Assembly: GCA_022402445.1 (NCBI GenBank)
Contig: JAKRSF010000004.1
Coordinates: forward strand, 443,876-507,875
Direction of reading: 5' to 3'
DNA length: 64,000 nt
Source: Cyanobacteriota bacterium
GTDB taxonomy: Bacteria > Cyanobacteriota > Cyanobacteriia > CACIAM-69d
Shown here: positions 1 to 64,000 of the stretch, piece after piece
Layout of the letters: the number at the start of each line of letters is the position of its first letter
How positions within the stretch are numbered: the stretch's first letter is position 1
The notes under the pieces: model-generated
Seen by the model: the letters and a program-made list of their open reading frames with translations, nothing else
The model's database searches: none
Told to the model about the DNA's origin: nothing
Position numbers and translations under genes: made by a program

Positions 1-207
1 AATGCAATGGCCCAGCCCTGGGGTGCGATCGCCCGATTTCTGCCGCGCCAAACCCTGCCCTGCCAAGGCCCGATGGGTTGTGAGATCCTGGAGCGCCCGC
101 AGCAGATCATCAGACGCATTGGAGCGCTGGTGGGGTAGCCAGGTCTGAAACGAGGTCAGCAGCAGGGGCGGCGGCTTGGGGGTGGACGCCGTGGGTGGAT
201 CGGCCAT
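1..207 (-). CDS. Peptidase C15-like protein, N-terminal fragment
   Basis: Only the first 69 codons lie in the window; the gene runs off the left edge. From an ATG at 207 the frame is open to base 1. After a Pro-rich start it reads LLLTSFQTWLPHQRSNASDD, which resembles the opening strand of the pyroglutamyl-peptidase (C15) fold as found in cyanobacterial proteins. Family members remove N-terminal pyroglutamate, but the catalytic Glu, Cys and His all lie outside the window, so activity cannot be judged. It diverges from hisH with a 29-bp gap. The call rests on the N-terminal motif alone. Confidence 0.6.
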   Translation of the reverse strand, partial: MADPPTASTPKPPPLLLTSFQTWLPHQRSNASDDLLRALQDLTTHRALAGQGLARQKSGDRTPGLGHCI

Positions 208-236
208 GACCATTGAGAAAGGAAGGAGGTTGACCG

Positions 237-896
237 ATGGGGACCATCGCCGTAGTGGATTATGACATGGGCAATTTGCACTCCGCCTGTAAGGGGATTA
301 CGGAGGCGGGCGGCACCGCGATCGTCACGAATGTGGCGCGGGAGATTGAGCGGGCCGATGCGGTGCTGTTGCCTGGGGTGGGGGCCTTTGACCCGGCGGT
401 GGATCACCTGCGATCGCGCAATCTGGACCGGCCCATCCGGGAGGCGATCGCGGCGGGCAAGCCATTCTTGGGCATTTGTTTAGGGCTGCAAATTCTGTTT
501 GATGGCAGCGACGAGGGCACCGAACCGGGCCTGGGGATTGTGCCCGGTCGGGTGCGCCGCTTCCAGCCGGAGCCCGGACTCACGGTGCCTCACATGGGCT
601 GGAACCAGTTGACCCTCACCCAGCCGGACTCGGCCCTGTGGGCGGATCTGCCGACGGATCCGTGGATGTATTTCGTCCATTCCTACTATGTGGATCCGCG
701 CGATCGCGCCGCCCGGGCCGCCACCACCACCCACGGCCAGCAAACCGTCACCGCCGCCATCCACTGCGCCGCCCTCGGATCTGGCCGCAAAAATGTCATG
801 GCCGTCCAGTTCCACCCGGAAAAATCCGCCAGCTCGGGCCTGAAGGTCTTGGCAAATTTCGTGGCGATCGCCAACGCCATCCCCGCCCCCTGCTAG
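237..896 (+). CDS. hisH: Imidazole glycerol phosphate synthase, glutaminase subunit HisH
   Basis: This cytoplasmic class I glutamine amidotransferase releases ammonia from glutamine and passes it to HisF, which makes imidazole glycerol phosphate and AICAR in histidine synthesis. The product has 219 residues, close to the family norm. It starts VVDYDMGNLHS and contains the nucleophile elbow GICLGLQ with Cys81. The other triad members, His193 and Glu195, are in QFHPEKS. A purine-rich ribosome site (AAGGAAGGAGG) lies just upstream of the ATG. hisF is not adjacent, so the partner must be encoded elsewhere. Confidence 0.96.
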   Translation: MGTIAVVDYDMGNLHSACKGITEAGGTAIVTNVAREIERADAVLLPGVGAFDPAVDHLRSRNLDRPIREAIAAGKPFLGICLGLQILFDGSDEGTEPGLGIVPGRVRRFQPEPGLTVPHMGWNQLTLTQPDSALWADLPTDPWMYFVHSYYVDPRDRAARAATTTHGQQTVTAAIHCAALGSGRKNVMAVQFHPEKSASSGLKVLANFVAIANAIPAPC

Positions 897-991
897 CGAT
901 CATCTGGGCGGATCACCCCTCCGGCGGGGCGCGATCGTCCGGGAGCCGTCGTATCCTAAGGCTTGCCCCCAGCTCGTCGTGACTCCCGCCC

Positions 992-2719
992 ATGGCCGCC
1001 GCCCCCGATAGTTTCGTCCTCGATCTGGCCAAAGTCCTCAGCACCGCCGCCGCCGGTGGGTACCTGGCCAATCGCCTCAAGCAGCCGGTCCTGTTGGGCT
1101 ATATCCTGTGCGGCGTTGCGATCGGCCCCCTGGGATTCAAGCTCCTGACGGATCCGGACCAAATCCGCGCCCTGGCCCAATTGGGGGTTGCCTTTTTGCT
1201 CTTTGCCCTGGGGGTGGAATTTTCCCTGGCGGAGCTCAAGCGCATCAAGGATATCGCCCTCCAGGGCAGTTTGCTGCAAATCGGCGGCACCATGGCCGTC
1301 GTGGCGGCGGTCACCTTTGTCCTGGGCTGGACCGAAAGCTGGACCGAGGGGATTTTTGTGGGGGCGGTGCTGTCGCTATCGTCCACGGCGGTGGTCCTCA
1401 AAACCCTGACGGAGCGTGGCGAAACGGGGACGATCCACGGACAAATTGCCCTGGCGATTTTGATTGCTCAAGATCTGGCCCTCGGGCTCATGCTGGCGGT
1501 GCTGCCCGCCCTCCAGCAGCCCGATCGCATCCTCATGGCCCTACAATTGGCGGCCCTCAAGGCGGCGCTAGTGTTTCTGGCGGCCCTGGTGCTGGGGCGG
1601 TGGGTGGTGCCTCGGCTGATGGACGCGATCGCGGCGACCGAGAGCAAGGAGCTGCTGCTGCTGACCACGATCGCCCTGTGCCTTGGCGTCGCCTTGGGGA
1701 CCGCCTCCCTGGGCCTGTCGGTGGAAATGGGGGCCTTCATCGCCGGGTTGATGGTGTCCAATAGCGATCGCGCCGACCAGGCCCTCACCCGAATCCTGCC
1801 CCTGCGGGACACCTTTGCGAGCCTGTTTTTTGCCTCCATTGGCATGTTGATCGATCCCCTCGTCCTCTGGCAGAACGCGGGCATTGTTTTGGGGCTCGTG
1901 CTTCTGGTGATGGTTAGCAAAGCCCTGATTGTGTTCCCCATCGTCCTGCGCTTTGGCTACTCCTTCAAAACCGCCCTCAGCACCGCCGCCACCATTAACC
2001 AAATCGGCGAATTTTCCTTTGTGCTCCTGCTCCAGGGGGCGGCCCTGGGTCTGGTGGACGATCGCGCCTATCTGCTGCTGCTGGGCACCACGGCCATCAC
2101 CTTAGTCCTGTCCCCCCTGACCATGGCCAGCGCCCCCCACCTGGCGGAACGGCTGGAGCGGTTTTCGCCCCTGCGGCCCTGGATTGCGAAGTTGGAATCC
2201 CCCAAGGAAATTTCCGTGCCCGATCGCCTCAGTCACCATGTGGTGGTGGCGGGCTATGGGCGGGTGGGGCGCACGATTGTGAAAATTTTGCGGCGGCAGG
2301 GCTACCCGGTGCTGGTGCTGGAAAACAGCGAGGCGGCGGTGCGGCAACTGCGGCGCGATGGGGTGCCGTTCATCTATGGGGATGCCCATTCGGAACTGGT
2401 GCTGGAAAAAACTCACATCGATCGCGCCGTGGCCCTGGCGATCGCCCTGCCGGACCCGAGCAGTACGAAACTGCTCCTGGAACATGCCCTACATTTGGCC
2501 CCCGGCCTCGACGCGATCGCGCGGGTCCACGATCGGCGCGAGCTCGACACCCTGCTGCGGATGGGGGCCAAGGAGGTGGTGCAGCCGGAATTTGAAGCGG
2601 CATTGGAACTGAGCGCCCACCTGCTGCATCAACTGGGGGAACAGGAGGCGCAGATCCGCCAAACCATCGATCAGGTGCGCCTGAGTCGTTACTTTAAAGT
2701 GCGATCGGCCCCGGACTGA
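992..2719 (+). CDS. KefB/CPA2-type cation:proton antiporter with C-terminal RCK domain
   Basis: The protein is a 575-residue inner-membrane transporter. Residues 1 to about 390 hold a series of hydrophobic helices typical of the CPA2 Na+/H+ exchanger fold, including GYILCGVAIGPLG near the N-terminus and FLLFALGVEFSL. After a short linker, HHVVVAGYGRVGRTIVKIL begins a Rossmann-type TrkA-N (RCK) domain, which in relatives binds nucleotide or glutathione adducts and gates K+ or Na+ exchange. The likely role is K+ or Na+/H+ homeostasis; the ion cannot be told from sequence. It follows hisH by 95 bp and looks like its own transcription unit. Confidence 0.9.
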   Translation: MAAAPDSFVLDLAKVLSTAAAGGYLANRLKQPVLLGYILCGVAIGPLGFKLLTDPDQIRALAQLGVAFLLFALGVEFSLAELKRIKDIALQGSLLQIGGTMAVVAAVTFVLGWTESWTEGIFVGAVLSLSSTAVVLKTLTERGETGTIHGQIALAILIAQDLALGLMLAVLPALQQPDRILMALQLAALKAALVFLAALVLGRWVVPRLMDAIAATESKELLLLTTIALCLGVALGTASLGLSVEMGAFIAGLMVSNSDRADQALTRILPLRDTFASLFFASIGMLIDPLVLWQNAGIVLGLVLLVMVSKALIVFPIVLRFGYSFKTALSTAATINQIGEFSFVLLLQGAALGLVDDRAYLLLLGTTAITLVLSPLTMASAPHLAERLERFSPLRPWIAKLESPKEISVPDRLSHHVVVAGYGRVGRTIVKILRRQGYPVLVLENSEAAVRQLRRDGVPFIYGDAHSELVLEKTHIDRAVALAIALPDPSSTKLLLEHALHLAPGLDAIARVHDRRELDTLLRMGAKEVVQPEFEAALELSAHLLHQLGEQEAQIRQTIDQVRLSRYFKVRSAPD

Positions 2720-2727
2720 GCCGCGAC

Positions 2728-3585
2728 TTAGAGGGGGCGGGTCGGATCCAGCCATCGGGCAACTTCCCCGTAGAGCCGCTCCAAATCTCGATAGAAAAAC
2801 TCCTGCTTCACCCACTGGCCCAGGGCGTCCACGGGGCTGAAGTTGCCCCCCACCGGCCGCCAGTTCACGTCTTGCCCTAGGGGCGTCAGGTGGTTACCCG
2901 GTAGGGTTTTGAGGGTGAGGCTACCGGCGAAACGGGGTTCCAGTTGGCGGTAGATGCGCCCGGACTGGTCGAGGTCATCATTGCGGAAACGGATGAGTAG
3001 ATTGCGGCGGATGGGGTAGAGCCGCGCCGCGATCGCCTCTGTCTCGTCCGGGGTGGGGGCAAATTCGCGGTTGCCGCCATCGAGGAGATCCGCCGGGACG
3101 CTGCCGGGGATGGACCGCGCCACCGAATCCACCACCGATTCCAGCAGGGGCGCAAAGCGATCGCCCAGGGGCACCGCCCGCCGCGCCGAAAAATTATTGA
3201 AGGAAATAAAAACCGTCCCCGCGCGATCGCCCGCCGCCCCCTCACTGGCCAAGAGCAAATGCAGCTTGCAGCCCATACTGTGGCCCAGGCCATACACCGG
3301 CAGATATCGCCGCCGCACCTGCCCCGTTTCATAGAGCCAGCGCCGCGATCGCTCAAAAGCCTCCCCCACCGCCGCCGCGATCGCCCAATGGTCCAAACTG
3401 CCATTGAGGAACGGCGTCGCAATGATGCCATAGCCCCGCCGCGCCAGCTTCTCCAACAGCCAGCGGTAGGTCAACTGGGGAGCCGCCGCCACCAGCGCCC
3501 CCCCCAAAAAATGGATCAGCGCCACCGGCCTCGGCGGCACCAGCGTCCACACCCCATCCCGTTCTTGCCATTGCATAACCCACAT
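2728..3585 (-). CDS. DUF1350 family protein (alpha/beta-hydrolase-like)
   Basis: This 285-residue protein matches the DUF1350 family of cyanobacteria and plant plastids, whose function is unknown. The N-terminal block VALIHFLGGALVAAAPQLTY is characteristic. YGLGHSMGCKLHLLLA contains a GHSMG nucleophile elbow as in alpha/beta hydrolases, which suggests an esterase or lipase-like fold, but catalysis is not shown. The stop lies 8 bp from the end of the convergent antiporter gene. A second in-frame ATG at codon 4 is an alternative start. Confidence 0.85.
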   Translation of the reverse strand: MWVMQWQERDGVWTLVPPRPVALIHFLGGALVAAAPQLTYRWLLEKLARRGYGIIATPFLNGSLDHWAIAAAVGEAFERSRRWLYETGQVRRRYLPVYGLGHSMGCKLHLLLASEGAAGDRAGTVFISFNNFSARRAVPLGDRFAPLLESVVDSVARSIPGSVPADLLDGGNREFAPTPDETEAIAARLYPIRRNLLIRFRNDDLDQSGRIYRQLEPRFAGSLTLKTLPGNHLTPLGQDVNWRPVGGNFSPVDALGQWVKQEFFYRDLERLYGEVARWLDPTRPL

Positions 3586-3680
3586 CCTAATCGAAAAGGC
3601 AGTTTCCAGGAAAAGTGTGTGCCCGCGTACACTGCTTAGATAAGCTAGGAAAACCGCCTTCGTGAGACCTCAAAAACACC

Positions 3681-4490
3681 ATGATGCGTCGCAAGATTTT
3701 GATTGTCGCCAAAACCTATCCCAACATTAGCCGTAAGTATCGCGAAACCGTCTGTACGGCTGGACTGCTTTTAGATGACTCAGAGCAGCCTCTGCAATGG
3801 ATTCGGATCTACCCAGTCCGCTTCCGAGACCTAGACCAGGACCGGCGCTATAAACGCTGGAGCATTATCGAAGCCAATATTGAAAAAAATCCCAAAGACC
3901 CGCGCCGAGAAAGCTTCCGTATCGAGGACGAATCTATTGTCGTTATTCGTCAACTTGACACCAAAAATGCCTGGCAAGAGCGCCGTGCCATGCTTTTACC
4001 CTTCAAGGATCCCTCAATTCGAGCCATTCGAGAAGCGGGGCGATCACTAGGCTTAATCAAACCTAAAAGCATCAGTCGATTTTTGGTGAAACCAATTGAA
4101 CGCGATTGGACCCTCAGTCAGCAGGCAATTCTAGATCAGGGAGACTTGTTCCGTGAGGAGCAAGCATTCCTAGATCTTGAAAAAATTCCCTATCGTTTTC
4201 TGTATCAATTTGTAGATGAAGAAGATGCCCAACACAAATATTCCATTTTGGATTGGGAAATTTTGCAACTCTATCGAAATGTCAGAAATGTCTCTCGCGA
4301 TCGCTCGCTCCCCGAAAGAGAATCTGATGCCCTAGAGAAAATGAAGCAGAAATTGGAGGAGAAGTTTATGAGCAACGATATAGATCTGCATTTTATTGTG
4401 GGAAATCAACAGAAATATCCCAAAACCTTCATGATCATTGGACTTTTTTATCCTCAGTTGATAAAATCTCAGCAAATGAGTCTTTTTTAG
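3681..4490 (+). CDS. Uncharacterised protein paired with DUF488
   Basis: I do not recognise a named family in this 269-residue protein. It begins RRKILIVAKTYPNISRKYRE, is rich in charged residues (Arg, Glu, Asp), has no signal peptide or membrane segment, and is probably cytosolic. The middle has many Arg-Asp pairs (RFRDLDQDRRYKRW). The end holds a short charged helix and closes with QQMSLF. Its DNA is clearly more AT-rich than the flanks and has almost no HIP1 sites, which suggests recent acquisition. The DUF488 gene follows after 14 bp, so the two are almost certainly co-transcribed. Confidence 0.8.
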   Translation: MMRRKILIVAKTYPNISRKYRETVCTAGLLLDDSEQPLQWIRIYPVRFRDLDQDRRYKRWSIIEANIEKNPKDPRRESFRIEDESIVVIRQLDTKNAWQERRAMLLPFKDPSIRAIREAGRSLGLIKPKSISRFLVKPIERDWTLSQQAILDQGDLFREEQAFLDLEKIPYRFLYQFVDEEDAQHKYSILDWEILQLYRNVRNVSRDRSLPERESDALEKMKQKLEEKFMSNDIDLHFIVGNQQKYPKTFMIIGLFYPQLIKSQQMSLF

Positions 4491-4504
4491 TTGCCCGTGA
4501 ATCT

Positions 4505-4948
4505 ATGTCCGTACAAAATTCTGTATTCACGTTTGGATATGGGAATCGAAAAGACTATGGTGAACTTCTCTTCTTTCTGAAAACTTTTAACATTTCTGCG
4601 GTAATTGACGTGCGCCTTGTACCACGTGGTTGGAGTGCCCGTTGGAGTGCCCGTGCCCTAGAAACGCTGTGTCAGTCCGTGGGTATTCAATACCTTTCAA
4701 AAACAGCCCTGGGGAATGAGTCGGGTAAGCGGGATTGGATTCCGCCGGATCAAGAGCAGGCAGAGCAGGCTTTGCAGGAGGTGGCGGCGGTGGCGCGCCA
4801 GGGATCGGTGCTGCTGCTGTGTGCGGAACTGGATTGGCAGCGATGCCATCGGACGGAGGTGGCGGAGCGGTTACGGCAGAATTTTGGCTTTCCAGTTCAG
4901 CACCTGACACGATCGCCCGCCGCCCCGCCGGGAATATCCCCCCCCTAG
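4505..4948 (+). CDS. DUF488 family protein
   Basis: The 147-residue product shows the DUF488 pattern: an N-terminal strand FTFGYGNRKDYGELLFFL, then AVIDVRLVPRGWSARW, and the signature CAELDWQRCHR with its Cys-Glu and Cys-His-Arg residues near position 105. DUF488 proteins are widespread and mostly uncharacterised; the conserved CE...CHR block suggests a small-molecule or nucleic-acid active site. The gene starts 14 bp after the unknown 269-residue gene. Its first half is AT-rich like that neighbour, while its last 200 bases are as GC-rich as the surrounding genome. The Pro-rich last dozen residues may be non-conserved tail. Confidence 0.88.
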   Translation: MSVQNSVFTFGYGNRKDYGELLFFLKTFNISAVIDVRLVPRGWSARWSARALETLCQSVGIQYLSKTALGNESGKRDWIPPDQEQAEQALQEVAAVARQGSVLLLCAELDWQRCHRTEVAERLRQNFGFPVQHLTRSPAAPPGISPP

Positions 4949-5094
4949 GCATCAAAACGGTTCGCCGCCAGCCCAAGAGATCTGCCCAAAACCGTTACCT
5001 TAGAAAAGGCACGATCCCGCCTGACCCCACCGGGTCACCGTGGGGCAACGTTCCCTCATTTTTTGGATAGGCGGCGCGCGACGTAGGGGAATGT

Positions 5095-8000
5095 ATGGTC
5101 ACGGCATATGGAGAACCCCTGGCATCCATCTGGCAGGACGCCTTTTTATTGATTGCCGATTGGACGGATTCTGAGCGGGCCACGATTTTGGCGGTGAGTG
5201 AGGGCTGCTGCACGGCCCTGGGCTATGATCGCGCGGCCCTCGAAGGGCAACCCTGGCGATCGCTCCTGGTGGGGGGCAGTGAGCTGCGCGATCGCGCCTT
5301 TGCGGACTGCGGTCTCCACGGGCGCACCTTTCGGTTTGAGGCCACGATCCGCCAGGGGGATGGGCGATCGTGCAGCACCACCTGGTATGGGGCACCGGTC
5401 GCCGTGGATGCCCAGGGCCAGAGGGCGCTGCTGCTGTGGCTAGAGCCCCTGCATGGGCATGGCTCGGAGGCGGCGGCCTGTCCGGGAAAGGGGGGACTGG
5501 CGGCGGCCCTGGGGGGGGAGGACTATCGGCTGGCGGGGACGTTTGCCTGTCTGCACAGCCCCGACGGGAGCTATCACTATGTGTCCCTGGGGCTGGCCCA
5601 ACGGCTGGGCTGTCCGGCGGCGGCGCTGGTGGGGCAACCTCCTGGCCACTGGATCGATCCGCGCGATCGTGATCGCGTGCGGCTGGTGGCGGGCCATCCC
5701 ATTGTGCGGGGCGAGAAGCTGTCGCGATCGCTCTATCGCCTGCGGCCCCAGGGGGGGGAGTTGCTGTGGTTCGAGACGGACTACCGGCCCCTGTGGGCGG
5801 AAAATGGGCGATTATTGGGCATTTTTTCCATCTCCCAGGATGTGACCGATCGCATCTCCACCGCCCGCATGTTGGCCTGGGAGGACTGCACCACGGATCT
5901 GCTGATGCAGTTGTCGGCCCAGGTCCACCGCGATCGCCCCATTGAACCGCTCCTCCAGGGGCTGGTGGACGAGGTGGATCGGCTGCTCATGGGCGATCGC
6001 GTCGCCATCTACCGCCACCAGGGCCAGGGGCAATTCCAGCTCATGGCCGACTCCGCCGGGGCCACCCTCCTCGTCGAGCCGGAAGCCCTCTATCCGCGAC
6101 GGCAGCGCCCCGAAACCTCCGCCGCCACCCCGGACGCACCGCCCTCGCCGCCCCACCTGATCCTCACCGCCGCCGCCCTCCAGGGCTATTGCAACGGCCA
6201 GGTGTTTACCCTCGACGATCGCACCGACCCGGACCACCGCACCCCTGAAGGGACCAACCTCCTGGAGGCCGCCGCCGCCCACTGTGCCCTGGTGGTGCCA
6301 ATCCTCAAACCCCGCCTGCCGCCCCCGGAGACCGCCCCCGTGACGGAGCCCGACCCCAGCCGCGATCGCGGGCGGGAACTGTGGGGGCTTTTGGGGCTCT
6401 TTTCGATCCAGCCCCCCTGCATCTGGTCCGCCGAAGAGGTCAATGTCCTGCGCAAGGTGGCGGGCCATGTGGAACTCACCCTCACCCATGCGGACCTGCT
6501 GCGAACCCTGCGCACCAGCCAAGAAAGCTACGCCCTCGCCGTCCACGCCGCCAATGATGCCCTCTGGGACTGGGATCTCGATACCCACCAGGTCTACTAC
6601 TCCCCCCGCTGGCAAACCCTGCTGGGCTACGGGGATGCGGAACTGAGCACCTGGGAACCCCCGTGGCTGCCCCTGGTGCATCCGAACGATCGCGTGCGGT
6701 TCCAGGCGGCCCTGGAAGCCCACCTGAGCGGCCGCAGTGAATCCCTAGAGGGGGAATATCGCCTGAAGCACCGGGATGGCACCTACCAATGGATGCTGTG
6801 CCGGGGGGTGGCGGCCCGCGATCGCACCGGGCGGCCCCACCGCATGGCCGGATCGATCTCCGACATCCAAGCGCGCAAGCGGGCCGAGGCCCAACTGCTC
6901 CACGATGCCCTCCACGATGCCCTCACGGGCCTGCCCAACCGTGCCCTGTTTTTCGATCGCCTGGGGCAGGCATTGGCGGGGCTGCGGCGGCGATCGGGAC
7001 GGCCGTTTGCGATTCTGTGCCTGGATCTCGATCGCTTCAAACTGGTCAACGATGGCCTCGGGCACCTGACGGGCGATCGCCTGCTGATGGATCTGGCGGA
7101 ACGGCTGCAAACCTGCGTCGGCCCCGATGACACCGTGGCCCGCCTCAGTGGGGATGAATTCGCCATTTTGCTGGTGGATCTGGGGAGCGATCGCGTGCCC
7201 CTCCAGGTGGCCGCCGCCGTGCAGCAAACCCTGCGGACCCCCTTCAGCGTCGATGGCCACGCCCTCACCCTCACCGCCAGCATCGGCATCACCTACGGCC
7301 AGCCCACCTACAGCCATCCGGGGGAACTGCTGCGGGATGCGGACTTGGCCATGTACCGCGCTAAGGAACTGGGGGGCGCGCGCTACGCCGTCTTTGATCG
7401 GGCCATGCATGAACGGGCCTTGGCGCGGCTGGAGCTGGAGCGGGATCTGCGGCTGGCGATCGAGCGGGATGAACTGCTGCTGGAATATCAACCCCTGGTG
7501 GATCTCTACACGGGCCAACTGATCGGCGTTGAGGCCCTGGTGCGCTGGCAGCATCCTAGCTGGGGCCGCGTGAGTCCCGATCGCTTCATTCCCGTGGCGG
7601 AGGAAACCGGTGAGATTGTGCCCCTGGGGGAGTGGGTGCTGCGGACGGTGGGGCAGCAGTGGCGCACCTGGTGGGAGGAGGTCGAGGGGACGGGCGATCG
7701 CGATCGCCTGCGGCGGATGGAGGCGCTGACGGTCAATGTGAACCTGTCCGGGCGGCAGTTTGGCCAGCCGGATCTGGGGGCGACGATCCATCAACTGCTG
7801 GCGGAAACCCGGATGCCCCCCCGCTGCCTGAAGCTGGAAATTACGGAAAGTGCGGTGATGGCGGATGCTAAGCGGGCGGTGAAGGTGATGGCCCGCTTCC
7901 GGGAGTTGGGGATCGGGCTGGCGATCGATGATTTTGGCACGGGCTATTCGTCCTTGAGCTATCTCCAGCGGCTGCCGGTGGATACCCTCAAGGTGGATCG

Positions 8001-8304
8001 ATCCTTTGTGAGTGAAGATCCGACGCCGAACCATGGGGATTGGGCGATCGTGCGGGCGGTGGGGGCGCTGGCGGCGTCGTTGGGCCTGAAGGTGGTGGCC
8101 GAAGGGGTCGAGCAGCCGTGGCAGGTGGCGCGCCTTCGCCATTTGGGCTGTGCCTATGGCCAGGGGTTTGCCTTTGCGCGATCGCTCCCGGCGGATCAGA
8201 TTTTGCCGCTGATGGATCACGAGTTTGAGGCGGTGGCGATCGCCAATGGCCTCGCGGGGGAAGAGGGGATGCTGGGCCATGGCCTGGTGCCCCATCCCCT
8301 CTAG
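5095..8304 (+). CDS. PAS-PAS-GAF-PAS-GGDEF-EAL signalling protein
   Basis: This 1069-residue cytosolic protein has no membrane segment. In order it shows a PAS-like domain (about 10-120), a second PAS (about 142-255), a GAF region (about 265-475), a PAS with PAC tail (about 480-600), a diguanylate cyclase domain from about 601, and an EAL phosphodiesterase domain (about 785-1050). The cyclase signature reads SGDEF (685-689) instead of GGDEF. The EAL side looks intact: E813-A-L, NVNLSGRQF, LEITES, IDDFGTGYSSL and AEGVE. It therefore probably degrades cyclic di-GMP, with uncertain synthesis, in response to ligands of the sensory domains. Confidence 0.94.
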   Translation: MVTAYGEPLASIWQDAFLLIADWTDSERATILAVSEGCCTALGYDRAALEGQPWRSLLVGGSELRDRAFADCGLHGRTFRFEATIRQGDGRSCSTTWYGAPVAVDAQGQRALLLWLEPLHGHGSEAAACPGKGGLAAALGGEDYRLAGTFACLHSPDGSYHYVSLGLAQRLGCPAAALVGQPPGHWIDPRDRDRVRLVAGHPIVRGEKLSRSLYRLRPQGGELLWFETDYRPLWAENGRLLGIFSISQDVTDRISTARMLAWEDCTTDLLMQLSAQVHRDRPIEPLLQGLVDEVDRLLMGDRVAIYRHQGQGQFQLMADSAGATLLVEPEALYPRRQRPETSAATPDAPPSPPHLILTAAALQGYCNGQVFTLDDRTDPDHRTPEGTNLLEAAAAHCALVVPILKPRLPPPETAPVTEPDPSRDRGRELWGLLGLFSIQPPCIWSAEEVNVLRKVAGHVELTLTHADLLRTLRTSQESYALAVHAANDALWDWDLDTHQVYYSPRWQTLLGYGDAELSTWEPPWLPLVHPNDRVRFQAALEAHLSGRSESLEGEYRLKHRDGTYQWMLCRGVAARDRTGRPHRMAGSISDIQARKRAEAQLLHDALHDALTGLPNRALFFDRLGQALAGLRRRSGRPFAILCLDLDRFKLVNDGLGHLTGDRLLMDLAERLQTCVGPDDTVARLSGDEFAILLVDLGSDRVPLQVAAAVQQTLRTPFSVDGHALTLTASIGITYGQPTYSHPGELLRDADLAMYRAKELGGARYAVFDRAMHERALARLELERDLRLAIERDELLLEYQPLVDLYTGQLIGVEALVRWQHPSWGRVSPDRFIPVAEETGEIVPLGEWVLRTVGQQWRTWWEEVEGTGDRDRLRRMEALTVNVNLSGRQFGQPDLGATIHQLLAETRMPPRCLKLEITESAVMADAKRAVKVMARFRELGIGLAIDDFGTGYSSLSYLQRLPVDTLKVDRSFVSEDPTPNHGDWAIVRAVGALAASLGLKVVAEGVEQPWQVARLRHLGCAYGQGFAFARSLPADQILPLMDHEFEAVAIANGLAGEEGMLGHGLVPHPL

Positions 8305-8364
8305 TCTGATTGGGTCCGATCTGGTCCAATCTGATCTGATTCGGTAGCGGTGGATTGATCGCCC

Positions 8365-10308
8365 CTAGTCGTCCGGGTCGATGGGGGGGGTGTGGTTGGC
8401 GATCGCGGCGGTGGCAACGCGCACCAGTTGATAGACCCCCGCCGAGTCGAGCCGTTGGGGGGCGGTGGCGTCGAGGTTAACCTCGGTCAATTTGCGCTGA
8501 TCGCCCAGGATGAGCATCGTTGGCCCCAGGGGCGGCAGGGGCAGATCGCCAACGGCCACGGGGGCATTCGGGTCAATAAACCGCTGGCGCACGGCGGCCA
8601 CCACGGGGGTGATGCGCTGGGAAAACCAGACGCGATCGCGGGTATAGAAGGCGACGCTGGGTTTTTGGAACCCGAGCATCAGGACGATTTCTCCGGGCTG
8701 CCGTTGGGCGATGACCGTGGCGGCCAGGTGGCGCAGGGGGGCTTGGCGCTGGGCGTCGATCGCGAGCCCCAGGGGCACTAGGGACGTGAGGGTGAAGAGG
8801 GCGATCGCACTGAACTGGACGGCCCACTGCCACCGGTGGCGCGATCGCCATGCCAAAACCGCCCCGACGATCGCCGCGATCGCCCAGATCCACGCCCCGC
8901 GACTGACGATGCCCGAGGCCGCGATCGCCTCCGCAAGGTTGGGCATGGTGGGGTCTTTAATTTTGCTGAGCCAGATTTCCTCCAGCCACAGGGCCACGGC
9001 CACGATCGCGGAAATCGCCACCGCCACCATCCCCGACGCCCCCAAACCAGTTACGGGCAGCGGCGGCAGGGGCAGCGGTGCCACCAAACCGGGGCGCGGC
9101 GGATCGGGCCGGTCAAGCGGATCCCCCGCGATCGCATCGCGCCACAGGAGCGCCACCAAAATCCCCGCCGCCGGCATCAGGGGCAGCACATAGCTCGGCA
9201 GTTTCGTCACCGCGATCGTGAAAAAGCCCAGAATCACCAAAAACCAAACGCCCGCAAACAACCGCAGGCGATCGCGGCGACGGGTTTGCTGCCACCGCAG
9301 GCGCGATCGCAGCCGCAGCCGCCCCAGGGCCACCGGCAAAAAAATCGACCAGGGGAAAAAGCCCAGGGCAATGACCACCCCGTAGAAATAGATCGGCGCG
9401 GAATGCTGATTCACCACCCGCGTGAAGCGATCGAAATTGTGGTAGCCAAAAAATGAATCAATGTACGGCTGCCCATTGGCCAAGGTCACCATCACAAACC
9501 AGGGCAGGGCGATCGCCGTCACCATCCCCAATCCCCGCAGGGGCCGCAGGGCGCGCCAGTGCGATCGCAACTCCCCCAGATAGGCCAAAAAAATTCCCAC
9601 CACCAGCACCGGCAGCACCACCCCCACCGGCCCCTTCGCCAGGACCGCCAGCCCCATCAGGCCATAGAACCCCGCATACCAGCGCCGCTGCGATCGCGAC
9701 CCCTCCGCCGCCGCGTACCCCCAGAAAAACGCCAGCAGCGCCGCCCCAATGCAGGCCGTCAGCAGCATATCCGACACCGCCGTGCGGCCCCAGCCCATCA
9801 GCAGGGGCGTAAAGGCCACGGTGCCCGATCCGATCGCCGCGATCGTCCACGGCCGCCAGGGTTCCATACGTTCCGGGGGCCGCTCGGCTGAAGGGCTGCT
9901 CGCCATCGGGGCGGCGGCGTTGCGATCGCCCGGTCCCGCCCCAAAGCGCCAGAGGGTCGCAAACACAAAACCAATCAACCCCAGGGCCGACAGGAGCGAC
10001 GGCAACCGCGCCGTCCATTCATTCACCCCAAAGCCCTCGAACGCGATCGCCATCAGCCAATAGACCAGCGGCGGCTTATCAAACCGCGTCAGGCCATTGA
10101 AATAGGGCGTAATCCAGTCCCCCGTCAGGGTCATCTGGCGCGCCGCCTCCACAAACAGCGGCTCCGTCTCATCGATGAGCCCCATGGAGCCCGCCTGCCA
10201 CCCATAGGCGATCGCCCAAATGACCACCACCCACGCGATCGCCGCGAGCCAACGCCAGCGACGCACCCGCAACCGGCGGCGGACCAAACCTAAACAGCGC
10301 TCAAACAT
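8365..10308 (-). CDS. GT39-family membrane glycosyltransferase (ArnT-like)
   Basis: The protein has about a dozen hydrophobic segments and the acidic loop motif LIDETEPLFVEAARQM after the first helix, followed by FNGLTRFDKPPLVYWL. This is typical of the dolichyl-phosphate-mannose mannosyltransferase/ArnT family (GT39, GT-C fold), which moves a sugar from a polyprenyl-phosphate donor to an acceptor outside the membrane. The ATG at 10308 (647 residues) is preferred over an upstream in-frame TTG because it leads directly into basic residues before the first helix. Donor and acceptor are unknown. The gene stands alone. Confidence 0.88.
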   Translation of the reverse strand: MFERCLGLVRRRLRVRRWRWLAAIAWVVVIWAIAYGWQAGSMGLIDETEPLFVEAARQMTLTGDWITPYFNGLTRFDKPPLVYWLMAIAFEGFGVNEWTARLPSLLSALGLIGFVFATLWRFGAGPGDRNAAAPMASSPSAERPPERMEPWRPWTIAAIGSGTVAFTPLLMGWGRTAVSDMLLTACIGAALLAFFWGYAAAEGSRSQRRWYAGFYGLMGLAVLAKGPVGVVLPVLVVGIFLAYLGELRSHWRALRPLRGLGMVTAIALPWFVMVTLANGQPYIDSFFGYHNFDRFTRVVNQHSAPIYFYGVVIALGFFPWSIFLPVALGRLRLRSRLRWQQTRRRDRLRLFAGVWFLVILGFFTIAVTKLPSYVLPLMPAAGILVALLWRDAIAGDPLDRPDPPRPGLVAPLPLPPLPVTGLGASGMVAVAISAIVAVALWLEEIWLSKIKDPTMPNLAEAIAASGIVSRGAWIWAIAAIVGAVLAWRSRHRWQWAVQFSAIALFTLTSLVPLGLAIDAQRQAPLRHLAATVIAQRQPGEIVLMLGFQKPSVAFYTRDRVWFSQRITPVVAAVRQRFIDPNAPVAVGDLPLPPLGPTMLILGDQRKLTEVNLDATAPQRLDSAGVYQLVRVATAAIANHTPPIDPDD

Positions 10309-10484
10309 GGGGCAAGAATGGTGGGGCAAGAACTAAGGGGTGAAGGAACGGATAAGTCAACCCCTAACTCTAATGGCAAATGCCTGAGCTAGCCATCGGT
10401 TCCCCCGATAAGATGAACAGGAGCTGGGCTTGGGGGCCGAGTTGCCCGCACCGTTTGCTCCACCCTTTCGTCGTCGGCTGGGCC

Positions 10485-10823
10485 ATGCAAGATACCCGTT
10501 TCAGCAACCTCCTGTCCGCCAGCGCTCGCCAACTCAGCGGCTGGCTCCAGAATCCGTGGCGGCGCACGTCGATTCAAATCATTGCGCTGTTTGGGGGCTT
10601 TTTCCTGGCCACCGCGATCGCCACCACCGCTGGCCAAGCGGCCCTATGGGATTTGCCTGCGGCCGCCGTGCTGGTGCTGATCTGCGAGGCCATTAGCAGT
10701 TGGATCTACCGGCGATCGCCCCAGGGTCGGGTGCCCTTTTCCCTCGGATTTGCGGCCCTCAATCTCCTGAAGGTGGGCTTTATCTATGGCCTGTTTGTCG
10801 AAGCGTTCAAGCTGGGCAGTTAG
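10485..10823 (+). CDS. ycf20: Ycf20-like protein (DUF565)
   Basis: This 112-residue membrane protein matches Ycf20, a family conserved in cyanobacteria and algal plastids and linked in algae to non-photochemical quenching. It has three hydrophobic stretches: IIALFGGFFLATAIATT, LPAAAVLVLICEAISSWIY and ALNLLKVGFIYGLFVEAFKLG. The phrase ISSWIYRRSP between the second and third is typical. The ATG at 10485 was chosen over an in-frame ATG 35 codons upstream, because the intervening residues do not fit the family. An antisense-strand gene lies on each side. Confidence 0.88.
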   Translation: MQDTRFSNLLSASARQLSGWLQNPWRRTSIQIIALFGGFFLATAIATTAGQAALWDLPAAAVLVLICEAISSWIYRRSPQGRVPFSLGFAALNLLKVGFIYGLFVEAFKLGS

Positions 10824-10879
10824 GGGCAAGGATTCGGGGCGATCGCGCGATCGCCCTCCCCAACTGCCCTCCTAGCCTC

Positions 10880-11245
10880 CTATTGGTTATTGAGAACGCA
10901 TTGGGCCAAACTTTCCCAGTGAACCGTGGCAGCCTCTCCCTCCGCCTGCACCTCCGTCAGCAGCGTCATCAGGGCGACCCCACGGTCCGGGGCGCTGCTG
11001 CGGTTCTCCACATCGCTCAACCAGCAGGCACAGGCCGCCTCATTGGCCTCAACGCCTTCCAGTTGCGTCGCGATTTGCCCGCAATAGGGGAAAAAGAGTT
11101 CGCTCACCTCGTCCGCCTCGTGGGTTTGGGGGGTGCCATCGACGCCGTTCATTTCAATGGTTCTGGCTTCGGCGGCGGATCCTAGGGCCAGGGTGGTGAG
11201 GGCCACGGCGATCGCGCTGGCCCAGCATTTGACGGAAGTGCGCAT
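10880..11245 (-). CDS. Small secreted Cys-containing protein of unknown function
   Basis: The 121-residue product starts with a classical signal peptide: basic MRTSVK, hydrophobic ASAIAVALTTLALG, and a likely cleavage after SAAEA. The mature part of about 95 residues is acidic and has four cysteines (in FFPYCGQ, EAACACWLSD and SLAQCVLNN), which could form two disulfides in the periplasm. I do not recognise the family. It converges with ycf20, leaving 56 bp between the stops that include two adjacent HIP1 sites. The coding call rests on the signal peptide and spaced cysteines. Confidence 0.7.
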   Translation of the reverse strand: MRTSVKCWASAIAVALTTLALGSAAEARTIEMNGVDGTPQTHEADEVSELFFPYCGQIATQLEGVEANEAACACWLSDVENRSSAPDRGVALMTLLTEVQAEGEAATVHWESLAQCVLNNQ

Positions 11246-11371
11246 AGGTGAAGTAGCAGTGCAGTGGAGGGTTTGGAGCGGTGAAAATGCCGACCGGGCG
11301 GCAGTCCCGCCATCCTATTGGCCTCCCCTGAAAAATCCTAGGGAGATGATCTTAAGATCGCGGCCAATGGG

Positions 11372-13096
11372 TTAGGAATCGGGATGTTCGAGGCCATCGG
11401 GGGCGGTGCAGTGGGCGATCGCGTCGTTGGCGTCGCTGGCGATCCAGATGCGGGTGTTGAGGTGGGCGGCCACCTGCGCGACGGTGGTGTCGTCGAGGAA
11501 GCACAGTTCCCCCTGTTTGAGCATCAGGGCGGGCAGCAGCAGGCCATCACCCAGGTCGCGATCGCCCAGTTGTTCCATCAAATCACTGCCGGTCAGCAGG
11601 CCCGTGACGGTCATGTCCTGGCCCCAGTAGCGCGATCGCAGGGGCGCAAGGGTAACCGTGAGGCCGGGGATTTGGCTCAGGCGCGTCGCCAGGGGGGCAA
11701 AGGCATTTTCGACGGTGTTGCCCACGACCCAGGTGAGGTGGCGATCGGGGGCGACGCGGGTGACGGAACAGGCGTCTAGGGCGGCCTCGAAGCGATCGAC
11801 GAACAGGCGAATGGATCCGACGCCATTGTCAATTTGCGGAAAATCCCCATAGGCTTCCAACGGCGGCAGGGGGCGATCGCCAATCAAAAACCACTCATCC
11901 GCCAGCCACACGAACGGAGAGCCGAGGGTTTGGCGAAATTCCGCCTGGAGCGCCTCCACCTGGTCAATCACTTCCCTGGCCTTGGCGGGGGTGACGGGAA
12001 CCAATTCATCCTCACTGGGGCGGAAGCGGGTCAACCCCACGGGGACGATCGCCACGGAGGTCACCGTGGGGGGGGTGGGGTCACTTTCGTCAAACTCGCT
12101 ATCAAATTCCTCGTCAAATTCCCCCTCAAATTCTTCGCCTAGATCGTCCTCAAATTCCCCACCCAGTTCTTCGCCCCAAGCGCCATCCTCGTCCCCGTCG
12201 AATTCTTCGCCAGCCTCTTCTATGAATTTTTGATCTTGGGTTTCCGGGGTTGGGCTAAAGAATTGATCCGTGCTGTTTTTAGATGGATCTTCAGATGAAT
12301 TTGTAGACCCATGATCGGTTTCGGGATCCGCGATCGCGATGCCATGGCCCGCCACATTAGCACTGTCCGCGATCGCCCAACTCCGTGCCTGGAGCCCCGC
12401 CGCCCGCGCATCAAAATCCACCGACTGCCGCTTCGCCCCCTCGGGGTTATAAAAACTGGCTAAATCGCGGATCGTGCGCTCCAAATGCACCCCATCATTA
12501 ATGCCGGGACACAGGACCACCTGGGCATGGATCTGCAACCGGCGATCGCGGAACCAGGCCAACTGCTCCAGAATCTGCCCCGCGCGATCGTTTTTGAGCA
12601 GCCGCGATCGCACCGCCGCCTCCGTCGCGTGGACCGACACATACAACGGCGACAAACGCAGCCGCTCAATGCGCTCCCATTCCCGCTCTGTCAAATTCGT
12701 CAGGGTCAAATAGGAGCCATACAAAAAACTCAGGCGATAGTCATCATCCTTGAAATAAAGCGATCGCCGTTTCCCCGGCGGCTGCTGATCAATAAAACAA
12801 AACGGACAGCGATTATTGCACTGGATCAGGCCATCAAACAGGGCCGTTTCAAACTCCAACCCCAGCGGCTCATCAAAATCCTTTTCCAGCTCCAGGCGAT
12901 GCGATCGCCCCGCCCCGTCCACCACCTCGATCACCAACTCCTCATCGGCACAGAGGAAATTGAAATCAATCAAATCCCGGGGCCGTTCCCCATTAATTGA
13001 AACGATCGCATCCCCCACCTCAAACCCCAAATCCGCCGCGATCGAACCGGGCTCCACCCGCGTCACCTTCGCCGGTTGAATGGTGCTGCTGCTCAT
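11372..13096 (-). CDS. PDZ/radical SAM/DUF512 protein (TIGR03279-type) with acidic insertion
   Basis: The 574-residue protein starts with a PDZ-like domain (VTRVEPGSIAADLGFEVGDA) and then carries the iron-sulfur motif CNNRCPFC with Cys93, Cys97 and Cys100, as in the cyanobacterial TIGR03279 family of putative Fe-S radical SAM proteins. The DUF512 part resumes at TVTSVAIVPVGLTRFRP and runs to the end. Between the two, residues about 218-343 are an extra, very acidic low-complexity segment built on repeats such as GEEFEGEFDEEFDSEFDE. Relatives as I know them are about 430-450 residues, so the insertion explains the extra length. Function is unknown. ATG 13096 is used because upstream residues are non-conserved. 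Confidence 0.88.
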   Translation of the reverse strand: MSSSTIQPAKVTRVEPGSIAADLGFEVGDAIVSINGERPRDLIDFNFLCADEELVIEVVDGAGRSHRLELEKDFDEPLGLEFETALFDGLIQCNNRCPFCFIDQQPPGKRRSLYFKDDDYRLSFLYGSYLTLTNLTEREWERIERLRLSPLYVSVHATEAAVRSRLLKNDRAGQILEQLAWFRDRRLQIHAQVVLCPGINDGVHLERTIRDLASFYNPEGAKRQSVDFDARAAGLQARSWAIADSANVAGHGIAIADPETDHGSTNSSEDPSKNSTDQFFSPTPETQDQKFIEEAGEEFDGDEDGAWGEELGGEFEDDLGEEFEGEFDEEFDSEFDESDPTPPTVTSVAIVPVGLTRFRPSEDELVPVTPAKAREVIDQVEALQAEFRQTLGSPFVWLADEWFLIGDRPLPPLEAYGDFPQIDNGVGSIRLFVDRFEAALDACSVTRVAPDRHLTWVVGNTVENAFAPLATRLSQIPGLTVTLAPLRSRYWGQDMTVTGLLTGSDLMEQLGDRDLGDGLLLPALMLKQGELCFLDDTTVAQVAAHLNTRIWIASDANDAIAHCTAPDGLEHPDS

Positions 13097-13265
13097 GTTG
13101 CCCCTTGTGGCCCCTTTGGCCCGTCTGCCGTTCTGCGGTGGTCCCTCTGCGCTGGGCCGGGGGCGATCGCCCCATCGGTAGACAGCCCCTAGGCCGTCCG
13201 CCCGCGATCGCACCGGCCACGCCAGTCTAATTAAATAGTAATTGTCCCCCATTCCCCCCCGCGCC

Positions 13266-14630
13266 ATGCCCGCCCTGACCGCCCAAACCGTCCGCCCCGC
13301 CCTGGAGTTTATCCCCCCCAACTACAGCGGCCTGGTGCGTCGGGGCACCCAACTGGCCCTGCCCTGGTGGATGTCGAGCCAACTGCGCCTGGCCCACCTG
13401 GAGATCGACGGGGCCGATCGCCTCGCCCGCCTCTATGGCGACTTCCAGCGCGATCGCAACCGCCTCCTCCTGGCCTTCCGCCACCCCTGCACCGATGACC
13501 CCTTCGCGATCGCCCATCTCCTCTGGCGCGCCGTGCCCGCCGCCGCCCGCCGCCAGAACATTCCCCTCGCCGAGCCGGTCCACAGCCACTTCATCTACGA
13601 TCGCGGCATTCCCCTCTGGGCGGGTGGTCTGGCCGGGTGGCTGTTCTCGCGCCTCGGGGGCATCCCCATCCAGCGGGGCAAGGTGGATCGCCAAGCCCTC
13701 AAAACCGCCCGCCACATCCTCAGCCACGGCCGCTTCCCCCTCGCGATCGCCCCGGAGGGCGGCACCAACCAGCACAATGAACGCCTCAGCCCCCTCGAAC
13801 CGGGCGTCGCCCAACTGGCCTTCTGGTGTGCCGATGATCTCGTCGCCGACAACCGCCCGGAACGGATGCTGGTGGTGCCCATTGGCCTGCAATATGCCTA
13901 CACCACGCCCCCTTGGGCCGCGATCGATAGCCTCCTGGGCGACCTAGAAACGGACCTGGGCCTCCCCAATCGCCCCACGCCGGACACCCTGGGCACCGAC
14001 GATCGCCGCTACTATCGCCTCTTCCGCCTCGGGGAAACCCTCCTGGGACAGATGGAGGATTTTTATCGCCAGTTCTACGGCCAAACGATCCCCGCCCCCC
14101 CCGCCACCGATGACCCCAACCGCCGCATGGGCGATCGCCTCCACGCCCTGCTCGACATCGCCCTGCAAGTGGCGGAAACCTATTTTCAAATCAAACCCAG
14201 CGGCAGCAAAGTTGACCGCTGCCGCCGCCTGGAGCAGGCCGGTTGGGATCGCATTTTCCGGGCCGATGAGCCGAACCTATCCCCCGTCGAGCGTGGCCTT
14301 GCCGATTGGGTGGCCGCCGAAGCCAGTTCCCGCATGGGCCACATGCGCCTGGTGGAAAATTTCACCGCCGTCACCGGCCAGTATGTCCGCGAAAAGCCCA
14401 CCGCCGAACGCTTTGCCGAAACCCTGCTGATCCTCTGGCGCGTGACGGCCTGGATCTGTGGCCGCGATCGCACCCGCACCCCCAACCTCGGCCCCCGTCG
14501 CCTGACCATCCGCATCGGTGACCCCATCGATGTCCGTGATCGCCACGACGCCTACAAACAAAACCGCCGCACCGCCATGAACGACCTCACCGCCGACCTA
14601 CAAACCGCCCTCGAATCCCTCATCCTCTAG
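13266..14630 (+). CDS. PlsC-like glycerol-phosphate acyltransferase
   Basis: The 454-residue product contains the acyltransferase block I motif HX4D as RHPCTDDPF near residue 73, the block for substrate binding as IPIQRGKVD, and the PEGGTN motif (IAPEGGTNQHNERLS), all typical of 1-acylglycerol-3-phosphate acyltransferases. It is longer than short PlsC proteins; the C-terminal 200 residues are helical and unassigned. It probably acylates a lysophospholipid or a related alcohol at the membrane. ATG 13266 is preferred over an in-frame TTG 24 bases upstream. It ends opposite psaB, with a shared terminator between them. Confidence 0.85.
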   Translation: MPALTAQTVRPALEFIPPNYSGLVRRGTQLALPWWMSSQLRLAHLEIDGADRLARLYGDFQRDRNRLLLAFRHPCTDDPFAIAHLLWRAVPAAARRQNIPLAEPVHSHFIYDRGIPLWAGGLAGWLFSRLGGIPIQRGKVDRQALKTARHILSHGRFPLAIAPEGGTNQHNERLSPLEPGVAQLAFWCADDLVADNRPERMLVVPIGLQYAYTTPPWAAIDSLLGDLETDLGLPNRPTPDTLGTDDRRYYRLFRLGETLLGQMEDFYRQFYGQTIPAPPATDDPNRRMGDRLHALLDIALQVAETYFQIKPSGSKVDRCRRLEQAGWDRIFRADEPNLSPVERGLADWVAAEASSRMGHMRLVENFTAVTGQYVREKPTAERFAETLLILWRVTAWICGRDRTRTPNLGPRRLTIRIGDPIDVRDRHDAYKQNRRTAMNDLTADLQTALESLIL

Positions 14631-14677
14631 GATTGGGCAGCGCGCGATCCGCCCCACCCCACAAAAAATTCCCAGCA

Positions 14678-14707
14678 AAAAGCCCCCACCAACCGGCAGG
14701 GGCTTTT
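14678..14707. terminator. Bidirectional Rho-independent terminator
   Basis: A perfect 9-bp stem, AAAAGCCCC (14678-14686) with GGGGCTTTT (14699-14707), closes a 12-base loop. T-runs follow on both strands. It sits between the convergent acyltransferase and psaB genes and can end both transcripts. Confidence 0.88.
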
Positions 14708-14750
14708 CTTTTCAGCTAGTTAGCTAACTAATCGCTAGCCGTCAGCTCGA

Positions 14751-16952
14751 TCAACCGAACTTACCAGCCGTCGAAGCAATCAGGAACGCCGCGTAGGTCA
14801 CGATGTAGCCAACCGTGAAGTGGGCCAAACCAACCAAGCGAGCCTGCACGATGGACAGCGCCACCGGCTTATCCTTCCAGCGGACCAAGTTCGCCAGCGG
14901 CGTGCGCTCGTGCGCCCACACCAGCGTCTCGATCAACTCTTGCCAGTAACCGCGCCAGCTAATCAGGAACATGAAGCCCGTCGCCCAGACCAGGTGCCCG
15001 AACAGGAACATCCAGCCCCAGACCGCCAGGTTATTCATGCCGTAGGGGTTATAGCCGTTGATCAACTGCGACGAATTCAGCCACAGATAATCGCGCAACC
15101 AACCCATCAGGTACGTCGAAGACTCATTGAACTGAGCCACATTGCCCTGCCACACGCACAGGTGCTTCCAGTGCCAGTAGAACGTCACCCAGCCGATCGT
15201 GTTCAGCATCCAGAACATCGCCAGGTAGAACGCATCCCAAGCAGAGATGTCGCACGTGCCGCCACGGCCAGGACCGTCGCAGGGGAAGCTATAGCCGAAG
15301 TCCTTCTTGTCCGGCATCAGCTTCGAGCCACGGGCATCCAGAGCGCCCTTGACCAGAATCAGCGTCGTCGTGTGCAGACCCAGCGCGATCGCGTGGTGAA
15401 CCAAGAAATCGCCAGGGCCAATCGTCAGGAACAGGGAGTTCGCCCCACTGTTAATCGCATCCAACCAACCGGGCAGCCAAGGGCCATTCGCCGTCGCCGC
15501 GATGCTATCCGCATTCGACAGCAGCGTCTCAAAGCCATACAGCGCCTTACCGGACGTCGCCTGCACAAACTGCGCAAACACCGGCTCGATCAGAATCTGC
15601 TTCTCAGGCGTCCCGAAGGCCACCACCACATCGTTGTGGACATACAGACCCAGGGTATGGAAACCCAGGAACAGGGACACCCAGCTCAGGTGCGAAATGA
15701 TCGCTTCCTTATGCTGAAGCACCCGATCCAGCACATTGTTCTTATTCGCCGCCGGATCATAGTCGCGAACCAAGAAGATCGCACCGTGGGCAAACGCACC
15801 GACCATGATGAAGCCGGCAATGTACTGGTGGTGGGTGTACAGCGCCGCCATCGTCGTAAAGTCCTTCGACATGAAGGCATACGGAGGCATCGCGTACATG
15901 TGCTGCGCCACCACCGAGGTCACCACGCCCAAAGAAGCCAGGGCCAGCGCCAGTTGGAAGTGCAGCGAATTGTTCAGGGTATCAAAGATCCCCTTGTGGG
16001 CATCGCCCAGCTTGCCCGAAGGCGGCTGGTGAGCTTCCAGGATTTCCTTGATGCTGTGACCGATCCCAAAGTTGGTCCGGTACATGTGGCCCGCAATGAT
16101 GAAGATCACCGCGATCGCCAGATGGTGGTGGGCCATATCCGTCAGCCACAGGGATTCCGTTTGCGGATGGAACCCACCGAGGAACGTCAGAATAGCCGAA
16201 CCCGCCCCCTGGGACGTGCCAAACACATGGCTCGCCGTATCCGGGTTCTGGGCATACACACCCCAGTTCCCCGTAAAGAACGGAGCCAGACCCGCCGGGT
16301 GCGGAGCCACCGACAGGAAGTTATCCCAGCCCACATGCTGACCCCGGGACTCGGGAATCGCCACGTGAACCAAGTGCCCCGTCCAGGCCAGGGACGAAAC
16401 CCCGAACAGACCCGCCAAGTGGTGGTTCAGACGAGATTCCGCATTCTTAAACCAGGACAAGCTGGGGCGGAACTTCGGCTGGAGGTGCAGCCAGCCCGCG
16501 AACAGCATCAGCGACGCCAGGATCAACAGGAAAATCGAACCCTGGTACAGCTCGCCATTCGTCCGCATCCCGATCGTGTACCACCAGTGGTAAACGCCGG
16601 AATAGGCAATATTAACGGGGCTCGACGCGCCAGCCTGCGTAAACGCATCCACCGCCGCCTCGCCAAAGTGCGGATCCCAAATCGCATGGGCGATCGGGCG
16701 CACATTCAAAGGATCTTTAATCCACTGCTCAAAGTTGCCTTGCCAAGCGACATGGAACAGGTTGCCCGAAGTCCACAGGAAAATGATCGCCAGGTGACCG
16801 AAGTGCGAAGCGAAAATCTTTTGGTAAAGATTCTCCTCCGTCATGCCATCGTGGCTTTCAAAATCATGGGCCGTGGCAATCCCGTACCAAATCCGACGAG
16901 TGGTCGGATCAGCCGCCAGATCTTGGCTGAATTTAGGGAATTTGGTTGCCAT
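14751..16952 (-). CDS. psaB: Photosystem I P700 apoprotein A2 (PsaB)
   Basis: PsaB pairs with PsaA to form the photosystem I reaction-centre core in the thylakoid membrane and binds P700, antenna chlorophylls, phylloquinone and half of the 4Fe-4S cluster FX. The 733-residue protein begins [20 protein letters not shown], ends with an eleven-helix pattern and contains the FX loop [18 protein letters not shown] with both cluster cysteines. Many His residues in HHHLA and HH contexts coordinate chlorophyll. It starts 56 bp after psaA with a GAGGAC ribosome site, so the two are almost certainly one transcript. Length and motifs are canonical. Confidence 0.99.
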
Positions 16953-17008
16953 AAGTCCTCAATCGTTGAACGTTCCGGACATTGCGTCTCGACCAGAAAA
17001 CGCAACCG

Positions 17009-19264
17009 TTAGCCAACTGCGATGATTCGAGCCAGGAAGAAGGACCAGGTGGTCACAATCCCCCCCAGCAGGTAGTGGGCCACGCCAACGGCACGACCTT
17101 GGGTAATGCTCAGGGCACGCGGCTGGATCGCCGGAGCCACCTTGAGCTTGTTATGAGCCCAGACAATGGACTCGATCAGCTCTTGCCAGTAGCCACGGCC
17201 ACTGAACAGGAACATCAGGCTGAAGGCCCACACAAAGTGAGCGCCCAGGAACAGCAGGCCATAGGCCGACAGCGCCGAACCGTAGGACGTAATCACCTGG
17301 GAAGCTTGCGCCCACAGGAAGTCGCGCAGCCAACCGTTGATGGTGATCGCGCTTTCCGCAAAATTACCCGCCGTAATGTGGCTCACGGAGCCATCCGCAC
17401 CGACGGTACCCCACACGTCCGACTGCATCTTCCAAGAGAAGTGGAAGATCACGATCGAGATGGAGTTGTACATCCAGAACAGGCCGAGGAACACATGGTC
17501 CCAACCGGACACTTGGCAGGTGCCGCCACGGCCGGGGCCGTCGCAGGGGAACCGGAAGCCCAGGTTGCCCTTATCAGGCACCAGGCGAGAGGAACGGGCA
17601 TACAGGACGCCCTTGAGGAGAATCAACACCGTCACGTGGATCGTGAAGGCATGGATGTGGTGGACCATGAAGTCCGCCGTCCCCAGGGTGATGGGCATCA
17701 TGGCAACCTTGCCGCCCACCGCCACGACGCCGCCGCCAAAGGCATGGCTAACGATTTCCATCGCGTTCGGAGCCGTGTTACCCGGAGCCGCCGCGTGGAG
17801 GCTTTGGATCCATTGGGCAAAGATCGGCTGAAGCTTGATGGCGGAATCCGAGAACATGTCCTGGGGACGACCCAAGGCACGCATGGTGTCGTTGTGGATG
17901 TACAGGCCGAAGCTATGGAAGCCCAACCAGATGCACACCCAGTTCAGGTGGGAAATGATCGCATCCCGGTGACGGAGCACGCGATCGAGCAAGTTATCAA
18001 CGTTTTTAGCCGGATCGTAGTCACGCACCATAAAGATGGCGGCGTGGGCACCAGCCCCGACGATGCAGAATGCGCCGATCCACATGTGGTGGGTGAACAG
18101 CGAAATCTGGGTGGCATAGTCGGTGGCAATGTACGGATACGGAGGCATCGCGTACATGTGCTGGGCGACCACGATGGTCAGGGAACCCAGAACCGCCAGG
18201 TTGACGGCCAACTGGGCGTGCCACGAGGTGGTCAGGATCTCATAGAGACCGGTGTGACCTTTGCCCGTGAACGGACCCTTGTGGGCTTCAAGGATTTCTT
18301 TCATGCTGTGGCCGATGCCCCAGTTGGTCCGGTACATGTGACCGGCCACGATGAAGAGCACCGCGAGGGCCAGATGGTGGTGGGCGGTGTCGGACAGCCA
18401 CAGGCCGCCGGTCACCGGGTTCAGACCACCTTTAAAGGTCAGGAAGTCAGAGTACACGCCCCAGTTCAAGGTGAAGAAGGGGGTGAGGCCCTGGGCAAAG
18501 CTCGGGTAGAGCTGTGCCATCCAGTTGGTGTCAAACAGGTATTCGTGGGGAAGGGGGATGTCCTTCACGGCCACGCCCTTATCCAGCAGCGCGTTGACGG
18601 GCAACGAGATGTGGATCTGGTGACCGGCCCAACCGAGGCAACCGAGACCCAGCAAGCCTGCCAGGTGGTGGTTCATCATCGATTCGGCGTTCTGGAACCA
18701 CTCCAGTTTCGGCGCGGCTTTGTGGTAGTGGAACCAGCCGGCGAACAGCATCAAAGCGGCCATGACGAGGCCGCCGATCGCGGTGGCGTAGAGCTGGAAT
18801 TCGGCGGTGATGCCGCTAGCTCGCCACAACTGGAAGAGGCCGGAGGTGATTTGGATCCCGTGGAATCCGCCGCCGACATCCGCATTCAAAATTTCTTGAC
18901 CCACAATCGGCCAGACCACTTGGGCGCTGGGCTTGATATGGATCGGGTCGCTCAACCAGGCGGTGTAGTTGGAGAAGCGGGCACCATGGAAGTACATGCC
19001 GCTCAGCCAAACAAACACGACGGCGAGGTGACCGAAGTGGGCGCTAAAGATTTTACGAGAGACGTCTTCTAAGTCGCTGGTATGACTATCGAAATCATGA
19101 GCGTCGGCGTGGAGGTTCCAAATCCAGGTTGTGGTTTTGGGACCCCGGGCCAAGGTTCTGTCGAAGTGGCCGGGCTTGCCCCATTTTTCAAAGGAGGTTG
19201 CTACCGGATTTTTATCGACTGAGACCTTGACCTTTGCCTCTCGCTCGGGAGGGCTAATCGTCAT
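17009..19264 (-). CDS. psaA: Photosystem I P700 apoprotein A1 (PsaA)
   Basis: PsaA is the other large subunit of the photosystem I core and carries half of P700 and of cluster FX. The protein has 751 residues from [20 protein letters not shown], the conserved cyanobacterial N-terminus. It contains the FX motif [18 protein letters not shown] and chlorophyll-binding [13 protein letters not shown] 19264 is chosen over an in-frame codon at 19288, because it has a strong ribosome site (GAGAGGAGA) and matches the family start. It is the first gene of the psaA-psaB unit, behind a leader of about 200 bases. Confidence 0.99.
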
Positions 19265-19289
19265 CGAGATTCTCCTCTCTCTAGACAAA

Positions 19290-19376
19290 GGACGAGGACA
19301 GTTTCACCCGGGCTGAAGCTGGTGTCGCTATGGCGACGGGGGAGTGCTCCCCTGGCTTCAACCCATCTGGTCGTCC
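19290..19376 (-). promoter_or_regulatory. Predicted branched RNA structure in the psaA leader
   Basis: In the transcript from the minus strand, bases 19355-19363 pair with 19311-19319 (nine pairs, one G-U). They enclose two hairpins, 19324-19337 (GTCGC/GCGAC) and 19339-19352 (GGGGA/TCCCC), making a three-way junction. A further 6-bp helix, 19290-19295 with 19371-19376, would close the whole unit. It lies 26 bases or more upstream of the psaA start codon, clear of the ribosome site. Regulation is inferred only from the structure. Confidence 0.5.
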
Positions 19377-19481
19377 TGCCTGTCTGGCCGATCCAGCTTT
19401 TAAAGGGGCCGCAAGCGAATGGCTGTAAGCCTTCTGGATCGAGGCACCTGACAGATTGCCCGGGTGAATTCTCTTTTGAAG

Positions 19482-19487
19482 ATTATA
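19482..19487 (-). promoter_or_regulatory. Candidate -10 box of psaA-psaB
   Basis: The minus strand reads TATAAT here, about 215 bases before the psaA ATG, giving a start of transcription near 19475. No good TTGACA lies 17 bases upstream, which is common in light-regulated cyanobacterial promoters. An AT-rich patch, TTTACGGTTTTTGAATTATT, lies 40-60 bases upstream and faintly resembles an RpaB (HLR1) site but does not fit the tandem consensus. Confidence 0.5.
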
Positions 19488-19827
19488 GACGTGGGCTCTA
19501 GGACCGCTGGAGGGGGTTAACAATAATTCAAAAACCGTAAACCCTGATGGGGCGGGCGATTTGGAATTTGGGAGCCGTGGGGGAACGTTTAAAACTGTCA
19601 AGTTTTTGCGGCAATTGTTGCTGCGATCGCGGGGGGCCTGGGGAGGGTGGGGGGCGGACGGGCGGCGGGATACGGCGATTTGGCCTAAGGGGGTTTGGGG
19701 GCCTTTGGGGAGGGGCCAGGGGCGATCGCGTTTGGGGCCAAAAGCGGGGGCTCGGGGCGGCCTTTGAGGGGGGGTGAGGCTTGCTTGTCCGGTAGACTAT
19801 TCGATTGACGGCGCTGGCAGTTAGGTC
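19488..19827. other. Intergenic region with G-rich tract
   Basis: This is the upstream part of the psaA promoter region, and it also precedes the divergent lipoprotein gene. From about 19629 to 19775 the plus strand is full of G runs of three to seven (for example GGGGGG, GGGGGTTTGGGGG), which could form G-quadruplexes on the plus strand. No gene is supported. The lipoprotein start at 19828 follows directly. Confidence 0.6.
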
Positions 19828-21822
19828 ATGACTCGCAACAAATGGATGCAGCGTTTGCTAGGGGCGGTGGGGCTCGGCGGCTGGGGGCCGGGGCGATCGC
19901 GTCGGTGGCCGGTGCTTTTGGCCTGGTCATTGGTGGCGCTGCTGGGGGTTGCGGGCTGTGCGGATCGTTCCGTGGCGCTGGAGCCGGAGGTGCAGGGTCG
20001 GCTGGCGGGGGTGAAGGGAACCGGCGGGCGATCGAGTCCCCTCGAAGAGGTGGCTCCCCCGGAGGTGTTGCAGCGGCTGGGGCAAACCCTGGCGGTCCAC
20101 CGGCCCCAGGTGACGATCGCGCAACCGAAGCCGGAGCAAACGCTCCAGGACAATCGGGTGGCGGTGCAGATCCAAGTCAAGGATTTACCTATTTTTAAGG
20201 ATGCGGATCTGGGCCTCGGTCCCCATGTGCGGGTGCTGCTGGACGATCGCCCGGTGGCGGAGATCTATGACCTATCGGAGCCGCTGATCCTAGAGAACCT
20301 AGAGCCCGGTACCCACACCCTGCGAGCTTTTGCGGCCCGACCCTGGCACGAAAGTTTTAAAAATGACGGGGCCTTTGCCCAGGTGACGTTCCATGTCTAT
20401 GCGGCGAATGGGCGCAATCAGCCGGATCGCGATCGCCCCCTCCTGACCTACAGCGAACCGGAAGGGAACTATGGCGCAGAGCCGCTGCTGCTGGACTTTT
20501 ACCTCACCAATGCCCCCCTCCACTGGCTAGCGCGGGAGCGGGACGATGACGACATCGAAGACTGGCGGGTGCGAGTGACCGTCAACGGCTCCAGCTTCGT
20601 CCTCGACGGCTGGCAACCGATCTATCTCAAGGGGTTCAAGCCGGGGACCAGTTGGGTGGAGCTAGAGCTTTTGGGGGACGGGGGCGCGCCCATCGAGAAT
20701 GTCTATAACCATCCGATCCGCACCATCGCCTATCGGCCGGGGGGCCAAGATGCCCTGAGTCGCCTGTTGCGTGGCGAAATGCCCCTGGTGGAAGCCCTGG
20801 CGATGGTGGATCCTGACTATGTGCCGCCGCAACCGGAGCCTGCACCGGCGGTCGAAGACTCCCAGCCGGAGCTTGAACTAGAGCCGGAGCCAGCGATCGA
20901 AGACTCCCAGCCAGAACCGGAACCGGAGCCAGTGGTCGAAGACTCCCAGCCAGAACCAGAACCAGAACCGGAGCCGGAACCAGCGGTTGAGAACTCCCAG
21001 CCGGAACCAGAACCGGAGCCGGAACCGGAACTAGAGCCGGAGCCAGCAGCGGTTGAAGACTCCCAGCCGGAGCCGGAGGAGCCAACGGGATCAGCGGTGG
21101 AAGAGGCCCAGAACTCGCTGACGGCGGGGCCAGAATCGGAGAACAGCCCTGGGGAGGTGCCTGCTGAACCGATGGAGTCGGGGGCTGGCGCGGCTGAATC
21201 GCGGAATGCAGAGGCGGCGCGGGAGCCAGAGGTAGGGGAAACGGGCGGGGCTGAAGCCGGGGCTGGGACCGACCCATCTGCCCTAGGGGCTGCATCGGAG
21301 GATGGGGCAGCGCTACCCGAGGCGGAACCGGTGGCTATCCCAGAGTCTGACCCGTTGCCCGACCCGCTGCCCGATCCGGAGGTGGCCCCAGAGCCTTCCC
21401 TTTCTGGCGCTGCGGAGTCCGTTGATTCGGGCATTCTAGACCTAGAGGGGTCTGAGCCTGCGTCCGGTGATGGGGCTGCTCCCGCCGCGATCGCCCCCGC
21501 CGCTGAACCGGAGCTTGGGTTAGAGGCTGAGGCTGAGGCTGAGTTACTCCCCGCTGGGCCAACGGAGCCCGTGGCTGCGCCCGTGGTGGATGACGCCCTG
21601 GGGCAAGAACCGCCCGCCGTTTCAGATCCCGATCCCGTCGAGGGCGGCGACCCAGTGGATGCCCCGGAACCCGCCGCCGTGGTTTCCCCCGCGATCGCCC
21701 CGGCACCCCCCGTGGAACCGGACGGGGCCACCGCGATCGCCCCTGCCGACAAACCCCTCCTCAAGGTCCGCAAAGCCCTGCTGACCTGGCTAGAGATGCG
21801 TATCAACCAACAGCAGCCCTAG
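19828..21822 (+). CDS. Lipoprotein with long Pro/Glu-repeat C-terminal region
   Basis: The 664-residue product has a basic start, a hydrophobic stretch (LLAWSLVALLGVAGC) and a lipobox with Cys44, so it is probably an envelope lipoprotein. Residues about 90-335 form a conserved-looking globular part (VRVLLDDRPVAEIYDLSEPL, HTLRAFAARPWHESF) that I know only as an uncharacterised cyanobacterial domain. From about 340 it becomes a repetitive acidic tail with near-identical units VEDSQPEPEPEP, then an Ala/Pro/Glu-rich stretch, and it ends with a short basic-hydrophobic helix, LLKVRKALLTWLEMRI. The tail is probably disordered and may span the periplasm or contact the wall. Function is unknown. Confidence 0.82.
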   Translation: MTRNKWMQRLLGAVGLGGWGPGRSRRWPVLLAWSLVALLGVAGCADRSVALEPEVQGRLAGVKGTGGRSSPLEEVAPPEVLQRLGQTLAVHRPQVTIAQPKPEQTLQDNRVAVQIQVKDLPIFKDADLGLGPHVRVLLDDRPVAEIYDLSEPLILENLEPGTHTLRAFAARPWHESFKNDGAFAQVTFHVYAANGRNQPDRDRPLLTYSEPEGNYGAEPLLLDFYLTNAPLHWLARERDDDDIEDWRVRVTVNGSSFVLDGWQPIYLKGFKPGTSWVELELLGDGGAPIENVYNHPIRTIAYRPGGQDALSRLLRGEMPLVEALAMVDPDYVPPQPEPAPAVEDSQPELELEPEPAIEDSQPEPEPEPVVEDSQPEPEPEPEPEPAVENSQPEPEPEPEPELEPEPAAVEDSQPEPEEPTGSAVEEAQNSLTAGPESENSPGEVPAEPMESGAGAAESRNAEAAREPEVGETGGAEAGAGTDPSALGAASEDGAALPEAEPVAIPESDPLPDPLPDPEVAPEPSLSGAAESVDSGILDLEGSEPASGDGAAPAAIAPAAEPELGLEAEAEAELLPAGPTEPVAAPVVDDALGQEPPAVSDPDPVEGGDPVDAPEPAAVVSPAIAPAPPVEPDGATAIAPADKPLLKVRKALLTWLEMRINQQQP

Positions 21823-21871
21823 GCGATCGCCCACCCGCCCCCCTTCCCCGTTCCCCTCCCCGCGTCCCACC

Positions 21872-22537
21872 GTGCATCGGCAACCTACCCCCACCAGCCA
21901 CCCCTCCGATCTGACCCACGATGCCTCCCGGCAGCTCAAACAATGGATGCGTCAGGCCGGAATCCGCAGTTGGCGCACCCTTGCGGAAGCCGCCGACCTC
22001 TCCCTGTACCAAATCCGCCAGTTGCGCGCTGGCGACATCGAACGGATGCGCCTCGGCACGATTGATCGCGTCGCCCGCGTCCTCCAGGTCAGCCCCGTCA
22101 GCCTCATCAGCGCCGTCACCGCCGATCGCGCCACCGGCGGCACCGGAGACCTGGTGCAACTCCAGCAGGAATACGAACGGCTCAAGGCCCAGATGGCCAG
22201 CGATCGCGAAACCATGGCCCTGCGCTGGCAGCAGGAAGCCCTAGCAACCCTAGAACCCTGGCTGCTCGGTTGCTACACCGCCGCCGACGCCGCCCGCCAA
22301 AATCCCCAGATGCCCGCCCGCACCCTGCTGCACCTGATGCAGCCCCTTGATCGCCTGCTGCACACCTGGGACGTGGAGCAAATCGCCCCCATTGGCGAAG
22401 AGCTGGCCTACGACCCCCAGTGGCATACCCTCACCAAGGGCCACGCGGAACCGGGTGATCGCGTCCGGGTCACCATGCCCGGTTTTCGCCACCGCCGCAA
22501 ACTCCTGCATCGGGCCCACGTCGTCCCCATCACCTAG
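21872..22537 (+). CDS. HTH protein with GrpE-like C-terminus
   Basis: The 221-residue product starts with an XRE-type helix-turn-helix (SWRTLAEAADLSLYQIRQLRAGD, about residues 33-56), followed by a coiled coil (LQQEYERLKAQMASDRE). The C-terminal half resembles the GrpE fold: a four-helix-like part with LLHLMQPLDRLL, then IGEELAYDPQWH and RVRVTMPGFRHRRKLLHRAHV, the strand pattern of GrpE. In cyanobacteria this composite is annotated as a GrpE-like HTH protein. GrpE is the exchange factor of DnaK, so a chaperone-linked regulator is possible. Start is GTG at 21872; an in-frame ATG at 21947 would cut the HTH. Confidence 0.75.
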   Translation: MHRQPTPTSHPSDLTHDASRQLKQWMRQAGIRSWRTLAEAADLSLYQIRQLRAGDIERMRLGTIDRVARVLQVSPVSLISAVTADRATGGTGDLVQLQQEYERLKAQMASDRETMALRWQQEALATLEPWLLGCYTAADAARQNPQMPARTLLHLMQPLDRLLHTWDVEQIAPIGEELAYDPQWHTLTKGHAEPGDRVRVTMPGFRHRRKLLHRAHVVPIT

Positions 22538-22690
22538 GCCAAAGCACCCAGGCACCCCGATCGCGCCCCCAGCCCAACAGACTCCCGAAGGCTGGCGATC
22601 GCCCCCCAAACGCCCCTCCAAAAAAATAGGGGCAAGGGAATCAACCCCCCACCCCAGGGCAAACCCGGACCCCTCCGCCAAGCAAAGCGC

Positions 22691-22722
22691 GGCTGGGTCA
22701 GGCTCCCGAGCGCCGCCCCTAC
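22691..22722 (-). repeat. Degenerate GC-rich palindromic repeat
   Basis: GGCTGGGTCAGGC, then GCCGCCCCTAC, resembles the palindromic element at 32351-32391 and 49748-49779. The end of this copy provides the stop codon of the pentapeptide reading frame. Similarity is partial. Confidence 0.35.
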
Positions 22723-23787
22723 TTCGGCAGACTCGAATGGCTGAGGTTCGCCCCCCGGAGCTTTGCCCCACTGAGCCTCGCCCCCGCCAGATTCGTCTCC
22801 CGCAGATCCGCCGCCGTCATATCCGCCTGGGAAAAGTCCGTATCGTCAAAGATCGCCCCCCGCAGGCTCGCCCCCGTCAGGTTCGCCCCCCGCAGGTTTG
22901 CCCCCGTCAGGTTCGCCCCCCGCAGTTGCACCCCGCTGAGGTTTGCCCTGCTCAAGTCGGCCCGGGTCAAATCCATATCGTTGAACCGAACCCCCCGCAG
23001 GTCCGCCCTGCTGAAATTGATGGCGTTGAGCTTCGCCCCCGTCAGGTTCACCCCCGTCAGCAGGGTATTGGACAAATTCGCCCGCAGGAGAGACGCCCCA
23101 CTGAGGTTGGCCTTGCTGAGGTCCGCCCCCTGGAGGTCCGCCTCCACAAGGTTTGCCTCCTGCAAATTCGCCTCGATGAACCGAGCCCCCGTCAGGGTCG
23201 CCGGTCCAATGCGCTGGTTGCGCTCATAGACCATGCCGAAGTTGGTGCGGGTGAGGGTGGCGCGGCTGAGGTCCGCGTTGCGGAGATTTCCACCCGACAG
23301 GACTGCCCCACTGAGGTTGACCCCCGTCAGGTCGGCGGCGGGCAGTTGCACGTTTTGGAGGCTGGCCCCGGCCAGGTCCGCGTTGGCGAAGTTGGATCCC
23401 CCCCACGGGGCTACTGGTGAGGGGGTCGCTGGCTCCGTTGACGACTCCCTGTACGGTGTCTGGGCCTAGGGGCGCGCTGTCTTCGCCGGTGGCGTTGGTG
23501 GTGTTGGGGTCGGTGGTGTTGGCGTTGGTGGTGTTGGGGGCCGCTGTGGCGCTGGTGGTGGTGTTGGGGTCTTCCCCTTTGGGAGGGGCGATCGCCGCAT
23601 CCGTAGCGTCAGCCGTAGCGTCGGCCGGAGGGGTTGTCGGGTCAGCGGGGCCACGGCCAAGGCTGCTGAGGCGATCGCACGACGCTAGGGTCATTAGGGG
23701 AAACAGACCCAGGGCCGTGATCCCAATGAGTTGGAAAATGCGGCGCTGGGGGTTGAGAGATTTGTTGTGGTTGTGGTTGTGATGCAT
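22719..23787 (-). pseudogene. Lipoprotein-anchored pentapeptide-repeat gene, frame broken at a G7 tract
   Basis: From ATG 23787 one frame encodes a lipoprotein start (lipobox LMTLASC, Cys37) and a Thr/Asn/Pro-rich linker with repeats such as TTNANTTDPNTTNA. At 23398-23404 seven G (minus strand) interrupt it. The +1 frame then continues as GSNFANADLAGASL and about 40 pentapeptides of the form A(D/N)LXX to the stop at 22719. Removing one G would restore a single 355-residue protein, a right-handed beta-helix tethered to the membrane. Neither half alone looks complete. It may be a pseudogene, a phase-variable gene, a +1 frameshift or a sequencing error. Function is unknown. Confidence 0.8.
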
Positions 23788-25568
<1,781 letters not shown>

Positions 25569-25731
25569 TCTTCTAGGGTTGACTTCGACCCTCTGGATTA
25601 GTCCGAGGGGAGGCTGTAGATTCTAGGGATGAATTCTGACAGGGCGGGTCGTGGCGTTGAAGGCCATGGCCCGCTCGTCAATTCGGAATGAACCCCCTAT
25701 TGCTCCCCCCGATGGGAGAACCTGAGCGTCC

Positions 25732-26346
25732 ATGGCCCGACTATCTGCGGAACTTGAGGATCGATTTCTGAGCGATCGCTGTCCGGAGCGCATTTCCCTC
25801 GACGATATTTTGAAGCTGGCGGGGGAACGTACTTTCGGGTTTTTGTTTGTGCTGCTGTCGTTGCCGTCGGCGCTGCCGTTGCCGGCTCCGGGCTATTCGA
25901 CGCCCTTTGGGGTGGTGATTGCCCTATTGGCGGCGCAGATGCTGGTGGGTGCCCGCAAACCCTGGCTGCCGGGGCGGTGGCGATCGCGGCAAATCGATCG
26001 CGACAGCGTACAAAAGCTCTTGCGGGCGGGCCTGCCCTGGCTGCGGCGGATCGAGGCGATCGCGCGGCCCCGTTTAACGACCGTCTGCACCAGCTTGCCG
26101 GGACGCATTTGGCTGGGGTTGGCGATCTTCCTGATGGGCTGCTCGATGATCGCCCCGATTCCCGGCACCAATACCCTCCCGGCGGCGGGCATTTTTCTGA
26201 CGGGGTTTGGCCTGACGGACGATGACGGGGCCATTAGCCTCTTTGGCAGCGTGATGGGGCTGCTGGTCACGGCGGCCATCTGGACGGCCATCTGGTTTGG
26301 CGGCGCGAGCTTGACGGACTGGATCCGGAGCCTGCTGGCCAGCTAG
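25732..26346 (+). CDS. ExoD-like exopolysaccharide synthesis protein
   Basis: The 204-residue membrane protein fits the ExoD family, first linked to exopolysaccharide production in rhizobia and to alkali tolerance. It has the family core FGFLFVLLSLPSALPLPAPGYSTPFG in its first third, a basic loop, and three further hydrophobic segments (IWLGLAIFLMGCSMIAPIPG, LPAAGIFLTGFGL, MGLLVTAAIWTAIWFGG). The biochemical role is unknown. It stands alone downstream of ahcY by 163 bp; that gap holds a hairpin AGGGTTGACTTCGACCCT near 25577. Confidence 0.82.
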   Translation: MARLSAELEDRFLSDRCPERISLDDILKLAGERTFGFLFVLLSLPSALPLPAPGYSTPFGVVIALLAAQMLVGARKPWLPGRWRSRQIDRDSVQKLLRAGLPWLRRIEAIARPRLTTVCTSLPGRIWLGLAIFLMGCSMIAPIPGTNTLPAAGIFLTGFGLTDDDGAISLFGSVMGLLVTAAIWTAIWFGGASLTDWIRSLLAS

Positions 26347-26510
26347 GGCGATCGCGCCTTAGGGGATGCCCCCCTTCAGCCGTGTCCCGTATACTGCGGT
26401 TGGACGGGCGGCCGGACCGGCGACCCCAACGACCCAGGGGGCCAGGGCAATCCCCCCGCTCCCCTTGCAAACCCTCAGGTAGCGCCCCACCGCTACGGCA
26501 ACCGATCGCT

Positions 26511-27308
26511 ATGGATCTCTATCAATTTGAACTGTCGGCCTATTGCGAAAAGGTCCGCCTCGCCCTAGATGCCAAGGGATTGGCCTACCGCAAGGTGGAG
26601 GTGACGCCGGGGGTGGGGCAGATTGAAGTGTTTCAAAAGTCGGGCCAGCGGCGGGTGCCGGTGCTGGTGGATGGGGCGGAGACGATCGCGGATTCGACGG
26701 CGATTTTGCACTACCTCGACCGGCAATATCCCGATGCCCCCATCCTGCCGGAGGATCGCCGCGATCGCGCCCTCTGCTGGCTGCTGGAAGATTGGGCCGA
26801 CTCGGTGCTGACCCCCCAGGCGGCGAAACTGGTGCCCCTGGTGTGGGGGGGTGATGCGGCCACGCGATCGGCCCTGTTGCCAGACGGGACGCCGGAGCCG
26901 ATCAAAACCCTGCTGGGGGCGGTGCCTCAGGAGCTTTTTTCGGCGATCAGTACGGGGGTTGGGGGCGGCCCGGAAACCCTGCGGACGGCGCGGCAGGGGG
27001 TGGAAACGGCCCTGATGTTTTTAGTGGAACGGCTGGAGGATCGGGCCTATCTGGTGGGCGATCGCCCCACGGTGGCCGATTTTGCGGTGGCGGCGGGAAC
27101 CCTAGCCCTGAAGGTGCCCGCTGGTCCCTATCTGGATGTGCCGTCCGGCCTGCGGGGGCGCGGTGTACCGGGCATCGCCGACAGCGCCCTCTATGCGCCT
27201 TTCTTTGAGTGGCGCGATCGCCTCTACGAAACCGTGCGGACACCGGGAGCTTCCCAGGGAACGCCGCCGACGACCTCTGGCCCGACGCCCATCGTCATCG
27301 AGTCCTAG
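26511..27308 (+). CDS. Glutathione S-transferase family protein
   Basis: The 265-residue product has the thioredoxin-like N-terminal GST domain (LYQFELSAYCEKVRLALDAKGLAY), with a Ser-X-X-Cys-type active-site entry SAYCEK, and the glutathione-binding strand RVPVLVDGAETIADSTAI. The C-terminal helical domain contains YLVGDRPTVADFAVAAG, the usual N-capping box. It probably conjugates or reduces electrophiles with glutathione in the cytosol; substrate is unknown. ATG 26511 leads straight into the fold; an in-frame upstream start adds 43 unconserved residues. The last 20 residues are Pro/Thr-rich tail. Confidence 0.88.
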   Translation: MDLYQFELSAYCEKVRLALDAKGLAYRKVEVTPGVGQIEVFQKSGQRRVPVLVDGAETIADSTAILHYLDRQYPDAPILPEDRRDRALCWLLEDWADSVLTPQAAKLVPLVWGGDAATRSALLPDGTPEPIKTLLGAVPQELFSAISTGVGGGPETLRTARQGVETALMFLVERLEDRAYLVGDRPTVADFAVAAGTLALKVPAGPYLDVPSGLRGRGVPGIADSALYAPFFEWRDRLYETVRTPGASQGTPPTTSGPTPIVIES

Positions 27309-27368
27309 GATCGAGTCCGCCGCGATCGCCCCACCGCCGCCAGTGTTTCAAAGAGGCCCCCGTTGCCC

Positions 27369-27887
27369 ATGGCCCCCCAGCCACGCCCCCCGGCGCGATC
27401 GCGTCGCCCCCGCCCCGCCCCCAGCCCCACCGCCCCTCGGGTCATTCCCCTGTGGCAACGGTTTCGGCGCGATCGTGGCGCGATCGCCCGCCTCCCCAAC
27501 GCCGCCGCCGAAGCACCCCCCTGGCTGCACACCCTCCAGCAGGCCCACCGGTGGTCCACCCTAGCCGCCCTAGCCCTCGGGGTCGCCGTCGGCGTTGCCT
27601 ACGCCCAAAGCGCCTTAGTCGAACAGCGCTGGAGCCGCACCTACCAACGGCTGCAAACCCTCCAGCGCCACGAGCGGGAATTGCAGGTCAACCTCGCCAT
27701 CCTCAAGGATCAACTGGCCCGTCAGGCCGCCACCCCCGCCGCCCAGATGGCCCTGCCGAATCCTAAAAATTCCGTCTTCTTGCCCCCCAACAACCGCCGC
27801 GCCTTTGACGACAGCGGCGATCGCCCCAACGAAGCCACCGCCCCCACCGCCCGTCCGCCGGAACCGCCCGCCCCCCTCGGCTATTAG
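27369..27887 (+). CDS. Single-pass membrane protein with coiled coil (FtsL/FtsB-like layout)
   Basis: The 172-residue protein has a basic, Pro/Arg-rich cytoplasmic N-terminus of about 60 residues. One membrane helix follows (WSTLAALALGVAVGVAYAQSA), then a coiled coil (TYQRLQTLQRHERELQVNLAILKDQLARQ) and a Pro-rich, likely disordered end. This layout matches divisome proteins of the FtsL/FtsB type and the small cyanobacterial FtsL homologues, but the sequence itself is not diagnostic. trpS follows after 181 bp on the same strand. The start used is ATG 27369; a TTG two codons earlier is possible. Confidence 0.6.
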   Translation: MAPQPRPPARSRRPRPAPSPTAPRVIPLWQRFRRDRGAIARLPNAAAEAPPWLHTLQQAHRWSTLAALALGVAVGVAYAQSALVEQRWSRTYQRLQTLQRHERELQVNLAILKDQLARQAATPAAQMALPNPKNSVFLPPNNRRAFDDSGDRPNEATAPTARPPEPPAPLGY

Positions 27888-28068
27888 ATCTGCGCCATTT
27901 CCAGCGCCTCCCCGCCGCGATCGCCCCGCCTTGAACCCACCCACCCCCTGCGATATCATCGCGAGGTTCGACGGGAGGTGTGAGATCCGGCCCCAGGCCC
28001 AGCTAGTGGATCACCCCTCCGCCCTCGACCCGCCATCCCTTAAGAGTTTTTCAGCCAATCCGACCACC

Positions 28069-29079
28069 ATGGGCAAACCGCGCGTCCTCTCCGGCGTCCA
28101 ACCGACCGGCAACCTCCACTTGGGTAACTACCTCGGCGCAATCCGCAACTGGGTGGACGGCCAAGCGAATTTTGAAAACTTCTTCTGCGTCGTGGATCTC
28201 CACGCCATCACCGTCCCCCACGACCCCGCCACCCTCGCCCAGGACACCCGCGCGATCGCGGCCCTCTACCTCGCCTGTGGCATTGACCTGAACCACGCCA
28301 CCATCTTCGTCCAGTCCCACGTCAGCGCCCACAGCGAACTGGCGTGGCTGCTCAACTGCATCACCCCCCTCAACTGGCTCGAACGGATGATCCAGTTCAA
28401 GGAAAAGGCCGTCAAACAGGGGGAAAACGTCAGCGTTGGCCTATTAGACTACCCCGTACTCATGGCCGCCGACATCCTGCTCTATGACGCCGATCGCGTC
28501 CCCGTCGGCGAAGACCAAAAGCAACACCTCGAACTCACCCGCGACATCGCCCTGCGGGTCAACCACCAGTACGGCCGCGAAGATGCCCCCGTCCTCAAAG
28601 TGCCCGAACCCGCCATCCAAAAGGCCGGCGCACGGGTCATGAGCCTCACGGATGGCACCAAAAAAATGTCCAAATCGGACCCATCTCCCCTCAGCCGCAT
28701 CAGCCTGCTGGATCCGCCGGACGAAATCGTCAAAAAAATCAAGAAATGTAAGACCGACCCCGTGCGCGGCCTGGCGTTTGACAACCCCGATCGCCCCGAG
28801 TGCAACAACCTCCTGGGCCTCTACCAAATTCTGTCCGGCCAGACTAAGGAAGCCGTCGCCGCCGAATGTGCGCCCATGGGCTGGGGCCAGTTCAAACCCC
28901 TCCTGACGGATACGGTGGTGGCTGCCCTCGAACCCATCCAGACCAAGTACCACGAGGTGGTCAACGAAACGGGCTATCTAGACGGCATCCTGCGTCAGGG
29001 CCGCGAAACCGCCGAAGCCGTGGCCGATGCAACTCTGCTGCGGGTCAAGGATGCCCTGGGGTTCTCGCGCCCCCTCTAG
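28069..29079 (+). CDS. trpS: Tryptophanyl-tRNA synthetase
   Basis: The enzyme charges tRNA-Trp in an ATP-dependent reaction. The 336-residue protein is class I, with the HIGH-like motif PTGNLHLGNYLGAIRNW near the N-terminus and the KMSKS loop as KKMSKSDPSP. VGEDQKQHLELTRDIALR forms the tryptophan and ATP pocket. ATG 28069 (MGKPRVLSGVQPTG) is the conserved start; a longer in-frame extension of 88 codons upstream is low in conservation and rich in Pro and Arg. Length is typical for the family. Confidence 0.97.
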   Translation: MGKPRVLSGVQPTGNLHLGNYLGAIRNWVDGQANFENFFCVVDLHAITVPHDPATLAQDTRAIAALYLACGIDLNHATIFVQSHVSAHSELAWLLNCITPLNWLERMIQFKEKAVKQGENVSVGLLDYPVLMAADILLYDADRVPVGEDQKQHLELTRDIALRVNHQYGREDAPVLKVPEPAIQKAGARVMSLTDGTKKMSKSDPSPLSRISLLDPPDEIVKKIKKCKTDPVRGLAFDNPDRPECNNLLGLYQILSGQTKEAVAAECAPMGWGQFKPLLTDTVVAALEPIQTKYHEVVNETGYLDGILRQGRETAEAVADATLLRVKDALGFSRPL

Positions 29080-29151
29080 CGATCGTTTTTCCCCAGGTCC
29101 GGGGCGATCGCCCCTCCTGAACCTCCCCTGATTCCACCCCCAACGTCCCCC

Positions 29152-29274
29152 ATGACTGCCCAGCTTGTCCTTGCCCTCACCGGCACCCCCCTCGAATGGC
29201 TGACCGTGGCCGCCTACCTGGCCCTGGCGGGCATTTCCATCTGGGGCGTCATGGCCTCCCCCCGCCGAAAGTAG
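29152..29274 (+). CDS. Small single-pass membrane protein (40 aa)
   Basis: The frame runs from ATG to TAG: MTAQLVLALTGTPLEWLTV, then AAYLALAGISIWGVMASPRRK. One hydrophobic helix covers roughly residues 17-35, and a basic PRRK ends the protein, so the C-terminus is probably cytoplasmic or stromal-side. It lies 72 bp after trpS and 131 bp before hli, on the same strand. Its size and layout resemble the small photosynthetic-membrane subunits, but I cannot place it in a named family. No strong ribosome site is visible. Confidence 0.55.
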   Translation: MTAQLVLALTGTPLEWLTVAAYLALAGISIWGVMASPRRK

Positions 29275-29309
29275 CGCCCATTCAGGGGTAGTGAGCGATC
29301 GCTCCACTT

Positions 29310-29315
29310 TTGACA
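29310..29315 (+). promoter_or_regulatory. Candidate -35 box of hli
   Basis: TTGACA lies about 90 bases before the hli ATG. No clean TATAAT lies 17 bases downstream; a GTGTTAACTTTTG patch (29341-29353) follows. The region is AT-rich, as for promoters of light-stress genes. Confidence 0.35.
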
Positions 29316-29405
29316 AACCAATGTTGCGTAAGTCGAAAAGGTGTGTTAACTTTTGAAAAGAAATGGTTGACACGCGACTCACGACCGCCTCAGGAGGTTG
29401 ATACC

Positions 29406-29552
29406 ATGACCGAGCAAAACACGAGCAAAGTTGGTTTTACGGCATTTGCGGAAACCTGGAATGGCCGTTTGGCGATGCTGGGCTTCGTTATCGGCGTCGC
29501 GACCGAGCTTTTGACGGGCCAAGGGATCCTGTCCCAACTGGGCCTGATGTAG
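29406..29552 (+). CDS. hli: High-light-inducible protein (Hli/Scp)
   Basis: The 48-residue protein holds the single helix of the Hlip family, with the chlorophyll-binding signature ETWNGRLAMLGFVIGVATEL. Hlips bind chlorophyll and carotenoid, sit near photosystem II assembly complexes, and dissipate excess light. The ATG has a strong ribosome site (CAGGAGG). The gene ends with QGILSQLGLM, the usual tail. A perfect hairpin terminator follows about 80 bp after the stop. Expression is expected to rise in strong light, but no clear HLR1 site is visible. Confidence 0.95.
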   Translation: MTEQNTSKVGFTAFAETWNGRLAMLGFVIGVATELLTGQGILSQLGLM

Positions 29553-29630
29553 GGTTTCTGAGTCTGACTGATTCCTTTGGGCGTAATTGCCTAATTTCCC
29601 TCTAGAAGTCACGACTGTTTGACTGGTTGG

Positions 29631-29660
29631 TGCCGCTGCGATCGCAGCGGCATCTTTTTT
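29631..29660 (+). terminator. Rho-independent terminator of hli, built on a HIP1 site
   Basis: A perfect 22-base palindrome (29631-29652) centred on GCGATCGC is followed by a run of T. The HIP1 octamer forms the loop-proximal part of the stem. Confidence 0.85.
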
Positions 29661-29730
29661 ATTTGGGGGATTTTTGTAGTGCTTGGGGGAATGTTGGGCC
29701 GCTGCGATCGCCGTGGATCCTGGGGCAATC

Positions 29731-29758
29731 AAAAAAATGGGGCACCGGTGGGGTGCCC
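29731..29758 (-). terminator. Rho-independent terminator of tRNA-His
   Basis: On the minus strand GGGCACC (29758-29752) pairs with GGTGCCC (29746-29740), with a 5-base loop, and is followed by CATTTTTTT. It lies 59 bases past the end of the tRNA gene. Confidence 0.78.
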
Positions 29759-29816
29759 GCAGGGGATGGCTCAAATGAGCAACGCAATTGCGTTTCGAGG
29801 AGTGGTGACTGATAAG

Positions 29817-29890
29817 GGCGAGCGAGGGGACTCGAACCCCCGAATGGTGGAACCACAATCCACTGCCTTAACCTCTTGGCTACGCCCGCC
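29817..29890 (-). tRNA. tRNA-His (GTG)
   Basis: The minus strand folds into a full cloverleaf. The acceptor stem is GCGGGCG with CGCTCGC, the T-loop TTCGAGT, and the anticodon stem GTGGA/TCCAC with loop TTGTGGT, so the anticodon is GTG (His). The extra G at 29890, paired with C at position 73 (29817), is the G-1 that marks tRNA-His. CCA is not fully encoded. A TATATT box lies just upstream and a hairpin with a T-run downstream. Confidence 0.97.
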
Positions 29891-29903
29891 GTAGCAGTAA
29901 TGC

Positions 29904-29909
29904 AATATA
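29904..29909 (-). promoter_or_regulatory. Candidate -10 box of tRNA-His
   Basis: The minus strand reads TATATT, putting the start of transcription about 6-7 bases before the mature 5-prime end. No good -35 box is seen. Confidence 0.4.
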
Positions 29910-30046
29910 GCAGGTTTTCTGGGCTTTGTCTTGGCTTGGGCGGATTTTTTTGGACCGGCTGCGATCGCGCGGACCTGGGCGGACTGGCGGCTAGGATGGG
30001 GAGGCCCCGAGCGGATCGGGGAGCAGCAGTAATCGAGGGGGCGGAG

Positions 30047-30448
30047 ATGATGAAGTGGGTGGGTGTGGGGCTGGTGGTGGCGATCGCGGGGGGGCTGGCG
30101 GTGACGAATCCGAGCCAGGAGCAGTATTCCCAGGTGGCGGGCCAGCAGTTGGGCAATTTATTAAAAGACGAAGCCTGCGGTGCCGAGGGCAGCAGCGATC
30201 GCGGGGCGGTGGGGGAATTTCTGGGGGGCCAGTGCCGCACCCTGGTGGATGCGATTACGCCGGAGCTGGGCCGCTTGATCGATGGCAATACCCAGCGCTC
30301 AAATTACGGACTGGCAAGCCATTTCCAGACGCGGATCAGCTTCGAGGATTCGGCCCTGGCGGGGCTGGTGCAGGATTTGCCCACCTATGAGGCGGCGGCG
30401 GTGGGGGTGGGCACCCAGGTGATTATTTATCGCTTCGAGAAGCGCTAG
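30047..30448 (+). CDS. DUF4359 protein
   Basis: The 133-residue product starts MMKWVGVGLVVAIAGGLAVTNPSQEQY, which is the DUF4359 signature: a short N-terminal helix or signal anchor and the TNP motif. The rest (LCGRLVD-type region, NYGLASHFQTRISFED, TYEAAAVGVGTQVIIY) is probably on the outer face of the membrane. Function is unknown. ATG 30047 or 30050 both fit; an upstream in-frame extension of 57 codons has the wrong composition. Its TAG overlaps the TAG of the convergent DUF72 gene in a CTAG. Confidence 0.8.
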   Translation: MMKWVGVGLVVAIAGGLAVTNPSQEQYSQVAGQQLGNLLKDEACGAEGSSDRGAVGEFLGGQCRTLVDAITPELGRLIDGNTQRSNYGLASHFQTRISFEDSALAGLVQDLPTYEAAAVGVGTQVIIYRFEKR

Positions 30449-31341
30449 GGGCCGGGGCTGAATAGGGACAGTTGATCGGGCGGTGGGGGCGGCGGGGCGA
30501 TCGCGTCCCAGGGCAGGGGCGGCACGGCGGCACCGATGGCCTCTAGAGATCGCTGGAACCGCTGGGCCGTGGCGGGGGAATGGTCCTCGATGGGGCAATG
30601 GACGAAGAAGTACACGTCTTTTCCCGATCGCAGCCAGTCCGCCACGCGATCGCGCCATTGGTCCAGCCAGCGATCGTTGCGATCGCCCTGGGGGTGGGAA
30701 ATGAACCGCACGAACCCGTAGCCCGCGCTAGATAAACCCTGGACCGGCACCCGAGGCTTGCGGCGCTGGCTGTGGCGCTGGGGATCTTCGCCGGGATCGA
30801 GGTTTTCGTAGATGGGGCGCGTGTCGAGGACCGCCCGACCGATGCCCTGGCCATCGAGCCAGTCCGCCAAGCGATCGCGGTGGCGCGGATCAAACCAGTG
30901 GCGATGGCGAAATTCCACCGCCAGGGGGGCCGCCGTGGCCCGTCGGAACTGGCCTAAAAAATCTTGCAAATCCTCCCAGGCTTCGGGGCCGTAGCTGGGG
31001 GGCAGTTGGGCAAACATTGGTCCGAGGCGATCGCCCAGGGCCGACACCCGTTCATAAAACGCCAAGGCATCGGTCAGGCGCGGCGCGATCGCCCCCTGGT
31101 GGGTAATGGTTTGGGGCAGCTTGAGGCAGAAGCGAAAATCCGACGGCACCTGATCCCGCCAGCGTTCAACGGTTGCGCGATCGGGCACCGCATAAAAAGT
31201 CGTATTACCCTCCACCGCCGTCAGCCGCTGACCGTAGCAGGCGAGGGCGTCGCGACCGGCGGTCCCAGGGGGATAGAACGACCCGTGCCAGCCGCGATAG
31301 GACCAGACGGCGCAACCGATGCGGAAATGGCCCGTTGCCAT
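30445..31341 (-). CDS. DUF72 (YecE-like) protein
   Basis: The 298-residue product begins FRIGCAVWSYRGWHGSFYPPG, the standard DUF72 opening, and continues with VEGNTTFYAVPDRATVERW. The family has a TIM-barrel-like fold with a metal-like site but no confirmed activity; one member is E. coli YecE. Here EFRHRHWFDP and YFFVHCPIEDH are the later conserved blocks. The C-terminus is Pro-rich. It ends over the stop of the DUF4359 gene (shared CTAG) and begins 9 bases after the fabD stop, so co-transcription with fabD is likely. Confidence 0.9.
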   Translation of the reverse strand: MATGHFRIGCAVWSYRGWHGSFYPPGTAGRDALACYGQRLTAVEGNTTFYAVPDRATVERWRDQVPSDFRFCLKLPQTITHQGAIAPRLTDALAFYERVSALGDRLGPMFAQLPPSYGPEAWEDLQDFLGQFRRATAAPLAVEFRHRHWFDPRHRDRLADWLDGQGIGRAVLDTRPIYENLDPGEDPQRHSQRRKPRVPVQGLSSAGYGFVRFISHPQGDRNDRWLDQWRDRVADWLRSGKDVYFFVHCPIEDHSPATAQRFQRSLEAIGAAVPPLPWDAIAPPPPPPDQLSLFSPGP

Positions 31342-31350
31342 GGGGGGCGT

Positions 31351-32235
31351 TTAGGTAACCGGCAGATCCGCCACGGTTCCCACATTCACCAGGGCGATCG
31401 CCCGGTGGGCGCGCTTCAGCAGGCCCGTGAGCACCTTGCCCGGTCCCACTTCTACGGCCGTGGTGATGTCCGCCGCTGCGATCGCGTCCATGGTTTCCCG
31501 CCAGCGCACGGAGCCCGTCATCTGCTGCACCAGTCGCTCCTTGAGCACATCCGCCGCCGTACTGGGGGTCGGGTCCACATTCGAGAGGACGGGAATGGAT
31601 GCTTCCGCAAAGGGCACCGCCGCCAGGATTTCGCCAAAGGCCGCCGCCGCCGCCGCCATGTGGGGGGAGTGGAAGGCACCGGACACGGCCAGGGGGACCG
31701 CCCGCTTGCTCTTCACCGTGGCGAGGATCTGATCGACCGCTTCGGGGGTGCCGGAGATGACCGCCTGCCCGTCGCTGTTGTCATTGGCTAGGACGACGCC
31801 TTCGATCGCCGCGATCGCGTCCACCAGTGCCGCCCGGTCAAACCCCAGCAGGGCCGCCATCTTGCCGCCGGATGCCTCATCCATCAATTCCGAGCGCCGC
31901 TGCACCAGCCGCAGGCCCGCCTCGAAGGAAAACACCCCGGCGGCATAGAGGGCCACATATTCCCCCAAACTATGGCCCGCCACCAGATCGGGCCGCTGGC
32001 CGTGCCGTTGCAGTTCATCGGCGATCGCGGCTTCGACCACATACAGGCACGGCTGGGTATAGAGGGTTTTGGACAACGTTGCCTCATCCCCCTGGCAGCG
32101 CTCAATCACTGACCAGCCTAGGATCTCCTCCGCGATCGCGAACTTCTCCCGCGCCGTCGGCAATTCACTCCAATCCACCCCCATGCCCACGGCCTGGGAT
32201 CCTTGGCCGGGAAACATCCATGCGGTTTTGGTCAT
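31351..32235 (-). CDS. fabD: Malonyl-CoA:ACP transacylase
   Basis: FabD moves malonyl groups from CoA to acyl carrier protein, supplying the two-carbon units for fatty acid synthesis. The 294-residue protein has WMFPGQGSQAVGMG at the N-terminus, the nucleophile motif GHSLGE (Ser89), and the catalytic His in SGAFHSPHM. ATG 32235 has a usable ribosome site in the 205-bp spacer after sat. The gene is followed at once by the DUF72 gene. In other cyanobacteria fabD often sits with fabH and plsX; that cluster is not here. Confidence 0.97.
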   Translation of the reverse strand: MTKTAWMFPGQGSQAVGMGVDWSELPTAREKFAIAEEILGWSVIERCQGDEATLSKTLYTQPCLYVVEAAIADELQRHGQRPDLVAGHSLGEYVALYAAGVFSFEAGLRLVQRRSELMDEASGGKMAALLGFDRAALVDAIAAIEGVVLANDNSDGQAVISGTPEAVDQILATVKSKRAVPLAVSGAFHSPHMAAAAAAFGEILAAVPFAEASIPVLSNVDPTPSTAADVLKERLVQQMTGSVRWRETMDAIAAADITTAVEVGPGKVLTGLLKRAHRAIALVNVGTVADLPVT

Positions 32236-32350
32236 CGGTTTCTGCGTGTCCTCTTAATGAAAATGAATTGGATCTGCTGAAATTTTTGGGTCTCCCAACC
32301 TGCCCCCCGCGATCGCCACTCCCCTGCAATCTCTGTTCCGGGGTTTAACG

Positions 32351-32391
32351 GGGGGCTGGGTGAGGCGGGCGGGGAAACCCCGCCCCTACGG
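32351..32391 (+). repeat. GC-rich palindromic repeat, copy in the sat-fabD spacer
   Basis: GGGGGCTGGG followed by a GGCGGGCGGGG/CCCCGCCCC hairpin and CTACGG. The same start and end occur, in the other orientation, at 49748-49779. It may act as a terminator or mRNA stabiliser 3-prime of sat. Confidence 0.6.
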
Positions 32392-32440
32392 GTCATCGGT
32401 TGAGAGGATCAGATGGTGTGGGCTCGCCGCGATCGCGCCC

Positions 32441-33664
32441 CTAGACCGACCCACCCGCCAAATGATCCTGCGTCTCTGCGGGCACCTGCATAGCTTTTGC
32501 CAGTTCAGCGGCCACCAACGGACGCGAAAACTCCGGCGGCGGCAACTGACCCGATCGCAACAGCGCCCGCACCTTCGTCCCCGACAGATGCACCCGCTCA
32601 TCGGAATTGCTGGGGCTGGTTTTGCTCGTGGCCATCCCCTCCGTACGCTTGCAGTAGAAGGCGTGCTCAAACTTCAGGGGCGTAATGCCCAATTCCCCCG
32701 GCTCGAACTCATCGAAAATGTGTTGGGCGTCGTAGGTGCCGTAATAGTCCCCCACCCCCGCATGGTCGCGGCCCACGATGAAATGGGTGCAGCCGTAGTT
32801 TTTCCGCACCAGGGCGTGGAAAATCGCCTCCCGAGGCCCCGCGTAGCGCATGGCGCAGGGATTGATGGCCAAAATCACCCGATCCTGGGGGAAATAGTTT
32901 TGGATCATGATTTCGTAGCAGCGCATCCGCACGTCCGCCGGGATGTCGTCGCTCTTGGTGACCCCCACCAGCGGGTGCAAAAACAGGCCGTCGGTGATCT
33001 CTAGGGCGCATTTGATGATGTACTCATGGGCCCGGTGGATCGGGTTGCGGGTTTGAAAACCCACGACGGTTTTCCAGCCCTTTTCGGCAAAAACCCGGCG
33101 GGAATCGGCGGGATCGACCTGGTAGGTGGGGAATCGTGGATCCAGGCCGCGCTCCAGCAGCCAGATGGGGCCAGCGAGGTTGATGTCCCCCTGGTCATAG
33201 ACCGCCTTGACGCCGGGGTGGGCCTCCTCGTTGGTGCGGTAGACGTTGATGGCCTCGTGGGTTTTGTCGTAGGCGTATTTTTCCGTCAGTTCCAGGACGC
33301 CGACGAAGGTGCCGTTGGGATCGTCGAGGCGCACCAGCTCGCCCGGTTGCAGGGGCTCGGCGATCGCGGCGGTGACGGACAACGTAACGGGAATGGACCA
33401 GGGGAGACCATTGGCGAGGCGCATATCGGTCACCACCGGCTCGTAGTCCGCCTGCCCCATGAATCCCTCTAGGGGGCTGAGGGCACCAATGGCGATGGTG
33501 ATCAGATCGCACAGGGCGCGCTCATCGAGGGCCACGCGGGGCAGGGTGTCGGCCTGGGCCAAAAAGGCGGCCCGCTGGTCGGGGCTGGCGATGCGATTGA
33601 CTAGGGTTCCCCCATGGGGGGCGAGGGGTAGGAGCTTCGCTCCGATCGCGGCGGGGTGGGTCAT
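32441..33664 (-). CDS. sat: ATP sulfurylase (sulfate adenylyltransferase)
   Basis: The enzyme activates sulfate with ATP to adenylyl sulfate, the first step of sulfate assimilation. The 407-residue protein has the motif [17 protein letters not shown], where QTRNP and the HRAHE segment bind ATP and sulfate, and [19 protein letters not shown], the second nucleotide-binding loop. ATG 33664 begins [19 protein letters not shown]; an in-frame start 26 codons upstream is not conserved. The gene has a 187-bp leader downstream of the ABC exporter gene. Confidence 0.96.
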
Positions 33665-33851
33665 GGGGTGTCCTCTCGAAGGGCCAAGGTCAATATCTAG
33701 GAAGTAGACGTGTGGGCTGACGGGGGCGATGGACGGGGCCATAGATGAATGGATCGACGGGTCTGCGGATCGATCCCCATGGGCCGATGTCCATTGGCCG
33801 GTGTCTATTGTCTATGGCGGTGCGTCCCAAATCAAATCCATGGCCCCGGTT

Positions 33852-36104
33852 CTATAGGGGAACGGCGTTGCCGGTGGATTCGAGGGCCTCGAGGGTGTTG
33901 AACACTTCCAGGGCCGCATCGTAGGCTTCCGCCAGCATTTGGGCCGTTTCCTCCGGCGTGTCGGCCAGGTCATCCGCCAGGAACCGCAGGCCGCTGATCA
34001 TCACATTGAGCCGGGTGCGCACGTCGTAGGAGGTGGTGGTGAACAGTTCGTAGCGGGCCGTCAGTTCGGGCGATCGCTGGCCCTGTTTGGCATAGAGGTT
34101 CTTTTGCATTTGCAGGCTGTCCTCAAATAGCTCCATGGTGCTGAGCATCCGAATGGAGGATTTGTAGGCTTCCTGGAGCAGTTCGCTGGCCTCCTGCTGG
34201 GAATCGACGAGATCATCGGCCAGCAGTTGCATGGACCCGAGGGTGACGTTGAGGCGCGATCGAATTTCGTAGGAGGTGCGGTTGAAGGTTTCGTTGGCGG
34301 TGACGAGCTGCTGGGCGGTGCCGCCGAATTGCATGTTGTAGAGGCGGGCGTAGTAGCTGCCCAGGGCCAGCAGTTCGTCGTGGGTGCCCTCTTCCATCAG
34401 TTCGCCCTTTTCGAGGACGACGATTTTGTCGGCGTTTTTGACGGTGGAGAGGCGGTGGGCGATGACGATGACCGTGCGATCGCGGCTGAGTTCATCAAGG
34501 GCCTGCTGCACCAAGCGTTCCGACACCGTATCGAGGGCGCTGGTGGCCTCATCGAGGATCAAAATGGGTGGATTTTGTAGCAGAGCCCTCGCGATCGCCA
34601 GCCGCTGCCGTTGCCCCCCCGACAGCATCACCCCGCGATCGCCAATGGGCGTGTCAAACCCCTTCGGCAACTGGGCGATGAACTCATAGGCATTGGCCCG
34701 CTTCGCCGCCTCGATCACCTGCTCATCGGTGGCATCGGGGCAGGCGTAGGCGATGTTATTGCGCACCGTGTCATTGAACAAAAACGTCTCCTGGCTGACG
34801 ATGCCCATCGATCGCCGCAGGGACTGGATATTAAACTCCCGCAGATCCACCCCATCCAGAAGGATGCGCCCGGCGATCGGGTCCGAAAACCGGGGCAACA
34901 GGTCCACCAGGGTCGATTTGCCCGCCCCCGAGCCCCCCACCAGGGCCACGGTTTTGCCCTTGGGAATGGTCAGATTGAGGTGCTTGAGGGTCAAGTTTGC
35001 GCCACCGTCGTAGGAAAAACATAAATCCTCCAGGCGGATCGACTCCTCCAGGGTGCCGAAGGGGCGATCGCCCGTCGCCATAAACGGTTTATTGGTGCGG
35101 GAGAGGAAATCGCGAATAATCTCCACACTGGCGCTGGTGTTGGCGAGGCTGCTGCGGATGCCATTGAGCTGGCCCACCAACGGCAACGTGCGAAACAGCA
35201 CCGTCAGATAGGTCAGCAGCACCGTCGAGAGCACATCGAGGCGATCGGCAAACAGCGCTCGACTGATCGCCACGATCGCCATCAAACAGACAATGCTCGA
35301 CACCTCCGCCACGGGGCCGGTGGCGGCGCTGTTGACCTGGGAGCGAAATTCCATCAACTCCCGCTTTTTGATCAGGCCATTGATCCGCTCAAATTCCCGC
35401 CGTTCCGTACCCGAGGCCCGCACCAGCCGCATTCCGCTGAGCACCTCAAGGGTGGCGATGGAATAGTCCTTGGCGGCCTTCGAGAGGGCGCGGCCATAGC
35501 GGCGGGCTTGGCTGACAAAAAGCTGATTGACCAGCACCACCAGGGAGAAGAGGGCCGTCGCCGCGATCGTCAGTTGCCAGGACAGGGCTAGCAAAATGGC
35601 GACCATGGCCCCCAGGCTGATGGTCACAATTGCCAGCTTGAGGTAGCTGCTGACGGTGGAGGAAACGCGCCCCGTTTCATTGCCCAGGCGGTTGGTGATG
35701 TCCCCCATGCGGGCCTGGTTGTAGTAGATCAGGTCCACCTCCAGGATGATGCTGAGGCCCTGGCGGCGCAGTTCGGCGGTGATGTTGCGCTGGAGCATGC
35801 CGCTGACGATCGCGCTGAGGTAGGTGGTGAGGTTCTTCAGGCCAATGAGGCCCACCACCGTGAGGGTCATGACGATGGAGCGGTAGGCTTCGGGGAGATT
35901 CTGGAAGGGGGCGAGGATAGATTTGAGCAGGGCGGGGGCGGCATCGAGGCCGATGTCTTGCCCCAAAAGGTCCAGCAGGATGGGCACCAATAGGGCGGTG
36001 CCGATGCCGGTGAAGATGGCTCCGGAAAAGCCAAATGCAATGGTGCCAAAGGCTTGGAGGGGGTAGCGCTTGACGAGGTTCCAGAGCAGTTGGCGTTGCG
36101 ACAT
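33852..36104 (-). CDS. ABC exporter (TMD-NBD fusion) with C-terminal DHp-like repeats
   Basis: The 750-residue protein is a half-size exporter. Residues 1 to about 330 form the six-helix transmembrane domain. The ATPase domain has Walker A GGSGAGKST, signature LSGGQRQRL and Walker B ILILDEATSALD. It probably flips a lipid-linked molecule, and a polysaccharide link is suggested by the GT4 gene upstream. Unusually, about 155 residues follow the ATPase (from 595). They contain two copies of a unit, SYEIRSRLNV and SYDVRTRLNV, 81 residues apart. Each resembles a histidine-kinase dimerisation helix with Tyr612 or Tyr693 where the phospho-His would be. ATG 36104 is used; upstream in-frame codons are Pro/Arg-rich. 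Confidence 0.9.
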   Translation of the reverse strand: MSQRQLLWNLVKRYPLQAFGTIAFGFSGAIFTGIGTALLVPILLDLLGQDIGLDAAPALLKSILAPFQNLPEAYRSIVMTLTVVGLIGLKNLTTYLSAIVSGMLQRNITAELRRQGLSIILEVDLIYYNQARMGDITNRLGNETGRVSSTVSSYLKLAIVTISLGAMVAILLALSWQLTIAATALFSLVVLVNQLFVSQARRYGRALSKAAKDYSIATLEVLSGMRLVRASGTERREFERINGLIKKRELMEFRSQVNSAATGPVAEVSSIVCLMAIVAISRALFADRLDVLSTVLLTYLTVLFRTLPLVGQLNGIRSSLANTSASVEIIRDFLSRTNKPFMATGDRPFGTLEESIRLEDLCFSYDGGANLTLKHLNLTIPKGKTVALVGGSGAGKSTLVDLLPRFSDPIAGRILLDGVDLREFNIQSLRRSMGIVSQETFLFNDTVRNNIAYACPDATDEQVIEAAKRANAYEFIAQLPKGFDTPIGDRGVMLSGGQRQRLAIARALLQNPPILILDEATSALDTVSERLVQQALDELSRDRTVIVIAHRLSTVKNADKIVVLEKGELMEEGTHDELLALGSYYARLYNMQFGGTAQQLVTANETFNRTSYEIRSRLNVTLGSMQLLADDLVDSQQEASELLQEAYKSSIRMLSTMELFEDSLQMQKNLYAKQGQRSPELTARYELFTTTSYDVRTRLNVMISGLRFLADDLADTPEETAQMLAEAYDAALEVFNTLEALESTGNAVPL

Positions 36105-36252
36105 GGTGATGGGGCGCGATCGCCACGGGGGATGGGGGGATTCAGGGAAGGGGCCAAGGGGTCGAACTGAGGCCCATTGTAGGGGGTTCCCTCGCGGGTT
36201 CCTCTGGATTGGGGGTGGGGGGCCGGATTCTGACTGGATTTCAGACTGGTGT

Positions 36253-37419
36253 TCAGAGGCGATCAAAGAGATCGGCGAGGATGGTGGCCATGGTGGCGGT
36301 GCTGTAGAGCCGTTGGCAGCGATCGCGCGATCGCGCCCCCCGGTCCTGGGCCGTTGGATAGTCCGCAAACAGGGTGGTGATGGCCGCCGCGATCGCCGCC
36401 GGGTCATTGGGCGGCACCAGATAGCCCGTATCCGCCAAAATTTCGGGAATATCCCCCACGGTGGTGGCAATGATCGGCTTAGCCATGGCCATGCCGTCGG
36501 TGAGCTTCATGGGGAACTGCGCCTGGGCGGTGATGGCGTCGCGCTGGGGCACGATCACCGCGTGGGCGGCGGCGACGATCGCGGGCATCTCGGCGGCGGG
36601 CACCCCCGGCAGGTGGATCAGCCACCGGGGCCAGCGTTCCTGGAGCCGTTCGAGGTAGCCATCGCCAATCATCCGGCCCCCCACGATCGCGAGGCGCAAA
36701 TCCGGCTGATCCAGGCGATCGAGGGCCTCTAGGGCATCTTCCAAACCCTTGTGGGGGCGGGCGGTGCCGGGGAACATCAGCACCCGAAAGTCCCCAAGGC
36801 CCAGCGATCGCCGACAGGCATCCGGATCAAATTTAGCCGGATCAAACCCATCCGTATCGCGGCCATTGGGCAGATAGACGCCGCCGTAGCGATCCTGCAG
36901 AAAGCGCGTATCCACCGTCAGGCCATCCACCCGGCCCACCTGCCCCTCCGCGCGGCGGATATAGAGGGGATGCTCCGGTCGCCGCAAGGCCCCGTCCCGC
37001 TTGAGCAGATCCCGCGCCACCTGCCGAGGCCGCAGACGGTACCGGTAGCGATCGCCCCCAAACCAGCTCATTTCCCAGTCATCAATGTCCAAACACAGGG
37101 GCACCTTCAGCCGCCGCCGCGCCCGCAGGCCAATGCCCAAACTGGTGGGGCGCGGTTTGATGGCGTAGATTAAATCCCCGTCAATGCGATCGATTAACTC
37201 CCGCGATCGCGCCCAAAACTCTGGATAGTTCGCCCCCCGCACCCAATCGACCGGAATCTCCGGCGGCGGCTCCGGGTAGAGGCGATCGCCAAACAAAAAA
37301 CCCAGCACCCGCACCGAACAGCCCAACCGCTGCATCGCCTGGGCCAGCAGATAGGCCCGGGTGCCGCCCCCCCCCGAAAGGTCAGGGGCCAGGATAGAAA
37401 TCTGGGAAAACCGACCCAT
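36253..37419 (-). CDS. GT4-family glycosyltransferase
   Basis: The 388-residue cytosolic enzyme has the GT-B fold pattern: an N-terminal acceptor domain with ILAPDLSGGGGTRAYLLAQAM, and a C-terminal donor domain with FPGTARPHKGLEDAL and the E-X7-E-like region (MKLTDGMAMAKPIIATTVGDIPEI). These fit retaining GT4 transferases that use nucleotide sugars. Substrates are unknown. It is 148 bp upstream of the ABC exporter on the same strand, so a joint role in making and exporting a glycoconjugate is plausible. ATG 37419 is preferred over an in-frame GTG at 37431. Confidence 0.87.
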   Translation of the reverse strand: MGRFSQISILAPDLSGGGGTRAYLLAQAMQRLGCSVRVLGFLFGDRLYPEPPPEIPVDWVRGANYPEFWARSRELIDRIDGDLIYAIKPRPTSLGIGLRARRRLKVPLCLDIDDWEMSWFGGDRYRYRLRPRQVARDLLKRDGALRRPEHPLYIRRAEGQVGRVDGLTVDTRFLQDRYGGVYLPNGRDTDGFDPAKFDPDACRRSLGLGDFRVLMFPGTARPHKGLEDALEALDRLDQPDLRLAIVGGRMIGDGYLERLQERWPRWLIHLPGVPAAEMPAIVAAAHAVIVPQRDAITAQAQFPMKLTDGMAMAKPIIATTVGDIPEILADTGYLVPPNDPAAIAAAITTLFADYPTAQDRGARSRDRCQRLYSTATMATILADLFDRL

Positions 37420-37452
37420 GGACTGCTCCACCCCAGGGACTTGATGCCCGAT

Positions 37453-37653
37453 CTAGCGCTCCGTAACCATCAAACGACGGTGCTGCACCCGTTCCAGGAT
37501 TCGATTGATCGCCCGCCGCTGATCATCGTCCATTTTGTAGTCGCTCAGGAGACACTTCACAAGGCTCAGGTAGTCCTGGCGGCTGAGGCGACCGGAGGAT
37601 TCAATGCGGTCTAGGGTTTGCTGTAGGTCAAAGCTGGGGATGGGGGCGGCCAT
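37453..37653 (-). CDS. Small conserved-looking protein (66 aa)
   Basis: The 66-residue protein, starting MAAPIPSFDLQQTLDRIESS, is helical and soluble, with GRLSRQDYLSLVKCLLSDYK and a basic C-terminal helix RRAINRILERVQHRRL. It resembles small cyanobacterial proteins of unknown function that I cannot name. It is 51 bp from the divergent gloB start and 33 bp upstream of the GT4 ATG on the same strand, so it may head the GT4 transcript. Its regular helix pattern and codon use support a real gene. Confidence 0.7.
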   Translation of the reverse strand: MAAPIPSFDLQQTLDRIESSGRLSRQDYLSLVKCLLSDYKMDDDQRRAINRILERVQHRRLMVTER

Positions 37654-37704
37654 GGCTGAAGGCGTTGGGGGATGATAGATCGGGAATCATCGGGAGTTGT
37701 GGGG

Positions 37705-38484
37705 ATGCGGATTGAACGCTTGAATGCCCTGTCGGATAACTACATCTTTGGCTGGTGGGATCCGGGCCACGGCGGCGGCACTGGGGGCGTGGTGGTAGAT
37801 CCGGGGGATGCGCGCCCGGTGCTGGCTTGGCTCGATCGCGTTGGCGCAATCCTAACGGCAATTTTGATCACCCACCACCATTGGGATCATGTGACGGGGA
37901 TTGATGCGCTGGTGCGGCGTTTTCCGAACGTGCGGGTCTATGGGGGGGCGGCGGACCGCGATCGCATCCCCCACCAGACGGATTTTTTGCAAGATGGCGA
38001 TCGCCTCCAACTCCTCGGGCGCGATCTGGAGGTGCTATTCCTTCCGGGCCATACCCTGGGCCATGTGGCCTATTATGTGGTGCCCCTGGGGGATCTGCCA
38101 GGGGAGCTGTTCTGTGGGGATGTGCTGTTTGGGGGGGGCTGCGGACGGCTCAAGGAGGGGACGCCGGCCCAGATGCTTGATTCCCTGCGGCGGTTGCGAT
38201 CGCTCCCGGACGATACCCGCGTTTGGTGCGCCCATGAATATACGCTGGGTAACCTAAAATTTGCCCTGACGGTGGATGGGGAGAATGAATCCCTGCGATC
38301 GCGCTATGGCCAGGTGGAAAAGGCGCGATCGCGCGGTGAGGCGACCATTCCCCTAAGCCTGGGCCTCGAAAAGGCCACCAATCCCTTCCTGCGGTGGGAT
38401 GTCCCGGCCCTCCAGCGGGCGGTGGCGGGGCGCGATGAACTCCAGACCTTCAGCCGGTTGCGGGGCCGCAAGGATTTGTTTTGA
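37705..38484 (+). CDS. gloB: Hydroxyacylglutathione hydrolase (glyoxalase II)
   Basis: The enzyme hydrolyses S-lactoylglutathione to lactate and glutathione, the last step of methylglyoxal removal. The 259-residue metallo-beta-lactamase protein has the metal motif THHHWDH, the second ligand region [13 protein letters not shown], the acidic bridging ligand FCGDVLF, and the last His in [15 protein letters not shown] 37705 ([13 protein letters not shown]) is the family start; an in-frame codon 11 residues earlier is less likely. It diverges from the small gene at 37653 and is followed by a repeat element. Confidence 0.93.
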
Positions 38485-38856
38485 TCGGACCGTCAGCAAT
38501 TCGCCTGAAACCCTTACGGTTCGATGCTCCAATCCCTGGGGGGCAAGGGGCTTAAGCCCCTTGTTTCCGGGAGCTTTGCGGGAGTTTTGAGGGATAGGGA
38601 TCATTCCCCTAGGCCAGGAATGACCCAGACTTAGGGGCGCAGAATTGGGGAGGAAGCCGCGATCGCGCCACCGATCCGGTAGAATAAAATGCTGCTTTGC
38701 GTCCTGCTGGGGGATAGCCACCGCGCCCAACCCCTCCCCATGCCAGGGCCGCCCCGGTGTGTCCCCCGTCGATGACCCGCTCGGGCCACCCTTCGGCCAG
38801 CACCGCAACCGGAAGTTTTCACACACCACACCCAGTACCTTCATCGATCGCATCCC
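38485..38856. other. Intergenic region between gloB and rplI
   Basis: These 372 bases carry repeat copy A (38495-38575). A second, imperfect hairpin, GGATCATTCC with GGAATGACC, lies near 38598-38622. A TAGAATAAAAT patch (38680-38690) could be the rplI -10 region. No gene is supported. Confidence 0.6.
38495..38575 (+). repeat. Interspersed repeat, copy A
   Basis: It reads GCCTGAAACCCTTACGG, spacer, GGGG, then the perfect 20-base palindrome CAAGGGGCTTAAGCCCCTTG (38544-38563), then TTTCCGG. The same order of blocks occurs in reverse at 53812-53890, and the core alone at 47556-47574. It directly follows gloB and could end or protect that mRNA. Confidence 0.75.
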
Positions 38857-39315
38857 ATGGCTAAACGAGTGCAATTGGTCCTCTCCGAAGATGTCGTCAA
38901 GCTTGGCAAGAGCGGCGACATGGTGGAAGTGGCACCGGGCTATGCCCGCAATTATTTGATTCCCCGGGGCCTGGGCCTGCGGGTGACCCCCGGCATCCTC
39001 AAGCAGGTGGAACGCCGCCGCGAAGCGGAACGCCAGCGCAAATTGGAAGAAAAACAAACCGCCGAGGCCCAAAAGACCGCGATCGCCACCATCGGCCTGC
39101 TGCGGATCGCCAAGCCCGTCGGCGAAGGGGAAGCCATCTTCGGCACCGTCACCAACCGCGAAGTGGCCGACGTGCTCAAGAGCTTCGCCGGGATCGATGT
39201 GGATCACCGCAACATCGAACTGCCGGAAATCAACCACCTGGGCAAATTTGAAGCCCAAGTGAAACTGCACCCGGAAGTGGCCGCCACGGTCAGCCTAGAG
39301 GTGGTGGCCGAATAG
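38857..39315 (+). CDS. rplI: Ribosomal protein bL9
   Basis: bL9 binds domain V of 23S rRNA at the foot of the L1 stalk. The 152-residue protein shows the N-terminal rRNA-binding domain ([36 protein letters not shown]), the long central helix with [14 protein letters not shown], and the C-terminal domain. ATG 38857 gives MAKRVQLV, as in relatives. dnaB follows in the same direction 149 bp later, an arrangement (rplI-dnaB) common in bacteria. Confidence 0.97.
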
Positions 39316-39464
39316 GTCGCCCCAGCGGTTCCCGAAGGGGTCCCGTTCGGTTCCACCGAGGTTCCAGTCCGGTCGCTCCGGTGGGGCCTTCCCCGCGCCC
39401 CCGTTTGGCCCCGTCGCCTCCGGGGGCGCGTTCCGTTTATTGTCCTGCGTCAACGGGGTAAGCC

Positions 39465-42400
39465 ATGGCCGCGCAACCCAGCTTCGAGACCTACAGCGAC
39501 CTGCTGCCCCCCCAGAATATCGATGCGGAAGAGTCGATCCTGGGGGGGATTTTGTTGGATGCGGAGGCGATCGGTCGGGTGGCGGATCTGATCACCCCCG
39601 AGGCGTTCTATCTCGGTGCCCACCGCCATATTTTTGAGGCGATGCTAGATCTCAGTCGGCGCGGTAATCCGACGGATCTGGTGACGGTGACGGCGTGGCT
39701 CCGCGATCGCGACCTGCTCGACAAGATTGGCGGCCCCCAGAAGCTCACGGAACTGCTCGATCGCACCGTCAGCGCCGTCAATATTGATCGCTACGCCGCC
39801 CTGGTGGCCGAAAAGCACGTGCGCCGCAAACTCATTGCCGTCGGCGGTGACATTGCCCAACTGGCCTTTGATAACCGTCAAGACCTGGGGCAACTGCTGG
39901 ACACGGCGGAACAGAAACTCTTTGGCGTCACCCAATCGGACATTAAGCAGGATCTTGTTTCCACGGAAGAAATCCTAGCGGAAACGTTTCTAGAGCTAGA
40001 AAGCCGCAGTATGGACGATTCTGTCCCCGGTCTCACCTGCGGCTTCTATGACCTCGACACCATGACCCAGGGCTTCCAGCGATCGGATCTGGTGATTGTG
40101 GCGGGGCGTCCGAGTATGGGCAAGTGCCTGAGCGCCGACGCCCAGATTCTGCTAGCCGACGGCAGCCTCCAAACCATTGGCGACATCTACCGCCAGAAAA
40201 ATGCCACCCTGCTCACCCTGGGCCAGGACTGGCGATTTCGCCTCACCCAGCCCAGCACCTACGTGGATGACGGCATCAAACCCGTTTTCAAGGTCAAAAC
40301 CCGCACCGGACGCGAAATTGAAACCACCCTCACCCACCCTTTCCTAACCATTCAAGGCTGGATGCCCCTGGCGGAATTGCCGGTGGGCACCAAAATCGCC
40401 GTGCCTCGGGTGCTGCCGGTTTTTGGAGATGAACGTCTTCCGGAACATCAGGTCAAACTGTTGGCCTATCTCATTGGGGACGGCTGCCTAACAGGAACCT
40501 CGCCGCAGTTTACTAATGAAAATCCCCAAATTCAGGAGGAGTTCACCGCCGCCGCCCTGCAATGTTCAGCGATTCAGATTTGCGAAGAACAGGGCATCTG
40601 GGATCAATCGGACCATCAAAAAACGATTCCATCGGCAATCTTTCGACTTAAAAAGCCACTGTTAGCCCTCTTTCTCAATCGCCTCTTTGCTACGGATGGT
40701 TGGGCCACGGTCTTGGCAATCGGTCAGGCCCAGCTTGGCTTTGCCTCCGTGAGTGAAACCCTGGCCCGTCAAGTTCAGCACTTACTGCTGCGGTTTGGCA
40801 TTGTATCCCAGCTTAAGGCCCGCGCAATTAAGTATCAGGGGGGGCGTCGCGCGGCTTGGCAGATTGATATTACCGATGCCCGATCCATAAAAACCTTCAG
40901 CCAGGACATTGGTATCTTTGGCAAAGAAGCGGCCCTAGCTAAGGTCGAAGCGACCCTAGAAAATCGTCGCTACCAGACTAATCGAGATCTCATTCCGGTC
41001 GAAATTTGGGACCGACTTCATATCGCCAAGGGGACTGAATCTTGGGTTTCGCTGGCAAATCGGGCCGGATTCCAAAACACGAGCAATATCCATGCGGGAA
41101 CACGGGCCCTTAGTCGCGATCGCGGGCTTGCCCTAGCCACCGCCCTAGGGGATCTAGAGCTTCAGCAGATAGCCACCAGCGAAGTCTATTGGGATGAAAT
41201 TGTCGCCATTGAACCCCAGGGACCGAAGCAGGTCTACGATCTAACCATTCCCGAGACCCATAATTTTGTCGCCAACGATATCTGCGTTCATAACACCAGT
41301 TTTGTGCTCAATATCGCCCGCAATTTGGCGGCAATCAATGGCCTACCGGTGGCGACCTTTAGCTTGGAAATGTCGAAGGAGCAGTTGGTCTATCGATTGC
41401 TGTCGAGTGAGGCGCAGATCGAGACGGGGCGACTGCGATCGGGTCGCATTAGTGAGAACGAGTGGGCGCAGATCGGGACGGCCATTAATACCCTGTCGAA
41501 TCTCAAAATCTTCATTGACGACACGCCCAACATTACGGTCAATGAAATGCGCTCAAAATGTCGGCGACTCCAGGCGGAATCGGGCGGCGCGCTGGGGATG
41601 GTGATCCTCGATTACCTGCAATTGATGGAGGGGGGCGGCGATAACCGGGTCCAGGAACTGTCGAAAATTACGCGATCGCTCAAGGGCCTCGCGAGGGAAT
41701 TAAATGTGCCCGTGTTGGCCCTATCCCAGTTGAGCCGTGGGGTTGAATCGAGAACTGACAAACGTCCGGTCATGTCAGACCTGCGGGAGTGCGTAACCGG
41801 CGACACCCTGGTGTGTCTGGCCGATGGTAGACGTGTGCCCATTGCTGAGTTGGTGGGGCAAACCCCAACGGTCATCAGCATGAACGCCAAGGGTAAATTG
41901 ATCTCGGCTCCGGCTGAGGTGGTTTGGGAAGTGGGAACCAAACCCATTTATGAACTCAGCACCGCGAGCGGGCGAAAAATTAAAGCTACGGAAAAACATC
42001 GCATTTATACCCTAGACGGCTGGCGATCGCTAGCATCCTTAGCAGTAGGGCATCGTATTGCCGTTGCTAACCACATCCCCCAACTGCAACCCGCCGCAGA
42101 TCCTTGGCCAGAAGCTCATATTGTGCTTTTGGCTCACCTCATTGGCGATGGCAGCTACATTCCCCATCAGCCGCTGCGCTACACGACCGCATCGGAGGAG
42201 AATTCAGCCATTGTGACCTGGGCCGCAGAAACCTTTGGCTGCACCGTCAATCGACATGCGGGTAGAGGCAATTGGCATCAGCTTGTGATTTCAGGAAATG
42301 GTAACCGTTGGCACCCCGCTGGAGTCGGCTTATGGTTGCGGCAGTTGGGGATTTTTGGTCAGCGCTCAGCCCATAAACACGTTCCCCCTGGGGTGTTTCA

Positions 42401-43259
42401 ACTGCCCAAGCATCAAATTGCTCTGTTCCTACAGCATCTTTGGGCAACGGATGGTTGCATCAGCAGCTATCACCACCCCAACGGCAAAAGCTACAAGGCC
42501 AGTATCTTTTTCTCGACGGTGAGTGAAGCCCTAGCTAGGGATGTGGCCGCTTTATTGTTGCGCCTCGGCATCCACAGCACCCTGAAATGGACGTCGGGCC
42601 AGTGCTACACCGTCCAGATCTACGGCAAAACCCATCAGTTAAGTTTTCTGGAACAGGTGGGAGCTTTTGGCCCCAGGGTAGGACCAGCCGCCATTGCTAA
42701 GGCGGAGTTGTTGCAACGGGGACCGGCTAATCCTAATCGAGACACGATTCCGATTGAGGTCTTTGATCGCGTTAAGGCTGCCATGAAGACCCAGGGCATT
42801 TCCCAACGTCGCATGGCTGAGTTACGCGGCACGTCTTTTGGTGGATCGTCCCATTTCAAATTTGCCCCCAGCCGTGAGGTTTTGCGAAGCTATGCCGAAG
42901 TTCTCCAGAGTGCAGAATTAACAGATCTGATCAATTCGGATTTGTTTTGGGATGAAGTTGTTGCCATCGAGCCTGCGGGGGAGGCTCCGGTCTATGATTT
43001 GACTGTGCCTGGGCCTGCATCCTGGTTGGCGGATGGGTTGATTTCCCATAATTCTGGGTCTATCGAACAGGATGCAGATTTGATTGTGATGCTGTATCGG
43101 GAGGAATACTACAATCCTGATACGCCCGATCGCGGCATTTCCGAAGTGTTGATTAAGAAGCATCGAAATGGCCCGACGGGTACGGTCAAATTATTGTTTG
43201 AGCCGCAATATACCCGCTTCCGTAATTTGGCGGGTGGCCAAGGACGATCCGAATATTAA
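39465..43259 (+). CDS. dnaB: Replicative DNA helicase DnaB with two inteins
   Basis: DnaB is the ring-shaped helicase that opens DNA at the replication fork. The open frame encodes 1264 residues, but two inteins (221-610 and 776-1196) interrupt it, leaving about 453 residues of normal DnaB. The N-terminal domain has [15 protein letters not shown]; the ATPase P-loop reads GRPSMGK before the first intein and [12 protein letters not shown] after it, and Walker B is [10 protein letters not shown]. The second intein sits between DLRE and SGSIEQDAD. Splicing is required for function. The exteins are GC-rich like the genome, the inteins less so. Confidence 0.97.
40125..41294 (+). other. DnaB intein 1 (P-loop site)
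   Basis: The 390-residue element starts at Cys221 ([14 protein letters not shown]) and ends with VHN610, followed by extein Thr in TSFVL. It interrupts the Walker A motif after GRPSMGK, known as the DnaB-a site. Splicing blocks are visible: the N-terminal block with [15 protein letters not shown] (block B, THPF) and the C-terminal block [30 protein letters not shown]-type homing endonuclease lies between them, with [11 protein letters not shown] and [10 protein letters not shown] as the two repeats. GC content and HIP1 density fall below those of the exteins. Confidence 0.95.
41790..43052 (+). other. DnaB intein 2 (DLRE-SGSIEQD site)
   Basis: The 421-residue element starts at Cys776 ([15 protein letters not shown]) and ends SHN1196, followed by extein Ser. 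The site matches the well-known DnaB-b position of Synechocystis and other cyanobacteria. Block B has [13 protein letters not shown], and the C-terminal block reads [20 protein letters not shown]. An endonuclease domain with [11 protein letters not shown] and [11 protein letters not shown] is present, and an extra helix-turn-helix-like part ([16 protein letters not shown]) near the end may help DNA binding. Both catalytic-looking Asp residues remain, so homing may still work. Confidence 0.95.
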
Positions 43260-43340
43260 AGCTTGAAGATAGGCTGGGAAAGTTAGCAGAAACTAGCAAA
43301 AGATTAGAAAAATCAGCGCAATGTTTAGGTGTCAAATTCC

Positions 43341-43691
43341 ATGAAAACCTACGATCGCATCTACGCCGTCGTGCGACAAATCCCCCAGGGGCAGGTGGCG
43401 ACCTATGGGCAGGTGGCGGAATTGGCGGGGCTACCCGGTCGGGCGCGGCTGGTGGGCTATGCCCTGTTTCGGGTGGCGGAACCGCTGGATTCGGATATTC
43501 CCTGGCAGCGGGTGGTGAATGCCAAGGGGGAGGTGTCGGAATCGCCCTTTCGCAATGGGTCGGACTATCTCCAGCGATCGCTGCTCGAACAGGAAGGGGT
43601 TGCCTTTGATGGGCGCGATCGCATCGACCTGAAGCGTTACCGCTGGTGCCCGCCCCTGGAAACTTGGGGACAAACCCCTGGGTTATGCTGA
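43341..43691 (+). CDS. Alkyltransferase-like protein (MGMT fold)
   Basis: The 116-residue product has the MGMT-type winged DNA-binding domain (MKTYDRIYAVVRQIPQGQVATYGQVAELAG), but where the methyltransferase has PCHRV it reads PWQRVV with Trp55. This Cys-to-Trp change defines the ATL family, which binds O6-alkylguanine and flags it for nucleotide excision repair without removing the alkyl group. It follows the dnaB stop by 81 AT-rich bases. ATG 43341 is used over a GTG four codons upstream. Confidence 0.9.
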   Translation: MKTYDRIYAVVRQIPQGQVATYGQVAELAGLPGRARLVGYALFRVAEPLDSDIPWQRVVNAKGEVSESPFRNGSDYLQRSLLEQEGVAFDGRDRIDLKRYRWCPPLETWGQTPGLC

Positions 43692-43725
43692 TGGGCGTTG
43701 GCGGTGGGGAGAACTCAAAAGGCCC

Positions 43726-46323
43726 ATGGCGACTGATGCGGAGCGTCTAGGGGAGGGGCTCGCGGCCCTGAAACGGGGTCAATACGACCGGGCGATCGCG
43801 GTGCTGGAGCCGCTGGTGAAGACGCTGCCAGAGACGACGGCGGACGGCATCCGGGCGCGCATGGCTTTGGTGACGGCCTACGGCAAGGGCGATCGCGCGG
43901 CGGCGGCCCTGAATTTGTGTAAAACCCTGGCGAATCATTCCAATGGCAAGGTGCAGCGCTGGGTGCAGGACCAGTTGCCCCACCTGGAGCGGCGGGTTGC
44001 GGCCCAGCGATCGCGCCAATCTTTAGAGGGTTCAGAAGATCCAGAGGCGGGGGTTGGGGACGCGGGTTTTGTGCCCCTCGATGGCCCGGACAACGAACCG
44101 GCCAGCCAAGCTGTCGTTCAGGCGGACTCGGGCTTCGGTGATGCGGGGTTTGTGCCCCTGGATGGGGATGAGCCGTCGGAAGCGCCAGAAATCATCGTGC
44201 CGGGGCCGATCGCGCCGCCGCCGTCCGCCCGCCCCACGAAACGATCCCCCAACCGCCCCCCGATTCAAACGACCCCGAAGACCCGAAACGTCCCTAGGGC
44301 CAAAGGTAAACCGCCAGAACCTCAGGATCCTCCGTCCGGGGAGCCGCGCGATCGCGTCGAAGTCGCCCTGCCCGCCCCGGTGGCCGCCGCCATGGCCGCC
44401 CAAGCCCAGGAAGCGATCGCTGCCCCAGACGCCGACACCCCAGATGCCCCCTACGAGCCCCAATGGACCGCCCCGCCGCCCCCAAAACTGCCGGGACGCC
44501 TGCCGCCGGACGGCCTCGAACACCGTCTCTGGCAACTGCTCACCCTCGCCGCGATCGCCTGGTCCTGGCGCGCCGCCCTAGACTTCCATTTGGATGGCTA
44601 CAACCAACTGATCGGCCTGATCCAATCCCTGCTGATCTGGTTCCCCTACAGCGACCTGCTCGATCGCCTCTACTTTGAACGCTACGCCCTCGATCTGGCC
44701 CCCTGGCTCCTGGGGGCGATCGCAATCACCCTCGTCACCCAGCCCTGGCTTGGGGACGTGCTATTGCAGCGATTCTTGGGCGGAAAACCCCTGAAATTTG
44801 GGGACTTTATTAAACAGCACCCCGCCGCCGCCCGCCTGCTCCAGCGCCAGTGCCGCCAACTGAAGATGCCCGTGCCCCACCTGCGGCTGATTCCCACCGA
44901 TGCGCCCCTTGCTCTCACCTACGGCACCCTCCGCCGCACCGCCCGCATCGCCCTGAGCACCGGCGTGATCGCCGCGATCAACGACGACGAACTGGCGGCC
45001 CTGTGCGCCCTGCAACTGGCCCGCATCCAGCGCTACGACGCCCCCATCCTCGCGGGCGGCACCCTGCTGCTGCTGCTGCCCTACGGCCTCCATTGGCGAC
45101 TGGCCCCCCTGGTGGAGCGGTGGTCCCTGGCCCCGTCGCGGCTGACGGCGGCGATCGCGGCCAACTGGACCTACGGCTGGTTCCGGATTCTCACCCTGCC
45201 CCTGCTCTGGCTCACCCGCCGGGGCCAGCACCTCGACGATCAGCGGGCGGCGGTTTTCTGCGGCGATCCCAATGCCGTCGCCCGTGTTTTGGTCAAATTC
45301 GCGATCGCCACCGCCGACCATCTCCACCAGCGGCAGCACCTGGGCGGCCCCCTCGAAGCCCTGGCCCTGCTCCAGCCCCTGCCCCCGCGCGCCGCCGTCC
45401 CCTTCGGTAGCCTCTGGCCCCACAGCCCCCTCGAACCGGTCCTGGCCTGGGGCATCGTGCAGCCCTACCGCCACTGGCTCACCCTCAACCAAAGCCACCC
45501 GCCCCTGGGCGATCGCCTAGAGCGCCTCAGCACCCTCGCCCAGCGCTGGCGCACCGATCCCCAATGGGACTGGAGCGAAGGCAACCGCCATGCCCTCCTG
45601 CGCCGCCAGTTCCACCAGGGGCCAACCCCCCGCCCCAGCAGCCTCGCCCCCACCCTCTGGCTCCAGAGCGCCCCCTACCTCGGGGCTATCCTCGGGGCGA
45701 TCGCCAGCACCATTCTCTGGAGCGTCGGCGGCGTCGGGCGGGTGTTTGCGGCGCGGGCCACCGGCTGGATGTATGGCGACCTGTCCCTCACCATCGGTCT
45801 GGCGGCCATCGGCGCGGGCCTGGGGCTGATGGTCCGCATCAATCCCTTCTTCCCCGAGATGCGCGCCCTGGGGGGGGGAACCGTCGGCGATCGCGATGCC
45901 CCCCTCGCCAGCACCCTCGTCAACCCCTACGCCCTGCCCATCAATAGCCAACCCCTGCGGCTCGAAGGGCGACTCCTGGGGCGCAAAGGTTTTCATAATG
46001 GCTGGTGGCAAGACCTCTGGCTGCAAACCCCCACCGGCACCTTGCCCCTCCACCTGACCCATCGCTTTGGCCCCCTGGCGATCGCCTGGCGACAGTACCG
46101 CCACCCCCTCAACCCCAGCGGCCAAACCGTCACCGTCACGGGCTGGATCCGGCGCGGCGCAACCCCCTGGATGGATGTGGATAGCCTCACGATCGCCCCC
46201 CGCCGCCGCAGCGCGATCGCCCCCCCGAGCCTCACCCCCCCCGACGCCCAGCCCCTCTGGAACACCGCGATCGCGATCGCCCTCTGCCTCTACGGCATCC
46301 ACCTCCTCTACACCGGCCTCTAG
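43726..46323 (+). CDS. TPR protein with M48-like domain lacking the HExxH motif
   Basis: The 865-residue protein begins with a TPR-like helical repeat (RLGEGLAALKRGQYDRAIAVLEPLVK). A Pro-rich linker with two copies of GDAGFVPLDG follows, then several membrane helices and a region like the M48 peptidase domain of cyanobacteria. In M48 enzymes the zinc motif is HExxH; here the matching stretch DDELAALCALQLARIQRYD has L429, Q430 and R433 at those three positions, so it cannot bind zinc normally. More membrane helices and a C-terminal beta-rich part (TVTVTGWIRRGATPW) follow. I infer a non-catalytic membrane scaffold or chaperone. Confidence 0.82.
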   Translation: MATDAERLGEGLAALKRGQYDRAIAVLEPLVKTLPETTADGIRARMALVTAYGKGDRAAAALNLCKTLANHSNGKVQRWVQDQLPHLERRVAAQRSRQSLEGSEDPEAGVGDAGFVPLDGPDNEPASQAVVQADSGFGDAGFVPLDGDEPSEAPEIIVPGPIAPPPSARPTKRSPNRPPIQTTPKTRNVPRAKGKPPEPQDPPSGEPRDRVEVALPAPVAAAMAAQAQEAIAAPDADTPDAPYEPQWTAPPPPKLPGRLPPDGLEHRLWQLLTLAAIAWSWRAALDFHLDGYNQLIGLIQSLLIWFPYSDLLDRLYFERYALDLAPWLLGAIAITLVTQPWLGDVLLQRFLGGKPLKFGDFIKQHPAAARLLQRQCRQLKMPVPHLRLIPTDAPLALTYGTLRRTARIALSTGVIAAINDDELAALCALQLARIQRYDAPILAGGTLLLLLPYGLHWRLAPLVERWSLAPSRLTAAIAANWTYGWFRILTLPLLWLTRRGQHLDDQRAAVFCGDPNAVARVLVKFAIATADHLHQRQHLGGPLEALALLQPLPPRAAVPFGSLWPHSPLEPVLAWGIVQPYRHWLTLNQSHPPLGDRLERLSTLAQRWRTDPQWDWSEGNRHALLRRQFHQGPTPRPSSLAPTLWLQSAPYLGAILGAIASTILWSVGGVGRVFAARATGWMYGDLSLTIGLAAIGAGLGLMVRINPFFPEMRALGGGTVGDRDAPLASTLVNPYALPINSQPLRLEGRLLGRKGFHNGWWQDLWLQTPTGTLPLHLTHRFGPLAIAWRQYRHPLNPSGQTVTVTGWIRRGATPWMDVDSLTIAPRRRSAIAPPSLTPPDAQPLWNTAIAIALCLYGIHLLYTGL

Positions 46324-46504
46324 CCGCGATCGCCCCCGCCCCTAACCCCCAATTTGCCAGGGTCAACACTTTACGTTACATTTCTTCACAGGAGCCCATT
46401 CCGCCCGGCCGGACCCGCAACCTCCCGAGCCTCGGCAACGAACCGGCTAGGGAATTGCATCCGCGCTCGGACTTGATTGGTATTCTCCCAACACAGCAAG
46501 CACG

Positions 46505-46531
46505 GCCAGCCGCCCCAACGGCTGGCTTTCT
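46505..46531 (+). terminator. Candidate hairpin terminator
   Basis: GCCAGCCG (46505-46512) pairs with CGGCTGGC (46519-46526), loop CCCCAA, followed by TTTCT. The T-run is short, so strength is uncertain. It is about 180 bases past the M48-like gene. Confidence 0.5.
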
Positions 46532-46596
46532 GGACCTTTTTCCCGGCCCTTGCCCTTGGCCCGAGTCAGCCATCCTGGCCCGCCGCCTTCCCCCCT

Positions 46597-46812
46597 TCAT
46601 CCCCTAGACCGCGCGGGTAATCGGGTCAAGAAATGCACAGTTTGAACAGATTGGTTAAATTTTTGACCCAAGGCCGTGATAGCGTATTGCATGGTTTTGG
46701 CTGCATAAGCCCTTGGGGCCAACGCTTCGATGCCATAACCCGCATCATTAGACACCTGTTCGACGCTAGCTGCCCAATCCCTTGGCCTGTTTTGCGATTC
46801 TTGGCTGCTCAC
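46597..46812 (-). CDS. Possible small soluble protein (71 aa)
   Basis: From a GTG at 46812 with an AGGGAAAG ribosome site, the frame encodes 71 residues, including WAASVEQVSNDAGYGIEALA and YAITALGQKFNQSVQTVHFL. The sequence has normal composition and helical periodicity but belongs to no family I recognise. The opposite strand is also open for 112 codons, so chance cannot be excluded. Confidence 0.42.
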   Translation of the reverse strand: MSSQESQNRPRDWAASVEQVSNDAGYGIEALAPRAYAAKTMQYAITALGQKFNQSVQTVHFLTRLPARSRG

Positions 46813-46985
46813 GGTTGCTTTCCCTTAGGTTTGTTCCCCGATTCAAGGCAGCGGATGCAATTAGCTTTTGCCTTCAGCGGACGCGATAGGACCGGTTCGT
46901 GGGGTGTGACACCGCCGCAGTTGGGGCCTGCACCTGACGGGTCTTCCAAAGTTTTAGAGTATCGATTGTGAGAGGTCTATAGATT

Positions 46986-47489
46986 ATGTCCGTGCGCCTA
47001 TATGTGGGTAATTTGCCCAAGGAAATCGAGCGGGAAGAGTTGGAAGCGGCCTTTGTGGAGATGGCGAGCGATCTGACTTCGACGAAGTTGGTGACCGATC
47101 GCAAGACGGGCAAGTGCCGTGGGTTCGCCTTTGTGACGGTGGAAACCGATGAGTTGGCGGATCAGTTCATTGAGAAGTTCAACGGCCTGGAGCTGAAGGA
47201 AACGTCCCTGAAGATCGAAAAGGCTATGCCCCGTAAGCGGGAAGAGGGGGAAGGTTCCGGGGGCGCTGGTGGTGCGGGCGCGCGTGGTGGTGGCTCTCGC
47301 GGGGGCGATCGCGATCGCGGTCGGGGTGGCGATCGCGGCGGGGCCAACCGGGGCGGTGGCCGTCGCGGGGGCGGCGGTGCGGTGACCATTACGGACAGCG
47401 CGGCCTCGGCCCAGCCGGATCCCCGGTGGGCGGGCGAACTGGAGAAGCTGAAGGCCCTGTTGGCGTCCCAAACGTCGGCGGGTTCCTAG
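46986..47489 (+). CDS. rbp: RRM-type RNA-binding protein with Gly/Arg-rich tail
   Basis: The 167-residue protein has one RNA-recognition motif, with RNP2 LYVGNL at residue 5 and RNP1 KCRGFAFVTV at about 43. A long Gly/Arg/Asp tail follows (GGDRDRGRGGDRGGANRGG) and a short helix ends the protein. Cyanobacterial Rbp proteins of this kind bind RNA; some are cold-induced, and some help target photosynthetic mRNAs to the membrane. The tail is encoded by stacked HIP1 sites, each giving Asp-Arg. ATG 46986 follows AGATT with a weak ribosome site. Confidence 0.95.
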   Translation: MSVRLYVGNLPKEIEREELEAAFVEMASDLTSTKLVTDRKTGKCRGFAFVTVETDELADQFIEKFNGLELKETSLKIEKAMPRKREEGEGSGGAGGAGARGGGSRGGDRDRGRGGDRGGANRGGGRRGGGGAVTITDSAASAQPDPRWAGELEKLKALLASQTSAGS

Positions 47490-47555
47490 GCATTGGCCCA
47501 GGGGGCTGCTCCCATCCAATGGGTCTGTAATTGCCCCCTGCCCAGAAGATAAGGG

Positions 47556-47574
47556 AAGGGATTTAAGCCCCTTG
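47556..47574 (-). repeat. Interspersed repeat, copy C (core only)
   Basis: On the minus strand it reads CAAGGGGCTTAAATCCCTT with GTGGGG before it, matching the core and flank of copies A and B but with one arm altered. It lies about 70 bases after the rbp stop. Confidence 0.55.
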
Positions 47575-47633
47575 CCCCACCGCGATCAGTGCCTTAATTC
47601 GGTGCGAGAAGATAGGGTCTTGGTACCCCCTAA

Positions 47634-47668
47634 AAAAGCCCCTGGCCGGTTCGGTTTCAGGGGCTTTT
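47634..47668. terminator. Bidirectional Rho-independent terminator
   Basis: AAAAGCCCCTG (47634-47644) pairs perfectly with CAGGGGCTTTT (47658-47668), loop 13 bases. T-runs flank both sides. It sits between rbp (plus) and the small gene at 47709 (minus). Confidence 0.88.
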
Positions 47669-47708
47669 GGGTGTGTTGGTTGGGTGTGTTTGGGGGCGGC
47701 GGCCGGTG

Positions 47709-47882
47709 CTAGAGCAGGCCCACGCGATCGCACAGGAGGGCGACGGCGGCGGAAAAGCCCGTGATGCCGAGGGCGATCCAGGGGCTTTGGCCGAGGGCGA
47801 CGGCAAAGGAGGCGGCGACCCCAGCTCCGACGGCGGCGGCGATGGCTCCCGAGAGGAGGTCTTTATTCTGGCGATCGTACAT
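47709..47882 (-). CDS. Small two-helix membrane protein (57 aa)
   Basis: From ATG 47882 the frame encodes 57 residues, MYDRQNKDLLSGAIAAAVGA onward, with two hydrophobic segments (SGAIAAAVGAGVAASFAVAL and WIALGITGFSAAVALL) separated by GQSP and ending CDRVGLL. A short turn and Gly/Ala packing suggest a helical hairpin. Codon use is like the neighbours, and a terminator stands 41 bp after its stop. I cannot name the family; it looks like the small cyanobacterial membrane proteins of unknown role. Confidence 0.72.
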   Translation of the reverse strand: MYDRQNKDLLSGAIAAAVGAGVAASFAVALGQSPWIALGITGFSAAVALLCDRVGLL

Positions 47883-48096
47883 GGGAAAACCTCGCGGTTT
47901 TGTTAAAGGGTGGGGGAACGGGAAGGATTTAGAAACGGGGTCTAAAAAGGGTAGAAAATCTAAAGGAAATCAATGGATCGGCGGAACAATCTCGCGTTCG
48001 GGGCCGCCGTGATCGCTAAGCTATCATTGGCCTGCGGGCCTGTCCCCCCTGGGAGGATGGGCTGCAATTAAGCTTTAGGTTCGGTTAAATTTCTTG

Positions 48097-49752
48097 ATGA
48101 AGTTTTGGTGCAAGGGGCGATCGCCGAAACCGCGATCGCGGCTGGCGGGGTTGGTCCTCGGGGGGGCGCTGATCCTGGCGGGCGAGGGGTTCCTTGGCGC
48201 AGGGGCGGCCCTGGGGAATCCAGCACCCAAAAATCCCACCCTGGCGATCGGCATTGTGCAGCGCTTCGGGACGGAAGGGGGCGATCGCCTCGATCTGGCG
48301 GCGCTACCGGGCGATCGCCTCACGGTGTCCTTTGTGGATGGGCAGGGGCGATCGCGCAATCTGGCGGTCCAAACCCTGGCGGTGACCGTGGGGGCGATGC
48401 CCTTGCCCGAGACGCAGCTTGAGGAACGGCTTGTTTTAGGTACCTACCGGAGCTTTGAAACGGCGGAGGCGGCGGCCCAAACCTGGCGGGGGCGCGGCAT
48501 TGCCGTCGAAATTGCCCAGCCGTCGGACCAGTGGCAGGTGTGGGCCGATCGCGACACCTACGGCACCCCCCTGCTGCGGCGGATGCTCTACGACAGCCTC
48601 GACCCCCTGCGGCAGGCCCCGGATCACGGCATTGCGCTCACCTCCGCGTCCCGCACCCAGCGCCCGGTGGCCCGCTGGACCGTGGGCAATGAAACGTTCC
48701 AGGGCGATCGCGTGACCGTCAGCGCTGGCCAGGGGGTGATCCGGGTGGGGGGCGATCGCTTCGCCGGCCGCCTGCGACTCCAGCCCAACGCCTACGGCAC
48801 CTATAGCCTCGTCAATGACGTGCCGCTGGAAACCTATCTGCGGGGCGTGGTGCCCTATGAAATTGGCCCCGGCGCCCCCAACGCCGCCCTAGAGGCCCAA
48901 ACGATCGTGGCGCGCACCTATACCCTGCGGAATTTGCGGCGGTTCGCGATCGACGACTATGAACTCTGCGCCGACACCCACTGCCAGGTCTATCGGGGCC
49001 TCGGGGCCGCCACCGCCCGCACGGACGGCGCGATCGCCGCCACCCGAGGACGGGTCATGGCCTACGGCGACGAACTGATCGACGCCCTCTATTTCTCCAC
49101 CTCCGGGGGGGTCACCGCCGCCTTCGAGTCCGTCTGGGATGGCCCCAACCGCCCCTACCTGCGCCCGGTGGTCGATGCCGCCGGTCCCCTCTGGGATTTA
49201 ACGAATCGCCCCCTGAACAACGAGCAAAACCTGCGGCAATTCCTCAGCCTCACCCAGGGCTTTAATGAGGTGGGCTGGCGCGATTTCCGCTGGCGGCGGG
49301 AGGGCACCCTAGAATCCCTGGCCGATACCCTCAAGCGCTACCTGGCCCGCCGCAATCATCCCCTGGCGAATTTTCGGCGGCTGGAACGGTTGACCATCCG
49401 CGATCGCGCGATCGGCGGACGGATCCAAACCCTCATCGCCACCACCGATCGCGGGGACGTGGCGATCGAAAAAGACGCCGTGCGCGCCGCCCTCATGCCC
49501 CCCCGCAGCAGCTTGTTTTACCTTGACCCCATCGAGCGAACCAACCCCGACGGCAGCCGAACCCTCACGGGCTATCGGTTTGTGGGGGGCGGCTGGGGCC
49601 ATGGGGTCGGCATGAGTCAGGCGGGATCCTATCGCCTCGCCAACCTGGGTTGGAACGCCGATCGCATCCTGCGGTTCTACTACCCCGGTGCCGTCCCCGT
49701 CCCCCTAACCGATGCCCTAGTGTATTGGCGCGATCCCACCACAACCCCGTAG
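48097..49752 (+). CDS. SpoIID/LytB-domain protein
   Basis: The 551-residue secreted protein has a signal peptide (basic start, LVLGGALILAGEGFLGAG). It then shows a SPOR-like segment (RLVLGTYRSFETAEAAAQTW) and the SpoIID core with YLRGVVPYEIGP, AQTIVARTYTLRNL, STSGG and the late block GWGHGVGMSQAGSYRLA. SpoIID in Bacillus is a lytic transglycosylase that stimulates amidase activity; here it probably remodels peptidoglycan outside the membrane. It converges with an amidase gene 94 bases away. The ATG at 48097 is preceded by an in-frame TTG. Confidence 0.93.
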   Translation: MKFWCKGRSPKPRSRLAGLVLGGALILAGEGFLGAGAALGNPAPKNPTLAIGIVQRFGTEGGDRLDLAALPGDRLTVSFVDGQGRSRNLAVQTLAVTVGAMPLPETQLEERLVLGTYRSFETAEAAAQTWRGRGIAVEIAQPSDQWQVWADRDTYGTPLLRRMLYDSLDPLRQAPDHGIALTSASRTQRPVARWTVGNETFQGDRVTVSAGQGVIRVGGDRFAGRLRLQPNAYGTYSLVNDVPLETYLRGVVPYEIGPGAPNAALEAQTIVARTYTLRNLRRFAIDDYELCADTHCQVYRGLGAATARTDGAIAATRGRVMAYGDELIDALYFSTSGGVTAAFESVWDGPNRPYLRPVVDAAGPLWDLTNRPLNNEQNLRQFLSLTQGFNEVGWRDFRWRREGTLESLADTLKRYLARRNHPLANFRRLERLTIRDRAIGGRIQTLIATTDRGDVAIEKDAVRAALMPPRSSLFYLDPIERTNPDGSRTLTGYRFVGGGWGHGVGMSQAGSYRLANLGWNADRILRFYYPGAVPVPLTDALVYWRDPTTTP

Positions 49753-49779
49753 GGGCGGGGTTTTCCCGCCCAGCCCCCA
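49748..49779 (-). repeat. GC-rich palindromic repeat, second copy
   Basis: On the minus strand it reads GGGGGCTGGGCGGGAAAACCCCGCCCCTACGG-type, matching the start and end of the copy at 32351-32391. It overlaps the tandem duplication at 49765-49855 and follows the SpoIID stop directly. Confidence 0.6.
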
Positions 49780-49855
49780 CGATTCCTGCTCCAAATCCAT
49801 CACGGCGTCTCCCCGCCCAGCCCCCACGATCCCTGCTCTAAATCCATCACGGCGT
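49765..49855. repeat. Tandem duplication, two 44-base units
   Basis: Unit 1 is 49765-49808 and unit 2 is 49812-49855, a period of 47 bases. They differ at two positions (ATTCC/ATCCC and CTCCA/CTCTA). The right end of unit 2 contains the last codons and stop of the amidase gene. It joins directly to the palindromic repeat above. Confidence 0.85.
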
Positions 49856-50941
49856 TGCCCAACGGTGGGGACGGCTCCCCGCCACGATCACATCGCGCTG
49901 GCCCTGGGCCTCCATCGGCGGCAGGGGCGACACCGGCAACCCCGACTCCGCCTGCCAGGTGTGATCCAGCGTCAGGCTCAGGTCGCGCCCCGCCAGGGTT
50001 TGCGCGCGGATCTGCTGGGCCAGCCCCTCGACACCGCCCGCCGCCGCCGCCGCATCCGCCACCACGGGGGAAATGGACGCCGCCGCCGCCAGCAACCTCG
50101 GAAACTGGGGCGACAGCCGCAAATCCTGTGTCATCAGTAGGTTGGTGGGCTCACTGACCGGGCGACCGTGGCGATTGTCCCGAAAGGTTTGGATGCCGTG
50201 GCCCAGGATCCGCCGCACGTCCAAATCCCGGTAGGTATTGAATAGGGCTCCGATGAGCTTGCCGCCCGCCGCGATCGCCGCCTCCGTGGGCACCTCCCGG
50301 CTCGGATCGTAGTGAAACTCAATGCCCAGCGATCGCTGATTGATCCAGTTGACCGGCTCCCCCGTGGCCGGATCCGGGTAGGCCGCCTGCTTGAGAATAT
50401 GGAACGCCGTCGCCGATGGGGGAATCGCCATAATCACCTCCCCCGATCGCCCGATCACAAAATGGGCGCTGCTGGTGCGCGGATCATTCTGCCAGGACTC
50501 GGGAATCACCGTCGCCCGGTTGCGGCTGCCCACCCCCGTGTGGTGCAGGATAATCGTGTCAATGGGCACCCCGGCGGGGCGATCCTCGTAGTCAGCGGTG
50601 GACACCGTACCCCCCTGCAAAAACTCCGACAGGGCGATCGCCAGGGTCGGTGGGCCATTGGCCGCCAGGGGGCGCGGCGGTGCGGGCAACTCCAGGGCCG
50701 CTGGCGTCCGCCGCAACTGCTGAAGCCGTTCGCGATCGCGCGCGATCGCCCCATTGAGCCCCACCCCCACCAGCACCAGCACCAGCACCCAAACGGTGGC
50801 CCGAGTCCGGAAAAGGCCGCCCCCGCGAACAAAGCGAACGGGGTCAAACTGGCGCAGGACGTGCAGTGGACGAAACTGTCGAAGCGGATCAAACGGACGT
50901 AAGCGACGAATGCGACCGATGGTGCCCCTGATATCCTGCAT
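49847..50941 (-). CDS. N-acetylmuramoyl-L-alanine amidase (amidase-2 type)
   Basis: The 364-residue protein has a basic cytoplasmic start, one membrane helix (TVWVLVLVLVGVGLNGAI, about 49-66) and an amidase_2/PGRP domain outside. The first zinc site shows as TIILHHTGVGS, then SAHFVIGRSGEVIMAI, GIEFHYDPS and ILGHGIQTFRD. Such enzymes cut the bond between muramic acid and the stem peptide, so it probably acts on peptidoglycan in the periplasm. The neighbouring SpoIID protein is a known type of amidase activator. Its last codons lie in a tandem duplication, so the C-terminus may have been altered. Confidence 0.9.
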   Translation of the reverse strand: MQDIRGTIGRIRRLRPFDPLRQFRPLHVLRQFDPVRFVRGGGLFRTRATVWVLVLVLVGVGLNGAIARDRERLQQLRRTPAALELPAPPRPLAANGPPTLAIALSEFLQGGTVSTADYEDRPAGVPIDTIILHHTGVGSRNRATVIPESWQNDPRTSSAHFVIGRSGEVIMAIPPSATAFHILKQAAYPDPATGEPVNWINQRSLGIEFHYDPSREVPTEAAIAAGGKLIGALFNTYRDLDVRRILGHGIQTFRDNRHGRPVSEPTNLLMTQDLRLSPQFPRLLAAAASISPVVADAAAAAGGVEGLAQQIRAQTLAGRDLSLTLDHTWQAESGLPVSPLPPMEAQGQRDVIVAGSRPHRWATP

Positions 50942-51263
50942 GGTGATCCCAGATCCTTCGGTATGTGGCCTTAGGTGGTGTGATCAAACTGACCTGGATG
51001 GTAGCACCCGAATTTTTGCCGTGCTGTAGCGTCGCGATCGCTGCGATCGCCCATACCCTAGCCCTGCGCCCCCCACCGCCGCCCATCAGGAACACCCCCA
51101 GCGGCCCACCCAAAGAAAAATGCCCAAAACAAAACCGACCCAGAGGTCGGCTTCGCGGGAACAATCTCCAGAGGGCAGAGGCCATCAAAGCGCCGGGGGC
51201 ACCTGGTTGCCTAAGCCCGTGGGAATCCCTAGGGATAGGTTATGAGCTCTATCTAGTACAGAT
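50942..51263. other. Intergenic region between the amidase gene and petF
   Basis: This 322-base stretch contains the petF terminator (51126-51150), overlapping HIP1 sites near 51031-51048, and a C-rich run near 51070-51110. The right end holds a direct repeat of CTAGTACAG at 51254 and 51265. No gene is supported. Confidence 0.6.
51126..51150 (-). terminator. Rho-independent terminator of petF
   Basis: On the minus strand CCGACC-tctg-GGTCGG is followed by TTTTGTTTT. It lies about 115 bases after the petF stop. Confidence 0.8.
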
Positions 51264-51563
51264 CTAGTACAGCTCTTCTTCCGCGTGGGTTTGAATCGTG
51301 CAATCAGAGGTCGCATATGCAACGCAGGTCAGCACATAGCCCGCAGCCATCTGATCGTCATCCAGGAAGGACTGGTCCTCTTGGTTGATCGTACCGCTCA
51401 CGAGCTTACCGGCGCAGGTGGAGCAAGCACCGGCACGGCAGGAGTAGGGCAGTTCGATGCCTTGCTCTTCAGCAGCATCGAGAATGTAGGTATCGTCTGC
51501 AACTTCGATGGTCGAGTTCAGCCCTTCGGCTTCGTTCACCAACGTCACTTTATACGTTGCCAT
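51264..51563 (-). CDS. petF: Plant-type [2Fe-2S] ferredoxin
   Basis: Ferredoxin takes electrons from photosystem I and passes them to FNR, nitrite reductase, heme oxygenase and others. The 99-residue protein has the cluster ligands Cys42, Cys47, Cys50 (CRAGACSTC) and Cys80 (YVLTCVAYA), the classic cyanobacterial spacing, and the acidic tail HAEEELY used for docking. ATG 51563 has a strong ribosome site (GAGAGGAGAG). Its terminator and a long AT-rich leader mark a single-gene unit. It diverges from bvdR, which uses the same pool of reducing power. Confidence 0.97.
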
Positions 51564-51976
51564 TTTCTGACTCTCCTCTCTAGGATGCGTGTTGCATTGG
51601 GGGCGACCCGCAACATGAATGTTGACCGCATGGGATCGCGATCGCGCCATGTCACCCCCTGATAGTACGGGAAAAGATCCGGGATGGTGTCGGATTCCGG
51701 ACCCCTGCCCAATGGGATTCTTAATGGAAGCTTCCATTTCTATTCCAATTACTTATGCTTATTGCCGTTCCTGGGGGAATAGGACCACATTTTCTCTGGG
51801 TTATAGGGGGGTTAAAATCTTCAAATCCTTATTTCGCAAGGCTTTCGGGATTTTACATTGTGTAACATGATGTTTTGGTTTCTAAAGAACAAGCGATTTT
51901 TATCATTATGTTTTGTTATCAATGATCCCTGGGAAGATAGGGTGAAACGGTTTTAGGGCCTCGGGAGGGCGATCGC
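51564..51976. other. AT-rich intergenic region with petF and bvdR promoters
   Basis: These 413 bases separate divergent petF and bvdR. The middle (51720-51950) is strongly AT-rich and nearly free of HIP1. It holds a perfect AACAT-G-ATGTT palindrome near 51868 and an ATCATT/AATGAT inverted repeat (51902-51926). On the minus strand TATAACC near 51800 could serve petF. No regulator site is certain and no gene is supported. Confidence 0.6.
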
Positions 51977-52945
51977 GTGCGGGTGGGTGTGATTGGGACG
52001 GGGTTTGTGGCGAAGCTGCGGGTGCAGGCGCTGCTGGCGGATTCTCGGGTGGCGGGGGTGGCGGTGGCGGGGCGATCGCGCGATCGCGCGGCGGAATTTT
52101 GTGCGGCGGTGGGGGGGGAGCCGGTGGACGGTTGGCGATCGCTCCTGGCGGATCCGGAGATCAAGGCGGTGTTTGTGGCGTCGGTGAATGGGGGGCGCGG
52201 GGCGCTGATTCGATCGCTGCTGGAGGGCGATCGCCATGTGGTGACGGAATATCCCCTGGCGCTGGATCCGATCGAGGCGGCGGGGCTGATTGATTTGGCG
52301 GCGGCGAGGGGGCGGCTGCTCCATGTGGAGCATATCGAGCTGCTGGGGGGCGTTCACCGATCGCTGAAGGCAAATATTAAGCGGCTGGGGTCGGTGGCCT
52401 ATGGGCGCTACTGCACGATCGCGCCGCGATCGCCTGCGCCGGAAAAGTGGACCTATGCCCCGGATCTGTTTGGGTTTCCGCTGGTGGGGGCCCTGTCGCG
52501 GCTCCATCGGCTGGTGGATGTGCTGGGGCCGGTGGCGTCGGTGGCGGCGACGGTGCGCTATGGCCCTGAGCCTGTGGCGGACTATTACCGGACCGTGTGG
52601 TGTGCGGCCCAGTTGCGTTTTGGGTCGGGGGCGATCGCGGAGGTGCTCTATGCCAAGGGGGAGGGGGTTGGCCCCGCTGAACGGCGGCTGGAGATGCGGG
52701 GCGATCGCGGGGCGTTGATCTATGACGGGGATGCGGGCCGGTGGATTGGCCCCGAGGGCACCGAAGAGGCCCTACCGGTGGAGGGGCGGCGGGGGCTCTT
52801 TGCGGTGGATACGGCGGCGGCGATCGCGGCGATCGTCGAAGGAAAACCCCTCTACGTGTCGCCCCAGGAGAGTTTGTATACCCTCCAGGTGGCGGATGCG
52901 GCCCGCCGGTCTGCGGAAACGGGCCGCGCGATCGCCCTGGAATGA
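51977..52945 (+). CDS. bvdR: Biliverdin reductase
   Basis: BvdR reduces biliverdin to bilirubin with NADPH and is thought to influence phycobilisome assembly in cyanobacteria. The 322-residue Gfo/Idh/MocA-type protein starts with the NAD(P) fold VRVGVIGTGFVAKLRVQAL. Its middle carries RLLHVEHIELLGGVHRSLK and FGFPLVGALSRLHRLVD, which match Synechocystis BvdR closely. VEHIELLGGVH and the TYAPD stretch line the substrate site. A GTG at 51977 is the likely start (GTGCGGGTGGGT). It ends one base from the convergent gene at 52947. Confidence 0.9.
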   Translation: MRVGVIGTGFVAKLRVQALLADSRVAGVAVAGRSRDRAAEFCAAVGGEPVDGWRSLLADPEIKAVFVASVNGGRGALIRSLLEGDRHVVTEYPLALDPIEAAGLIDLAAARGRLLHVEHIELLGGVHRSLKANIKRLGSVAYGRYCTIAPRSPAPEKWTYAPDLFGFPLVGALSRLHRLVDVLGPVASVAATVRYGPEPVADYYRTVWCAAQLRFGSGAIAEVLYAKGEGVGPAERRLEMRGDRGALIYDGDAGRWIGPEGTEEALPVEGRRGLFAVDTAAAIAAIVEGKPLYVSPQESLYTLQVADAARRSAETGRAIALE

Positions 52946-52946
52946 C

Positions 52947-53585
52947 CTACCAGAGGCCGCGAACCGGCTGGGCGGACTGCCCCTGACGGACGGTCGTGGT
53001 GGTGGTCGTCGTCCTCTGGACCGGCTGGGGCTCCGGCTGCACCACCCGGCGCTCAATGACCGTGGTGGTTTGCACGGGCTCTTGAACGACCCGCTGTTCG
53101 ATCACCGTTTGGCGCTGCACGGCGGTGCTGTCCATGGTGGCGGTGACCCCATCGCGGGTGACGGTGACCTCGCGATCGCGGTCATAGACGGTCACGGCGG
53201 GGTCAACCTCCCGATAGATCTGGCCGGAGTTCACCCGCAGGGTTTCCTGGCCCGGTTCGACCGCCTGGGCAAAGAAGCTATTGTCCACCAGGGCGACGGT
53301 GACCATGGCCCCCGGATTCACCAACACGCGCTCGCGATCGAGCATGGTGATGCCCACGAGGCGGACGGTGCCGTCCGGTAGCCGCAGCCGCACGCGATCG
53401 CCCTGGATCGCCTGCACCTCGCCGGAAATGATTTCAATGTCGTTGCCGCTACCGGCCAGCCAAACCACCTCGGGGACGGTCTGGGCGATCGCGGGGGCCA
53501 CACTGCCGAAGCTCAAAACCGTTGCAGCCATGGCGCTGGCCCAGGTCTCGAAGCGGCGGACCACTGGGCGCTGGAAGTTGTTCAT
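52947..53585 (-). CDS. Secreted Thr/Val-rich protein of unknown function
   Basis: The 212-residue product has a signal peptide (MNNFQRPVVRR, hydrophobic MAATVLSFGSVAPAIAQ, cleavage likely after AQ). The mature part has an SH3-like or beta-barrel pattern (ISGEVQAIQGDRVRLRLPDGTVRLVGIT), and the last third is low-complexity with QTTTVIERRVVQPEP and TTTTTTTV. I do not recognise the family; it could be an envelope or surface protein. It converges with bvdR almost without a gap and stands behind a 315-bp spacer with repeat copy B. Confidence 0.72.
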   Translation of the reverse strand: MNNFQRPVVRRFETWASAMAATVLSFGSVAPAIAQTVPEVVWLAGSGNDIEIISGEVQAIQGDRVRLRLPDGTVRLVGITMLDRERVLVNPGAMVTVALVDNSFFAQAVEPGQETLRVNSGQIYREVDPAVTVYDRDREVTVTRDGVTATMDSTAVQRQTVIEQRVVQEPVQTTTVIERRVVQPEPQPVQRTTTTTTTVRQGQSAQPVRGLW

Positions 53586-53900
53586 TGGTGATTCCCTCGA
53601 TCGGAAAGGATTGGCTCTGGGGCCTGGGGGTGGGCGGCTGCCCTGGGACAGTTGCGCCGTTGGCCCCGGTCTCTAGACCCCCTCTTCCGACCTCGCCCCT
53701 CCGTTTCAGGAATCGCGATCGCGATCGCCTCCGTACCTACACTGACACCGATACCGAAAGCCCCAACACCGTCCCCAAACGTTCCCAAGGGCACATCATC
53801 AAATGGCCAAAGAAACCTGAAGACAAGGGGCTTAAGCCCCTCGCCCCACCGGCCCCTATTCCAAACGCCACAAGGGTTTCAGCGGAATCGACAACGGCCC
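53586..53900. other. Intergenic region with repeat copy B
   Basis: This 315-base spacer lies between serS and the secreted-protein gene, both on the minus strand. The left half holds overlapping HIP1 sites (53716-53730) and CACTGACACCGATACCG. The right part is repeat copy B. The secreted-protein promoter must lie here but no clear boxes are seen. Confidence 0.55.
53812..53890 (-). repeat. Interspersed repeat, copy B
   Basis: On the minus strand it reads GCTGAAACCCTTGTGG, spacer, GTGGGG, CGAGGGGCTTAAGCCCCTTG (palindrome with one mismatch), TCTTCAGG, the same order as copy A on the plus strand. It begins about 11 bases after the serS stop. Confidence 0.75.
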
Positions 53901-55190
53901 CTAGGCTGCCCCCAACACCGTCCGCCCGCCCAAATAGGGTTGCAGGGCCGTCGGCACCCGCACGGATCCATCGGGATTTTGATAGTTCTCCAGAATCGCC
54001 GCCATGGTGCGCCCCACCGCCAAGCCGGAGCCGTTGAGGGTGTGCAGGAATTGGGTGCCCTTCTTGCCCGCCGCCTTGAAGCGTAAATTGCCCCGCCGCG
54101 CCTGGAAATCGCCGCAGTTGGAGCAGCTCGAAATTTCGCGATATTTCCCCTGGGCCGGGAGCCACACCTCCAGGTCGTAGCACTTCTGGGCCGAGAAACC
54201 CATGTCCCCGCTACACAGTTGCAGCGTTCGATAGGGCAACTCCAGCGCCTGCAAAATCGCCTCCGCGTCCAGGACCAACTGCTGATGCTCCGCCTCGGAC
54301 TGGTCCGGATGGACGAATTTGAATAGCTCCACCTTATTGAACTGGTGCAGGCGGATCAGACCCCGGGTGTCGCGCCCGTAGCTGCCCGCCTCGCGCCGGA
54401 AACAGGGGGTGTAGGCGCAGTGGTAGATGGGCAGTTGGGCCTCGTCGAGGATTTCGTCGCGGTACAGGCTGGTGACGGGCACTTCGGCGGTGGGGGCGAG
54501 CCACAGGTCGTCGCGATCGCACTTAAAGCTCTCGTCGGCGAATTTGGGTAGCTGGCCCGAGGCGGTCAGGGAGGCGCTGTTGATCAGGATCGGCGGCAGG
54601 ACTTCCTGGTAACCCTTGGCCGTGTGGCGATCGAGCATGAAGCTGATCAGGGCACGTTCGAGGGCGGCCCCATCGCCGATCAGGGCCACAAACCGGCTCT
54701 GGGCAATGCGGGTGGCCCGCTCGAAGTTCATCCAGCCGTGCCGTTCACCGATTTCATAGTGGGCGAGGGGGTCCACGATCGCGGGGATCAGCTCATCTCC
54801 CCAGCGGCGCACCTCGACATTTTCGGTCTCGTCCTTGCCAACGGGGGTGGTCGGATCCGGCAGATTGGGCAGGGCCGCCAGGAGCGCGTCAATTTCTGCC
54901 TTGAGCTGCCGTTCCTGGGGCTCTAGGTCCGCCAGTTGTGCCTTGAGGTCGTTGCCTTCCTGCTTGAGGGCGGCAATTTCTGGGCCGGTCGGATCCGCGC
55001 CGCCCTTGATTTTTTGGCCCACTGCCTTGCCGATTTCATTGCTGCGGGTTTGCAGTTGGGTGCGCTGCTGTTCGAGCTCCCGCTGCTGGCGATCGCGCTC
55101 CAGAATCGGCGCAAGGTCATAGTCGCCCCGGCTGGCAAGGCGCGCCTGGACATCATCGGGATTACTGCGGAGATATCGGAGGTCTAGCAC
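53901..55190 (-). CDS. serS: Seryl-tRNA synthetase
   Basis: The class II enzyme charges tRNA-Ser and also starts selenocysteine synthesis where present. The 429-residue protein has the long N-terminal coiled-coil arm ([20 protein letters not shown]) that grips tRNA, then catalytic motif 2 [20 protein letters not shown] and motif 3 near [15 protein letters not shown]. The likely start is GTG 55190. A repeat copy follows the stop. Length is normal for bacteria. Confidence 0.97.
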
Positions 55191-55252
55191 GGCGATCGCG
55201 GGGGAAAGGTCAGCAATAAAAGGGTGATGGACAGAAACTCAAGCAACGCCTG

Positions 55253-55819
55253 CTAATTTTGGGGGCCACGGGCGATCGCGTCAATCAGCCGCAGGGACAC
55301 CAGCAACCCCGCGAAATGGGCCACGATCGTGTGGGTATTGCCCAGCACCACAAAAATATCGAGGGCCTGGACAAACTTACTCGGGTCGATCGCCGCCACA
55401 TTGAACGCATTGGGCTGCACCAGCGCCTTCGACAGCAAATTGCCCGTAATCGCCTCCGCCCCCACCAGGGCAATCCCCAGGCCGATGCAACTGAGCAGGG
55501 CATTGAACCGCAGCAGATCCAGCGTGGCACTGCGGGACGGGCGCAAATTTTTCGGAGCCCGCAGGCGGCGGCCCTGCTGCACCAGGCGGAAGGTCTGGAA
55601 GATGCTGAAATACAGCGCCACCAACGCCAGCGCCGCAAAAAACAGCCCCGCCCCCGCCCCCGGACTCGCGCCCCCCGCCCGCCCCGCTCCGGGCAGCACC
55701 GACAGGGCCGAAAAGGCCAAAATTACCGTCGAAACCACCCCCAGCACCACCTGCACCCAAAACCCGATCCAGCCGGTGCGGTTCATCATCTGGGCGACGC
55801 GATCGACTTGGGCAGACAC
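55253..55819 (-). CDS. DUF3611 membrane protein
   Basis: The 188-residue protein fits DUF3611, found in cyanobacteria and plants. It has four hydrophobic segments, including TGWIGFWVQVVLGVVSTVILAFSALS near the start and DIFVVLGNTHTIVAHFAGLLVSL at the end, and the motif FQTFRLVQQGRRLRAP. Function is unknown; plastid relatives sit in membranes. A Gly/Ala-rich loop (GAGRAGGASPGAGAG) follows the first helix. The start is GTG 55819. It lies 62 bp from serS on the same strand. Confidence 0.88.
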   Translation of the reverse strand: MSAQVDRVAQMMNRTGWIGFWVQVVLGVVSTVILAFSALSVLPGAGRAGGASPGAGAGLFFAALALVALYFSIFQTFRLVQQGRRLRAPKNLRPSRSATLDLLRFNALLSCIGLGIALVGAEAITGNLLSKALVQPNAFNVAAIDPSKFVQALDIFVVLGNTHTIVAHFAGLLVSLRLIDAIARGPQN

Positions 55820-55896
55820 GGGAATTCTCCTGGATTGACAGGGGGAACAGGGGCGGATAACGCAGGGCAGGGATCGATTCTACCGACCTAATAACC

Positions 55897-57243
<1,347 letters not shown>

Positions 57244-57525
57244 TTACGTTTACACAAACCTCAATTATCAAGAGGGCAAGTCACGGCTGTCAACTGGGCT
57301 GATGGGGGGCCGTGAGGGGCGATCGCGGTGGACCGAGGGGGGACTGGGGCGGCGTTGTTCGTTCCGCGAGGGAGATTGCGAGGGGGCAAAAAAACGCTAT
57401 GAAACGATAGAAATCCACAAGAAACTACAAACTCTTGGGGGAATTGGGACGGGTGATCGCGCGATCGCAGGCTCCGTGGGCCGCTATTGTAGGAAACGCC
57501 CTTTCTTAGGCTAAAAGCAGGTGCC

Positions 57526-57816
57526 ATGAGCAATTCCCCTGAGACCACCGGTGCTGACGCGATTGATCGCGCGATCGCGGCGGGCATTGATTTTGACGGT
57601 TCCCCGATTCCTCCGGCCAAGTTGGAACTGTATTCGTCGGTGATGGGCCTGGAGGCGGGCCGCCAACGGAGCGGGGTGAGCAATACCATGCGATCGCGCA
57701 TTGTCCGCATTGGGGCGAAGCACATCAGCCGCGAGGAGCTCGATCAAAAGCTGATCGCCGCCGATTTCAAGCCCCTGACCGATCGCGAGGTCACCTTCTT
57801 CTACGGTCCCAAATAA
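57526..57816 (+). CDS. DUF4090 protein
   Basis: The 96-residue soluble protein matches DUF4090, seen in cyanobacteria. It reads AIDRAIAAGIDFDGSPIP, ELYSSVMGLEAGRQRSGV and SNTMRSRIVRIGAKHI, then ends EVTFFYGPK. The compact alpha/beta pattern has no known activity. ATG 57526 has GTGCC before it. It lies 297 bp from divergent purA and converges with a TPM-domain gene across an inverted repeat. Confidence 0.82.
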   Translation: MSNSPETTGADAIDRAIAAGIDFDGSPIPPAKLELYSSVMGLEAGRQRSGVSNTMRSRIVRIGAKHISREELDQKLIAADFKPLTDREVTFFYGPK

Positions 57817-57889
57817 CCGAGAAACCGCGATCGCCCAACTCAAAAATGCGATCGCCGGTGGGTTGGGGGCGCGTTGATCTGGGGTTGCC

Positions 57890-57943
57890 GGTGCGTTCGG
57901 AATGGGGGAATGGTCCCGAAGTTGGAACCGTACCGAACGCACC
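57890..57943. repeat. Inverted repeat between convergent genes
   Basis: GGTGCGTTCGG (57890-57900) is the exact reverse complement of CCGAACGCACC (57933-57943), with a 32-base loop. Outer GCCGGT and ACCGGC extend the fold. It lies between DUF4090 (plus) and the TPM gene (minus) and may end both transcripts. No T-run follows. Confidence 0.7.
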
Positions 57944-57976
57944 CTACCGGCGAATCGGATATCGCGATTGGCTTGA

Positions 57977-58804
57977 TTAGCTTTCCTGTTCCGCCGGAGG
58001 CTGGCCAAACACCGGCGTCAAAAACGCAACCAACAGGCCGATCGCGAACCCCGCCACATTCCGCACCAGGGGCAACCACTCCGCCGTGCGCGTCACCACC
58101 GGCGCAATGCCAAAGGCGATGAACAGCATCCCCCACAGGGGCGACAGGATCAGCGCCCACTGCCACGCGATCCCTTGGCCCTCCTTGCGCGGGTGGGCCG
58201 CAAAGCCGCAGATCACACCCCCCACAATCGACGACACCAGGGTCAAAATCCACTGCTCCTGGGGCAAACCGGGCACCACCGAGCAGCCGCCGCGATCGAG
58301 GCAACCCATCACCGCTTCGAGGGACTCGACGATCGCCTGGTTCTCGCCGTTATCGCGCACAAAGAACTGATTGCCGTAGCGGGTTTGCAATTCAATCCAG
58401 AACGTGCGGGGGAAGACGTTATAAAACTCGCCGCCCACATTGAAATTCAGCAGATTGCCCCCCCGCTCATCCGCCACCACCAGCAGGCTCTTGTCGTCCA
58501 ACTGCCAATAGTCCTTCACCGCCCGTCCGGGGGTGCGGTCAAACTGGGTCAGCACCCGCAACTTCCAGCCCGTCTGCGCCTCGAACTGCTCCAGCCGCTC
58601 CCCGAGCGATCGCTCCTGGAGATCGGGGATCGCATTGGCCAAATCAATCACCGTCACCTGCTCAGCGGGCAGCAGTTCAGGATTGTCGAAGGCGCGGGCA
58701 ACCCCCATGGGCAACAGACCCCACGCCAAACAGGCGATCGCGAGGGCAACACAAAAACCCTTCAGCGGACGGAAGCACAGATTGTTCATAAACTTGACGG
58801 GCAT
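57977..58804 (-). CDS. TPM-domain protein (Psb32-like)
   Basis: The 275-residue protein has a signal peptide or anchor (FCVALAIACLAWGLLPMGVARA), then a TPM domain of about 130 residues (NPELLPAEQVTVIDLANAIPD, WKLRVLTQFDRTPGRAVKDY, LLVVADERGGNLLNFNVGG). After an insert with two close cysteines (MGCLDRGGCS), membrane helices end the protein. In cyanobacteria and plants such proteins (Psb32/TLP18.3) sit in thylakoids and aid photosystem II repair, so that role is probable but unproven. Two ATGs five codons apart are possible. Confidence 0.85.
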   Translation of the reverse strand: MPVKFMNNLCFRPLKGFCVALAIACLAWGLLPMGVARAFDNPELLPAEQVTVIDLANAIPDLQERSLGERLEQFEAQTGWKLRVLTQFDRTPGRAVKDYWQLDDKSLLVVADERGGNLLNFNVGGEFYNVFPRTFWIELQTRYGNQFFVRDNGENQAIVESLEAVMGCLDRGGCSVVPGLPQEQWILTLVSSIVGGVICGFAAHPRKEGQGIAWQWALILSPLWGMLFIAFGIAPVVTRTAEWLPLVRNVAGFAIGLLVAFLTPVFGQPPAEQES

Positions 58805-59037
58805 AAACGCGGCGGGGTGGTCCCAACGATTCCCAAAGGGGCGGGCCGACGCGGCGGCGGGAATGAGGCCCCGGAGGCGACGGCGATCAATATTTCTTTA
58901 CACTTTCTAAGTTATGGCTCATGTTAATGAGACTGCCCGCCCCCCGTCAACTGGCGCGATCGCTCTGGGGATCACGGCGGGGGCTTCGGCCGGGGGCGCA
59001 ATAATAATTGGGGTGCAGGGCGTGGGGAGTTGCGGGT

Positions 59038-59694
59038 ATGGCAAGTTGGCTAGGGTCGGGCGGCATTGCCATGGTGCCCCTGGGGATCTGCGCGATCGCT
59101 CTGGGGGCGATCGCCGTGGAGCGGGCCTGGTTTTGGCTCGTCCTCTGGCGACGGCAAGGGCAAATTATGGAGGCCGCGATCGCGGAACTCGACAATCCCA
59201 CGGTTCCTCCCGAAGCCACGCGCCAATGGTTAACGGAACAGGCCCAAGGCCCCTTTCCCCTGGCGCGGGTGCTGTTGGCGGGCCTGACCCTAGAGCGCCC
59301 CACCCCCGAGGAATTCGCCCTGGCCCTGGAAACCGCCGCCCGCCAGGAAATTCCCACCATTAAACGGTTCCAGAGCGCCCTGGGCACCATCGCCAGCGTT
59401 GCGCCGCTCCTGGGGCTGTTGGGGACAATTCTGGGCCTGATGCGGGCCTTTGCCACGCTGCCGTCGGCGGACTTTAGCGCCAGTGCCGGGGGCGTGGCGG
59501 CGGGCATTGCGGAGGCGCTGGTGTCTACGGCGGCGGGGCTGGTGATTGCCGTGGCGGCGTTGGTGATTGCCAGTGGTTTGCGGGGGCTGGCGCGGCGGCA
59601 GGGGGCGGCGATCGCCCAACTGGTGGGTCAGCTTGAATTGCGCTATCGCCGGACCTATGAGGCCGGGGAGGAACCGTTTGTCATTTCTCGATGA
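59038..59694 (+). CDS. exbB: ExbB/TolQ-family proton channel subunit
   Basis: The 218-residue protein has three membrane helices: one near the N-terminus (AMVPLGICAIALGAIAVERAWF) and two after a cytoplasmic loop (SALGTIASVAPLLGLLGTILGLM and GIAEALVSTAAGLVIAVAALV). ExbB/TolQ proteins form a proton channel with ExbD/TolR and power TonB- or Tol-type work at the outer membrane. ExbD starts within its last codons. ATG 59038 is used; a TTG 10 codons upstream is less likely. No TonB or TolA gene is adjacent. Confidence 0.92.
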   Translation: MASWLGSGGIAMVPLGICAIALGAIAVERAWFWLVLWRRQGQIMEAAIAELDNPTVPPEATRQWLTEQAQGPFPLARVLLAGLTLERPTPEEFALALETAARQEIPTIKRFQSALGTIASVAPLLGLLGTILGLMRAFATLPSADFSASAGGVAAGIAEALVSTAAGLVIAVAALVIASGLRGLARRQGAAIAQLVGQLELRYRRTYEAGEEPFVISR

Positions 59695-60124
59695 CTTTGA
59701 CCGGGAATTGGAGGGGGATGAGGGGGACGGTCCGGCGGCCCACATTGACTTGACCCCCGCGATCGATGTGCTGTTTTCGATCCTGGCGTTTTTTATTGTG
59801 GCGACCCTATTTTTCTCGCGCCTGCGGGGCCTGCCGGTGGATCTACCCGAGGCGGCCACGGCCCCGATCGCCCCCATTTCCCCCAGCACCCTGACCGTCA
59901 CCATCGATCGCGGCGGCACCGTTTCCGTCGAGGGGCGATCGCTCTCCCTCGAAGCCCTGGCCACCCTCGCGCGATCGCGCCACGACCAAAACCCCACCCA
60001 GCCGATTCAGGCCATCATCGCCGCCGATCGCGGCACCCCCCATGGCCGCGTCGTCGCCGTCATGGACACCCTGCGCCCCGTGCCCAACCTGCGCCTCGCG
60101 ATCGCCACGGAACCGGCCCGGTAG
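59678..60124 (+). CDS. exbD: ExbD/TolR-family protein
   Basis: The protein has one membrane helix (AIDVLFSILAFFIVATLFF) preceded by the conserved HIDLTPAIDVLF, whose Asp is the proton site of this family, and a periplasmic domain (TLTVTIDRGGTVSVEGRSL, AIIAADRGTPHGRVVAVMD). Its reading frame overlaps the last 17 bases of exbB. No ATG is usable, so TTG 59678 (giving MSFLDDFDREL) is my choice; the start is uncertain. It is certainly expressed together with exbB. Confidence 0.88.
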   Translation: MSFLDDFDRELEGDEGDGPAAHIDLTPAIDVLFSILAFFIVATLFFSRLRGLPVDLPEAATAPIAPISPSTLTVTIDRGGTVSVEGRSLSLEALATLARSRHDQNPTQPIQAIIAADRGTPHGRVVAVMDTLRPVPNLRLAIATEPAR

Positions 60125-60169
60125 CCCCCGACCCATTCCCCTTCCACCGTTCAGCCTTTCCCCATCCCC

Positions 60170-60895
60170 ATGCTCGGACCCCTCAGCGGCACCCTCTACA
60201 ACGTCGGCACCGTCCTTGTCGGCAGCGCGATCGGCCTGCTGCTGCGCCGCCATTTGCCCCAGCGGCTCCTGGAAACCGCCCTCCAGGGCATTGCCCTCAT
60301 CACCCTGCTCCTGGGCTTCGACATGGCCCGCAGTTTGCTCACCCTCCAGGGCAGCCGCCTCGATGGCTTGATCCTGGGCCTGCTTTCCCTTGCGGGGGGC
60401 GGTCTGCTCGGCGAAGCGCTCCAGCTCGATCAACGGCTCCAGAACCTCGGCGATCGCCTGCAAAAGCGCCTCGGCGGCCAGGGGGATTTAACGAAAGGTT
60501 TTGTATCCGCCAGTTTGCTCTTCTGCGTTGGCCCCATGGCCCCCCTGGGTAGCCTCAACAACGGCCTCACCGGCGACGCCCAACTGCTGATCCTCAAGGG
60601 CACCATGGACGGCATCGCCGCGATCGCCCTGGCCAGCGGCCTCGGCATCGGTGTCCCCTGCGCCGCCGCCCCCATCTTGATCTACCAAGGCGGTCTCGCC
60701 CTGTTGGCCGCCCTCCTGGGAGACCTCATCCCCGACCCGGCCACCAATCCCGCGATCGCGGCCCTCACCGGCACCGGCGGCCTCGCGATCGTCGCCATTG
60801 GCCTCAACCTCCTTGACATGACCCGCATCCGCGTCGCCGCATTTTTGCCCGCCCTCGCGATCGCCCCCCTGCTGCACCACCTCACCCGCCCCTAG
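60170..60895 (+). CDS. DUF554 membrane protein
   Basis: The 241-residue protein matches DUF554, a widespread family of integral membrane proteins with unknown substrate, thought to be transporters. It begins GTLYNVGTVLVGSAIGLLL and holds the typical block FVSASLLFCVGPMAPLGSLNNGLTGD, then LKGTMDGIAAIALASGLGIGV. About seven helices are visible. ATG 60170 lies 45 bp after exbD on the same strand, so it may be co-transcribed. No binding motif can be assigned. Confidence 0.9.
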   Translation: MLGPLSGTLYNVGTVLVGSAIGLLLRRHLPQRLLETALQGIALITLLLGFDMARSLLTLQGSRLDGLILGLLSLAGGGLLGEALQLDQRLQNLGDRLQKRLGGQGDLTKGFVSASLLFCVGPMAPLGSLNNGLTGDAQLLILKGTMDGIAAIALASGLGIGVPCAAAPILIYQGGLALLAALLGDLIPDPATNPAIAALTGTGGLAIVAIGLNLLDMTRIRVAAFLPALAIAPLLHHLTRP

Positions 60896-61133
60896 GGGAG
60901 CAAAACCATCAAAATGATTTACGCTTTCTGGATGTTTGCTGAAAGTCTTAAAACTTAAGATTTCACAACGCTTCGGCAACCTAAAATTTAGATGAAGCGA
61001 CATTGCAGAAAGCGTAAATTCCTTAATCTTTTCCTTAGATTTACTGGGCCGACCCGCTTCAGAAAGGAATCCAGATGATTCGGTCAGGATGCCTAATATT
61101 TGCCATGCAAATCCCCTTATCCCTTGATCCCCT
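60896..61133. other. AT-rich spacer with a MITE-like inverted repeat
   Basis: This 238-base stretch is far more AT-rich than its surroundings and has no HIP1 site. The perfect 14-bp inverted repeat at 60917-60930 and 61006-61019 lies here, with smaller hairpins inside. It precedes a small gene at 61134. Confidence 0.75.
60917..61019. repeat. 103-bp element with perfect 14-bp terminal inverted repeats
   Basis: ATTTACGCTTTCTG (60917-60930) and CAGAAAGCGTAAAT (61006-61019) are exact reverse complements. Inside, GAAAGTCTTAA/TTAAGATTTC forms another hairpin. Size, AT bias and terminal repeats resemble a MITE; no target-site duplication is obvious and no transposase is near. Confidence 0.65.
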
Positions 61134-61301
61134 ATGCCCTCCACCGTGAATGATCAGATCCTGGACCTCGCCAGCCGCATTGCCTATCTCAGCAGTCAAC
61201 CCCTGACCCTTCGGGAACAGCAATGGATCCGGGAAAATCGCATTTCTCTCATCATCGAGTTGGCGGCCCAGCGGGGCTATCACCAAAAGGAACGGATCTG
61301 A
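61134..61301 (+). CDS. Small soluble protein (55 aa)
   Basis: From ATG to TGA, 55 residues: MPSTVNDQILDLASRIAYLS, then a helical stretch QPLTLREQQWIRENRISLII and ELAAQRGYHQKERI. The pattern is amphipathic helices with no membrane segment. The composition and GC-rich wobble fit a real gene, and it starts just after the AT-rich spacer. I cannot assign a family, though similar short proteins occur in cyanobacteria. Confidence 0.6.
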   Translation: MPSTVNDQILDLASRIAYLSSQPLTLREQQWIRENRISLIIELAAQRGYHQKERI

Positions 61302-61813
61302 AGTTTTGCCTTTGAAATTGGGGCCGTCTGCGCGAGGGGGGCCGCGATCGCGCGTTGCTCTCTGGGGGCTTTGGGGCATGGCCGGGGCAGCCTGGGCGGG
61401 CGATCTGGGGCACCATCGGACCTCGGATCGCGGCGGCCCTGGGCTCCGCTCCGGGTTGGTCGGATCGTTTGCCTGGGGGGAATTTCAATTCTATGGGGGT
61501 GATTGATGGGTGGCCCGCCGCGATCGCCCCGACCCGCCCCAATCCATAAGCCCGCCCCCGCAACCCGCGCGCCTCAGAAAAGGATTGGCAATCGATGGCC
61601 CATTCCCCAGGGGATCAAGAACCGACCGGCAACTGTTAACATTTGTAGGGAAATTTGACAGCCCCCGGCTCCCTCGCTAGCCCCTCAACCCCTACCGCTT
61701 CCCTAGCGAGATCGCCCCTGGGCCGCCATCTTTCCCGCCGGTCGCGCCACGGCCCCCGCCCCACCCTGACGGAGCCAGCCCCGGCGATCGAAGCCCTCGC
61801 TCACTGGCCTGCG
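61302..61813. other. Intergenic region before the PBP2 gene
   Basis: In 512 bases I find no supportable gene; short frames exist but have no ribosome site and unlikely composition. The first 250 bases are G-rich. HIP1 sites occur at 61344 and 61521. The last 180 bases include TTAACATTTGTAGGGAAATTTGACAG (61637-61661), a likely promoter patch for the PBP2 gene. Confidence 0.55.
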
Positions 61814-63664
61814 ATGACCTTTTTTCCCATTCCCCTGCCCCGTCCCAGTGGTTCCGCCCGCACCGTCGGCCGGTCCCAGCAGCCCTGGATCCTGATGGGA
61901 ATTGTGTCCGCCTTGATGTTCGGTGGCCTCGCCCATCGCCTGGTCCAGTTGCAACTGCTCAAGGGCACTGAATTCAGTGACAAGGCGGATCGCAACCGGG
62001 TCCAGAGCATCGCCAAGCCCCCGTCGCGGGGCAGCATTTTTGATCGCGAAGGGCGCATCCTCGCCGGCAGTGAGCTCACCCATTCCGTGGCGGTGTGGCG
62101 GACGGCGACGACGGATGAGGCATGGCCCCAGTTGCGCCGCAACCTGGCGACGATCCTGGAGATCCCCGAGGCCGAGATTCAAGAAAAGGTGGACACCGTG
62201 ACCTATGAGTCGCGGTTTTTGGTGACCATTGACCCGGCCGTGTCGCCCGATCGCGTGACCCAACTGATGGAGGGGACGGGGTCGAGTTCGGGGCTCAATA
62301 TTTCCCTCCAGTCCCGGCGGCATTATCCCCACGGGGAGTTGGCGGCCCATCTGCTGGGCTATACGGGGGAGATTAGCAAGGAGGAGTTCGAGGGCGATCG
62401 CTTTCGGGAACACCGCAGCACCAAGGGCTATCGCTATGGGGATTTCGTGGGCAAGATGGGCCTGGAAAAAACCATGGAATTCCAACTGCGGGGGGTGCCC
62501 GGTCGCGATCGCCTAGAAATTGACGGCAAGGGCAATGTGCGCCAGATCCTCGATGGCCGCGCCCCGGAGGCGGGGACGGATCTGACCCTGACGCTCGATC
62601 TGGATTTGCAGCAGGCGGCGGAAAAGGCCCTGGGCGATCGCAACGGCGCGATCGTGGCGATGGATCCACGCAACGGGGAAATCCTGGCCCTGGTCAGCCG
62701 CCCCGCCTTCGATCCCAACCTATTTTCCCGGCGCATTGACAACGCCTCCTGGCAGGCCCTCCAGCGGAAGCGCCACCCCTTCGTGAACCGAGCCGTGCAG
62801 GCTTACCCCCCCGCCAGTACCTTCAAGGTGGTGACGGCGGTAGCCGCGATGGAGTCCGGAGCCCTGCCCCCCACGGCGGTGTTGCAGACCCGGCCCTTTT
62901 TGCAGGTGGGGCCGACAAAAATCTGGGACTGGAACCGCAGCGGCTTTGGGCCGATGAATTTCGTCAGTTCCATGGCCTGGAGCAGCAACACCTTCTATGG
63001 GCAGGCGGGCCAGAAGGCGGGTCCAGAGGCCCTGCTGGGCTGGGCGCGGAAGTTTGGGTTTGGGGAGAGGACGGGCATTGAGCTGGAGTCGGAGGAGTCG
63101 AGCGGCTTGATCCCGACCCCCGACCTCAGGGGGGATCAGCGGGGGATGCCCTGGAGCCGGGTGGATACGATCAATTCCTCCATTGGCCAGGGCTATATCC
63201 AGGCGTCGCCGGTGCAGATTGCGGTGATGTTCTCGGTGTTTGCCAATGGGGGCAAGCGGGTGCATCCCCACCTGGTGCGGCGGGGGGCGGCGAGTCCGGT
63301 GCCGGAGCCGGTGTCGCTGAATTTGAAGCCTTCGACGATTGATGTGGTGCGGCGGGGCCTGCGGAGTGTGGTGACGACGGGGACGGGGGGTGCGCTTTCT
63401 GGGGGGCTGCCGCCGGTGGCGGGCAAGAGTGGCACTGCTGAAGATCCGCCCCGGGAAACCCATGCGTGGTTTGGGGCGTTTGCGCCCTATGATGCGCCGG
63501 AGATTACGGTGGTGGGTTTCCTAGAAAATGGCGGCGGCGGCGGCGGTGTGGCGGGTCCGGCGATCCGGCCGGTGTTTGAGGCGTATTTTGCGAAGCAGGC
63601 GCGCCTTAAGGCAGCTAGGGCTGGGAAGGCTCCCCAGGCTCAGGCCCAGGCGGCGGGTCAGTAG
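61814..63664 (+). CDS. mrdA: Penicillin-binding protein 2 (transpeptidase)
   Basis: PBP2 cross-links peptidoglycan during elongation together with RodA. The 616-residue protein has one N-terminal membrane helix (ILMGIVSALMFGGLAHRLV), a dimerisation or pedestal domain with PSRGSIFDREGRILA, and a transpeptidase domain. The three active-site motifs are STFK (PASTFKVVTA), SSN (MAWSSNTFYGQ) and KSG (VAGKSGTAED). ATG 61814 is preferred; an in-frame codon 53 residues upstream adds low-quality sequence. A Gly-rich stretch and an Ala/Gln-rich tail end it. The last 50 bases overlap the convergent TPR gene. Confidence 0.93.
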   Translation: MTFFPIPLPRPSGSARTVGRSQQPWILMGIVSALMFGGLAHRLVQLQLLKGTEFSDKADRNRVQSIAKPPSRGSIFDREGRILAGSELTHSVAVWRTATTDEAWPQLRRNLATILEIPEAEIQEKVDTVTYESRFLVTIDPAVSPDRVTQLMEGTGSSSGLNISLQSRRHYPHGELAAHLLGYTGEISKEEFEGDRFREHRSTKGYRYGDFVGKMGLEKTMEFQLRGVPGRDRLEIDGKGNVRQILDGRAPEAGTDLTLTLDLDLQQAAEKALGDRNGAIVAMDPRNGEILALVSRPAFDPNLFSRRIDNASWQALQRKRHPFVNRAVQAYPPASTFKVVTAVAAMESGALPPTAVLQTRPFLQVGPTKIWDWNRSGFGPMNFVSSMAWSSNTFYGQAGQKAGPEALLGWARKFGFGERTGIELESEESSGLIPTPDLRGDQRGMPWSRVDTINSSIGQGYIQASPVQIAVMFSVFANGGKRVHPHLVRRGAASPVPEPVSLNLKPSTIDVVRRGLRSVVTTGTGGALSGGLPPVAGKSGTAEDPPRETHAWFGAFAPYDAPEITVVGFLENGGGGGGVAGPAIRPVFEAYFAKQARLKAARAGKAPQAQAQAAGQ

Positions 63665-64000
63665 GGGCGGGGCCGAGCTGCTGGAGCAGTTGCTGGATTT
63701 CGCGGGCGCGATCGCGGCGATTCGTGCGCTGGAGTTGGTCGCGGGCCTGGGTGAGGGCTTGGCGGGCTCCGGGGCGATCGCCCTGCTGTAGGAGCACGAG
63801 GCCGAGGTTGCCATGGGCTTCGGCGAGGGTGGGGTTGGCGCTGATGGCGGCTCGGTAGGCGGCGGCGGCGTTGGGGAGGTCGCCGGTTTTGGCGAAGGTG
63901 TTGCCGAGGTTGTAGTGGGCGTCGGCGTAGGTGGGGTTGAGGGCGATCGCGCGGCGGTAGGCAGCGATGGCGTCGGCGGGCTGGTCGGCTTTGCCGTAGG
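63615..64000 (-). CDS. TPR protein, C-terminal part
   Basis: Only the last 128 codons are in the window; the start lies beyond the right edge. At least two TPR units are visible (AIAAYRRAIALNPTYADAHY, AAAYRAAISANPTLAEAHGN), followed by a helical region ARQALTQARDQLQRTNRRDR and a Pro/Gly-rich end. TPRs mediate protein contacts. The stop is inside the last 50 bases of the convergent PBP2 gene, so both coding ends share DNA. Function is unknown. Confidence 0.85.
   Translation of the reverse strand, partial: YGKADQPADAIAAYRRAIALNPTYADAHYNLGNTFAKTGDLPNAAAAYRAAISANPTLAEAHGNLGLVLLQQGDRPGARQALTQARDQLQRTNRRDRAREIQQLLQQLGPAPTDPPPGPEPGEPSQP

Follow-up and report, generated by a model that had tools for sequence, protein, structure and literature searches.

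The described proteins closest to the one encoded at this locus are cyanobacterial pentapeptide-repeat proteins (PRPs). HetL, a PRP from Nostoc (3DU1), forms a pentapeptide-repeat beta-helix and, to our knowledge, is not known as a lipoprotein. Rfr32 from Cyanothece (2F3L/2G0Y) resembles the protein described here in being a cyanobacterial PRP with a signal peptide, and differs in that this peptide has 29 residues, that its account in a review of PRPs mentions no lipobox, and that the protein has five and a quarter coils (PMC8145042). The word lipoprotein is absent from the main text of the same review, which describes the biochemical functions of PRPs in cyanobacteria as almost completely unknown (PMC8145042). 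A literature search revealed no work in which pentapeptide repeat, cyanobacteria and lipoprotein occur together in the title or abstract. As a gene whose frame changes at a tract of about seven G, pldA of Helicobacter pylori is the counterpart; variation between cells is reported for such G-tract genes (PMC2831843), whereas the gene described here is known from one assembly.

The gene is located on the minus strand at positions 23787-22719 of the window, which is the whole 64,000-nucleotide stretch of DNA that was analyzed. One frame encodes a lipoprotein start and a linker rich in Thr and Asn (23787-23405), another encodes a PRP beta-helix (23396-22722), and the two frames meet at a run of seven G (G7) at 23404-23398 on the minus strand. 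Both frames can be read directly from the DNA. The first-pass annotation had described a lipoprotein start with a Thr/Asn linker and a long pentapeptide beta-helix in two frames joined at G7, and its coordinates and frames were confirmed. The features are as follows.

23224-23787, minus strand: lipoprotein ORF of 187 aa with an ATG start at 23787; 130 residues through the tract, then an out-of-frame tail of 57 residues; stop codon at 23226-23224
23677-23787, minus strand: signal peptide predicted from the sequence, with RR in the n-region, a hydrophobic core and the lipobox L-A-S-C (Cys37)
23405-23676, minus strand: low-complexity Ala/Asp/Thr/Asn/Pro linker, from the translation
23398-23404, minus strand: G7, the frame junction; the codon-model switch interval is 23379-23404
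22719-23465, minus strand: open PRP frame, 248 aa from stop to stop, with no ATG, GTG or TTG before the first repeat
22722-23396, minus strand: predicted pentapeptide-repeat right-handed beta-helix of 225 residues (PF00805 at 9.3e-69 for the part from 23351; AlphaFold2 model)
22629-22655, minus strand: terminator-like site made up of a stem and a T-run, 63 bases downstream of the PRP stop codon; weak evidence

The terminator-like site is one of three in the region, against a mean of 1.7 in shuffles, which makes it a weak indication. The neighbors are what we take to be an S-adenosylhomocysteinase-like gene (24180-25568) and a Cro/C1-type HTH gene (21872-22537, PF13443).

That the two parts are one gene split at G7 is well supported by the frames and their joint, the coding character of both halves, the rarity of the lipoprotein signal, the lack of a start codon in the PRP frame, and intact analogues. 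It is with moderate confidence that a recent slippage indel is considered the most likely cause of the split. A weak coding score of the lipoprotein half, the silence of a strict frameshift scan and the dependence of a run test on its settings are among the points against a slip in one gene.

The 187-residue frame from the ATG at 23787 reads MHHNHNHNKS...RRIFQLIGITALGLFPLMTLASC and shows a lipoprotein signal with Cys37 as the putative lipidation site, followed by the Ala/Asp/Thr/Asn/Pro linker. Our own pattern search detected both the lipobox L-A-S-C and the hydrophobic h-region. Comparable signals are rare: when 12,042 ATG codons from 464 kb of this genome were tested, only 6, at 5 places, had one. 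No match to the ORF was found in Pfam up to an E-value of 1 or in NCBIfam up to 0.01. Across the three codon positions, the GC content changes from 0.61/0.58/0.76 upstream of the tract to 0.84/0.66/0.48 downstream; the codon pattern of this frame is lost behind the tract, and the 57-residue tail does not look coding. With a codon model trained on the window, the lipoprotein frame scores +0.076 per codon, against -0.51 and -0.59 in the other two minus-strand frames. As coding sequence this half is weak: its total score is 9.7 over 127 codons, and none of the 40 called genes of the window scores as low as 0.076 (their range is 0.096 to 0.346). A low score fits a low-complexity linker. Another frame in the window (19828-21822, plus strand, 664 aa) has a lipobox-like signal and long Pro-Glu repeats, with no Pfam match at an E-value of 0.001.

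The PRP half is an unbroken array (SNFAN ADLAG ASLQN ...), whose first repeat SNFAN begins at 23396, directly behind G7. It contains at least 8 consecutive repeats of the A(D/N)LXX type and matches PF00805 with 226.9 bits (cut-off 20.2) in 7 stretches. Its frame scores +0.229 per codon, against -0.72 and -0.35 in the other two frames, and thus both halves look coding. For the sequence behind 23405, a single-sequence AlphaFold2 model has a pLDDT of 81 and a pTM of 0.76, with a regular 5-residue strand pattern. In the model the beta-helix begins almost from the first residues, directly behind the tract, where the first ten residues have a pLDDT of 67. The predicted fold is consistent with a right-handed quadrilateral beta-helix.

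The Foldseek matches listed for this model are PRPs, PRP-containing effectors or designs on the same fold; the TM-scores are mostly low (0.13-0.72 depending on the query) and the superposition of most matches is poor. The best geometry was obtained with EfsQnr (2W7Z; TM 0.72, rmsd 2.3). HetL is the first match by E-value (5.8e-14; TM 0.45, rmsd 12.1) and was also found with phmmer (1.3e-26), but the score against the NCBIfam family penta_HetL (NF047416) is 157.7 bits, below its cut-off of 260. The Alr5209 family PRP profile (NF052603) gave 134.7 bits in 4 stretches, above its curated cut-off of 125 bits; this profile is only 113 long and the score is a sum of repeated matches, and the protein was not filed under it. 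The genome is rich in PRP stretches, with at least 119 PF00805 matches at E-values up to 1e-5 among the 150 of 203 candidates scored.

Within the PRP frame, no ATG, GTG or TTG precedes the first repeat. Among the 24 distinct PRP frames examined from 39 loci of the same genome, a sample that does not cover every PRP gene and includes one frame truncated at the end of its locus, 23 possess a start codon ahead of the first repeat, and this frame is the exception. A GTG is present at 23351 in the PRP frame, and a third of orphan frameshift singletons are expected to be gene overlaps according to PMC3711429; both would fit an arrangement of a short lipoprotein gene and a separate gene, with a start codon of its own, for a cytoplasmic PRP. 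That GTG is inside the array, however, and initiation there would remove its first 15 residues. With no start codon before the first repeat and a lipoprotein tail that lacks coding character, the two-gene arrangement is the least likely of the explanations considered.

The switch between the frames was positioned with the codon model at 23395 as the best point; the interval is 23379-23404 at a tolerance of 2 log units and 23378-23414 at one of 3. The junction could lie anywhere in a 70-base interval (23465-23396), and simple arithmetic from the number of G/C runs in this genome gives about 3.5% for a chance overlap of this interval with a run of at least 7. The coincidence of G7 with the junction is thus suggestive only. 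That number is 215 runs of at least 7 G or C (148 of 7, 55 of 8 and 12 of 9) in 464,000 bases, namely the window and 20 stretches of 20 kb from the same genome.

The main rival to a slip is an error of sequencing or consensus at G7, with the gene intact in the organism. In the assembled sequence a single such error would look just like a slip, and the gene has no other damage. Lone frameshifts are described as either indels or sequencing errors, and those confirmed by BLASTP are expected to be errors rather than true indels (PMC3711429). Against an error stand the completeness of the assembly, 99.93%, and the behavior of the other runs. In a run test designed after the site had been seen, with a threshold (4) just below the upstream value of the focal site (4.8), 106 of the 215 runs are flanked on both sides by coding sequence in one frame and a single run, the focal G7, changes frame; 104 are not clearly coding on both sides and 4 are at the ends of stretches. 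The test was repeated with 15 settings under a wider edge rule, by which 5 runs instead of 4 were set aside; 63 to 118 runs keep the frame and 0 to 2 change it, which did not alter the weighing of the explanations. Nearly all comparable runs keep their frame, and the assembly is therefore not generally broken at them; that it seldom breaks at G/C runs holds in every setting. The first-pass annotation had pointed to poly-G as a site of sequencing error. As a general homopolymer error this is made unlikely by the counts (106 against 1, and 63-118 against 0-2 over the 15 settings), while an error confined to this site is still conceivable, if unlikely.

Whether the run test singles out the focal site varies with the settings chosen. 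It was called in 6 of the 15, as the sole frame change in 4 and together with L208:2237-2244 in 2; it was not called in the other 9, which are all 5 settings with 30-codon flanks and those with high thresholds. Besides L208:2237-2244, the runs L200:12904-12911 and L218:15616-15622 show a frame change in some low-threshold settings, the latter two with 30-codon flanks. A strict frameshift scan did not flag the focal site. A looser scan of the 464 kb yielded 173 transitions, 62 of them with both segments of at least 150 bases, and 13 of these 62 are frameshift-like, including the focal one. It is the only one of the 13 with a run of at least 7 within 40 bases, where about 0.5 are expected by chance. 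Transitions with no such run nearby, among others at 4311 and 4528 in L209, 505 and 351 in L203, 15623 and 15336 in L204, and 11071 and 10901 in L217, may be noise of the model.

From the lipoprotein frame to the repeat frame the net step is +1 (or -2). A G-run could slip during expression, and both halves are free of other damage, so that ribosomal frameshifting or RNA polymerase slippage might produce the joined protein from the present DNA. The common -1 shift, however, leads into the third frame, where a stop is reached at the 24th codon after the tract; -1 recoding is excluded by this wrong frame, and +1 or -2 would be needed. The prfB frameshift signal has a stop codon at the shift site, unlike the site here. 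For the 78 bases downstream of the tract, folding is as good or better in 186 of 200 shuffled versions (z +1.16), so that the actual sequence ranks below most of them. Recoding is accordingly considered very unlikely.

No orthologue of the gene was recognized in 58 relatives or in 387 other genomes of the class. The PRP part found generic PRPs in all of the 58 relatives and in its own genome. The class search covered 388 genomes including its own, with at most 7 candidates scored per genome; 46 genomes, again including its own, have a match with an E-value below 1e-28, and the best of the others is 3.4e-35 with 44% identity. Apart from its own, the matches form a continuous slope with no outlier. 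A scan of GTDB species genomes, from which records of its own or a very near genome may be left out, gave at least 585 pattern matches and 373 relatives, with a top identity of 48% among the best 80 of these. For the lipoprotein part, the best match outside its own locus had an E-value of only 0.0062 in a search up to 10. The relatives drawn include no second genome of the genus.

Synteny was analyzed at 30 loci around the S-adenosylhomocysteinase-like gene, from its own genome and 29 others, most with flanks of 1.5 kb and some with shorter ones. The PRP pattern was found only in the gene itself and in a weak frame in L034. In five other genomes of the family, the HTH gene is on a different contig from the S-adenosylhomocysteinase-like gene. 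In the stretches fetched around the HTH gene, the pattern search found a PRP only in L073, where it flanks the HTH gene on the opposite side and, judged by eye, has a plain signal peptide.

The first-pass annotation had also named G7 as a typical site of phase variation, by which the G-run would slip back and forth and switch the anchored helix on and off in the population. The G-tract is indeed inside a gene for a probable envelope protein, and a G insertion in a 7-nt poly-G is reported to inactivate pldA of Helicobacter pylori (PMC2831843). The support ends at the tract itself: the window contains 50 overlapping 7-G matches (34 runs of at least 7 of either letter), against a mean of 71.4 matches in shuffles, and is not enriched in them. 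With 215 G/C runs of at least 7 in 464 kb, G7 is short and common here, and runs of 8 and 9 are also present, so that it is not an unusually long tract for this genome. Of 99 genomes, only 9 show an excess of poly-G tracts of 7 or 8 in their coding genes (PMC2831843). The tract is behind residue 128 and not near the start, and a literature search for cyanobacteria, phase variation and homopolymer returned no title naming cyanobacteria. Phase variation was sought among clusters of homologues in PMC3711429; here no orthologue with the tract was recognized among the 58 relatives and the 387 other class genomes, and there is thus no such cluster to inspect. A phase-variable switch is improbable, and a shade more so is its specific form, a cyanobacterial G-tract switch of a membrane-anchored PRP beta-helix between the complete protein and a lipoprotein that has a nonsense tail in place of the helix. 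If the tract were variable between cells, it would represent slippage switching in a cyanobacterium and offer a handle on the role of anchored PRPs.

The combination of a lipoprotein signal and pentapeptide repeats is found intact elsewhere. In the same genome, L203:19278-19802 (G000:C9:559278-559802, minus strand) encodes a protein of 175 aa that has, like the focal gene, an ATG, a lipobox signal peptide (its own L-T-G-C), a linker (Pro/Thr/Ala) and pentapeptide repeats, all in one frame. It differs in its shorter linker and array and in a C-P-G-C motif before the repeats, and shows no sign of orthology. Three Chloroflexota loci (L077, L079 and L119) encode lipobox signals that continue directly into a repeat array. 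None of these four is taken as an orthologue. Lipobox-like signals were recognized in 6 of 167 PRP frames, 5 of which are counted as convincing (the one in L131 is doubtful); a stricter hydrophobicity rule applied to more loci gave 4 of 186, a count that is not comparable with the former.

Since no orthologue with joined halves was recognized, we infer the original single gene from the anatomy of the locus and from these analogues. It would have encoded a secreted lipoprotein with a signal peptide, a lipidated Cys37, a flexible Thr/Asn linker and a PRP beta-helix of about 225 residues. Judged from its sequence, the intact protein would consist of a beta-helix anchored in the envelope through a flexible stalk, the linker, which would keep the helix off the membrane. 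Replication slippage would have changed the length of the G-run and thereby shifted the helix into another frame. From the present DNA, the expected product is a lipoprotein of 187 residues, the last 57 of them meaningless, and the helix would be lost in the cell. Neither half has a further stop or frame change, and the change is therefore likely to be recent or only partly fixed. The case is an ordinary one; if it is a plain indel, it matters for annotation only, with one lipoprotein-PRP to be marked as disrupted.

Elsewhere in the window, a DnaB helicase frame of 1264 aa (39465-43259, plus strand) includes two intein-splicing stretches (PF14890) and two LAGLIDADG-like stretches (PF14528), and probably contains two inteins with homing endonucleases.
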